Positions 1 through 38,377 of a stretch of 38,377 nt of DNA are shown here, in pieces. Position 1 is the first letter of the stretch, and the number at the start of each line of letters is the position of its first letter. This stretch comes from Clostridiaceae bacterium (GTDB lineage: Bacteria > Bacillota > Clostridia > Lachnospirales > Lachnospiraceae), in the NCBI GenBank assembly GCA_021200535.1, contig JAJQGL010000106.1, forward strand, positions 1 to 38,377, given 5' to 3'. The notes under the pieces are model-generated. The model was not told the origin of the DNA. It was given only the letters and a program-made list of their open reading frames with translations, and ran no database searches. A program made the position numbers and the translations under genes.

Positions 1-50
<50 letters not shown>

Positions 51-51
51 A

Positions 52-585
52 TTGCATGCACACTCTGCAATGAAAGACTACATACCTTTTGGGAATCCTA
101 TGAAATATATAGCATGGTTTGAGTTTGGACTGCTTTTGCCGGATATTATTTTTTATATGCGCAGGAAGTCAATGTGGAAATTGAAATTTGCAAATGTGGT
201 TAGCATCTTGTACATGATTATTTTTTTGGTATATAGAAGCATAAATTCTTCTCTCATCCACTTTCTGAGCAGACAAATTGTACTTCCGTGTATTGCTGTT
301 GTTCTTTTGCTGTTTTATTGCGAGTATATTGTGGAGAAATGCGATAAGAAAATGTACTGGCAGATAAAGAGATTGTCATCTTATACCTATGGTATTTATT
401 TATGGGCAGAAGCATTGAATTATTTGCTTTTATATTTGTTTTACAGGATTGGCGGCATTGAAGTGTTTGGACAGGAATCTTTTGCAGCAGGGCTTTGGAT
501 GCTGCGTGTGTTTGGAACACTTTTTGTATCCTTATTCATAACATGGATTTTAAAAAAAATAAGATTTCCTGTTAAGTGTTATTAA
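52..585 (+). CDS. Acyltransferase-3 family membrane protein, C-terminal fragment
   Basis: The open frame runs into the poly-C edge, so the true start is missing and the in-frame TTG at 52 is not a credible initiation site. About 177 residues remain, with at least four hydrophobic helices. The segment RLSSYTYGIYLWAEAL near residue 108 matches the late 'lgk-SY-iYLwH' helix of the acyltransferase-3 (OafA/YrhL) family, which O-acetylates or succinylates surface polysaccharides at the membrane. In this copy the usual His after Leu-Trp is Ala. The gene is followed 44 nt later by licD on the same strand, which fits the tail of a surface-glycan cluster. Family placement rests on the C-terminal part only; another polytopic glycan-modifying enzyme is possible. 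Confidence 0.6.
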   Translation: MHAHSAMKDYIPFGNPMKYIAWFEFGLLLPDIIFYMRRKSMWKLKFANVVSILYMIIFLVYRSINSSLIHFLSRQIVLPCIAVVLLLFYCEYIVEKCDKKMYWQIKRLSSYTYGIYLWAEALNYLLLYLFYRIGGIEVFGQESFAAGLWMLRVFGTLFVSLFITWILKKIRFPVKCY

Positions 586-629
586 ACAACAGATGAAATT
601 TAAATAGTAAAAAAGGGAGGAATGAATTT

Positions 630-1469
630 ATGAAAATGGTAGATTCGCTACAGGAAATACAGAGAATGGAATTTGATATTTTGATTGCAGTCAGGAGTTT
701 CTGCAGAGAGAATGACATCAAATATTCTCTTGGATATGGAACGCTCTTAGGAGCAGTCCGTCACAAAGGATTCATACCCTGGGATGACGATATTGACCTG
801 ATTATGTTAAGGGAAGAATATGAGAAGTTTATGAATGCAGCGCGAAAATGCGGCGGATATATTACAGAACGATATATAGTGAAGTTTCCGCTTGATGGAG
901 AGTACATCTATCCATTTATGAAGGTTGTGGATACGTATACTGTTGTGGAAGAAGAGATGATAAAAGAAAAAGAAGATCTGGGTGTGTGGGTGGATATTTT
1001 TCCTGTTGATTTTTTTGACAACACAACAGATATTGGGAAACTCTTGTCGGAGCGCCAAAAAGATTTTATAGAGCTTCAAAGGTTCGTCGCAAGGGACAGA
1101 CGAAAGATAAAGAAAATTGCCAGGAAAATATATTTGTTGTTTCACACATGGACAGGCCGGGGCTGGCAGTACCGGAGAAACAGGCTTTTAGAGGTTTTGC
1201 CGCATGAAAAGAGGGATATAGCGGCACAGGCGACTTGGTGTTATAGCAAAAACTGGTTTCCGAGCGAACTTTTTAATGAATATACAGAGTTGGAATTTGA
1301 GGGAGAAAAATTCAGCTGTTTTAAAAGATACGATGAAATATTAACGGAAATCTATGGTGATTATATGGTTCTGCCGCCGCAGGATCAAAGATTATATCAT
1401 AAATTAAAAGCGTTTATTTTAAAAGGAGATACGGATGAAAAAAGTATGTGTAGTAATAGTAACGTATAA
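630..1469 (+). CDS. LicD family phosphotransferase
   Basis: This 279-residue protein has the LicD nucleotidyltransferase-fold signature near residues 31-66: YSLGYGTLLGAVRHKGF followed by IPWDDDIDL, where the DDDID acidic cluster binds metal. LicD proteins transfer phosphocholine, or related phospho-alcohols, from a CDP-activated donor onto teichoic acid or capsular sugars at the cytoplasmic face. A GGGAGG site at 615-620 lies 9 nt before the ATG. The 3' end overlaps the next gene by 35 bases, so the two are translationally linked. The TagD-like cytidylyltransferase two genes downstream is a plausible source of its CDP-linked donor (inference). The transferred group cannot be told from sequence. 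Confidence 0.88.
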   Translation: MKMVDSLQEIQRMEFDILIAVRSFCRENDIKYSLGYGTLLGAVRHKGFIPWDDDIDLIMLREEYEKFMNAARKCGGYITERYIVKFPLDGEYIYPFMKVVDTYTVVEEEMIKEKEDLGVWVDIFPVDFFDNTTDIGKLLSERQKDFIELQRFVARDRRKIKKIARKIYLLFHTWTGRGWQYRRNRLLEVLPHEKRDIAAQATWCYSKNWFPSELFNEYTELEFEGEKFSCFKRYDEILTEIYGDYMVLPPQDQRLYHKLKAFILKGDTDEKSMCSNSNV

Positions 1470-2409
1470 TCGGAAAAAGTATCTTATACCGTTGATTGAG
1501 AGATTATGTAATCAATCTTATGGCATTGATTCTATTATCGTGGTTGATAATCACAGTGAGGATAATACATTTGAGGCGCTGCAAAATATCGGATATGCGG
1601 ACAAGGATTCTGAAAATGTACTTCATCAAAAAGAATTCAGAAATAGAAAGGCATATTATTATCGGATGAGTTATAACAGCGGCGGTTCAGGAGGATTTGC
1701 GAAAGGGTTTGAACTGGCAGGAAAGCTGCCGGCAGATTATATTTGGGCAATGGATGATGATGTATTGCCAGAGAATGACTGCCTGGAAAATTTATTGGAT
1801 TGTATGGATGAGAATGCACAGGTTGCGCTGCCCTGCAGAACAGATCATAATTTTACCGACAGTGCATGTGTGAAATATAATCTGCATAACCCTTTTATTT
1901 TTAGAAGAAGAAAACGTGCTACATCTGTGAAAAGCACAGAGTTAAAGGATGATATCACAAAAATAGAATCCATTGTTTTTGAGGGACCGATTTTTTCTGC
2001 GGAGGTTGTGAGAAAAGTGGGCATTCCGAATGCAGATTATTTTATTTTTTATGATGATTCCGATTATGCAAGGAGATGCCGTGCCTTTACAGAGATTAAT
2101 TATAATAAAAGGGCAATTTTGCATAAATGTATTATTCCAACACAGACAAAAGCATTGGACTGGCGATATTATTATGTTTTAAGAAATCAGTTTATCTTTG
2201 ACAGAAGATATGGTGAGAATATTGGGGTAAAAAAAATAAGACCGTTTCTCATTGCAATGTCGCAGGTAATTGCCGCTTTGCGAAAACGCAGTATTTATGA
2301 AGCGCGTATTGCGTATGCAGCGTATCAGGATGCTGTGAAAAACAAACTTGGTAAGACGGTTAATCCGGGGGGAATGCAAGAGTATTTGACAGAAAGAAAA
2401 CAGGGGTAA
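1435..2409 (+). CDS. Family 2 glycosyltransferase
   Basis: This 324-residue GT-A enzyme opens with KKVCVVIVTYNRKKYL and carries the metal-binding acidic motif WAMDDDVLPE near residue 105. The body resembles GlfT2/rhamnosyltransferase-type GT2 proteins: a GGSGGFAKG loop and a late FIFYDDSDYARR segment that probably includes the catalytic base. It would transfer a sugar from a nucleotide donor to a lipid-linked glycan at the membrane. The start overlaps licD by 35 nt, and AAAAGGAG at 1421-1428 gives a good ribosome site. It is cotranscribed with licD and the tagD-like gene. Sugar and linkage are not predictable. Confidence 0.87.
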   Translation: MKKVCVVIVTYNRKKYLIPLIERLCNQSYGIDSIIVVDNHSEDNTFEALQNIGYADKDSENVLHQKEFRNRKAYYYRMSYNSGGSGGFAKGFELAGKLPADYIWAMDDDVLPENDCLENLLDCMDENAQVALPCRTDHNFTDSACVKYNLHNPFIFRRRKRATSVKSTELKDDITKIESIVFEGPIFSAEVVRKVGIPNADYFIFYDDSDYARRCRAFTEINYNKRAILHKCIIPTQTKALDWRYYYVLRNQFIFDRRYGENIGVKKIRPFLIAMSQVIAALRKRSIYEARIAYAAYQDAVKNKLGKTVNPGGMQEYLTERKQG

Positions 2410-2439
2410 TCATGAATTTACCAAGAAAGGAGAAAAGAT

Positions 2440-2874
2440 TTGGTTATCGGATATACAACTGGTGTATATGATTTGTTTCATATTGGACATCTTAACTTAT
2501 TCAAGAATGCAAAAGGCATGTGTGATAAGCTGATAGTTGGTGTCACTGTTGACGAATTGGTACAATACAAAGGTAAGAACGCGATGATCCCATTTGAGGA
2601 CAGAATAGAACTTGTTCGTAGTTGTAAATATGTGGATGCGGCCGTTCCTCAACAAGATATGGATAAGTTAACTGCCTGCAAAAAATTAGGAGCCTCTTAT
2701 CTTTTTGTCGGAGATGACTGGTATGGAACGGATAAATGGAAAAAATATGAGAGTGAGTTTGAACAAGAAGGAATCAAAATTGTGTATTTTCCATATACAA
2801 AAGGTATTTCTTCTACTAAAATTTCGTCTGCACTGGGTGCTGTACGCAAGGATGATTTGCATGAATTTAAATAA
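2440..2874 (+). CDS. tagD: Glycerol-3-phosphate cytidylyltransferase-like (TagD family)
   Basis: This 144-residue cytidylyltransferase activates a phospho-alcohol with CTP; TagD itself makes CDP-glycerol. The HxGH nucleotide-binding motif is present as H14-I-G-H17 within GVYDLFHIGHLN, and the C-terminal GISSTKI segment matches the TagD ISTT motif. Length is close to the usual 125-140 residues. Translation starts at TTG (2440), set by AAGGAG at 2427-2432 with 7-nt spacing; no ATG fits. It lies between a GT2 gene and an asparagine-synthetase-like gene, and near licD, so it may make CDP-glycerol or another CDP-alcohol for LicD. The family also includes enzymes for other phospho-alcohols, so the substrate is uncertain. 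Confidence 0.82.
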   Translation: MVIGYTTGVYDLFHIGHLNLFKNAKGMCDKLIVGVTVDELVQYKGKNAMIPFEDRIELVRSCKYVDAAVPQQDMDKLTACKKLGASYLFVGDDWYGTDKWKKYESEFEQEGIKIVYFPYTKGISSTKISSALGAVRKDDLHEFK

Positions 2875-2891
2875 CAGGGAGGATTATAGTT

Positions 2892-3944
2892 ATGGCAATT
2901 GATAAAAATTTTTGTATGAGTTCCTATTTGGCATTTCGTTATATCGAGGATGATGGTAAGGACTTTTTTAACTTAGAAGGGGTGCATCACAGAAATATAA
3001 CACCAATTCCCGATTCAGAACGAATCCTTGTCAAAACAGCTGATGATATTGGACGGGAAATCGAAAAACAGATTACATTATTTGACGATAAGAAAAAGGG
3101 AATCCTATTATCTGGAGGTATGGATTCTGCAATTGTTGCTTCTTACTTGTCCGGATCAGATGCGTATACTTTTCGTTTTCTGAATGGGGAATATCAGAAG
3201 GATGAATTAGCAAGAGCAAAGTACTATGCAGATTACTATGGACTGACTTTGCATTATGTTGATATATCGTGGGATACAGTTATAAAGTATCTTCCGGCAG
3301 TGATGGCTGCTAAGGGAGCTCCTTTACATTCTATTGAACCACAGATTTTACAGGCTGCATTACAGGCAAAAAAAGATGGTATAGAAGTAATGTTCGTTGG
3401 AGAAAGTTCTGATCTTATTTTTGGTGGCATGGATGGTCTTCTTGCTAAAGATTGGACGATGGAAGAATTTATTGAGCGATATACTTTTACAAAGCCAGAA
3501 GATGTTTTAGTTGAACCTGTTAGTATGCGTTATTTATATGAACGATACAGAAGCGATGCAGATAAAATTGATTTTCTTAGTTTTATGGATAATGTTTTTT
3601 CTGTTGAATCTTCGAGCTCTTATTTAAATGCGTTTTCTGTAGCACAGGTGCCGTATTATGACCCTTATGCGAAGCTTAAAATGGCTGACAAATTAGATTT
3701 GTATCGTGTCAGACATGGAGAACCAAAATATTTAATAAGAGAATTAATGGCTTCCAGGTATCCTGAGATTCCGGTACCCAATAAAGTTCCTATGCCGAGA
3801 CCTGTGGATAGTTATTTTAGAAATTGGGGAGGTCCAACAAGACCAGAATTTAGAAGCGATATAGATATTAGCTCTTTCACGGGTAACCAAAAATGGCAGA
3901 TGTATTGTCTGGAGCAGTTTTTGGATATTAATGAACCGCTATGA
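2892..3944 (+). CDS. Asparagine synthetase-like ATP-dependent amidoligase without glutaminase domain
   Basis: This 350-residue protein keeps the ATP-pyrophosphatase half of AsnB: the PP-loop S74-GGMDS-A80, then ITLFDDKKKG just upstream and EVMFVGESSDLIFGGMDG near residue 170, the second AsnB signature. It lacks the N-terminal Cys-nucleophile glutaminase domain of true AsnB (about 200 residues), so the nitrogen donor is either free ammonia or an amine substrate. AsnB-like proteins in surface-glycan loci amidate sugars, amino acids or acids by adenylation. AGGGAGG at 2876-2882 fixes the start. The 17-nt gap to tagD implies one transcript. The likely role is modification of the phospho-substituent or glycan made here (inference). 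Confidence 0.78.
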   Translation: MAIDKNFCMSSYLAFRYIEDDGKDFFNLEGVHHRNITPIPDSERILVKTADDIGREIEKQITLFDDKKKGILLSGGMDSAIVASYLSGSDAYTFRFLNGEYQKDELARAKYYADYYGLTLHYVDISWDTVIKYLPAVMAAKGAPLHSIEPQILQAALQAKKDGIEVMFVGESSDLIFGGMDGLLAKDWTMEEFIERYTFTKPEDVLVEPVSMRYLYERYRSDADKIDFLSFMDNVFSVESSSSYLNAFSVAQVPYYDPYAKLKMADKLDLYRVRHGEPKYLIRELMASRYPEIPVPNKVPMPRPVDSYFRNWGGPTRPEFRSDIDISSFTGNQKWQMYCLEQFLDINEPL

Positions 3945-4161
3945 TAACTTGCGAATAAGCTATTATTATTCTGTTGAACAAAAATGCAAAAAACATGTAA
4001 AAATGTTCAATAAGTTGAATAATCCGGCTCTCATGTCCCATCTGTCCGGGCATTTCGTAAACGCTCCATAGTGAGTACATAGACATATCTCATTATGAAT
4101 AGGGGGATTTAATTGATGATGCGTAAGTTGTTTTTCGTGCGGCTTTGTGATAAACTGTAAG

Positions 4162-4167
4162 TATAAT
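4162..4167 (+). promoter_or_regulatory. Candidate -10 box for the Rpn gene
   Basis: A perfect TATAAT sits 50 nt before the preferred ATG of the Rpn gene. No convincing -35 box is spaced 17 nt upstream. If used, transcription starts near 4174, which would exclude the upstream in-frame ATG at 4172 as the initiation codon. Confidence 0.45.
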
Positions 4168-4216
4168 TGAAATGGTGTATGTTTTTATCAGAGACTTGAT
4201 GAAAGGCGGTGGGGGA

Positions 4217-5077
4217 ATGGGCGAGGAACACCGAAGCCGGATGAAGGCTATCCAACAAGGCGCTGAAAATATGCGGCAGCTCAATCTGCTAAGTGATACG
4301 TTTGCTTCTGTCGCTTTAGAGGATATTGGAGCCTGTCAATATGTGGTTCGCAAAATTCTGGGGAAAGAGGATATCAGGATTATTGATGTGAAAGGTCAGT
4401 ATCGGTTGCTGAATCTTACTGCAAAGGATGCGATTTTAGACGCTTTTGCACAGGATAGCACGGGGCGCCAGATCAACATTGAAATCCAGAGAAGGGATAC
4501 CGTGGACCATGCAAGGCGAACAAGGTACTATGGTTCTATGGTAGATAAGAGTGTTCTGGATAAGGGCGCTGAGCATGACGAACTTCCCGACGTGTATATC
4601 ATATACATTAGTGAGACCGATTTATGGCGTGCAGGAGAAACCGTATATCCCGTGAACAAGACACTTGGAAAATCGGCTATTCCATACGATGATGGGAATC
4701 ATGTTATTTTTGTCAATGCGGCAGTGGATGATGGAAGCGAAGTTGCAAAGATGATGCAGTACTTTAAAAAAGCAGATCCTGATGACATGAGTCAGGGAGA
4801 TTTATCGAAACGAGTCCGCTATTTGAAATGTGAGAAAGGGGGATACGAAGAAATGTGTGAGGTAGCAGAAAAAATCTATGATCAGGGTATAGAACAGGGC
4901 ATAGAACAGGGCATAGAACAGGGCATAGAACAGGGCATAGAACAGGGCAAGTTGGAAAATGCGAAAGCTATGGCGGTTAGCCTGCATGAATCTGGCGTAT
5001 CTGAAGATTTGATTGCCAAGGCAGCAAATGTTAGTGTGAGCCTTGTTAGAGCCTGGCTCGGTTTATCTCTTGCTTGA
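4217..5077 (+). CDS. Rpn family PD-(D/E)XK nuclease (recombination-promoting nuclease/putative transposase)
   Basis: The preferred start at 4217 gives 286 residues and follows a purine-rich GGTGGGGG stretch; ATGs at 4172 and 4199 are in frame but lack ribosome sites. The catalytic core of the PD-(D/E)XK fold is visible as ILDAFAQDSTG then INIEIQRR (D74, E89, Q91), the DxxxxxxxG...IEIQ pattern of Rpn proteins. These are DNA endonucleases that promote RecA-independent recombination and are often mobile or present in many copies. The C-terminus carries five GIEQ repeats and then a short helical segment (VSLVRAWLGL) resembling an HTH. It stands alone, with its own terminator, between unrelated operons, consistent with insertion. 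Confidence 0.85.
   Translation: MGEEHRSRMKAIQQGAENMRQLNLLSDTFASVALEDIGACQYVVRKILGKEDIRIIDVKGQYRLLNLTAKDAILDAFAQDSTGRQINIEIQRRDTVDHARRTRYYGSMVDKSVLDKGAEHDELPDVYIIYISETDLWRAGETVYPVNKTLGKSAIPYDDGNHVIFVNAAVDDGSEVAKMMQYFKKADPDDMSQGDLSKRVRYLKCEKGGYEEMCEVAEKIYDQGIEQGIEQGIEQGIEQGIEQGKLENAKAMAVSLHESGVSEDLIAKAANVSVSLVRAWLGLSLA
4886..4945 (+). repeat. Five tandem 12-bp units encoding GIEQ
   Basis: The unit GGCATAGAACAG occurs five times head to tail (first copy GGTATAGAACAG), with a truncated sixth. Because the unit is a multiple of three, gain or loss of copies by slippage changes the number of GIEQ tetrapeptides without shifting frame. Confidence 0.95.
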
Positions 5078-5114
5078 CAAATACAAACATGAATATCAGC
5101 CCGCTGGGGTACTA

Positions 5115-5158
5115 CAGACAAGCAGAGAACCGGAGTTCTCTGCTTGTCTGCGTTTTTT
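5115..5158 (+). terminator. Rho-independent terminator after the Rpn gene
   Basis: A perfect 16-bp stem (5115-5130 with 5135-5150) closes a CGGA tetraloop and is followed by CG and six Ts (5153-5158). The T run overlaps the stop codon of the convergent ohrR gene. On the minus strand the hairpin is not followed by a T run, so it mainly serves the plus strand. Confidence 0.93.
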
Positions 5159-5612
5159 ATCGATCAGACAATGCGGTCTGTTGGTCTGGCTTTCCTAAAA
5201 TTTTGTATAACAGACGGTACAGGGTAAGTGCCTCTTCTTGTCCCAGATTAATGCAGCTTCCCATTGCCGAAGGTATTCCGGAGGCTTTTTCCTGTAACCG
5301 CGTGCCTTCCTCTGTAATTGTAACAATCAGATTCCGTTCATCTTTTTTGGAACGTCTGCGGGAAACCAATCCTTTTTTCTCCAGCTTTTTGAGCAATGGC
5401 GTTAATGTACCCGAATCCAGATAAAGTCTTTCACCCAGCTCCTTTACATTCATTTCTCCATATTCCCAAAGTACCATCATGGTAATATACTGCGTATAAG
5501 TCAAGTCAATCTGTTCCAGATAGGGTTTGTATTTTTTTACTACCTCTTTTGCACATGCATACAGAGGAAAGCAGAGCTGGTTTTCGATTTTCAGTGCTTC
5601 ATATTTTTTCAA
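5157..5612 (-). CDS. ohrR: OhrR-type MarR family organic-peroxide sensor repressor
   Basis: This 151-residue winged-helix repressor is very close to Bacillus OhrR. ENQLCFPLYA contains the reactive cysteine (C14), and the two tyrosines that hydrogen-bond it are kept in KKYKPYL and TYTQY. The recognition region LGERLYLDSGTLTPLLKKLEKKGL and the wing SKKDERNLIVTIT follow. Oxidation of the cysteine by organic peroxide releases DNA. Translation starts at TTG (5612-5610), with GGAG at 5620-5623 and 7-nt spacing. It is the last gene of a minus-strand block with two glutathione peroxidases and a TSCPD protein. No ohr peroxidase gene is in the window, so the GPx pair is the likely target. Confidence 0.9.
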   Translation of the reverse strand: MKKYEALKIENQLCFPLYACAKEVVKKYKPYLEQIDLTYTQYITMMVLWEYGEMNVKELGERLYLDSGTLTPLLKKLEKKGLVSRRRSKKDERNLIVTITEEGTRLQEKASGIPSAMGSCINLGQEEALTLYRLLYKILGKPDQQTALSDR

Positions 5613-5700
5613 TATTAATCTCCATTCCGGAGCGTTTCACGCGGCAGAATGACGCAAATGTCAGATTTGCGTCATGCATCAAAGCTGTTTGTGACGCTCC
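5613..5700 (-). promoter_or_regulatory. Structured leader upstream of ohrR
   Basis: Read on the minus strand, GGAGCGTCAC (5700-5691) can pair with GTGAAACGCTCC (5640-5629) across a two-base AA bulge. It encloses a perfect 11-bp hairpin (5675-5665 with 5659-5649, 5-nt loop). Just downstream, CTCC can instead pair with the ohrR Shine-Dalgarno GGAG (5623-5620). The two pairings compete for CTCC. The hairpins are seen in the sequence; a regulatory switch is inference. Confidence 0.5.
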
Positions 5701-5726
5701 TGCACAAATAGCCAATCCCACTATTA

Positions 5727-5733
5727 AATTGTA
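5727..5733 (-). promoter_or_regulatory. OhrR-box-like half-site before ohrR
   Basis: The minus strand reads TACAATT followed by TAATAG. TACAATT equals one arm of the Bacillus OhrR operator; the second arm is degenerate. A loose promoter (TTGTTA, 18 nt, TAATAG) surrounds it. Autoregulation of ohrR is plausible but weakly supported. Confidence 0.3.
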
Positions 5734-5762
5734 CGCAAGTATTTTAACAAAAAAGAATGTTT

Positions 5763-6026
5763 TTAACAAGTTTTTTGCTCTGCTTCATAAGCAGCGCGAA
5801 CAGCGCATGCAAGCTGGTCTGCACAGGATGTCGGACGTCTGCCGCACTGAATCCCCTTGCATTTTTCTTCGATTTGTTCTACCGTCCATCCATCTACTAA
5901 TATTGGTATTGCTTTTAAATTTCCATTACAGCCTCCGGTAAATTCAATATTTCTGACAATATTACCCTCAATATCCAGTTTGATATTAGTGGAACAGGTG
6001 TTTTGCGTTTTGTAATGATATTCCAT
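5763..6026 (-). CDS. TSCPD domain-containing small protein
   Basis: This 87-residue protein belongs to the small TSCPD family (TIGR03905-like). The name motif appears as RRPTSCADQLA near residues 64-74, and cysteines recur in NTCSTN, GGCNGN and IQCGRR. The C-terminal domain of vitamin-B12-dependent ribonucleotide reductases shares this fold. The stand-alone protein has no assigned reaction; metal or Fe-S binding by the cysteines is a reasonable guess. An AAAGGAA site lies about 6 nt before the ATG. It sits 24 nt downstream of the second peroxidase in the same transcript, which suggests a role in redox or metal stress. Confidence 0.82.
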   Translation of the reverse strand: MEYHYKTQNTCSTNIKLDIEGNIVRNIEFTGGCNGNLKAIPILVDGWTVEQIEEKCKGIQCGRRPTSCADQLACAVRAAYEAEQKTC

Positions 6027-6050
6027 AGTAATTCCTTTCCGGCTAAATGC

Positions 6051-6596
6051 CTAAAGAAGCTCTTTTATTGATTTTTCAACAATGCCCATATCCTCGGTTG
6101 GTTCAAAACGGGCAATTACGTTTCCGTTACGATCGATCAGGAATTTGGTGAAATTCCATTTAATATCCGGTTCATTTTTGTAATTAGGATTCGTCCGCTC
6201 CAGCATGCTTTCTATAAGCGGTGTTAACGGATGCTCTGGATGGAAACCTTCAAAGCCTTTTTGATCTTTCAGGTACTTATAAAGGGGAAGTGCATCATCA
6301 CCATTTACATTGATCTTTGCAAAATGTGTAAAGGTGATTCCAAAATGAGAGTCGCAAAAACTAACAATTTCTTCATTGCTTCCCGGTGCCTGGTTGCCAA
6401 ATTGGTTACATGGAAAATCCAAAATTTCAAATCCATTTGCCTGATATTTTTCATACAAATCCTGAAGATCATCATATTGCGGTGTAAAACCACATTCTGT
6501 AGCCGTATTGACGACAAGGACTACATTTCCTGCATATTGGCTCATTTTTACCATATTATCATATGCATCGATTGCTTCATAATCATAAAATTTCAT
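6051..6596 (-). CDS. Glutathione peroxidase family protein (Cys type), second copy
   Basis: This 181-residue thioredoxin-fold peroxidase has the GPx catalytic set: cysteine in VNTATECGFTPQY (Cys in place of selenocysteine), Gln in FPCNQFGNQAPG and Trp/Asn in WNFTKFLIDRNG. In bacteria such non-selenium enzymes usually reduce lipid and organic hydroperoxides with thioredoxin rather than glutathione. It has an extra segment around residues 115-135 (GFEGFHPEHPLTPLIESML) absent from its upstream paralogue. AAGGAG precedes the ATG, and the gene lies 19 nt after the first peroxidase. It likely depends on the promoter and operator at 7219-7264. Confidence 0.93.
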   Translation of the reverse strand: MKFYDYEAIDAYDNMVKMSQYAGNVVLVVNTATECGFTPQYDDLQDLYEKYQANGFEILDFPCNQFGNQAPGSNEEIVSFCDSHFGITFTHFAKINVNGDDALPLYKYLKDQKGFEGFHPEHPLTPLIESMLERTNPNYKNEPDIKWNFTKFLIDRNGNVIARFEPTEDMGIVEKSIKELL

Positions 6597-6615
6597 ATCT
6601 GCTTGCTCCTTTCGT

Positions 6616-7089
6616 TTATATAAGCTTTTTTATTTCCGTTTCAAGTGCCGCTGGTGTTTTCGTCGGTGCAAAGCGGGCTGTTACAGTTCCTTCCCTGTCT
6701 ACAAGGAATTTTGTAAAGTTCCATTTTATGGCACTCCCGGCAATGCCGCCGCATTCTGCTTTGAGATAGTGGTAAAGAGGTTCTTCCTTTTTCCCATTTA
6801 CGTTGATTTTGTGGAACTGTGGGAAAGTAATTCCATATCTGCCGGTACAAAAACTTGCAATTTCTTCATCACTTCCCGGTGCCTGTCCTGCAAATTGATT
6901 GCATGGAAAATCAAGTATTTCAAATCCCTTGTCTGCATATTTTTCATATAAATCCTGCAAACCATCATATTGCGGTGTAAATCCGCAGCCGGTAGCCGTA
7001 TTTACAATCAAAAGCACTTTTCCTTTGTAATTCGATAATGCAACATCATTTCCGTTTCCGTCTTTTACTTTGTAATCATAAATTCCCAT
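6616..7089 (-). CDS. Glutathione peroxidase family protein (Cys type), first copy
   Basis: The start at 7089 gives 157 residues, the normal GPx length, and follows AAGGAGA. An upstream in-frame ATG at 7218 would add 43 non-homologous residues across the leader and is rejected. Catalytic Cys (NTATGCGFTPQY), Gln (FPCNQFAGQAPG) and Trp (IKWNFTKFLVDREG) are present. It is the first gene of the peroxidase-TSCPD-ohrR block and a clear tandem paralogue of the next gene. It would reduce organic hydroperoxides using thioredoxin. The preceding promoter is overlaid by an inverted repeat consistent with repression by OhrR. Confidence 0.94.
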   Translation of the reverse strand: MGIYDYKVKDGNGNDVALSNYKGKVLLIVNTATGCGFTPQYDGLQDLYEKYADKGFEILDFPCNQFAGQAPGSDEEIASFCTGRYGITFPQFHKINVNGKKEEPLYHYLKAECGGIAGSAIKWNFTKFLVDREGTVTARFAPTKTPAALETEIKKLI

Positions 7090-7118
7090 GGTAGTCTCCT
7101 TTCCAAAGTGATTTTTCA

Positions 7119-7187
7119 CATTAGTTTCCATTTCGGAGCGCATTCTCTGTACATAACAAGTTTGTGTCAAGTGCGCGCAGACACAAA
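7119..7187 (-). promoter_or_regulatory. Peroxidase leader with hairpin and motif shared with ohrR leader
   Basis: On the minus strand an 8-bp hairpin (TTTGTGTC with GACACAAA, 7187-7180 and 7168-7161, 11-nt loop) is followed by a 22-nt segment (7140-7119) matching the segment before ohrR (5634-5613) at 18 of 22 positions, centred on CGCTCCGRAATGGA. This suggests a shared leader or intergenic repeat element. Confidence 0.45.
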
Positions 7188-7218
7188 TCTTATACGAATG
7201 AATACATTTACACATCAA

Positions 7219-7264
7219 TTAATTGTGTTAAATTAAATTTAGCACAATTTAAAATGCATGTCAA
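7219..7264 (-). promoter_or_regulatory. Peroxidase operon promoter with overlapping inverted-repeat operator
   Basis: The minus strand has TTGACA (7264-7259), a 17-nt spacer and TAAATT (7241-7236). An inverted repeat, TTAATTGTG (7219-7227) with CACAATTTAA (7243-7252), covers the spacer, the -10 box and the start region. Its AATTGTG/CACAATT arms resemble the AATTGTA/TACAATT arms of the Bacillus OhrR box. Position over the promoter argues for repression; OhrR is the adjacent candidate. Confidence 0.7.
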
Positions 7265-7322
7265 GTAAAAATTATATTGAATATTGCTGACAGATGCGTA
7301 AGGGAATGGTGCATAGAAAGCA

Positions 7323-8612
7323 TTAGTCTTGGGGCAATAAGTCTGTAAGGATTTCAACAGTTTTATCCAAACCGAATTTGCCGGTATCGACAGAGAAATC
7401 ATAATATTGGGATAACCCCCACATTTTTCCGGTAGATACAAGGCAGTGACTTTTCCTTTCTTTTTCTACTTTTTTTATCTTTGCTGCAGCTTCTTTGGCT
7501 GACAGTTTGTCTCTGTTCATGACATGTTCTATTTTGCAGTCCATTTTGGCATGGAGAAAAATATGATATGAATTTGGCACATCCGATAAAATAAAATTGG
7601 AAAGTCTGCCCACAATAACACAGGATTCTTTGGAGGCAATTTCTTTTATGACTTTGGCTTCTGCTTCGAACACAGATTTTTGCTTGTCTTTTTGTATTTC
7701 CATATATTCATTTGTCTGCATATACAGGTCAAACAGCAGGCTGTGCGTCAGTTTTTGGTCATTGGATTCTACATATTCTCTGGAACGTTTTATTTCCTGT
7801 GAAGTCAACTCTAAAATATCAGAATCATAATACGCAATTCCCAGTTTATTGGCTAATTTTTGTCCAACTTCACGTCCGCCGCTGCCAAATTCCCGTGCAA
7901 TCGTAATGACAAGTGGATTTTCTTCTGTTTTTTTCGTTTCTTTATTATCCTGAACTTTGTCGGGCGCAGTTCCTAGAAGCAGCTTTGTAAAAGCAGTTAA
8001 TTTCTTTCCAAATCCTTTTGCTATAAAACCGACTAAAATGGCTGCAATTACTGTTCCAAGGCCAACTCCGTTTAAGGTTTTAAAAAATAGGAGGGATAAA
8101 ATGCACGCAATAATTGTCATGGAGGCATCAAAACAGACCTTTGTGGTGCCAAATTCTGTTTTGAAACGAATCGTAACTGCTTTTACAAAAGCTTCTCCCG
8201 GAAGCATTACGACATCTGCAATTACCTCTGTATAAACGCCGAATCCAAGAATTACACAGCCGACCAGCAAGGAAATGCCTCTTGTTGCAAAGGCTGCCGG
8301 ATTGAGCCATCCAAGTATCTCCATGCAAAGGTCAATAAATATACCAAACACAATAGAAACGGGGAATTGCAACAGACTTTCTAATTTAAACTTTTTTCCA
8401 AGAAGCAGAATTTGCAATAAAATGAGCAGACAGCTGAATACAATGGTAAATACACCAAGTGTCGGCACATATTTTAAGCTGAGTACATATGGCATACTCG
8501 ATATGGGAGAGGTTCCCAGATTTGCTTTTGTAATGAAGCTGACACCAAATGAATTAATAAACAGGCCAATCAGGAAAATAATATATCTTCTGCTGATTTC
8601 TTTCTTAGACAT
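7323..8612 (-). CDS. YczE/YitT-like membrane protein fused to a cytidylate-kinase-like domain
   Basis: This 429-residue protein has two parts. Residues about 1-215 form five or six membrane helices with the YczE/DUF6198 pattern (GVSFITKANLGTSPISSMPYVLS; VGCVILGFGVYTEVIADVVMLPGEAFV). Residues about 232-429 are a P-loop kinase domain of the cytidylate-kinase-like family: ITIAREFGSGGREVGQKLA, then YYDSDILELTSQ and a core CVIVGRLSNFIL. The kinase would face the cytoplasm. Substrate and transported or sensed ligand are unknown. The ATG overlaps the end of the MarR gene by 8 nt and follows AAAGG, so both are coupled and presumably controlled by that MarR. Membrane-kinase fusions of this kind occur in clostridia, but I know of no assigned function. 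Confidence 0.85.
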   Translation of the reverse strand: MSKKEISRRYIIFLIGLFINSFGVSFITKANLGTSPISSMPYVLSLKYVPTLGVFTIVFSCLLILLQILLLGKKFKLESLLQFPVSIVFGIFIDLCMEILGWLNPAAFATRGISLLVGCVILGFGVYTEVIADVVMLPGEAFVKAVTIRFKTEFGTTKVCFDASMTIIACILSLLFFKTLNGVGLGTVIAAILVGFIAKGFGKKLTAFTKLLLGTAPDKVQDNKETKKTEENPLVITIAREFGSGGREVGQKLANKLGIAYYDSDILELTSQEIKRSREYVESNDQKLTHSLLFDLYMQTNEYMEIQKDKQKSVFEAEAKVIKEIASKESCVIVGRLSNFILSDVPNSYHIFLHAKMDCKIEHVMNRDKLSAKEAAAKIKKVEKERKSHCLVSTGKMWGLSQYYDFSVDTGKFGLDKTVEILTDLLPQD

Positions 8613-9024
8613 TTTTACTCATCCTTTCCAACATTTCCAATAATTTTTCTTTTTCTTCTGCAGATAATCCCTTAAGCAGCTGCTGTCCCGCGCTGGTTCC
8701 CTCTTTTTTTAGTTCACTGCAAATGTATTTGCCTTTTTCTGTCAGATAGACACATTTGAATCTCGCATCCTCCTTTGAAGTTTCGAGGTACAGATAATCT
8801 TTTAGACGGATGCGTTCCACCAAATTTCTGGCGGCCTGATGTGATATGTTCAAATGTTTTTTGAGATTCCAGATCGGTGCTCCCTCATGCGCTTCAAAAT
8901 ACAGCAATGTCTCTGATTGAACCGAGGTAATCTCTCTTTTTTTTAGATTGTCGTTCCTTATGTTTACACACTGGTTTCCCACACGCATGATCAGGCGCTC
9001 AATTATAAAATCTATGTCTGCCAA
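8605..9024 (-). CDS. MarR family transcriptional regulator
   Basis: The start is taken as TTG at 9024-9022 (139 residues), because AGAGGGG at 9037-9031 lies 6 nt upstream. The longer frame to 9087 would begin inside the -35 box. The winged helix runs from about residue 45: VQSETLLYFEAHEGAPIWNLKKHLNISHQAARNLVERI, then the wing ETSKEDARFKCVYLTEKG. No reactive Cys matches OhrR. It overlaps the downstream membrane-kinase gene by 8 nt. A perfect 20-bp palindrome at its own promoter points to autorepression. The ligand is unknown. Confidence 0.85.
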   Translation of the reverse strand: MADIDFIIERLIMRVGNQCVNIRNDNLKKREITSVQSETLLYFEAHEGAPIWNLKKHLNISHQAARNLVERIRLKDYLYLETSKEDARFKCVYLTEKGKYICSELKKEGTSAGQQLLKGLSAEEKEKLLEMLERMSKNV

Positions 9025-9042
9025 ACAAATCCCCTCTCTTTC

Positions 9043-9087
9043 ATATACAACATGTTGTATATTACTCCCTTTGTCCCTGACTGTCAA
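9043..9087 (-). promoter_or_regulatory. MarR operon promoter with perfect 20-bp palindromic operator
   Basis: The minus strand carries TTGACA (9087-9082), a 17-nt spacer and TAATAT (9064-9059). The perfect palindrome ATATACAACATGTTGTATAT (9043-9062) overlaps the -10 box and the expected transcription start near 9052. This is a textbook operator position for a MarR dimer. Confidence 0.85.
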
Positions 9088-9111
9088 GTATCTATTCTTT
9101 GTCTCTTGTCC

Positions 9112-9159
9112 CTGGCTGCAAGTGCCCGTTTTTCGCTTCTTCTCTCTGGCTGCAAGTGC
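9112..9159. repeat. Direct repeat of CTGGCTGCAAGTGC
   Basis: The same 14 bases occur at 9112-9125 and 9146-9159, offset by 34 nt, in the divergent intergenic region. Function unknown; they may mark a duplication or a binding-site pair. Confidence 0.7.
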
Positions 9160-9182
9160 TATTCTTCCGCCATCTGATATGA

Positions 9183-9339
9183 TATAATAAAGACTGCCAC
9201 GCGAAGCGTGTGTAGATAACGATCATGAAGCTTAGCTTCATGATATAATGATAAGCAGACCGAGCATGCTTGCATGTGAGGGTGCAACAAGATCATGAAT
9301 CGTAGATTCATGATATAATGCTTGCATGTGAGGGTGCAA
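9183..9339 (+). promoter_or_regulatory. Array of extended -10 boxes, hairpins and direct repeats before the PEP-binding gene
   Basis: Three TGATATAAT sequences (extended -10 boxes with TATAAT at 9183, 9244 and 9314) alternate with hairpins: CACGC-GAA-GCGTG (9198-9210), TCATGAAGC-TTA-GCTTCATGA (9223-9243) and TCATGAATC-GTA-GATTCATGA (9293-9313). The last two stems differ by a compensating base-pair change. GCTTGCATGTGAGGGTGCAA occurs twice (9268-9287, 9320-9339). The last -10 box is 57 nt before the start codon at 9371. Confidence 0.7.
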
Positions 9340-9370
9340 AGATTCATAAGAAAATGAAAGGATGGTGTGT

Positions 9371-11986
9371 ATGGCAGCATTTGAACGTGTATCATCCGGA
9401 ATTCCGGAAATGGACATGGGTTTAGATAATATCAGGCTGGGGGATAATGTAGTGTGGCAGGTTACCAGCCTGGAAGAATTCCGCTTTTTTGTTGTCCCGT
9501 ATGTGCAGAGAGCAGTTGCAGACAAAAGAAATGTGATTTATGTGCGGTTTGCGTCCCATGAACCATTGCTGGAGGAACAAAAAGGGGTGAAAAGGATAGA
9601 TGTTGAGTTGTCCCACCGATTTGAAACATTTACGGTGGAAATTCACAATTTAATTGAACGAGAGGGGATGGATGCATTTTATGTGTTTGATTGTCTTTCG
9701 GAGCTGCAGACGGCATGGGCGACAGATTTAATGATGGGGAATTTTTTTAAAGTCACGTGTCCATTTCTGTTCCGTTTAGATACGGTTGCTTATTTTCCGT
9801 TAATCCGGGGAAAACATTCTTTTAAGGCGATTGCCCAGATACGCGATACGACGCAGCTTTTTCTGGATATTTATTCCGATGCGGACCATATATATATCCG
9901 TCCGCTGAAAGTGTGGAACCGCTATTCGGAAACCATGTTCATGCCGCATATTTGCGACAGGGAAACGAAACGAATCAAGCCAATTACAGATGGGGTTTCG
10001 ATTAGCCGTTTTTATAATTTGATGAACATGTCGCAGGCGTCCGAAGCAGATCAGAATATGGACAGCTGGGATCGTTTTTTTGCGGTTACACAACAAATGC
10101 ATCAACAGGGTATGGATGTCACGGAAGCCTGCAGCCGTATGTGCAATATTATGATGACCAGAGATGAGAAGCTTAGAAAACTGGTAAAGGAGAATTTCAA
10201 ACCGGAAGATTATTTTCAAATTCGCAGCCGTATGATTGGCACGGGGATGATCGGCGGAAAGGCGTGCGGCATGCTTTTGGCGCGTAAATTGATTGAAAAT
10301 AAGAGGCCGGATCTGTATGCCAGATTAGAGCCGCACGATTCGTATTACATTGGCTCAGACGTATTTTATGCATATATTGTACACAACGATTTCTGGGACA
10401 TTCGGATCCGGCAGCGCACCAGAGAGGAATATTTCAGCATAGCAGGGGAATTTGCGGAGTGCCTTCGCTCTGGAGCATTTGCGGAAAATGAGAGGGAACA
10501 ATTTTGCCGGTTGTTGGATTATTATGGACAAAATCCGATTATTGTACGTTCGAGCAGTATACTGGAGGATGGGTTTGGAAATGCGTTTGCAGGAAAATAT
10601 GAATCTGTTTTTTGTGCGAACAGTGGAACCATGGAGGAGCGTCTGCAGGAATTTGAGCGGGCAATAAAGACAGTATATGCAAGTACCATGAGTGAGTCGG
10701 CATTAGATTATCGTCTGCGGAGAGGTCTGGCTAGCAGGGATGAGCAGATGTCTATTTTGGTGCAGAGGGTTTCCGGCTCGTGGTATGGCACATTTTTTAT
10801 GCCCTGTGCTGCAGGTGTGGGGTATTCCTATAGTCCGTACCGTTTTCTGGAAAAAATTGATCCGTGCGCGGGAATGCTCCGCCTTGTCATGGGGTTAGGA
10901 ACTGGGGCTGTAGACCGGACGCAGGGTTCGTACCCCAGATTGGTAAGCCTGGATATGCCGAGAGCTACAGCAGCCACCACAATAGCAGAAAAACATCAGT
11001 TTTCGCAGCGTAAAGTTGATCTGATCAATACGGTTTCCGGTGAGGTAGAGCATTCCTCTCTGGCCGTAATTGCAGATAAAATGCCGGAATATTTAAAAAG
11101 AATCTTGTTGGAGCATGATTACGAGGCGGAGTCTGCTTTTCGGGAAAGGGGTCAGAGGAGAGAGGTTTATTTTATTTCCTGTGAGGGGCTTGTACGCAAA
11201 CAGGAATTAATGGATATGATGCGGGATTGCATGGCCGTCATCCAGGATGCGTATGACTATCCGGTTGACATTGAGTATACAATTAATATTTCCAAAGAGG
11301 GTGAATATGTTGTCAATTTGTTACAGTGCAGACCGTTACAGATAGCAAAAGACCGGATGCAGGTGGCCATTCCGGATAAGGGAGACTTTTTCCTGGATTT
11401 GCGTCATGCGTCTATGGGGCTATCCTGTGAAATGAAACTTGATTATATTGTTTTTGTTAATCCGGGCGCATATTATCGGATGGAATATAATGCGAAATCT
11501 AAGATTGCACAGGCGATTGGCGCAGTCAACCGTTATTTTGCGAATCAGGGCAGGCATATTTTGCTGCTTGTTCCAGGCAGGATTGGGACATCATCACCCG
11601 AGCTGGGAGTACCGACGACATTTGCTGATATCAGCGAGTTTTCAGTGATTTGTGAAGTGTCGGACAGTGAAGCCGGATACATGCCGGAGTTATCTTACGG
11701 CAGTCATATCTTTCAGGATTTGGTTGAAGCGGATATTCTGTATGGAGCCATTTTCGAGAACGAAAAAACACGCATCTACAAGCCGGAAAAACTGGAAAAA
11801 CTGCCAAATACTTTATTAAAATATTATCCGGCCGGAAAAGGCCTGGATCAAATCATGGGAGTCTATGAAGTGGGCGGCACAGACTGCAGGCTTTATCATG
11901 ATATGAAAGCGGAACGTCTTTGCTGTGTATTCCCGGAATGCCCCGAATTCAATATCGACAAACCGAAAACGGGGATAAAATCATGA
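9371..11986 (+). CDS. Large PEP/pyruvate-binding domain protein with RecA-like N-terminus
   Basis: The ATG at 9371 (871 residues) is preferred over 9362 because AAAGG at 9357-9361 is then 9 nt away. The first about 220 residues resemble a degenerate KaiC/RecA-type fold (SSGIPEMDMGLDNIRLGDNVVWQV, where a Walker A would be expected but no GxGKT is seen). The middle, from about residue 285, is the PPDK/PEP-synthase N-terminal ATP-grasp domain, with GGKACGMLLARKLI and the signature IIVRSSSILEDGFGNAFAGKYESVF near residue 393. VNLLQCRPLQ near residue 655 closes that domain. There is no phospho-histidine swivel domain or PEP/pyruvate TIM barrel, so it cannot be a complete PEP synthase. It may phosphorylate or sense another substrate. 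It is monocistronic. Confidence 0.75.
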   Translation: MAAFERVSSGIPEMDMGLDNIRLGDNVVWQVTSLEEFRFFVVPYVQRAVADKRNVIYVRFASHEPLLEEQKGVKRIDVELSHRFETFTVEIHNLIEREGMDAFYVFDCLSELQTAWATDLMMGNFFKVTCPFLFRLDTVAYFPLIRGKHSFKAIAQIRDTTQLFLDIYSDADHIYIRPLKVWNRYSETMFMPHICDRETKRIKPITDGVSISRFYNLMNMSQASEADQNMDSWDRFFAVTQQMHQQGMDVTEACSRMCNIMMTRDEKLRKLVKENFKPEDYFQIRSRMIGTGMIGGKACGMLLARKLIENKRPDLYARLEPHDSYYIGSDVFYAYIVHNDFWDIRIRQRTREEYFSIAGEFAECLRSGAFAENEREQFCRLLDYYGQNPIIVRSSSILEDGFGNAFAGKYESVFCANSGTMEERLQEFERAIKTVYASTMSESALDYRLRRGLASRDEQMSILVQRVSGSWYGTFFMPCAAGVGYSYSPYRFLEKIDPCAGMLRLVMGLGTGAVDRTQGSYPRLVSLDMPRATAATTIAEKHQFSQRKVDLINTVSGEVEHSSLAVIADKMPEYLKRILLEHDYEAESAFRERGQRREVYFISCEGLVRKQELMDMMRDCMAVIQDAYDYPVDIEYTINISKEGEYVVNLLQCRPLQIAKDRMQVAIPDKGDFFLDLRHASMGLSCEMKLDYIVFVNPGAYYRMEYNAKSKIAQAIGAVNRYFANQGRHILLLVPGRIGTSSPELGVPTTFADISEFSVICEVSDSEAGYMPELSYGSHIFQDLVEADILYGAIFENEKTRIYKPEKLEKLPNTLLKYYPAGKGLDQIMGVYEVGGTDCRLYHDMKAERLCCVFPECPEFNIDKPKTGIKS

Positions 11987-12056
11987 AAAAATTTAGAATA
12001 AATTGTGTAAATTGCCGAAAAAAATTTATCTTGGTCAAATATATTGATATTTTTAT

Positions 12057-12085
12057 TTGATGTGTTAGGATAAAGGTGTTACAAT
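12057..12085 (+). promoter_or_regulatory. Promoter of the cellulase gene
   Basis: TTGATG (12057-12062), a 17-nt spacer and TACAAT (12080-12085) predict transcription from about 12092 and a leader of about 180 nt before the cellulase ATG. I see no recognised riboswitch in that leader; two ACAGGG copies near 12205-12225 are the only short repeat noted. Confidence 0.65.
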
Positions 12086-12274
12086 TCATTGATTTGAATT
12101 TCCGTTGAGGTCTGAGGAAAAGATATGTATACAGAAATTTAACGATGAAGAAAGAAAATGTTTCGGCTGGCATTTGCTTTTGGTGTTGGGGGACGTCGTT
12201 GTAACAGGGAGATACAGGGTTATTTTGTGATACGGCTATAAACGGAAGTTCACAAAAGAAAGGAGTAGAAATTT

Positions 12275-14650
12275 ATGCGTATGCGTAAAAAAGTTCTTGC
12301 CATATTGCTGACTGCAGCAATGGCAGCGTCATCCATCACAACATTTGGACAGCCACAGGGAAAAGTATCTGCGTCAGACAGTTCTTTTGACAACTTGGAT
12401 CAAAGTGAGATCACAGAGGAAATGGGAGCCGGGTGGAATCTCGGAAATCAGCTTGAGGCCGCCAATAATGGTACCCCGGGAGAGACAAACTGGGGGAATC
12501 CGGTTATTACAGAGGATTTGATTCTTGCTGTAAAGGATGCTGGATTTAAGTCAATTCGTATACCGGTGTCCTATTTGAGCATGATCGGAAGTGATTCTGG
12601 CTACACGATTGAATCTACATGGCTCGACCGTGTACAGGAGGTTGTAGACATGTGTATTGACAATGGGTTATATGCAATTATCAATATGCATGGCGACGGT
12701 TACACAAGCATCACCGGAGGCTGGCTGTTTTGCGGGGCGTCAGACCAGACAGAGATAAAGGCGAAGTATCAGGCATGCTGGCAGCAGATTGCGACAAGGT
12801 TTAAAGATTATGATGAACATTTGATCTTTGAATCCATGAATGAGGAGTTTGATGGAACTTACGGGACTCCGGATTCTACTGCGTATGATAATATCAATGC
12901 CTATAATCAGATCTTTGTTGATACAGTTCGCCAGACCGGTGGAAACAATGATCAGAGATGGCTTCTGATTCCGGGGTGGAATACTAACATTGATTATACA
13001 GCAGGGGATTACGGATTTGAGCTTCCGACTGACAGCTATCTTTCTGAGAACGTTGCTTCCGGCGAAAAAAGAATTATGATTTCAGTGCATTATTATGATC
13101 CGTGGGAGTTTTGCGGGACAGAGTCCAGTGCGGTGACACAATGGGGAGACACGGCTACAGATTCCTCTAAAGTGGCAAGTTGGGGAGACGAGTCGTATAT
13201 GAAGTCACAGTTTAAAAAAATGTATGACACGTTTGTTCAGGAGGGGTATCCGGTCGTAATCGGAGAATATGGTTCTATTGACAAATCCAGCTATGATTCT
13301 GCCAATACTGAAAACCGTGCAGAATATGCAGAAAAGGTATGCTATTATTCCGATATGTATGGTTTGATTCCGGTTTATTGGGATAACGGTTATAATGGCG
13401 ATTATGGATTTGGCCTTTTTGACCGCTCTACCTATAAGGTGACACAACAGACCATAATTGACAGCATTATGGAAATTTATGGCGATACTTCTGAAGCGAC
13501 GGCGACAGGAATTACATTAGATAAGACATCATTAACGATTTCCGTTGGGGATGAAAAGCAGACGATTAACGCCACTCTGACACCGAGTGACAGTACAGAT
13601 AAAATTACTTGGACATCCAGTGACGAAGATGTTGCAACGGTTAACTCCAAAGGGCAGGTAACGGCAGTTTCGGCGGGTAACTGTGTGATCACGGCAACGG
13701 TGCCGAAGGGCTATAGTGCGACTTGTCAGGTAACAGTGCCGGAATCTTCTACAATTCGTGCAAAACTGTATTTGCTTGAGACGGCAAGCTGGCAGTCTGT
13801 TGTAAGTGATGATTTTGTTGAAATTGACAGCAATGGCGGCAGTTATACGCTTTCGTTAACAGCAACCCAGTCACAGTTAAGTAATATCGGTTCACTGTAT
13901 ATCAAAGATATCAGTGTCGGAGATGGAGAGGCATCTGCATTTGATTATGCTAAATTAACAGTATCTTCTGTCGAAGTTAATGATCAGGTATATAGTATGG
14001 CGGACGATTGTTTTATTTATGACACAAGTCTGAGCCAAGGTTCTGATGATGGACTTTCCAATAATGTATTTGATTTTTCACTGATTAATGTATGGTCAAA
14101 TACACATGTAAATGATGTAACGGTGGATGCATCAAATTATGTGGCTTATTTTAACAATGTAACATACCAGACAAACAATACGGTCAAAGTGAACTTTGTT
14201 ATGTCAGATATTATAGAAGATTCTGCACAGTCGACAGTGTCGCCGACGACAGAACCGACGACAGAACCGACAACAGAACCAACAACGGAGCCAACGACAG
14301 AACCAACAGCAACTCCGGCTGCAACAACATCGCCGTCTGATGAGGGGAATGCACAGGCAGAGATAACCATAACCTCAGACTGGGGAACAGGCGGTCTTGC
14401 GTGTATTACGGTGACGAATACGACAGGAAAGGATTTTGATGATGGCTGGGCGGTTACTTTTTGTATTGACCGTGAAATTACATCCTGCTGGAGTGGTACA
14501 TTGGAGTTGTTGGGGGATGATTACTATAAAATCACGAATCCTTCATGGAATACACAGCTTGCTGCAGGCAGCAGTGTTGAGCTGAATGTTCAGCTTGGCT
14601 CCGGCAGCAGCAGTCCAACGATATCGAATGTGACGTTGAGCGGTGAATAA
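12275..14650 (+). CDS. Secreted modular GH5 endoglucanase with Ig-like and CBM2 modules
   Basis: A signal peptide (about residues 1-33, MRMRKKVLAILLTAAM...) leads a 791-residue extracellular enzyme. The GH5 domain spans about 45-400 and looks like subfamily 4: GAGWNLGNQLEA, IRIPVSYL, the acid/base E190 in SMNEEFDG and the nucleophile E331 in VVIGEYGS. It hydrolyses beta-1,4-glucan (cellulose, xyloglucan or mixed-linkage glucan). A BIG2 Ig-like module follows (about 411-488), then an unassigned beta-rich module (about 490-650), a TTEP-repeat linker (about 655-685) and a C-terminal CBM2-type module (695-791) with the typical DWGTG, DGWAVTF and NPSWNTQLAAGSSVE pattern. AAAGGAG precedes the ATG. 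No sortase signal or dockerin is present, so it is probably free or held by its binding modules. Confidence 0.92.
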   Translation: MRMRKKVLAILLTAAMAASSITTFGQPQGKVSASDSSFDNLDQSEITEEMGAGWNLGNQLEAANNGTPGETNWGNPVITEDLILAVKDAGFKSIRIPVSYLSMIGSDSGYTIESTWLDRVQEVVDMCIDNGLYAIINMHGDGYTSITGGWLFCGASDQTEIKAKYQACWQQIATRFKDYDEHLIFESMNEEFDGTYGTPDSTAYDNINAYNQIFVDTVRQTGGNNDQRWLLIPGWNTNIDYTAGDYGFELPTDSYLSENVASGEKRIMISVHYYDPWEFCGTESSAVTQWGDTATDSSKVASWGDESYMKSQFKKMYDTFVQEGYPVVIGEYGSIDKSSYDSANTENRAEYAEKVCYYSDMYGLIPVYWDNGYNGDYGFGLFDRSTYKVTQQTIIDSIMEIYGDTSEATATGITLDKTSLTISVGDEKQTINATLTPSDSTDKITWTSSDEDVATVNSKGQVTAVSAGNCVITATVPKGYSATCQVTVPESSTIRAKLYLLETASWQSVVSDDFVEIDSNGGSYTLSLTATQSQLSNIGSLYIKDISVGDGEASAFDYAKLTVSSVEVNDQVYSMADDCFIYDTSLSQGSDDGLSNNVFDFSLINVWSNTHVNDVTVDASNYVAYFNNVTYQTNNTVKVNFVMSDIIEDSAQSTVSPTTEPTTEPTTEPTTEPTTEPTATPAATTSPSDEGNAQAEITITSDWGTGGLACITVTNTTGKDFDDGWAVTFCIDREITSCWSGTLELLGDDYYKITNPSWNTQLAAGSSVELNVQLGSGSSSPTISNVTLSGE

Positions 14651-14694
14651 GATTAATGATAAATGCAATAAGGATTATTACAGGATGACGACAG

Positions 14695-14721
14695 GGGGCG
14701 GCTCTTTAAGCCGCCCCTTTT
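14695..14721 (+). terminator. Rho-independent terminator after the cellulase gene
   Basis: GGGGCGGCT (14695-14703) pairs perfectly with AGCCGCCCC (14709-14717) around a 5-nt loop, followed by TTTT. Confidence 0.92.
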
Positions 14722-14774
14722 CAAATGTTATTTGCAAAAAAAGATATAGCCGGATTGGTATATTTTCTATCCGA

Positions 14775-14806
14775 TAACAGTCTGATTGTAATCAGTCACA
14801 CTGTTA
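14775..14806 (+). promoter_or_regulatory. Nested inverted repeats upstream of the DUF1622 gene
   Basis: TAACAGT (14775-14781) and ACTGTTA (14800-14806) are perfect inverted copies that enclose a second stem, CTGAT-TGTA-ATCAG (14782-14795). No T run follows. It may be an operator or a structured leader for the downstream gene. The remaining sequence to 14917 shows no convincing gene. Confidence 0.4.
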
Positions 14807-14917
14807 CCAATTATACTTTTACTGGAAAAAATCAGGTGGAATATTTTGGGGATGAATGTTTCACAATACTTTTATGCTTTGACAGGGTGAAGTGTCTGCC
14901 TCAAAAAAAGAAAAAGG

Positions 14918-15250
14918 ATGGAAAAAGGTTTGCTGCAATTATTTGAAAATTTTCTGGAAGAGCTGGTAAGAGCGTCAATTATGCTGCTTGAGCTGATGGG
15001 AGTTATCATTATTATTGCCTCTGGAGTGCGGGGCTTTTATAATTATATCTGCCGCTCCCCGGAGACGAAACGCACGCTGGCAAAGGGGCTTGCCGTCGCT
15101 TTGGAATTTAAAATGGGAAGTGAGATTTTGCGGACTGTCCTTGCGAGGGATTGGGAGGAGATCGTCACGATAGCCGGAATCATTGCTCTGCGTGCGGCAT
15201 TGGCATTTCTGATTCACTGGGAAATTAGGGAGGAGGAAAAGCTGCAGTGA
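14918..15250 (+). CDS. DUF1622 family small membrane protein
   Basis: This 110-residue protein has two or three hydrophobic helices (about 18-38, and two between 75 and 103) and the DUF1622 pattern: LELMGVIIIIASGVRGFYNYI, then a charged loop and LAVALEFKMGSEILRTVLARDWEEIVTIAGIIALRAALAFLIHWEI. Family function is unknown; the conserved polar LEFKMGSEIL segment lies at the membrane border. AAAAAGG directly abuts the ATG, so a TTG at 14930 is an alternative start. It stands between the cellulase terminator and the ABC transporter promoter, so it is probably monocistronic. Confidence 0.85.
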   Translation: MEKGLLQLFENFLEELVRASIMLLELMGVIIIIASGVRGFYNYICRSPETKRTLAKGLAVALEFKMGSEILRTVLARDWEEIVTIAGIIALRAALAFLIHWEIREEEKLQ

Positions 15251-15299
15251 TACGTTATCTGAAATACAGAGGTTCTGAAAAACAGAGGGGAGAAATGTG

Positions 15300-15329
15300 T
15301 TGAAAAGCCAATAGATGGTATGCTATAAT
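15300..15329 (+). promoter_or_regulatory. Promoter of the glycan ABC transporter operon
   Basis: TTGAAA (15300-15305), an 18-nt spacer and TATAAT (15324-15329) with an extended TGC upstream element predict transcription from about 15336, 25 nt before the permease ATG. Confidence 0.8.
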
Positions 15330-15360
15330 AACAAATATGTTGTTTTTTGGGAGGCAAAGC

Positions 15361-16746
15361 ATGAATCGAAAGAAAAGTATCGGTGTGATTGGTGTATTAT
15401 TTATTGCAGTACTAATCAATGTATATATATTTTATGTGGCAAACCAGCAGGTAGGGGATAACGTGGTTTTGAATGTGGAACTTACTGCAGGCAAAATCAA
15501 TGAATATCAGGTGTTTTACGGAACAGAAAACTGGAGTCCGGATAAAATGGCGGCGGATCAATACGAGGAGGCAGGAAAGAAATCAGTTCTTCAGTTTTTG
15601 ATGCCGTGTGAATTAGAGGGGGTTCGGCTGGATTTGGGAGACAGCCAGGGAACGCATGAAATTTCCAGACTGTATGTGACTTATAAGGATAAGTCATGGG
15701 AGATTTCCTTGCCTGAAGTTGCAGAATGGTGCAGCCAGGATGGAAGAAGTAATTTGGTTCAATCTGTCACAGTTACGGAAAATGAGACATTGCAAATAGT
15801 CACGGAGGGAGAGGATTCATATATTGTTGTGCCCATGCCGGAAGTGTATGACACGGTTGTCCAGATGCGGAGAGATAGCTTGAAAATACGTTATGGACTG
15901 GTGTGTGTGCTGGTGGATATTTTCTTTGTTATTCTCCTGTGTCATTTTAACCGCTGCTATGATATGGCAAAAGAGGTGTTTGGAAATCGAAGACTTATTT
16001 ATAAACTTGCCAGAAATGATTTTAAGACGAGATTTGCCGGTTCTTTCTTTGGCATTTTCTGGGCGTTTGTTCAGCCGGTCGTAACGATTTTGATATATTG
16101 GTTTGTCTTTACTGTGGGATTTCGTTCAGCGGCACAGACGGACTGTCCATTTGCGCTGTGGCTGACGGCAGGTATGGTGCCGTGGTTTTTTTTCTCAGAG
16201 GCTTGGAGCGGCGCTACCAACAGCTTAATAGAGTACAGTTATCTGGTAAAAAAGGTTGTTTTTAAAATTAGTATTTTACCGATTGTAAAAGTGTTATCCG
16301 CTCTGTTTGTCAGCCTGTTTTTCCATCTGGTAATGTGTGCCATTTTTATTTTCTATGGATATAAACCGGATGGTTATATGCTGCAGCTTGTTTATTATAT
16401 TATATGTAATTTTATATTTGCATTGTCATTATCTTATCTTACTTGCAGTATTCTTCCGTTTTTTAAGGACTTAAGTCAAATTATGAACATTATTTTACAG
16501 GTGGGAGTGTGGATGACTCCTATTATGTGGAATATCAACATTCTGCCCCAGACATGGCGCTGGGTTATGAAAATCAATCCTATGTATTATATTGTCCAGG
16601 GGTACCGTAATGCCTTAAGTGAGAAAGTGTGGTTCTGGCAGGATATTACGTGGACCATATATTTCTGGGGACTGGTGGGGGCGTTGTTTGTGCTTGGAAA
16701 TATTTTGTTTAAGAAAATGAAACCGCATTTTGCTGACGTAATTTAA
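15361..16746 (+). CDS. ABC-2 type polysaccharide export permease with N-terminal extracytoplasmic domain
   Basis: The start at 15361 (461 residues) follows GGGAGG at 15349-15354; the longer frame to 15337 begins at the transcription start. Residues about 215-455 are a Wzm/TagG-type permease: KLARNDFKTRFAGSFFGIFWAFVQPVVTILIYWFVF, then six helices and a late MKINPMYYIVQGYRNAL motif. Unusually, it is preceded by a signal-anchor helix (about 6-27), about 145 extracytoplasmic residues of beta-like sequence and a second helix (about 178-198). Standard Wzm proteins have about 260 residues and no such domain. It works with the ATPase encoded 24 nt downstream to flip an undecaprenyl-linked polymer. 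Confidence 0.9.
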   Translation: MNRKKSIGVIGVLFIAVLINVYIFYVANQQVGDNVVLNVELTAGKINEYQVFYGTENWSPDKMAADQYEEAGKKSVLQFLMPCELEGVRLDLGDSQGTHEISRLYVTYKDKSWEISLPEVAEWCSQDGRSNLVQSVTVTENETLQIVTEGEDSYIVVPMPEVYDTVVQMRRDSLKIRYGLVCVLVDIFFVILLCHFNRCYDMAKEVFGNRRLIYKLARNDFKTRFAGSFFGIFWAFVQPVVTILIYWFVFTVGFRSAAQTDCPFALWLTAGMVPWFFFSEAWSGATNSLIEYSYLVKKVVFKISILPIVKVLSALFVSLFFHLVMCAIFIFYGYKPDGYMLQLVYYIICNFIFALSLSYLTCSILPFFKDLSQIMNIILQVGVWMTPIMWNINILPQTWRWVMKINPMYYIVQGYRNALSEKVWFWQDITWTIYFWGLVGALFVLGNILFKKMKPHFADVI

Positions 16747-16770
16747 TGAGATTAGAAATGAGGGTGTAAC

Positions 16771-17997
16771 ATGGATACAATGATACAGATAGAACATCTC
16801 CGGAAGATGTACTATTTATATGACAAGCCGATTGACCGATTAAAAGAGGTTCTTCACCTGGGGAAAAAATTATACCACAGGGAATTTTATGCATTAAAAG
16901 ATATTTCGCTGTCCATAAAACGGGGAGAAAGTGTGGGGATTGTAGGTGTAAACGGTTCCGGTAAATCTACTCTGCTCAAATTAATTGCAGGCGTATTGAA
17001 TCCGACAGAGGGTACTGTGGAAACATATGGAAAGGTTGCGGCGCTTTTGGAGTTGGGAGCCGGCTTTAATCCGGAGTATACAGGGAGGGAGAACATTTAC
17101 CTCAATGGCACCATGATGGGATATTCTGAGGCAGAGATGGAACAGAGAGTGCAGCCGATTATCCGGTTTGCAGATATTGGAGATTTTATTGATCAGCCTG
17201 TGAAAACCTATTCCAGTGGTATGTTTGCGAGGCTGGCATTTGCGGTGGCAATCAATGTGTCCCCGGATATTCTGATTGTAGACGAGGCGCTGGCGGTAGG
17301 AGATACCCGGTTTCAGGTGAAATGTATAAACAAAATGAAAGAATTGAAAGAACGGGGGACTACCATACTCTTTGTTTCCCATGCAACGGAGCAGATCAAA
17401 CGTTTTTGTACCCGGGCGATATGGATTCGCGAAGGCTGTGTTTACGAGGATGGAGAGGCCAGTCAGGTGGTGGACTTATATGATAATTTTATGAGATATG
17501 GTTCTGGAAACGGTCTGACGGATAGTGACATCTCAGATGGGGAAGAAAAAGCAATAGAGAGGGAGCGGAAGAATATTCTTGCTGCCATTGATTCTGTGAC
17601 TGTTACAGAGGACGTGATTCATACCTTTGATGAGCTGCAGGTGAATGTGGAATATGAAATTTTAGAAGAAAATATTGAGGGATTTTTGCTGGGAGTGGCA
17701 ATTTACAGCAAAGACCGCAGTGAATATATATTTGGACCGAATACCAGTTTAGATCAATTTGAGATATCTGGAAAAAAGGGAAGATACCGGGGAGAATACC
17801 GGATTCCCAAACTGCCATTGATTAAGGGAGAGTACGTGATTGATGTGGGATTGTTTAATAATGAGGGGCTGGTAAATTTAGATTATAAAATGAGTGCTGC
17901 CCGGTTTGTTGTGAGCAATAGTTATTTTTCCGAGGGAATGGTTTATATGGAGCATTTGTGGAACATACAGGAAATAGATAAGAAAGAATGGAGTTAG
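16771..17997 (+). CDS. ABC transporter ATPase of the Wzt/TagH type with C-terminal substrate-recognition domain
   Basis: This 408-residue protein has Walker A GVNGSGKST, the family's ELGAGFNPEYTGRENIYLNG segment, the signature YSSGM, Walker B ILIVDEAL and the switch His in FVSHA. The nucleotide-binding domain ends near residue 245. A C-terminal beta-sandwich (about 265-405, with EYEILEENIEGFLLGVAIYS) matches the Wzt C-terminal fold, which recognises a modified chain end in O9a-type systems. It powers export with the permease just upstream (24-nt gap). The next gene starts 2 nt after its stop, so they are tightly coupled. Confidence 0.93.
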   Translation: MDTMIQIEHLRKMYYLYDKPIDRLKEVLHLGKKLYHREFYALKDISLSIKRGESVGIVGVNGSGKSTLLKLIAGVLNPTEGTVETYGKVAALLELGAGFNPEYTGRENIYLNGTMMGYSEAEMEQRVQPIIRFADIGDFIDQPVKTYSSGMFARLAFAVAINVSPDILIVDEALAVGDTRFQVKCINKMKELKERGTTILFVSHATEQIKRFCTRAIWIREGCVYEDGEASQVVDLYDNFMRYGSGNGLTDSDISDGEEKAIERERKNILAAIDSVTVTEDVIHTFDELQVNVEYEILEENIEGFLLGVAIYSKDRSEYIFGPNTSLDQFEISGKKGRYRGEYRIPKLPLIKGEYVIDVGLFNNEGLVNLDYKMSAARFVVSNSYFSEGMVYMEHLWNIQEIDKKEWS

Positions 17998-17999
17998 GG

Positions 18000-20900
18000 A
18001 TGAATTATTTATTTGACCAGTATCAGAGATATAAAAATGCACAACTGTATATAGAAGGATTGCGGGGAAAGAATCAGGTATTCCGTATTTTAGAAGTGGG
18101 TGCCAATTCCCATAAAAATCTGGAGGAATTTTTACCGAAAGATAAAATTACGTATTTAGATTTAGAAGTGCCGGAGGAATTACAGAATGATTCCGATTAT
18201 GTTCAGGGGGATGCTACCCAAATGGAGTTTGCTGATCAGGCCTTTGATGTTGTCGTGGCACTGGATGTATACGAGCATATACCTGCCCAAAAACGGGAAG
18301 CCTTTTTAGGAGAGATTGCCAGGGTTGCCTCAAAAGGTTTTTTCATTTGCGCACCTTTTGAAAAAGAAGGGGTTCATGCGGCGGAATGCCGCGTGAATAC
18401 GAATTTTAAATGTATGTATGGATATGACCATCCGTGGCTGGAAGAGCATTTGGCAAATGGATTGCCTTTGATGGGGGAGGCGGAGCAGTTTTACAGAGAC
18501 AGGGGGGTGGAGGTCACCGTCTTTTCCCATGGAGACTTAGATTTATGGGAAAGGCTGACCAATATTGAAATTGCATCCGATTGCAACGAGAGGCTGCAGG
18601 AAGTGGCAATGCAGATTTATCAGTATTATAATAAACATTTATTCCCGATAGATTATGTCTCCCGCGCTTACCGCTGCTTTATTGCAGGTGGCAGTTCCTG
18701 CGGTTTTGTTCAGGAGAAACAGGCGGAACGGGAAAAGCTGATGGAAAAATTGGAACAGCTGGAGAATAATTTTTGGAGATTATATGCTGCGCAGGGAATT
18801 AATGCTTCCCAGGGGAGAGCACCGGAAGGAATTTTTCAATTATATTACGATACCGGAAAAGGAATGGGAATGGATGGCGTACAGGAAATGGCTCTGGACA
18901 GTTATCATGCTTCTTTCCGCAGGGAATTTCGTACGGAGAATGGAAGAGAAATCCTGACATTACGTCTGGATCCCATGATTCACAATGGGATTGTAAAGAT
19001 AAACCGTCTTGCCGTATATGATATTTTGGGACAGGTAGTATGGAAGGGATTGCCGGAAAGTATCCAGTGTCAAAATCTTATCTACCATCAGGGGATGTAT
19101 TATCTTTTTTTAGATGATCCGCAAATCTGTTTGGAAAATATCCATCATGATGTAGTGACCGTGGAATTTGATTATGTGTTCTGGGAGTGTCCTGTTGTAA
19201 CAGAGAATTTTTGGCGAATGTTTATTGAGGACATGCAGGAAAGACAAAACGAATACGAGAGGATTCGGCGGGAGAATGAAATAGCGAAAGAGAATCTTGT
19301 AAACGAAATGCGGGCGCTGCAGGAAGGGCATTTGGCACAGATGCAGGCGGTTTATCAGTCAACATCATGGAAGATTACCAAACCGTATCGTTTTTTGGCA
19401 AGGGGAATTAAAAAAATAGGAAGAGTTATAATTCCTGAAAAAGTCCGTCAGGGGCTCTTTGTTATTATGCATCAGGGATTTTCTGCCTTTTTCCGAAAAT
19501 ATACGGTGTACCGTCATAGAGAAAGAGCCAAGAAATATAAATATATGAAACATACGTTATTTCCGGCCAGAAGTATTCTTCGGGAGCAGAGAAATACGAA
19601 ATTTGACAAAAATATATGTTTTAGTATAATCGTGCCATTATATAATACACCGGAAAAATATCTGCTGGAAATGATAAAATCCTGCCAGAATCAGACCTAT
19701 GGAAATTGGGAATTGTGCCTGGCGGATGGAAGCGACCGGGAGCATGCCTATGTGGGGGAACTGGTGAGAAACCTGGCAGCAAAAGATTCCCGGATTAAGT
19801 ATAAGGTGCTGGAAAAAAATGGAGGAATATCAGAAAATACCAATGCGGCGCTGGAAATGGCAACAGGGGATTATATTGCCCTGTTAGACCATGATGACAT
19901 ATTACATTCTTCTGCTTTTTACGAATATATGAAGGTGATCTGCGAACAGGGGGCGGATTTCATTTATTGCGATGAGCTGACTTTTGAGGAAAAGATCAGT
20001 CATATTATTTCCCTGCATTACAAGCCAGATTTTGCCATTGATAACCTTCGGGCCAACAATTATATCTGCCATTTTAGCGTATTTTCCAAAGAACTATTGC
20101 AAAAGGTGGGAATGTTCAGGAAGGATTTTGACGGTTCTCAGGATCACGATATGATTTTAAGACTGACCGAGCAGGCGGATAGGATCGTGCATGTGCCTAT
20201 GATGCTGTATTTTTGGCGCAGTCATCCTGCCTCTGTGGCAAGTGATATCAATTCTAAGACATATGCGATAGATGCGGGAAAACGGGCGGTACTGTCTCAC
20301 CTGGAGCGGTGCGGACTGAAGGGAAGTGTGGAGAGCTCCTGGGCCTTCCCTACAATTTACAATGTAAAATATGAATTACAGGGCAATCCGAAGGTATCTA
20401 TTATTATTCCGAATAAGGATAATGAGGAGATGCTTTCCAGATGTCTCTCTTCTATTACTGAGAAATCTACCTATAGTAATTATGAGATTATAGTGGTGGA
20501 AAATAACAGCACGGAAGAGAATACATTTCGTTACTATGACACATTAAAATCAAATCCGAAAATCAGAGTTTTGTATTATAAAGAAGAAGGATTTAACTAC
20601 GCCCGAATCAATAATTATGCAGTAGAAAATGCAGAGGGGGATTACGTTCTTTTTCTCAATAATGATATTGAGATTATTACGCCGGAATGGATTGAGGAAA
20701 TGCTTATGTATGCCCAGAGAGAAGATGTGGGGGCAGTAGGGGCAAAGCTTTATTATCCGGATAATACGATCCAGCATGCTGGTGTGATAGTGGGATTGGG
20801 GGAAGACCGTTGTGCGGGCAGTGTACATCACAGATTTTCCAGAGATGATGTAGGATATATTGGCAGACTCTGTTATGCGCAGGATTTTTCTGCGGTGACA

Positions 20901-21230
20901 GCAGCGTGTATGGCTGTTTCTAAGAAAATCTTTCAGTCGGTAGAGGGATTTGATGAGCGTTTTGCCGTGGCGTACAATGATGTAGATTTGTGTATGAAAT
21001 TCCGTGAAGCAGGGTATTTAAATGTATGGACACCGTGTGCAGAGGCATATCATTATGAGTCAGTATCCAGAGGATATGATTCTGCACCGGAGAAGCGGGA
21101 GTGTTTCCAAAAGGAGGTAAAACTTTTCAAGGAAAAATGGCAAAAGCAGATTGATGCGGGAGATCCTTATTACAACAGGAATCTTACTCTGGATGCCCCT
21201 GATTTTTCGCCTAGTATAACGAATAATTAA
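18000..21230 (+). CDS. Methyltransferase-GT2-GT2 fusion protein
   Basis: The ATG at 18000 (1076 residues) is favoured by GGAG at 17990-17993 with 6-nt spacing; the ATG at 17988 is possible. Order of parts: an N-terminal SAM methyltransferase (about 25-165, ILEVGANSH, DVVVALDVYEHIP); a beta-rich middle; a charged predicted coiled coil (about 408-450, EDMQERQNEYERIRRENE...); a YQSTSWKITKPYRFL linker common in multidomain glycosyltransferases; a first GT2 domain (from about 541, FSIIVPLYNTPEKYL, LLDHDD); and a second (from about 799, VSIIIPNKDN, FLNNDIEI). The architecture resembles WsaE of Geobacillus, which has a methyltransferase and two rhamnosyltransferase domains. It would extend and methyl-cap the polymer exported by the preceding ABC transporter (inference). 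Confidence 0.9.
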   Translation: MNYLFDQYQRYKNAQLYIEGLRGKNQVFRILEVGANSHKNLEEFLPKDKITYLDLEVPEELQNDSDYVQGDATQMEFADQAFDVVVALDVYEHIPAQKREAFLGEIARVASKGFFICAPFEKEGVHAAECRVNTNFKCMYGYDHPWLEEHLANGLPLMGEAEQFYRDRGVEVTVFSHGDLDLWERLTNIEIASDCNERLQEVAMQIYQYYNKHLFPIDYVSRAYRCFIAGGSSCGFVQEKQAEREKLMEKLEQLENNFWRLYAAQGINASQGRAPEGIFQLYYDTGKGMGMDGVQEMALDSYHASFRREFRTENGREILTLRLDPMIHNGIVKINRLAVYDILGQVVWKGLPESIQCQNLIYHQGMYYLFLDDPQICLENIHHDVVTVEFDYVFWECPVVTENFWRMFIEDMQERQNEYERIRRENEIAKENLVNEMRALQEGHLAQMQAVYQSTSWKITKPYRFLARGIKKIGRVIIPEKVRQGLFVIMHQGFSAFFRKYTVYRHRERAKKYKYMKHTLFPARSILREQRNTKFDKNICFSIIVPLYNTPEKYLLEMIKSCQNQTYGNWELCLADGSDREHAYVGELVRNLAAKDSRIKYKVLEKNGGISENTNAALEMATGDYIALLDHDDILHSSAFYEYMKVICEQGADFIYCDELTFEEKISHIISLHYKPDFAIDNLRANNYICHFSVFSKELLQKVGMFRKDFDGSQDHDMILRLTEQADRIVHVPMMLYFWRSHPASVASDINSKTYAIDAGKRAVLSHLERCGLKGSVESSWAFPTIYNVKYELQGNPKVSIIIPNKDNEEMLSRCLSSITEKSTYSNYEIIVVENNSTEENTFRYYDTLKSNPKIRVLYYKEEGFNYARINNYAVENAEGDYVLFLNNDIEIITPEWIEEMLMYAQREDVGAVGAKLYYPDNTIQHAGVIVGLGEDRCAGSVHHRFSRDDVGYIGRLCYAQDFSAVTAACMAVSKKIFQSVEGFDERFAVAYNDVDLCMKFREAGYLNVWTPCAEAYHYESVSRGYDSAPEKRECFQKEVKLFKEKWQKQIDAGDPYYNRNLTLDAPDFSPSITNN

Positions 21231-21284
21231 TATTCGCTGTATTAGGATAGCGGACAAAAAGTAATTGCGCAGGTTGCCTATTGG

Positions 21285-21313
21285 TTTACATTCATAAAAC
21301 AATATGCTAAAAT
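21285..21313 (+). promoter_or_regulatory. Promoter of the CDP-polyol phosphotransferase gene
   Basis: TTTACA (21285-21290), a 17-nt spacer and TAAAAT (21308-21313) with an extended TGC element lie in the 150-nt gap after the glycosyltransferase. This makes the next gene independently transcribed. Confidence 0.7.
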
Positions 21314-21380
21314 ACCTATGTTTAGCTTACAGGACATGTGCATGCCTAAGAGGAAATGATTACAAGGAGTTTACAGTGCA

Positions 21381-23171
21381 ATGGATAATTTAATAGAGTC
21401 GAAGCAGATGATTTCGACGATTGTGGATATCACATGGGAGCGTATATTTCTGAAACTGGACGTCAGGATTGATTTTTCAGGGGATGCCGGCCGGAAAACG
21501 CCGCCGGATTTCTATTTTGTAAATGGAAGGTACGAAGGAAAAGCAAAAGCAAGGCTGCTTTCTGTGGATGGAAATGTTTACCATTTATGCCTGAACATTA
21601 CAAACACTGGCGAAAAGCAATGTCTGCCTTCGGGGACTTATTCATTGATTGTGTGCCAGAACGGAAAGATCATGGCAAAATCCGTTGTGGACCGTATGCT
21701 TGTTCCGAAGATGAGCGATTGTTCCAGAAATTTTCTATATGCAGGCAGAGGAAAAGCATATACGGTTACTTTTTTTGTAAATGAGGGGGAAGATGATCTT
21801 CCTTTCTGCATGTATACGATGGCATCTGCGAAAGTCGGCACTTCCTTTCCATCGTACGAAAAGAAAAGACACGGCATTACATTAAATCCGTTAAAAAAAG
21901 CAAAAAAGTGGTATCATAAAAACCACAGGGCTTTGAAAGTAAAATTATATCATCATTATTTAAATAAATACAGCTCAAAAAGAAATGGAAAAACAGTTCT
22001 TTTTATGTCGGAGCAGAGCGAAGTGTTAGGCACCAATGAAAAGGCAGTTATGGATCGGATGGTTGCGAGAGGCATGGAATCGGAATATACGATTCTGCAG
22101 TCGTGCCGTTCCTCTGTATCCAATCCGAAAATGGGCTATAAAAGCTGGCTGGAGATGCTCAAAAAGCTTGCCATGAGTGATTTTGTTATTTTGGATGACC
22201 ATGCGCCTGTGTTTGACTGGTTAAAGGTTGATCCTGAGACAACGGTGGTACAGCTTTGGCATGCCGGAGCTGGTTTTAAATCTTCCGGTTACAGCCGCTG
22301 GGGACATATTGGATGTCCGGCACCGCAGAGCTGTCATAGGCAGTACAAATATGGCATAGCAGGCTCAAAAAGCATTGCTCCGTTCTTTTCAGAGGTTTGG
22401 GGAATCAACGATTCCAGGGTTCTTCCAACAGGAATGCCGCGGATTGACGAATATCTGGATCCGGATTACAGGAAAGAAAAGACAGAAGCGCTGTATCAGG
22501 AATATCCGCTCTGCAAAGGGAAAAAAGTGATTTTGTTTGCGCCGACTTATCGTGGAAGAAATAAAGCGGATGCGCATTATCCATATGAGCTGATCGACTT
22601 TGATAAATTATATCAGCTTTGCGGCGAGGAATATGTTGTCCTTTTTAAAATGCATCCATGGGTAGCAGCCCCTGTTCCGCTTGAGGAAAAACAGAAAGAT
22701 AGATTTGCGGATGTGGGAAGATATCCGAATATCAATGATTTGTTTTATATTACAGATCTTTTGATTACGGATTATTCTTCTAATATTTTTGAATATTCAC
22801 TGATGCGTAAGCCAATGCTGTTTTTTGCATTTGATGAGATTCCATATTCATTTTCAAGAGGCTTTCACAGAAATTACAGAGAATCTGCGCCGGGAAAGGT
22901 TTGCGAAACATTTGAAGAGGTTTTGGAGGCCATTGCGAAGCAGGATTTTGAATATCAAAAAGTGGAAGAATATGTAGAAAAGCATTTTGATTATATTGAC
23001 AGCAATGCGTCTGACCGTGTCATTGACTGGATTATTCTTGGAAATATTCCGGAAAAAATCAAAGAGGAGATCCGGATTGAGGATGAGACAGCTGCGGGCG
23101 TACATTTATTAGATTTCAGTTCTCTTTCCCTGACGGGAGGAGAAGGGGAAAACGGCGATTCCGAGGAGTGA
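21381..23171 (+). CDS. CDP-glycerol/CDP-ribitol phosphotransferase family protein (TagB/TagF/TarL-like)
   Basis: This 596-residue protein has the family's C-terminal GT-B-like domain (about 200-555): VVQLWHAGAGFKSSGYSR, KVILFAPTYRG, VLFKMHPWV and the signature TDYSSNIFEYSLMRKPMLFF. These peripheral membrane enzymes move a polyol-phosphate from CDP-glycerol or CDP-ribitol onto a growing teichoic-acid chain. The first about 160 residues are a beta-rich domain often found ahead of the catalytic part. The canonical QLWHG is QLWHA here. AAGGAG is 11 nt before the ATG. The IspD/TarI-type cytidylyltransferase next door is a plausible donor source, which favours ribitol or a related polyol. Primase versus polymerase role cannot be told. 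Confidence 0.9.
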   Translation: MDNLIESKQMISTIVDITWERIFLKLDVRIDFSGDAGRKTPPDFYFVNGRYEGKAKARLLSVDGNVYHLCLNITNTGEKQCLPSGTYSLIVCQNGKIMAKSVVDRMLVPKMSDCSRNFLYAGRGKAYTVTFFVNEGEDDLPFCMYTMASAKVGTSFPSYEKKRHGITLNPLKKAKKWYHKNHRALKVKLYHHYLNKYSSKRNGKTVLFMSEQSEVLGTNEKAVMDRMVARGMESEYTILQSCRSSVSNPKMGYKSWLEMLKKLAMSDFVILDDHAPVFDWLKVDPETTVVQLWHAGAGFKSSGYSRWGHIGCPAPQSCHRQYKYGIAGSKSIAPFFSEVWGINDSRVLPTGMPRIDEYLDPDYRKEKTEALYQEYPLCKGKKVILFAPTYRGRNKADAHYPYELIDFDKLYQLCGEEYVVLFKMHPWVAAPVPLEEKQKDRFADVGRYPNINDLFYITDLLITDYSSNIFEYSLMRKPMLFFAFDEIPYSFSRGFHRNYRESAPGKVCETFEEVLEAIAKQDFEYQKVEEYVEKHFDYIDSNASDRVIDWIILGNIPEKIKEEIRIEDETAAGVHLLDFSSLSLTGGEGENGDSEE

Positions 23172-23264
23172 TTTGCCGGTTATATGTAAAAAACACAGGT
23201 CAATGAAAACAGTAATCCGCTATACTGGTTTGCGGAGTTTATTGGCCTGCAGAAACGAGGTAAA

Positions 23265-23289
23265 GTTTGAAAGTTAAAGACTTTCAAAC
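23265..23289 (+). repeat. Perfect 10-bp inverted repeat before the leader element
   Basis: GTTTGAAAGT (23265-23274) and ACTTTCAAAC (23280-23289) flank a 5-nt loop just 8 nt before the duplicated leader. No T run follows, so it is not a standard terminator. Confidence 0.55.
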
Positions 23290-23297
23290 TCCAAATT

Positions 23298-23361
23298 GGT
23301 GTCGCAGGCTCCGCCAATTTGCGCCATTAGTTGCTCCCTGCGGTCACAACATGGAGGCGAA
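23298..23361 (+). promoter_or_regulatory. Duplicated 64-nt leader element, copy 1
   Basis: This block is identical at 63 of 64 positions to 26265-26328 and ends 2 nt before the cytidylyltransferase ATG. It contains that gene's Shine-Dalgarno (GGAGG, 23353-23357). CGCAGG near the 5' end pairs with CCTGCG (6 bp), extended by GTG with CAC around a bulge. CUCC segments and a GCGCCAU segment inside the hairpin could alternatively pair with the AUGGAGGCG ribosome site. A translational control element or a mobile intergenic repeat both fit. Confidence 0.7.
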
Positions 23362-23363
23362 AA

Positions 23364-24146
23364 ATGAATATTGCAATTATTTTTGCAGGTGGAAGTGGTG
23401 TCAGAATGGGTGCGGGTATTCCAAAGCAGTTTTTGGAGATTAACGGAAAGCCGGTTATTATTCACACACTGCAGTTGTTTCAGTATCATGACGAGATTGA
23501 TAAGATTTATGTTTCTGTGCTGGAAGATTATATTGGATATATGGAAGAGCTGGTCAGCGAATACCGTTTGGATAAGGTGGTATGTGTACTTCCGGGAGGG
23601 GAGACTGCGCAGGATTCTATTTACAATGCGTTAAAGAAGGCGGAATCAGAGAATCCGGGAGATTCCATTGTCCTGCTGCACGACGGTGTCCGTCCGTTTG
23701 TTTCTTACGAAGTGATTTCAAACAATATCGAAGGTGTTAAGAAAAATGGAAATGCGATTACCAGCACGTCCTGCTATGAGACGATTATGCTGAGCAAGAC
23801 GGGAGATGAGGTGGATTCCGTACCGTACCGTAAGGATACTTTTGCGGGACAGGCTCCGCAGAGCTTTTATCTGAAGGACATTATTGCGGCGCATGATTAT
23901 GTCCGGGCGCTGCCGACCAGATACGAAAATATGGTAGATGCGTGCACGATTATCCGCAGTCAGGGGATTACGGCGCATATGGTTCCGGGAAACCGCGGAA
24001 ATATCAAGGTAACCACACCGGAGGATGTATACATGTTCCGGGCGCTGCTGCAATATAAAGAGAATGAGCAGGCGTTTGGACTTGGTTTGACGAATAAGAT
24101 TGATGCCCGTATGAATCAGGCAAATAAAAAGAGAAACAAAAAATAA
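23364..24146 (+). CDS. IspD/TarI family cytidylyltransferase
   Basis: The ATG at 23364 (260 residues) is set by GGAGG in the leader. The longer frame from TTG 23331 reads through the duplicated leader and is rejected. The CTP-binding motif FAGGSGVRMGAGIPKQFLEINGKP (residues about 7-30), the ETAQDSIYNAL loop and VLLHDGVRPFV are typical. IspD makes CDP-methylerythritol; TarI makes CDP-ribitol. Location beside a teichoic-acid phosphotransferase and an SDR enzyme, and the extended C-terminus, favour the TarI role; the IspD role cannot be excluded. The SDR gene follows 15 nt later in the same transcript. Confidence 0.88.
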   Translation: MNIAIIFAGGSGVRMGAGIPKQFLEINGKPVIIHTLQLFQYHDEIDKIYVSVLEDYIGYMEELVSEYRLDKVVCVLPGGETAQDSIYNALKKAESENPGDSIVLLHDGVRPFVSYEVISNNIEGVKKNGNAITSTSCYETIMLSKTGDEVDSVPYRKDTFAGQAPQSFYLKDIIAAHDYVRALPTRYENMVDACTIIRSQGITAHMVPGNRGNIKVTTPEDVYMFRALLQYKENEQAFGLGLTNKIDARMNQANKKRNKK

Positions 24147-24161
24147 TATGGAGGTCCGAAA

Positions 24162-25259
24162 GTGGATAAGACAATATTAGAGAGCAAAGAGGATGCGGTG
24201 CTTTTACAGGATTTGGAAGAGCTTGCAGCAGATGGGTTTCCGACAGAGCAAATGAAAGGCTGCACCGTGCTGGTTACAGGGGCAACCGGTTTGATTGGAT
24301 CTCAGGCAGTGAAAGCGCTGGCGTGCTGCAATCGCCTAAGGGATACCGGAATTGAAATCCTGGCTTCTGTGCGCAGTGAGGAAAAGGCGAAAAAAGTTTT
24401 TGGAAATTTGTTGGACCGGGGGGATGTCAAACTGGTTTTGGGCGACATATCGGAACCGATTCAATATTCCGGCAGGGTGGATTATATTATTCATGGCGCC
24501 AGCCCGACAAGCTCCCGTTTTTTTGTGAACAATCCGGTCGAGACAATCCTGATTGCCATAAATGGAACGAAAAATGTGCTGGAATTTGCAAAAAGAAAAG
24601 AAATAAAAGGCATGGTATACCTTTCTTCCCTGGAGGTATATGGCACACCGGATGAGAATGCCGGTCTGATTGCAGAGGATTATTATGGGTATATCGATCC
24701 ATTGCAGATTCGCAGCAGCTATTCGGAGGGCAAGAGGATCAATGAGTGCCTATGCGCTTCCTATGCGGCAGAGTATCAGGTTCCGGTTAAGATTGCACGT
24801 CTGTCGCAGACTTTTGGAGCCGGTGTAGAGTATCAGGATGGCAGGGTTTTCGCAGAATTTATGCGCTGTGCGATGGAGAAAAAGGATATTGTTCTCCATA
24901 CTGCCGGAAAAACAGTCCGCAGCTATTGCTACACGAAAGACGCCGTTTCTGCATTGTTTTATATTATGTTAAAAGGGAATGTCGGCGAAGCGTACAATGT
25001 AACGAATAGGGACACCCGTATTTCAATCTGTGATATGGCACAGCTTGTCTGTGATACATTTCCAGAGGCGGGGATTTCCGTTACCTTTGATATGCCGGAG
25101 GATGTTTCTTCCTTTGGATACAATCCGGAGATGATCGTTGCACTTGACAACACAAAATTATGTGCATTGGGATGGCAGGCAACGACAGACCTGGCCGGCA
25201 TGTTCCGGAAAATGCGTTTGAGCATAGAACAGCGCCGCGGGGCCTCTGACATTATGTAA
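24162..25259 (+). CDS. NAD-dependent epimerase/dehydratase (extended SDR)
   Basis: This 365-residue protein starts at GTG (24162), set by GGAGG at 24150-24154. The Rossmann motif TGATGLIGS (about residues 39-47), the D-I pair in LVLGDISEP, the catalytic Ser in VYLSSLEVYG and the Tyr-Lys pair in SSYSEGKRINE define an extended SDR. Such enzymes act on nucleotide-sugars as epimerases, dehydratases or reductases. Its coupling to the TarI-like gene suggests that it modifies or supplies the polyol or sugar for the same polymer. It could replace the TarJ reductase, which is a different family, but no residue proves this. Confidence 0.85.
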   Translation: MDKTILESKEDAVLLQDLEELAADGFPTEQMKGCTVLVTGATGLIGSQAVKALACCNRLRDTGIEILASVRSEEKAKKVFGNLLDRGDVKLVLGDISEPIQYSGRVDYIIHGASPTSSRFFVNNPVETILIAINGTKNVLEFAKRKEIKGMVYLSSLEVYGTPDENAGLIAEDYYGYIDPLQIRSSYSEGKRINECLCASYAAEYQVPVKIARLSQTFGAGVEYQDGRVFAEFMRCAMEKKDIVLHTAGKTVRSYCYTKDAVSALFYIMLKGNVGEAYNVTNRDTRISICDMAQLVCDTFPEAGISVTFDMPEDVSSFGYNPEMIVALDNTKLCALGWQATTDLAGMFRKMRLSIEQRRGASDIM

Positions 25260-25311
25260 AATTGCACAAAAACATACGTAAAAAAACAAATAAAAAGCCA
25301 AAATACACAAA

Positions 25312-25394
25312 CTTACAAAAAAATGCTTGAAATTTTATAGATTGTATGTATAATGGTAATTGCTTTATTAACTTGTAAGCATTTAAACTTACAA
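25312..25394 (+). promoter_or_regulatory. Promoter of the lysine-rich Ig-like protein gene, flanked by CTTACAA motifs
   Basis: TTGAAA (25327-25332), a 16-nt spacer and a perfect TATAAT (25349-25354) form a strong promoter. CTTACAA occurs at 25312-25318 and 25388-25394, and its inverse TTGTAAG at 25373-25379 makes a 7-bp inverted repeat with the last copy. The three copies flank the promoter and could bind one regulator. Confidence 0.65.
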
Positions 25395-25418
25395 ACAATT
25401 TAAAAGGGGGAAAACAAA

Positions 25419-26174
25419 ATGAAGAAACAGGTTAAGAGTGTATTGTCGATGGCACTTGCAGCAGCTTTGGTATTTGCTTCTGTTGGAACAGCAGACGCAG
25501 CTACAACAGCTGTAGCTGGAAATGCAACGGCAAATGCAGCTAAGACAACAACAGCTGCTTCCACTACTACAGGTGGTTCCACAACAGGCGGCAGTGTAAC
25601 AGGTGATTCTGTATCTACAGCAGCTACATCTAAGGTAACTTTACAGTCTGCAAAGTCTATTTACCTTGCAGCTGGTAAGACTGCTACCATCAAGTACAAA
25701 GTTACTAAGAAGTCTACTGCTGACAAGATTCAGACAGTTAAGGTTACTTCTTCTAACACAAAGCTTGTAAAGGTAACAAAGAAGACAAACACATCTGCAA
25801 AGATTAAAGCACTTGCATCAGCTACAAAGGGTAAGACAGCTACGATCACAGTGAAGTCCGGCTCTAAGTCAGCTAAGGTTAAGGTTACAATTAAGAACCC
25901 AACCAAGAAAGTAAAAGCTGCTAAGAAGTCAGTTACAGTTAAGAAAAAGAAAACTGCAACAGTAACTGTTAAGGTTACTGCTACAAACAAGAGTGCAAAG
26001 ACGACAGATACCGTTAAGGCTACATCTTCTAAGGCAAAAGTTGCAAAGGTTACAAAGACAACGACAAAGAAGGGTAAAGTAACTGTTAATGTGAAAGGTC
26101 TTAAGAAGGGTACATCTAAGCTTACCGTTAAGGTTGGCTCTAAGAAAGCAGTTGTAACAGTTAAGGTTAAATAA
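25419..26174 (+). CDS. Secreted lysine-rich Ig-like repeat protein
   Basis: A clear signal peptide (MKKQVKSVLSMALAAALVFASVGTADA-, cleavage after residue about 27) is followed by a Thr/Gly/Ser-rich stretch (about 28-70) and two Ig-like domains (about 71-160 and 161-251) built from TVKV strands. By count the 251 residues hold 55 Lys, 4 Asp and no Glu or Arg, so the mature protein is strongly cationic. Codon choice is narrow (AAG, ACA, GTT, GCT dominate), typical of high expression. There is no sortase motif or hydrophobic anchor. The neighbouring teichoic-acid-type genes suggest that it binds anionic wall polymer by charge (inference). AAAGGGGG lies before the ATG. Confidence 0.85.
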   Translation: MKKQVKSVLSMALAAALVFASVGTADAATTAVAGNATANAAKTTTAASTTTGGSTTGGSVTGDSVSTAATSKVTLQSAKSIYLAAGKTATIKYKVTKKSTADKIQTVKVTSSNTKLVKVTKKTNTSAKIKALASATKGKTATITVKSGSKSAKVKVTIKNPTKKVKAAKKSVTVKKKKTATVTVKVTATNKSAKTTDTVKATSSKAKVAKVTKTTTKKGKVTVNVKGLKKGTSKLTVKVGSKKAVVTVKVK

Positions 26175-26203
26175 TTTAAGCTGGAATAAATTATAGACCA
26201 TTT

Positions 26204-26241
26204 AGAGGAATGCATCTTGGATGTATTCCTCTATTCTTATT
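26204..26241 (+). terminator. Likely terminator after the Ig-like protein gene
   Basis: AGAGGAATGCATC (26204-26216) pairs with GATGTATTCCTCT (26220-26232), 13 bp with one G-T wobble and a TTG loop, followed by the T-rich ATTCTTATT. The T run is interrupted, so efficiency is uncertain. Confidence 0.7.
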
Positions 26242-26264
26242 GCTGTGATCGTTGTGAAGATAAT

Positions 26265-26328
26265 GGTGTCGCAGGCTCTGCCAATTTGCGCCATTAGTTG
26301 CTCCCTGCGGTCACAACATGGAGGCGAA
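26265..26328 (+). promoter_or_regulatory. Duplicated 64-nt leader element, copy 2
   Basis: Same element as 23298-23361 with a single substitution (CTCTGCC for CTCCGCC). It again ends 2 nt before a start codon (ATG 26331) and supplies the GGAGG ribosome site. The substitution keeps the possible pairing with the Shine-Dalgarno as a wobble. Sequence outside the block differs completely between the two sites. Confidence 0.7.
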
Positions 26329-26330
26329 TT

Positions 26331-27473
26331 ATGAAAAAACAGAAACGGTGTTTTCAGTGTATGGAATTATATGCAGAAGGACAGATTTGTCCTGTATGCG
26401 GATTTGATCATTCGAAATACCAGTCTTCTTTGGATGCGTTACAGCCAGGGACTATTTTACGGGGAAGATATTTCGTGGGGATGCGCCTAAATCAGAATCA
26501 GATAGAAAATGCCTATTTGGCATGGGACAATTTAGAAGAGACTGCCGTAACGATTCGGGAGTATTATCCAACAGAGCTTGTCCGGCGTGATTTGACAGGG
26601 GAACAGGGGAATAAACTTTTGGTCCCGGAAGGGGAAGCTGGGAAGCGTTATCAAAAGGGAATGAAAGGTTTTGTCAGGGAAGCCAGGGCACTGGTACAAT
26701 TTTCTGCAATGCCAGGTGTTTTAATGGGGAAAGAATTTTTTCATGAAAATAATACTGCCTATTTGATTCAGGAAAGAAGAAAAGGAATCACATTGGCGGA
26801 ATATATACAGGAAAATGGTAAAATGAAGCCGGAGAAGGCATTGCGTGGGATGAAGCCGGTACTTCGTTCTCTCGACAGGCTGCACCGTGCGGGCATATTT
26901 CACCAAAACATAAATCCTGATCATATCATTGTATCAGAAAATGGGGAAATGCTGTTGACGGATTTTGGTACGGTTCGCATGCTGGAATATAGCGGGGAAA
27001 GAGAGCCCGGCCGTTTTCTGCAGAGGGGCTATGCGCCCGCAGAACAGTATCAAATGCAGGAACAGTGTGATGCGGCGGCGGATGTCTATGCGGTCTGTGC
27101 GGTATTTTATTATATGATGACTGCGGAGGCTCCGGAGGACGCTGAAAAAAGAGAGGAAGGAGCGCGGCTTAAGCCGTTTGCAGATTATGGGGTTTCTTTG
27201 TCTAAGGAGCGCCGCCGTGTTCTGAGAAAAGGGCTTGCAGTTTCAAAGGACAGGCGCTGCCAGACCATGCGGGAGCTTTATCAGGCGCTATACGGCTTTG
27301 AAAAAAATAAATGGTTCCTCCGGCTTGGCTGCGGCCTGGCAGTTTTGCTGCTTCTGATTGTTCTGCTTGGAAAAGCAGTTATTTCTCTGGAACAGAATAA
27401 AACTGCCGAGACAAATCAGGTGGAGGATGTGGTTGATTCGTCTCAGCAGGAGGAGAAAAAACCTTCACTATGA
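26331..27473 (+). CDS. Zinc-ribbon membrane Ser/Thr kinase-like protein with degenerate catalytic residues
   Basis: The ATG at 26331 (380 residues) follows the leader's GGAGG. Parts: an N-terminal zinc ribbon (CFQC...CPVC, residues about 8-23); a kinase fold (about 40-310); one membrane helix (about 329-351); and a short tail. The ATP-binding Lys is Arg (R76 in VTIREYYP). The HRD motif reads H191-Q-N193, so the catalytic Asp is Asn, and the metal-binding Asn is H198; only D211-F-G survives. It is therefore probably a pseudokinase or very weak. The stop lies in a 4-nt ATGA overlap with the PASTA frame. PASTA domains normally form the outer part of such kinases, so a frameshifted fusion is likely. 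Confidence 0.85.
   Translation: MKKQKRCFQCMELYAEGQICPVCGFDHSKYQSSLDALQPGTILRGRYFVGMRLNQNQIENAYLAWDNLEETAVTIREYYPTELVRRDLTGEQGNKLLVPEGEAGKRYQKGMKGFVREARALVQFSAMPGVLMGKEFFHENNTAYLIQERRKGITLAEYIQENGKMKPEKALRGMKPVLRSLDRLHRAGIFHQNINPDHIIVSENGEMLLTDFGTVRMLEYSGEREPGRFLQRGYAPAEQYQMQEQCDAAADVYAVCAVFYYMMTAEAPEDAEKREEGARLKPFADYGVSLSKERRRVLRKGLAVSKDRRCQTMRELYQALYGFEKNKWFLRLGCGLAVLLLLIVLLGKAVISLEQNKTAETNQVEDVVDSSQQEEKKPSL
27448..27473 (+). other. Candidate -1 frameshift site joining the kinase-like and PASTA frames
   Basis: AGGAGGAG (27448-27455) is followed at once by six A (27456-27461) read as AAA AAA in the kinase frame. A slip of one base back continues as ACC TTC ACT ATG ACG, directly into the PASTA frame. 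Without the slip the kinase frame ends at TGA (27471-27473). An internal Shine-Dalgarno before an A-run is the arrangement that stimulates -1 frameshifting in dnaX. Confidence 0.5.
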
Positions 27474-27874
27474 CGGATGTGACAGGGCTTCTGTTAAAGG
27501 AGGCAAAAAAGGAAATTGCTGCAAGAAATTCCGAGCTGCTGATTCAGGTAAAGAAAGAATACAGTGAATCGGTAAGGAAGGGATATGTAATCGGGCAGAG
27601 TGTTGCTGCCAATACGACATTTCAGGAAGGGGAGATTGAAACCATTGTGCTGACTGTGAGTAAGGGTTCCCAGAAAGTTGTTGTTCCGGATGTCACCGGG
27701 ATGCTTAAGGAAGATGCGATGAAAAAGATTCACAAGGCAGGATTAAAATATAAAATTGCAGCGTATTCCCAGAATGATACGGTTGCCTTTGGCGCAGTGA
27801 TACGCCAAAAACCGGTTGAGGGAGAGAAAGCAAAAAAAGGAAGCTATGTTAAAATCTGGGTTAGTCTGGGTTAG
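27470..27874 (+). CDS. PASTA-repeat protein or frameshifted C-terminus of the kinase-like protein
   Basis: This 134-residue frame is two PASTA domains: MTDVTGLLLKEAKKEI... to VLTVSKG (1-66), and VVVPDVTGMLKEDAMKKI... to VKIWVSLG (70-134). PASTA domains bind peptidoglycan fragments or lipid II outside the cell. This frame has no signal peptide or membrane helix of its own, so as a separate protein it would stay in the cytoplasm, where PASTA domains have no known use. The preceding frame ends just after a membrane helix, so the pair makes sense as one protein joined in the -1 frame. Separate translation would rely on AGGAGGAG, 14 nt before the ATG, which is rather far. Confidence 0.8.
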   Translation: MTDVTGLLLKEAKKEIAARNSELLIQVKKEYSESVRKGYVIGQSVAANTTFQEGEIETIVLTVSKGSQKVVVPDVTGMLKEDAMKKIHKAGLKYKIAAYSQNDTVAFGAVIRQKPVEGEKAKKGSYVKIWVSLG

Positions 27875-27918
27875 TACATCGAATGGAAAAAGTCTGAAAA
27901 AAGGCAGATACGGATATT

Positions 27919-27924
27919 TATAAT
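27919..27924 (+). promoter_or_regulatory. Candidate -10 box before the GTPase-nuclease gene
   Basis: A perfect TATAAT ends immediately before an ATG at 27925. If used, transcription begins near 27931, so the start codon must be further downstream (27961 or 27979). No clear -35 box was found. Confidence 0.4.
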
Positions 27925-27960
27925 ATGGCTGTGCCGGATGCAGCAGAAATGGGGAGGATT

Positions 27961-30543
27961 ATGTCGGATCAGGCAGAAATGAACAGCAAGAAGCCCTTAA
28001 CGGTTGGGATTCTTGCACATGTGGATGCGGGAAAAACAACATTGTCAGAGGCGATATTGTATCTGACCGGGCGGATTGCGCAGCTGGGAAGAGTGGACAG
28101 ACAGGATGCTTATCTGGATACCAATCAGATAGAACGTGAGCGCGGCATTACAATTTTTTCCAAACAGGCAGTATTTCCGCTTGGAGACAGAGCGGTTACT
28201 CTTTTAGATACGCCGGGGCATGTGGATTTTTCGGCAGAGACGGAGCGGACGCTCCAGGTATTGGATTATGCTGTGCTGGTTATCAGTGCGGCAGACGGTG
28301 TTCAGGGGCATACGCTGACGTTATGGAGATTGTTGAAACATTATCAGATTCCGGTATTCTTATTTTTGAATAAGATGGATCAGCCCGGAACAGACCGTAA
28401 ACAGCTTTTAGAGCAGCTGCAGGAGAAATTGCATGAAAACTGCATTGCTTTTGACGGCGATGAGGAATCTTTTTTTGAAACGCTTGCAGTTTGTGATGAG
28501 ACATTGCTGGAAACCTATTTGGCAGAAAAAACGATTCCGGATGAGACGGTGCGTGAACAGATTCGGGCGCGGAAAGTTTTTCCGTGTTATTTTGGTTCTG
28601 CACTAAAGCTTACCGGCGTTGAATCCTTTTTGGCTGGTTTTTTACGATATACGGAAGTGCCGGCCTATGCAAAGGAGTTTCGGGCAAAGGTTTTTAAGAT
28701 TGCGCGGGATGGACAGAATAATCGGCTGACCTATTTAAAAGTGACAGGAGGGATGCTGTCAGTCCGGCAGCAGATAAATGAGGAAAAGGTCAGCCAGCTT
28801 CGCATTTATTCCGGAGAGCGCTTTGAGGCGGTGAATGATGCGGCGGCAGGCACAGTTTGCGCAGTTACAGGATTGAGCACAACGTTTGCCGGACAGGGGT
28901 TAGGAGAAGAACCGGATGCAGAGATTCCGCTTCTGGAACCGGTATTGACCTATGCGCTGGAGCTTCCGGAGGATTGTAATCCCGCAGGCTTTTTGCCGAA
29001 GATGCGGACATTGGAAGAAGAGCAGCCGGAGTTAAAGGTTGTATGGCTGGAGGAAACCGGACAGATTCAGCTGCAGATGATGGGAGAGGTTCAAATTCAG
29101 ATTGTGAAAAGGCTGATTTGGGATCGGTTTCATGTGCCGGCTGATCTGGGAGAAGGCCAGATTATTTATAAGGAAACTATCCGGCGGCCGGTAGAGGGAG
29201 TCGGGCATTATGAGCCGCTTCGCCATTATGCCGAAGTCCATTTGCTGCTGGAGCCTGGGGAACCGGGCAGCGGCGTCCAGATAATGTCTGCGTGCAGTGA
29301 GGACAGGCTGGATAAGAATTGGCAGAGATTGATTCTGACTCATTTGGGAGAAAAAGAGCATACGGGCGTATTGACGGGCGGAGCCATTACAGATATCCGC
29401 ATTACCCTGCTGGACGGGAAAGCACATTTGAAGCACACAGAGGGCGGGGACTTCCGGCAGGCTACTTACCGGGCAGTGCGCCATGGATTAATGAAAGCAG
29501 AAAATGTCCTTTTAGAACCGTACTATCACTTTACACTGGAAGTTCCGACTGAATATATTGGACGGGCTATTACCGATATAGAAAAAATGCATGGAAGCTT
29601 TACGGCGCCGGAACAGCAGGGCGGGAGCAGTGTGCTGAAGGGGACTGCGCCTGTCGCACAAATGCGCAATTACCAGCAAGAGATATCTTCTTATACAAAA
29701 GGGATGGGGAGGCTTTTTTGTACGCTGCAGGGTTACCAGCCCTGCCACAATACAGAAGAGGTATTGGCATCCAATACATACGATCCGGAATTGGATGCAC
29801 AGAATCCACCCGGTTCTGTTTTTTGCAGCCATGGAGCAGGATTTTATGTGCCGTGGCAGGAGGTTGAAGAGTATATGCATTTGCCGTTGTCCATGAAGCA
29901 GCAGGATACAGGGCAGCAGGATTCTCCAGAAGGACAGGGCGGGTATCGGCAGCCTGCATTTAAGGCACAGACAGAGGATTATTTTATGGGGGAAGAGGAA
30001 GTGCTTGCACTTCTGGAGAAAACAGGAAGCGCAAACAGGAAAGGGCAGGCAGCCAGACCGGTCAGAAAGCTGCAGAAACGGGTGGTAGCCGCCCCGCATT
30101 CTCCGAGAGAAAAAAAGAGCAGGGAAAAATATCTTTTGGTGGATGGTTACAATATTATATTTGCATGGAAAGAGCTAAATGAACTGGCCAAAATGAATAT
30201 CGACGCTGCCAGAGGAAGGCTGATGGATATTATGTGTAACTATCAGGCATACCGCCAGTGTACTTTGATTCTGGTGTTTGATGCGTATCAGGTGAAAGGC
30301 AATGTCGGACAGATGCTCCATTACCACAATATCCATGTTGTATATACGAAGGAAGCAGAGACGGCAGATCAGTACATTGAAAAGCTGGCATACCGTATGG
30401 GCGGGGAGTTTGATGTGACAGTTGCGACATCGGACGGGCTAGAACAGCTGATCATACGCGGGCAGGGCTGCAGGCTTATATCGGCAAGGGAATTTAAAGA
30501 AGAAGTACGGGCGGTGGAAGAGCAGATTCAGCGCCTGCTGTAA
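27961..30543 (+). CDS. TetM/EF-G-like ribosomal GTPase fused to a Rae1-type NYN ribonuclease
   Basis: The start at 27961 (860 residues) follows GGGGAGG closely; 27979 is an alternative. Residues about 12-650 are a translational GTPase of the ribosome-protection type: G1 AHVDAGKTT, G2 RGITI, G3 DTPGHVD, G4 NKMD, then EF-G domains II-V, including GGDFRQATYRAVRHGL. After a low-complexity linker (about 650-720), residues 724-860 match Rae1/YacP almost motif for motif: YLLVDGYNIIFAW (acidic D728), ILVFDAYQVKG, YTKEAETADQYIEKLA, VATSDGLEQ, GQG and SARE. Rae1 of Bacillus cleaves mRNA in the ribosomal A site. The fusion implies a factor that docks on the ribosome by its GTPase part and cuts mRNA there (inference). 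A simple tetracycline-resistance role is less likely. Confidence 0.92.
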   Translation: MSDQAEMNSKKPLTVGILAHVDAGKTTLSEAILYLTGRIAQLGRVDRQDAYLDTNQIERERGITIFSKQAVFPLGDRAVTLLDTPGHVDFSAETERTLQVLDYAVLVISAADGVQGHTLTLWRLLKHYQIPVFLFLNKMDQPGTDRKQLLEQLQEKLHENCIAFDGDEESFFETLAVCDETLLETYLAEKTIPDETVREQIRARKVFPCYFGSALKLTGVESFLAGFLRYTEVPAYAKEFRAKVFKIARDGQNNRLTYLKVTGGMLSVRQQINEEKVSQLRIYSGERFEAVNDAAAGTVCAVTGLSTTFAGQGLGEEPDAEIPLLEPVLTYALELPEDCNPAGFLPKMRTLEEEQPELKVVWLEETGQIQLQMMGEVQIQIVKRLIWDRFHVPADLGEGQIIYKETIRRPVEGVGHYEPLRHYAEVHLLLEPGEPGSGVQIMSACSEDRLDKNWQRLILTHLGEKEHTGVLTGGAITDIRITLLDGKAHLKHTEGGDFRQATYRAVRHGLMKAENVLLEPYYHFTLEVPTEYIGRAITDIEKMHGSFTAPEQQGGSSVLKGTAPVAQMRNYQQEISSYTKGMGRLFCTLQGYQPCHNTEEVLASNTYDPELDAQNPPGSVFCSHGAGFYVPWQEVEEYMHLPLSMKQQDTGQQDSPEGQGGYRQPAFKAQTEDYFMGEEEVLALLEKTGSANRKGQAARPVRKLQKRVVAAPHSPREKKSREKYLLVDGYNIIFAWKELNELAKMNIDAARGRLMDIMCNYQAYRQCTLILVFDAYQVKGNVGQMLHYHNIHVVYTKEAETADQYIEKLAYRMGGEFDVTVATSDGLEQLIIRGQGCRLISAREFKEEVRAVEEQIQRLL

Positions 30544-30592
30544 TTTGTGCAATATGGTGATGGCAACTGATAAAATTTCGGTGTTTTACCTA

Positions 30593-30621
30593 TTGACATA
30601 ATGCCAAATTTAGTCCAAAAT
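30593..30621 (+). promoter_or_regulatory. Promoter of pta
   Basis: A perfect TTGACA (30593-30598), a 17-nt spacer and CAAAAT (30616-30621) precede the gene. The -10 box is imperfect but the location fits. Confidence 0.6.
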
Positions 30622-30686
30622 AAGGCTCGATACAACGTGTTTTACAACGGTTGGATATATAAATGTTAGAGAATGGAGATGATAAG

Positions 30687-31670
30687 GTGTTTGGTTTTGG
30701 TCAGTTAATTGGAATTTTAAAGAAAAATCCGAAAAAAATTGTTTTTACAGAGGGACAGGATCCGCGTATTCTGGAGGCTTCCTCCCGTTTGCTGGCAAGC
30801 TATTTCCTGAACCCGATTCTGGTAGGAAACAGGGATAAAATCGCAGAGGCAGCAGAAGAGGCGGGTTTTAATATTCGTGGTGCGGAAATTATTGACCCGG
30901 AACATTACGACAGGATGGATGAAATGGTCAGCTTATTATGCGAGCTTCGCAAGGATAAGGGGATGACGCCGGAAAAGGCACGCGGCTTGTTAAAACAGGC
31001 AAATTATTTTGGCACGATGCTGGTTAAGATGGGAGAGGCAGATGCCCTTTTGGGAGGTGCAACGTACTCTACGGCGGACACCGTTCGTCCGGCACTGCAG
31101 CTGATCAAAACAAAACCGGGCAGCAATATTGTTTCTTCCTGCTTTATTTTAGTGCGTCCAAGTGCAACCGGTGAAAATGAAGTGCTTGCAATGGCAGACT
31201 GTGCGATCAATATAGATCCGACAGAGGATCAGCTTGTGGAGATTGCCGGTGAGGCAGCGGAGTGTGCAAAGATTTTCGGCGTTGATCCGCAGCTTGCATT
31301 TTTAAGCTATTCGACGCATGGTTCCGGTGCAGGGGAAGCGGTTGATAAGATGCGGAATGCTGCCGCAAAGACAAAGAAAAAGTATCCGGAGCTTCCAATA
31401 GATGGTGAATTGCAGTTTGATGCTGCGGTTTCGCCGAGAGTGGCAAGGACGAAGTGTCCGGAATCAACAGTGGCAGGCCACGCCAACACATTTATTTTCC
31501 CAGATATCAATGCGGGGAATATTGGTTATAAGATAGCACAGCGCATGGGGAATTTTGAGGCATACGGTCCGATTCTTTTAGGACTGAATGCACCGGTTAA
31601 TGATCTCTCCAGAGGATGTAATGCGTCTGAAGTATATTCCATGGCGATCATTACAGCAGCGCTCGCATAA
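30687..31670 (+). CDS. pta: Phosphate acetyltransferase
   Basis: Pta interconverts acetyl-CoA and acetyl phosphate, the entry to acetate and ATP formation in fermenters. The 327-residue product has the short clostridial form without an N-terminal regulatory domain: KKIVFTEGQDPRILEA, DALLGGATYSTADTVRPALQLI, LSYSTHGSGAGEAVDKMRNA and FIFPDINAGNIGYKIAQRMG. A GTG start at 30687 is preferred because GGAG at 30675-30678 is 8 nt upstream; the ATG at 30663 lacks a good site. No acetate kinase gene follows, although pta-ackA pairs are common. An AraC regulator begins 17 nt after the stop, in the same direction. Confidence 0.94.
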   Translation: MFGFGQLIGILKKNPKKIVFTEGQDPRILEASSRLLASYFLNPILVGNRDKIAEAAEEAGFNIRGAEIIDPEHYDRMDEMVSLLCELRKDKGMTPEKARGLLKQANYFGTMLVKMGEADALLGGATYSTADTVRPALQLIKTKPGSNIVSSCFILVRPSATGENEVLAMADCAINIDPTEDQLVEIAGEAAECAKIFGVDPQLAFLSYSTHGSGAGEAVDKMRNAAAKTKKKYPELPIDGELQFDAAVSPRVARTKCPESTVAGHANTFIFPDINAGNIGYKIAQRMGNFEAYGPILLGLNAPVNDLSRGCNASEVYSMAIITAALA

Positions 31671-31687
31671 GAGGAGATTCCAGGTCT

Positions 31688-32812
31688 ATGCTTGATTTAT
31701 TTTCGTTGACACAGCTAATTAAATTATTACATGCACCGATTTGCATTTACCATGAAAATGGTGAGCTTTTTCAGGCGCTGGAGGATGTAGAAGGGAAAAT
31801 TTTGATTGAGCAGGACGCGTTTAAACAGGAAATTCCAAAGGATTATCCTTACGTTCAGGTAGAAAAGGATGGAGCTGCCTATTGTCTTATGTGGGCCGAA
31901 GAAATGGGCAAATGGATTGCGCTGGGAAAGCTTCGAATCTATTATTCATCCTATACAGAGCAGTTGAAGCAATATCCTTATTGTGACAAGGATGAATTTG
32001 CGGCGATTATCTCTCTGATTTGGAAAAATGTTTCCGGCAGAGAGATTGGCGCTTCCAGCCTGTGGTTTCAAAATTTACAGAGCGAGGAACGTACACAGGA
32101 AATGGTTTCGCGGGGGATTTTTGAGGTGCAGGAGGAAGGCCGCACGCACAATCCGTATTCACAGGAGCTGCGTGAGCTCGACAGTATCCGGCGCGGCGAT
32201 ATGAAAGCATTACAGGACAGCATGGATGAAGTGTACAGCGGCAAGGCGGGAATTCTGGCAAAGGATGAAATCCGGCAGCAGAAAAATCTTGCGATTTGTA
32301 CGATTACGCTGGCGTCCAGAAGCGCCATTCAGGGCGGCCTGAACCCAGAGCTTTCATTTTCCATGTCGGATTCTTTTATTTGGAATATTGAAGAAAATCT
32401 TTCTGACCCGGTTCAAATTGCCAGGGCGGCCAGAGATGCTGAGATGGAATACACAAGTTTGGTTCATGATTTGCAGAGGATGAACACAAACCCGTTGATT
32501 AACCAGATACGTGATTATGTATTTTGTCATATGCACGAACCCATCCGTGTTAAGGATATTGCAGATGATATCGGTGTGACTCCGAATTACTTATCAGAAC
32601 AGTTTAGCAAGAATACAGGCATGACGCTCAAGCAGTATATTATCAATGAAAAGATATCCAGCAGTGAACGGATGCTGAAGTATACGGAGTATTCCCTGCA
32701 GGAGATCAGTACAATCTGTGCATTTAGCTCCCAGAGTCGTTTTTGTGTATATTTTCAGCGGAAAAACGGAATCACGCCGGCGAAATACCGCAAGCTGTAT
32801 CAGAAAAAATAG
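31688..32812 (+). CDS. AraC family transcriptional regulator
   Basis: This 374-residue protein ends in a double helix-turn-helix AraC domain (about 275-372): VKDIADDIGVTPNYLSEQFSKNTGMTLKQYIINEKI, then the signature SLQEISTICAFSSQSRFCVYFQRKNGITPAKYRK. The first about 270 residues are an uncharacterised sensor part (AYCLMWAEEMGKWIALGKL early, then a helical stretch), as in several clostridial AraC proteins of this length. GAGGAG lies 11-12 nt before the ATG. It probably shares the pta transcript. Its target and ligand are unknown; surface carbohydrate or fermentation control are possible. Confidence 0.88.
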   Translation: MLDLFSLTQLIKLLHAPICIYHENGELFQALEDVEGKILIEQDAFKQEIPKDYPYVQVEKDGAAYCLMWAEEMGKWIALGKLRIYYSSYTEQLKQYPYCDKDEFAAIISLIWKNVSGREIGASSLWFQNLQSEERTQEMVSRGIFEVQEEGRTHNPYSQELRELDSIRRGDMKALQDSMDEVYSGKAGILAKDEIRQQKNLAICTITLASRSAIQGGLNPELSFSMSDSFIWNIEENLSDPVQIARAARDAEMEYTSLVHDLQRMNTNPLINQIRDYVFCHMHEPIRVKDIADDIGVTPNYLSEQFSKNTGMTLKQYIINEKISSSERMLKYTEYSLQEISTICAFSSQSRFCVYFQRKNGITPAKYRKLYQKK

Positions 32813-32906
32813 CAGAATGATTTCCATATTTTCAAAAAATAATCACACATTAGATTATAAAACGTATAATAAACCTGAGAAAATGTATACAAAAATTGGG
32901 AAATTA

Positions 32907-32915
32907 TGTTATACT
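32907..32915 (+). promoter_or_regulatory. Extended -10 promoter of the HPr-like gene
   Basis: TGTTATACT is an extended -10 box (TG, one base, TATACT) 85 nt before the HPr-like ATG. No good -35 box is present, as is usual for extended -10 promoters. A second TATAAT at 32865-32870 also lacks a -35 box. Confidence 0.5.
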
Positions 32916-32999
32916 GTTTCTCGTTACTATGAGAGTAGCGAAGGGGATATAATGGTATTGGAATCTGTGTATATGCATTATAGATAGGAGTGAGCATGT

Positions 33000-33236
33000 A
33001 TGGAAAAATTCCAGATTCAATTTAGTGACTTAGAGGATGTACACAAATTTGTACACGTCGTGTCTGGATATGACGCTGACGTTGACTTATATTGTGGCAG
33101 CTACTGCGTCGATGCAAAATCGATTATGGGAATCATGACAATGGATATCCGTAATCCTATGTGGGTTAGCTGTAATTGCGGAATTGGTGAAGGTAAGAGG
33201 CTTATGAACGACTTAGAGTGGCTTGCCGTTGCATAA
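33000..33236 (+). CDS. HPr-like protein lacking the active-site histidine
   Basis: This 78-residue protein aligns with HPr of the phosphotransferase system: YDADVDL matches the second strand and AKSIMGIMTMDI matches the regulatory-serine region (S41, equivalent to Ser46). The GIHARPA motif with His15 is absent, replaced by DLEDVHK, so it cannot accept phosphate from PEP through enzyme I. By analogy with Bacillus Crh, which has Ser46 but no His15, it could act only as a regulatory partner, if HPr kinase modifies S41 (inference). AGGAG precedes the ATG, and a strong terminator follows, so it is monocistronic. Several cysteines near the C-terminus are unusual for HPr. Confidence 0.8.
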   Translation: MEKFQIQFSDLEDVHKFVHVVSGYDADVDLYCGSYCVDAKSIMGIMTMDIRNPMWVSCNCGIGEGKRLMNDLEWLAVA

Positions 33237-33270
33237 GAGATACAAATAAACAGAGAAAAGCCAGGTATGG

Positions 33271-33302
33271 CCGGGTATGTGTAAACATACCCGGTAATTT
33301 TT
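33271..33302 (+). terminator. Rho-independent terminator after the HPr-like gene
   Basis: CCGGGTATGT (33271-33280) pairs perfectly with ACATACCCGG (33285-33294) around a GTAA tetraloop, followed by TAA and TTTTT (33298-33302). Confidence 0.92.
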
Positions 33303-33362
33303 GTGGGTGAAAAAAATTGTGGCAAATACTGCTGTATTTCATAAAAATTGATCTTGCGCTGC

Positions 33363-34559
33363 TTATTCCAGTGCGGAATATACAATGTTGCGGATTGTCC
33401 TGACGTCCCGGAATCCGTTGCCGCCGCATTTTTGAATGACGTAGATGATTGCAAGGTTTTCTTTTGGATCCATGCTGACATAGCATCCCAGCCAGCCATC
33501 CCAGCCATATTCTCCTTCCGAGCCGAGGCTGTAGGCCTGTCCGGCATCGATCATGACACGCATCAGATTGCCGTAACCATAACCGGTAAGCTGTTCCCAG
33601 TCCATTGCAGCAAGCTGCTTTTCGTTTAGATGATTTCTGGTCATCCACTCAACAGTCTTGCGTCCCAGAATCCGAACGCCGTTAAAAGTGCCCTTTTGCA
33701 GCATCATCTGTGCAAATTTACTATAGTCGTCTATCGTAGAGACAAGTCCGGCTCCTCCTGATTCAAAAGCCGGTTTTTTCAGGTGAAAATAGCTTAGACC
33801 GAGGTGCTGCCATGTACAGGGTTCCAGTGTCTGCGTCTCTGGCATATATTGGTAATTCTGGCAGAAGCGGTTCTGTTTTTCTTCCGGCACATAAAAATCC
33901 GTGTCAACCATTCCAAGCGGTTCAAAAATCGTTTCTTTCAGGTATTGTCCAAAGGATTTTTGGGTGACAACCTCAATAATGGCTCCGAGTACATCGGCAC
34001 AAAAGCCATAGTTCCAGGCTTCCCCCGGCTGGAATTTTAACGGTTGCTGACCAATCAGGTTAGCAAGGTCATATGTAGATGTCGGGGTGTCCTCTTCCAG
34101 AAGCTTCCGGTAATAGGTGTCAATCATATCCTGCATAGGCTGTCCGGCCGGAAAGGAAGCGTCCGGATAATTAACGCCGGCGGTCATATCCATCAAATGC
34201 TGGATGGTCACTTCGTTTTTGACAGGCACCAGCTCTTTTTCCGTAAATACCTTTTGGTTTTGGAAACCCGGAAGATATTTGCCGGCAGGGTCATCCAGCG
34301 AAAGCAGGCCTTTTTCCACAAGGGTCATGACGGCAGCGGAAGTGATCGGCTTCGTCATGGAATAGCATCGGAAAATGCTGTCTGGCGCCATGCGGATTCC
34401 CTTTTCTTTATCGGCATAACCATATTCCTTTCGATAAACTTCTTTTCCTTCGTGGATGACTGCAATGGCTGCGCCGACATTGCAGTCCGGAGTGTCGCTG
34501 TTGCCCTGCAGGGTTGAAGAAATTGCACAGTCCAAACGTTTCAGTATCTCATCATTCAT
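33363..34559 (-). CDS. Serine hydrolase, class C beta-lactamase/esterase family
   Basis: The start at 34559 (398 residues) follows GGAGG at 34574-34570; an upstream in-frame ATG at 34595 is rejected. The SxxK motif is S67-M-T-K70 (FRCYSMTKPITSA), the second motif is WNYGF near the middle, and GWDGWLG matches the third (KTG/HxG-like) region. There is no signal peptide, so the enzyme is cytoplasmic; members of this family (EstB-like) are mostly esterases or peptidases rather than antibiotic beta-lactamases. It is the only minus-strand gene in this part and is convergent with the HPr-like gene. Substrate unknown. Confidence 0.88.
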   Translation of the reverse strand: MNDEILKRLDCAISSTLQGNSDTPDCNVGAAIAVIHEGKEVYRKEYGYADKEKGIRMAPDSIFRCYSMTKPITSAAVMTLVEKGLLSLDDPAGKYLPGFQNQKVFTEKELVPVKNEVTIQHLMDMTAGVNYPDASFPAGQPMQDMIDTYYRKLLEEDTPTSTYDLANLIGQQPLKFQPGEAWNYGFCADVLGAIIEVVTQKSFGQYLKETIFEPLGMVDTDFYVPEEKQNRFCQNYQYMPETQTLEPCTWQHLGLSYFHLKKPAFESGGAGLVSTIDDYSKFAQMMLQKGTFNGVRILGRKTVEWMTRNHLNEKQLAAMDWEQLTGYGYGNLMRVMIDAGQAYSLGSEGEYGWDGWLGCYVSMDPKENLAIIYVIQKCGGNGFRDVRTIRNIVYSALE

Positions 34560-34742
34560 AAAATCGGTTCCTCCGTTCACACTTTTTTCTTTCATCTTAT
34601 CATATAAAAAAAAGAAAAGAAATATTTCGGCAAAAATTTCTTATCCGACAAAGAGTATAAGCAAACTGTTTTGGAGTAAAACTACTACAGTGAAAACTTT
34701 TTCAAAAGAGGCCAGTACGGCGCTTCGTAAATTTCGAAAACG

Positions 34743-34758
34743 TTGTACTAGTGTACAA
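34743..34758 (+). promoter_or_regulatory. Inverted repeat overlapping a -10 box before the CmpB-family gene
   Basis: TTGTAC-TAGT-GTACAA is a perfect 6-bp-arm inverted repeat, and TACAAT (34754-34759) inside it is a good -10 box. The -35 region is weak. Position suggests an operator for a dimeric repressor. Confidence 0.45.
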
Positions 34759-34784
34759 TGTACTGGTATTTGGAGGTGGATAAG

Positions 34785-35201
34785 ATGTCGCAGTTTCAGG
34801 CATATACAATTATGTTTTTTATGGGTGGTTTTTTGTATTGCAGCATTGAGGTATTGGCAAGAGGATATTCACATATTTCGATGTTTCTTGCAGGTGCAGT
34901 CTGTTTTCTTCTGGTCGGTGTGGTAGAGGCGGTGCTGGGAAGTTCAGCATCTGTTATCAGCCAGATGTTTTTCTGCGGTTTGATGATTACATTTGTTGAG
35001 CTTATAATCGGATTGGTTGTCAATCGTTATATGCATTTAAATGTCTGGGATTATTCCGGCCAGCAGTACAATTTCATGGGACAGATCTGCCTGCTGTATT
35101 CCAATTTGTGGATTTTGCTTTCCGGCCCAATGATTTTTCTGCATGATTACATGGAATATTTGCTTTTGGGCAGCAAGATTCCGGAATATCATTTATTCTG
35201 A
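34785..35201 (+). CDS. Small CmpB-family (putative ABC transporter permease) membrane protein
   Basis: The ATG at 34785 (138 residues) follows GGAGG with 8-nt spacing; the longer frame from 34758 starts in the promoter. Four hydrophobic helices are visible. The segment NRYMHLNVWDYSGQQYNFMGQICLLYSNLWILL matches the conserved VWDYS...N..GQI.L..S..W signature of the CmpB (PF06541-type) family. Despite the family name no transport role is proven, and no ATPase gene is adjacent. The gene stands alone between the divergent serine hydrolase and the GH31 promoter. Confidence 0.8.
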   Translation: MSQFQAYTIMFFMGGFLYCSIEVLARGYSHISMFLAGAVCFLLVGVVEAVLGSSASVISQMFFCGLMITFVELIIGLVVNRYMHLNVWDYSGQQYNFMGQICLLYSNLWILLSGPMIFLHDYMEYLLLGSKIPEYHLF

Positions 35202-35215
35202 CGCCGGTCCGCTCC

Positions 35216-35244
35216 TTGTAGTTTTTGTAAAATTGTGATAGAAT
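35216..35244 (+). promoter_or_regulatory. Promoter of the alpha-glucosidase gene
   Basis: TTGTAG (35216-35221), a 17-nt spacer and TAGAAT (35239-35244) predict a leader of about 140 nt. Confidence 0.6.
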
Positions 35245-35284
35245 TAGCAACAATATTTTTCAGCGTGAGGTGTGTTTTTCGTAT

Positions 35285-35355
35285 CAGATGCAGAATGTTT
35301 AGCCTGGCAGGATTTTTTACTGCGTCTGCGCCAGCGGAGGGCTGCTGGAGCAGAC
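35285..35355 (+). promoter_or_regulatory. Mutually exclusive hairpins in the GH31 leader
   Basis: CAGATGCAG (35285-35293) can pair with CTGCGTCTG (35320-35328) with one wobble. Alternatively GTCTGC-G-CCAGC (35324-35335) pairs with GCTGG-A-GCAGAC (35344-35355). The two share GTCTG, so only one can form. Neither is followed by a T run. Attenuation is inference. Confidence 0.4.
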
Positions 35356-35393
35356 GGAGAAAGGAAAAGCAGGCAGAAAGGGATAATTAATTT

Positions 35394-37646
35394 ATGAAAG
35401 AAGAGCAGTTGTATATTCAGGCGGTAAACGATCAGATTCTCCGTATTTTTTCGAAAGACGCGCTGCAGAAGCAATCTTTTGCGGTTGGAGATATACAGGC
35501 GTTGTCCGAAGCGATTCCGCTGTCTGAGGTTGGGGCAGCGAAAGAAAAAATACTGGAAACCAGGAAGCTGTCCGTAAAAGTGGCAGGCGGAAGGTTTCTT
35601 TCTGTTTTTGACCGGGAGGGTACGCTGCTGTGTGAGGACTGGGACGGAGAGCGGCAGGAAACACAGGCGCTGTCTGAAACGGAACTGGAACAGCTGCGCG
35701 CAGAGGGGCATGCGGTCGACGAGATGGCAGCACAAGCATTTTCTGTGGTGAAACGATTTGTGGGGGATGAGGTTGTATACGGGCTGGGAGATAAAACAGG
35801 CTTTTTGAATAAGAGGGGATATCAATATATGATGTGGAATTCGGATAATCCTGATCCGCATGTAGAAAACGGAACTTTTAAGGCAATGTATAAGTCAATT
35901 CCGTTTTTTATTGTTTTGCGGGAAGATGCGGTATATGGGATTTTTCTGGATAATACATACCGCTCCTATTTTGATATGGGCTATGAGGACACGCGGTATT
36001 ATTCATTTGGCGCAGCGGGTGGTGTACCGGACTATTATTTTATTGGGGGAGATACGATTGCAGAGGTAATTTATGGCTACACAGAGCTGACAGGCAGAGC
36101 GCCTTTGCCGCAGCTTTGGACCCTGGGCTACCATCAGTCCCGCTGGAGCTACGGAAGCAGTGAAGAGGTGCGCTCCCTGGCTGAAAAGCTGAGAAAGTAT
36201 GAAATCCCGTGTGATGCCATTCACCTTGATATTGATTATATGGATCACTTTAAGGTGTTTACTGTGAGTGGAGAGGCATTCCCTGATTTGACTGGACTTG
36301 GGAGCGAGCTCGCTAAACAGGGAATCCGGCTGGTTAGTATTATCGACCCGGGGACAAAGGCAGAAGCGGGGTATTCGCTTTATGATACGGGTATAGAGAA
36401 GGAGTATTTTGCAAAGACAAAAGAGGGGGAGGTTTACCACAATGCAGTCTGGCCGGGAGACTCTGTCTATCCGGATTACACTTCTGCAGCGGTGCGTCAA
36501 TGGTGGGGCGACCAGGCGGAGCTTTTAACATCACAGGGTATTCAGGGAATCTGGAATGACATGAATGAGCCTGCAAGTTTTCAGGGTCCTTTGCCGGATG
36601 ATGTGCTGTTTTACGGTGACGGCACTGTCAGGCGTCATGAGGAGGTACATAACGTATACGGGCATTTGATGGCGCAGGCAACCTATGAGGGTCTGAAAAG
36701 GGCAACCGGCAAACGCCCGTTTGTGATCACGCGCGCATGCTATAGCGGTTCCCAGAAATATACAACTGCATGGACCGGCGACAATCAGAGCCTCTGGACA
36801 CATCTGCAAATGTCGATTCCGCAGCTTTTGAATCTTGGAATGTCCGGAATGCCGCTGGTAGGAACGGACATCGGCGGATTTGGCGCAAATGCCACGCCGG
36901 AGCTTTTATGCCGCTGGGTTGAGGCATCCTGTTTTGCGCCGCTGTTTCGGAATCACAGTGCAAAGTTTACCAGAAGGCAGGAGCCTTGGCAGTTTGATCA
37001 GCGGACGCTTTATATCAACCGGAAATATATTGCGCTTCATTATCATTTTCTGCCATATCTTTATGATCTGTGTTACGAAGAGTCGCTTACCGGCATGCCG
37101 GTGCTTCGCCCATTAGCCATGCATTATCAAAACGATAAAAATACATGGGAATGCAATGATGAGTATTTGGTTGGCAGTCAAATTCTGGCAGCGCCGGTTA
37201 CAAGTCAGGGAGCAAAAGCAAGAATGGTTTATCTGCCGGAAGGGACATGGGTGGATTATTGGAGCGGAGAGCGTATTCCGGGCAGCAGATATATTTTGCG
37301 GGAAGCACCGTTAGAGGTGTGCCCGATTTATGTCAGGGCGGGAAGTATCCTTCCTGCTATGGAGCCGGTATTATCTATCCAGCCGGAGAACATGAAAAAG
37401 CTGATTCTTGAATTTTATCCGGCAGACAGGCAGATGGGAAAGGAAAATGAGCTGGCGGGGAAAAAGGGGCAGGAGGTACGCTATATCCATTATCAGGATA
37501 ATGGCACGGATTTTGCTTATCAGGATGGAGAATATAACCTGTATGAATTTCGGTTCTCCGGGGAGAGAAGCTCCGGTTTATCCGTTTCTATGATTCATGA
37601 GGGCTATGAGGGAAAATACCAGACGATAGAAGCGGTGATCCGTTAA
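35394..37646 (+). CDS. Glycoside hydrolase family 31 alpha-glucosidase
   Basis: This 750-residue retaining alpha-glucosidase has the GH31 signature GIWNDMNEPASF with nucleophile D389, and the acid/base D463 in WTGDNQSLW. The N-terminal beta-sandwich (GLGDKTGFLNKRGYQYMMWNSDNP) and WTLGYHQSRWSYG are typical. No signal peptide is present, so it acts in the cytoplasm on imported alpha-gluco-oligosaccharides. AAAGGGA precedes the ATG. The gene is separately promoted and not in a visible sugar-uptake operon. An alpha-xylosidase or other GH31 activity is less likely but not excluded. Confidence 0.94.
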   Translation: MKEEQLYIQAVNDQILRIFSKDALQKQSFAVGDIQALSEAIPLSEVGAAKEKILETRKLSVKVAGGRFLSVFDREGTLLCEDWDGERQETQALSETELEQLRAEGHAVDEMAAQAFSVVKRFVGDEVVYGLGDKTGFLNKRGYQYMMWNSDNPDPHVENGTFKAMYKSIPFFIVLREDAVYGIFLDNTYRSYFDMGYEDTRYYSFGAAGGVPDYYFIGGDTIAEVIYGYTELTGRAPLPQLWTLGYHQSRWSYGSSEEVRSLAEKLRKYEIPCDAIHLDIDYMDHFKVFTVSGEAFPDLTGLGSELAKQGIRLVSIIDPGTKAEAGYSLYDTGIEKEYFAKTKEGEVYHNAVWPGDSVYPDYTSAAVRQWWGDQAELLTSQGIQGIWNDMNEPASFQGPLPDDVLFYGDGTVRRHEEVHNVYGHLMAQATYEGLKRATGKRPFVITRACYSGSQKYTTAWTGDNQSLWTHLQMSIPQLLNLGMSGMPLVGTDIGGFGANATPELLCRWVEASCFAPLFRNHSAKFTRRQEPWQFDQRTLYINRKYIALHYHFLPYLYDLCYEESLTGMPVLRPLAMHYQNDKNTWECNDEYLVGSQILAAPVTSQGAKARMVYLPEGTWVDYWSGERIPGSRYILREAPLEVCPIYVRAGSILPAMEPVLSIQPENMKKLILEFYPADRQMGKENELAGKKGQEVRYIHYQDNGTDFAYQDGEYNLYEFRFSGERSSGLSVSMIHEGYEGKYQTIEAVIR

Positions 37647-37705
37647 GAAAGAATACAAAAAACAGAGCGCCAAAAAGCAGCATATGATAAAAAATGAGGC
37701 AGACT

Positions 37706-38362
37706 ATGGAAGAAAAAAAGACAAGATATACGAAAAAGCGCAGGGCGCTTGACATTATTGAACTTTTAAAAAAAGAATATCCGGATGCGGGCTGTTCGTT
37801 AGAATACGATGATGCCTGGAAGCTTCTGGTAAGTGTCAGGCTGGCGGCACAGTGTACAGATGCCAGAGTTAATGTTGTGGTGGAGGATCTATATGCGAAA
37901 TATCCTGACATCAATGCGCTGGCAGAGGCAGCGCCGGAGGATATTGAGGCAATCGTAAAGCCGTGCGGGCTGGGAAAAAGCAAGGCGAGGGACATCAGTG
38001 CATGTATGAGGCAGCTGCGTGACCAATACAATGGAGAGGTTCCGGAGGACTTTGATGCGCTTCTGGCACTGCCGGGGGTGGGAAGAAAGAGCGCAAATCT
38101 CATTATGGGAGATGTATTTGGCAAACCGGCGATTGTTACAGACACGCATTGTATTCGTCTGGTGAACCGGATGGGGCTGGTTGATGGGATAAAAGACCCC
38201 AAAAAGGTGGAAATGGCATTGTGGAAACTGATTCCGCCGGAAGAGGGAAGTGATTTCTGCCATCGGCTTGTGTATCATGGGCGGGCAGTCTGTACTGCGA
38301 GAACAGAACCGGACTGCGGGAACTGCTGCCTAAATGCGGTCTGTAAAAAGATTAAAAAATGA
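37706..38362 (+). CDS. nth: Endonuclease III
   Basis: Endonuclease III is a DNA glycosylase/AP lyase that removes oxidised pyrimidines in base-excision repair. The 218-residue product has the HhH-GPD motif LPGVGRKSANLIMGDVFGKPAIVTDTHCIRL, with the catalytic Lys (GRKSAN) and Asp (TDTH). The C-terminal Fe-S cysteines are C-x7-C-x2-C-x5-C (CTARTEPDCGNC...), one residue longer in the first loop than the E. coli C-x6-C. The ATG at 37706 is preferred, with GAGG 6 nt upstream; 37694 is in frame. It follows the GH31 gene by 59 nt and may be read from the same transcript. Confidence 0.94.
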   Translation: MEEKKTRYTKKRRALDIIELLKKEYPDAGCSLEYDDAWKLLVSVRLAAQCTDARVNVVVEDLYAKYPDINALAEAAPEDIEAIVKPCGLGKSKARDISACMRQLRDQYNGEVPEDFDALLALPGVGRKSANLIMGDVFGKPAIVTDTHCIRLVNRMGLVDGIKDPKKVEMALWKLIPPEEGSDFCHRLVYHGRAVCTARTEPDCGNCCLNAVCKKIKK

Positions 38363-38377
38363 TTTCATATTCCATTT

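Follow-up and report, generated by a model that had tools for sequence, protein, structure and literature searches.

Tet/EF2-family GTPases carrying a nuclease domain have been described before. According to the available excerpts of Atkinson 2015 (PMC4342817), in ten Clostridiales species the Tet proteins have gained an RNase domain, a YacP-like NYN, maybe as a new route to resistance. In that account the NYN domain was added to a Tet protein and an rRNA RNase ability is suggested; the excerpts give neither unfused partners nor a loss of the nuclease gene from its own slot. The YacP protein itself, Rae1, is presented in the excerpts seen of PMC6613710, PMC10100781 and PMC12320835 as a nuclease that acts on mRNA in the A site, and one of the three treats its entry there as a proposal. 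Tet-type factors also reach the A site, with P509 of Tet(M) meeting C1054 of 16S rRNA (PMC8161019, in part). What guides Rae1 to particular ribosomes is not stated in the Rae1 literature covered, and a covalent partner that also occurs in free form in other genomes makes its recruitment directly testable.

Here, a single frame on the + strand (27925-30543) of a 38,377-nucleotide stretch of DNA from a gut bacterium of the Lachnospiraceae (hereafter the window) was found to encode a translational GTPase together with a Rae1-type nuclease domain. It matches by description the excerpted Tet-NYN proteins of Atkinson 2015 (PMC4342817), combining a Tet/EF2-family GTPase and a YacP-like NYN domain in one Clostridiales protein, and no other description of the fusion was found in a full-text search in which few papers were checked inside, and outside which Leroy 2017 and Condon 2018 lie. 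The architecture is therefore not new; new here are the distinct GTPase subfamily, its unfused copies, an apparent single fusion origin on the GTPase tree, an emptied rae1 slot, and a kept aspartate quartet with partial loss of the Rae1 tail. Rae1 reportedly received its name in 2017, after the architecture had been published in 2015, and the link to Rae1 drawn in the first-pass annotation of this DNA is thus a reinterpretation of a published architecture.

Domain layout and the two halves of the protein

The first ATG of the fused frame, at 27925, gives 872 aa, and a second at 27961 gives 860 aa. The latter is the likelier start, as GGGGAGG lies directly upstream of it. Residue numbers (H99, D740 and so on) count from ATG 27925, in the 872-aa version. 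The Pfam domains GTP_EFTU (1.2e-51), EF-G_D2, EFG_III, EFG_IV and EFG_C lie over residues 25-609 and all pass their cut-offs, and NYN_YacP follows at residues 737-869 (1.2e-48, 165.7 bits against a cut-off of 24.6). Thus, the single-frame fusion of the first-pass annotation is real, with domains of both halves in one 872-aa frame (Table 1), and its intact TetM/EF-G-like GTPase with domains G and II-V is borne out by the Pfam scores and by G motifs kept in relatives.

Table 1. Features of the fused gene, in window coordinates.
Feature	Position	Strand	Basis
Fused gene, Tet/EF-G-type GTPase and Rae1-type NYN	27961..30543	+	ORF, Pfam
G domain: AHVDAGKTT, RGITIFSKQ, DTPGH (H99), NKMD, GSAL	27997..28650	+	Pfam GTP_EFTU, residues 25-242
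Domains II and III	28678..29151	+	Pfam EF-G_D2 252-325, EFG_III 338-409
Domain IV, subfamily tip loops GVGHYEPLRHYAE (425-437) and GKAHLKHTEGGDFR (498-511)	29155..29502	+	Pfam EFG_IV
Domain V	29506..29751	+	Pfam EFG_C 528-609
Post-domain-V element YDxExD..SVFCxHGAGxxVxW, subfamily marker	29779..29874	+	Alignments of relatives
Linker of about 80 aa, rich in E/K/R/A/P/S/G	29881..30129	+	Linker comparison
NYN_YacP (Rae1) domain, D740/D786/D815/D837, without the Rae1 C-terminal tail	30133..30531	+	Pfam, alignments with Rae1

The G motifs are conserved in 73 aligned rows (the window plus 72 loci) and in the 51 rows of alignment A2, and the G3 histidine is also kept across the aligned relatives. The GTPase half shares the domain order G, II-V with the Tet(M)/Tet(W) group, at about 28% identity over this half, and domain order and motifs with EF-G, at about 29% identity to the EF-G of the source genome. 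However, the fused protein scores below the NCBI cut-offs for the tet_protect model NF012153 (404 bits vs 775) and the Tet(M)/(W) group model NF033148 (277 bits vs 1100), and below that for the EF-G model TIGR00484 (303 bits vs 659). Four Tet(M)/Tet(W)-type genes taken from other genomes for comparison do reach a tetracycline cut-off, and the source genome has a separate EF-G (G000:C69). The domain-IV tips GxGHxEPLxHYAE and HxKHTxGGDFRxAxxRAxRxG are common to nearly all 21 fused and unfused rows of alignment A1 (L138 is degenerate and L137 has one change) and differ from those of Tet(M)-type and EF-G rows. The element with SVFCxHGAGxxVxW is likewise present in fused and unfused rows and missing from Tet(M)-type and EF-G rows, in an alignment that contains one junk row; it occupies the position of the C-terminal extension of Tet(M)-type rows, which is replaced here, and the position of SPV in loop III of Tet(M) reads LKH. 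By these scores and alignments, and by the additional element, linker and NYN domain, the GTPase half is classed as a subfamily apart from both the tetracycline protection proteins and EF-G. Public annotation calls some fused and some unfused members tetracycline resistance proteins, and a correct reading of the fusion also bears on resistance surveys.

One fused row, L138 (G383), keeps the NYN aspartates, has degenerate domain-IV tips and has lost the HTEGGDFR stretch. It offers a natural test of the importance of these tips.

The NYN half matches the YacP crystal structures (PDB 5mq8/5mq9) with an E-value of 9e-27 and is 46% identical to B. subtilis Rae1 over 126 residues. D740, D786, D815 and D837 align with D7, D53, D81 and D104 of Rae1, which we take to be its catalytic residues; the D728 of the first-pass annotation is D740 in the present numbering, and D7 of Rae1. 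The quartet is present in 95/95 fused rows and in 41/41 rows sorted as standalone, one of which (L079) is a contig-cut fused gene, and the tail counts below use the other 40. The assignment of this domain to the Rae1/YacP type, with its acidic residues conserved in relatives, therefore stands.

Unlike the fusion, B. subtilis Rae1 is a free protein of 170 aa with a C-terminal tail. The tail beyond Rae1 R137 is 28-35 residues long in all 40 standalone rows, whereas it is shorter than 12 residues in 22 of the 95 fused rows, including the window, where 2 residues are left and the Rae1-like tail of about 30 residues is absent. A looser tail motif, ExxR[RKL], is found in 38/40 standalone vs 25/95 fused rows. 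Judged from these rows, the Rae1 tail has become dispensable in part of the fused group, and we infer a role for it in docking the free enzyme. The stricter EKxRR motif is seen in 21 of the 41 rows sorted as standalone and in none of the 95 fused rows. Its last arginine, R166, is the last R of FEKWRR in B. subtilis Rae1, and R166P is listed there as a suppressor mutation grouped with loss-of-function alleles (PMC6613710, in part). Loss of EKxRR as a product of the fusion is ruled out, since the motif is also missing from the standalone rows of the window's own family, which already have L at this position in an EKxRL-like sequence (7/7). The change at R166 thus predates the fusion.

The two halves are joined by a linker with a median length of 78 aa (range 63-171) and a make-up of the disorder type. 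An IFxxTYG-like short motif occurs in 60 of 98 linkers, a set that counts the window twice (also as L106), and is degenerate in the window itself; it is possibly a docking peptide for some partner.

Occurrence and history of fused and unfused forms

In the window's own family, the Lachnospiraceae, 140 genomes from 140 genera were searched. A match at an E-value of 1e-110 or better was found in 125 of them, 117 of these with a frame of at least 800 aa. G270, G198, G710 and G263 carry an unfused GTPase or a piece of one, and the frames of G276, G214, G738 and G705 are shorter, probably through cutting or splitting in the first three. The class sample comprises 243 genomes: a frame of at least 789 aa is present in 85, the gene is split or cut in 4, and unfused copies occur in 15. 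In the phylum sample the subfamily is found in 12 of 169 genomes, in long frames in all 12, and is set off by score (at least 907 bits vs at most 539 for the next kind). The fusion is widespread in Lachnospiraceae. An assembly join or frame artefact is ruled out by the family frames, and the class frames also count against chance or an assembly join.

NYN_YacP is found once in the source genome and is the only one in 82 of the 85 fused class genomes, a second copy being present in only 3/85, in keeping with the absence of a separate Rae1 where the fusion is present. By annotation, standalone rae1 of B. subtilis lies in a cysS-mrnC-rlmB-rae1-sigH cluster, and the neighbours at 38 standalone Rae1 loci are rlmB-type in 32, sigH in 33, mrnC in 28 and cysS in 27. 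The fused gene lies elsewhere than rlmB-sigH, and none of its neighbour families occurs in more than 11 of 87 loci. The rae1 slot was checked in 26 chosen fused genomes, 25 of which had a sigH match. In 21 of the 25, including the source genome, rlmB adjoins sigH with no NYN frame of at least 60 aa between them; one of the others (G017) has a 62-aa NYN-like frame in the slot, and G072, G001 and G021 have no rlmB within the stretch. In the source genome, mrnC-rlmB-sigH without rae1 is found on C37 and the fused gene on C91. By tblastn, three genomes still show decayed rae1 pieces upstream of sigH: G044, which belongs to the 21, G017 and G001. An empty slot by itself is also expected where a genome simply has no Rae1; taken together with the rarity of a second NYN_YacP, it indicates that Rae1 is for the most part no longer encoded at its own locus in the fused genomes examined. 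This history suggests a nuclease that exchanged its separate gene for a place on the GTPase.

In a GTPase tree of 84 rows (45 fused, 31 unfused and 8 outgroup), the fused rows group into a single clade with full support (SH-aLRT 100). The unfused rows fall outside this clade and none is nested within it, suggesting a single fusion origin on the GTPase tree. In the NYN trees the fused rows also lie on one side of a branch, with weak support (70; 69/54), and together with the Rae1 proteins of own-family genomes in which the genes are apart they form a set at 92/97.

In the order sample the two genes also tend to occur together where they are separate. Among its 80 genomes without the fused gene, an unfused GTPase (called at an E-value below 1e-100) is present in 20 of 60 genomes with a standalone Rae1 vs 0 of 20 without NYN_YacP (Fisher p 0.002, a value that, like the other p values given here, ignores the relatedness of the genomes). 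In the own-family part of this sample the figures are 7/7 with standalone Rae1 vs 0/9 without (Fisher p 9e-5), with the 7 genomes representing four genera and four of the seven belonging to one genus. In the class sample the difference is not significant (10/73 genomes with Rae1 vs 5/81 without, p = 0.17). NYN_YacP is missing from 5 of the 15 class genomes with an unfused GTPase (L160-L164, in G482, G508, G484, G622 and G522), so the rule that the GTPase never occurs without Rae1 failed, and the GTPase would have some work that is independent of Rae1. No common neighbour gene was seen around this Rae1-less GTPase in 4 of these 5 loci. Thus, the order sample links the GTPase to Rae1, and the two are not inseparable.

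Proposed recruitment of Rae1 and competing readings

By its sequence record, the GTPase also exists as a separate protein, and the catalytic domain appears to have been attached to it via a long linker in one fusion event, as seen in the GTPase tree. The explanation that we favour, and hold tentatively, is that the fused protein is a Rae1 permanently tethered to a translational GTPase that would recruit the nuclease to paused ribosomes. The GTP-loaded GTPase would enter the factor site of a paused ribosome with a free A site, where the conserved domain-IV tips would probe the decoding centre. After GTP hydrolysis domain IV would withdraw, and the tethered NYN domain could enter the vacated A site and cut the message at that point; the truncated mRNA would be left to ribosome rescue. 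The modules are predicted to act in turn, since domain IV and the NYN domain would compete for one A site. Simultaneous placement of both in the A site, which the first-pass annotation implied, is unlikely, as domain IV of Tet/EF-G factors occupies the proposed entry site of Rae1. A more general version, which we regard as doubtful, is that the whole GTPase subfamily, as two proteins or one, is the delivery factor of Rae1: a GTP-gated factor that would bring an A-site mRNA nuclease to paused ribosomes, a bacterial no-go-decay factor with probe and nuclease in one machine. In the Lachnospiraceae the pair would have been welded together and have replaced Rae1.

The same two activities could be arranged in other ways. 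EF-G-type factors drive translocation and recycling, and the order of events could accordingly be reversed, with the NYN domain cutting first, like lone Rae1, and the GTPase half then clearing or resetting the ribosome on the truncated mRNA. The anatomy and the occurrence of the separate genes are equally compatible with this order; however, complete loss of the Rae1 tail only among fused rows (22/95 vs 0/40) fits GTPase recruitment somewhat better, and we consider the reversed order quite unlikely. It is also conceivable that the fusion is one of convenience, with two independent ribosome activities in one polypeptide, the GTPase a separate housekeeping factor and the NYN domain an ordinary Rae1. 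The unfused GTPases in class genomes without Rae1 (5/15), the long and variable linker (63-171 aa) and the lack of a common neighbour family (none in more than 11/87 fused loci) would all fit, whereas the retention of a long fused frame in 117/140 family genera and the absence of unfused rows from the fused clade among the tree rows used argue against it, making such a fusion unlikely on balance. A role of the protein in ribosome maturation or rRNA quality control, with rRNA or tRNA as the substrate of the NYN domain, appears most improbable: a proposal to this effect for the NYN domain is cited in the excerpts of PMC4342817, and two ancestral neighbours of rae1, mrnC and rlmB, target 23S rRNA according to partial sources, but Rae1, the nearest characterised relative, is described in the excerpts seen as cutting mRNA in a translation-dependent manner.

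A function in tetracycline-type ribosome protection, or in an antibiotic defence to which an RNase has been added, as in Atkinson 2015, is very unlikely. The GTPase half does belong broadly to the Tet/EF2 family, and resistance via RNase activity is proposed in the excerpts of PMC4342817. However, its scores lie far below the tetracycline cut-offs that the four Tet-type comparison genes pass, and both loop III and the C-terminal extension of Tet(M) are altered. The loop III change alone is a weak argument, because a triple alanine Tet(M) is reported to be active (PMC4750697, in part). The fusion is also near-universal in Lachnospiraceae, and the neighbouring genes in the window encode a kinase, a PASTA protein, a phosphotransacetylase and an AraC-type regulator. 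Tetracycline sensitivity is listed for Roseburia intestinalis M50/1, a strain lacking an acquired tet gene (PMC11913394, in part), which is relevant only if M50/1 carries the fusion. The history of the gene, which combines a single fusion on the GTPase tree, a vacated slot with rae1 remnants in three genomes and intact active sites, supports a recruited nuclease over an antibiotic gene. Overall, the first-pass annotation was thus right about the fusion, its active sites, the Rae1-type NYN domain and its standing in for a separate Rae1; its suggestion of an antibiotic response is not supported, and joint occupancy of the A site is unlikely.

Mobile copies and the window neighbourhood

A mobile resistance gene was also considered and rejected: only 2 of 72,556 plasmid records (518 and 252 kb) cover at least 80% of the fusion, plus two phage-labelled contigs. 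These contigs, MT835563.1 (L228) and MT835514.1, are unannotated fecal sequences that contain the fusion wholly or for the most part, and may be bacterial DNA mislabelled as phage. An unfused subfamily member, 50% identical and annotated as a TetM/TetW family tetracycline resistance protein, is found on the 213 kb plasmid NZ_CP114507.1 of Ligilactobacillus salivarius (L225).

In a PADLOC search of the window the fused protein had no match, and a role as a defence-system gene was discarded; two upstream frames match kinase and PASTA-kinase models. These two frames overlap in the upstream region (26298-27874): the first, which has a kinase domain and a membrane-like stretch at its C-terminus, runs to 27473, and the second, a PASTA frame shifted by -1, opens at 27470. 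A run of six A (27456-27461) comes just ahead of the overlap. The arrangement could reflect a PASTA kinase split in two, a -1 frameshift site or an assembly indel.
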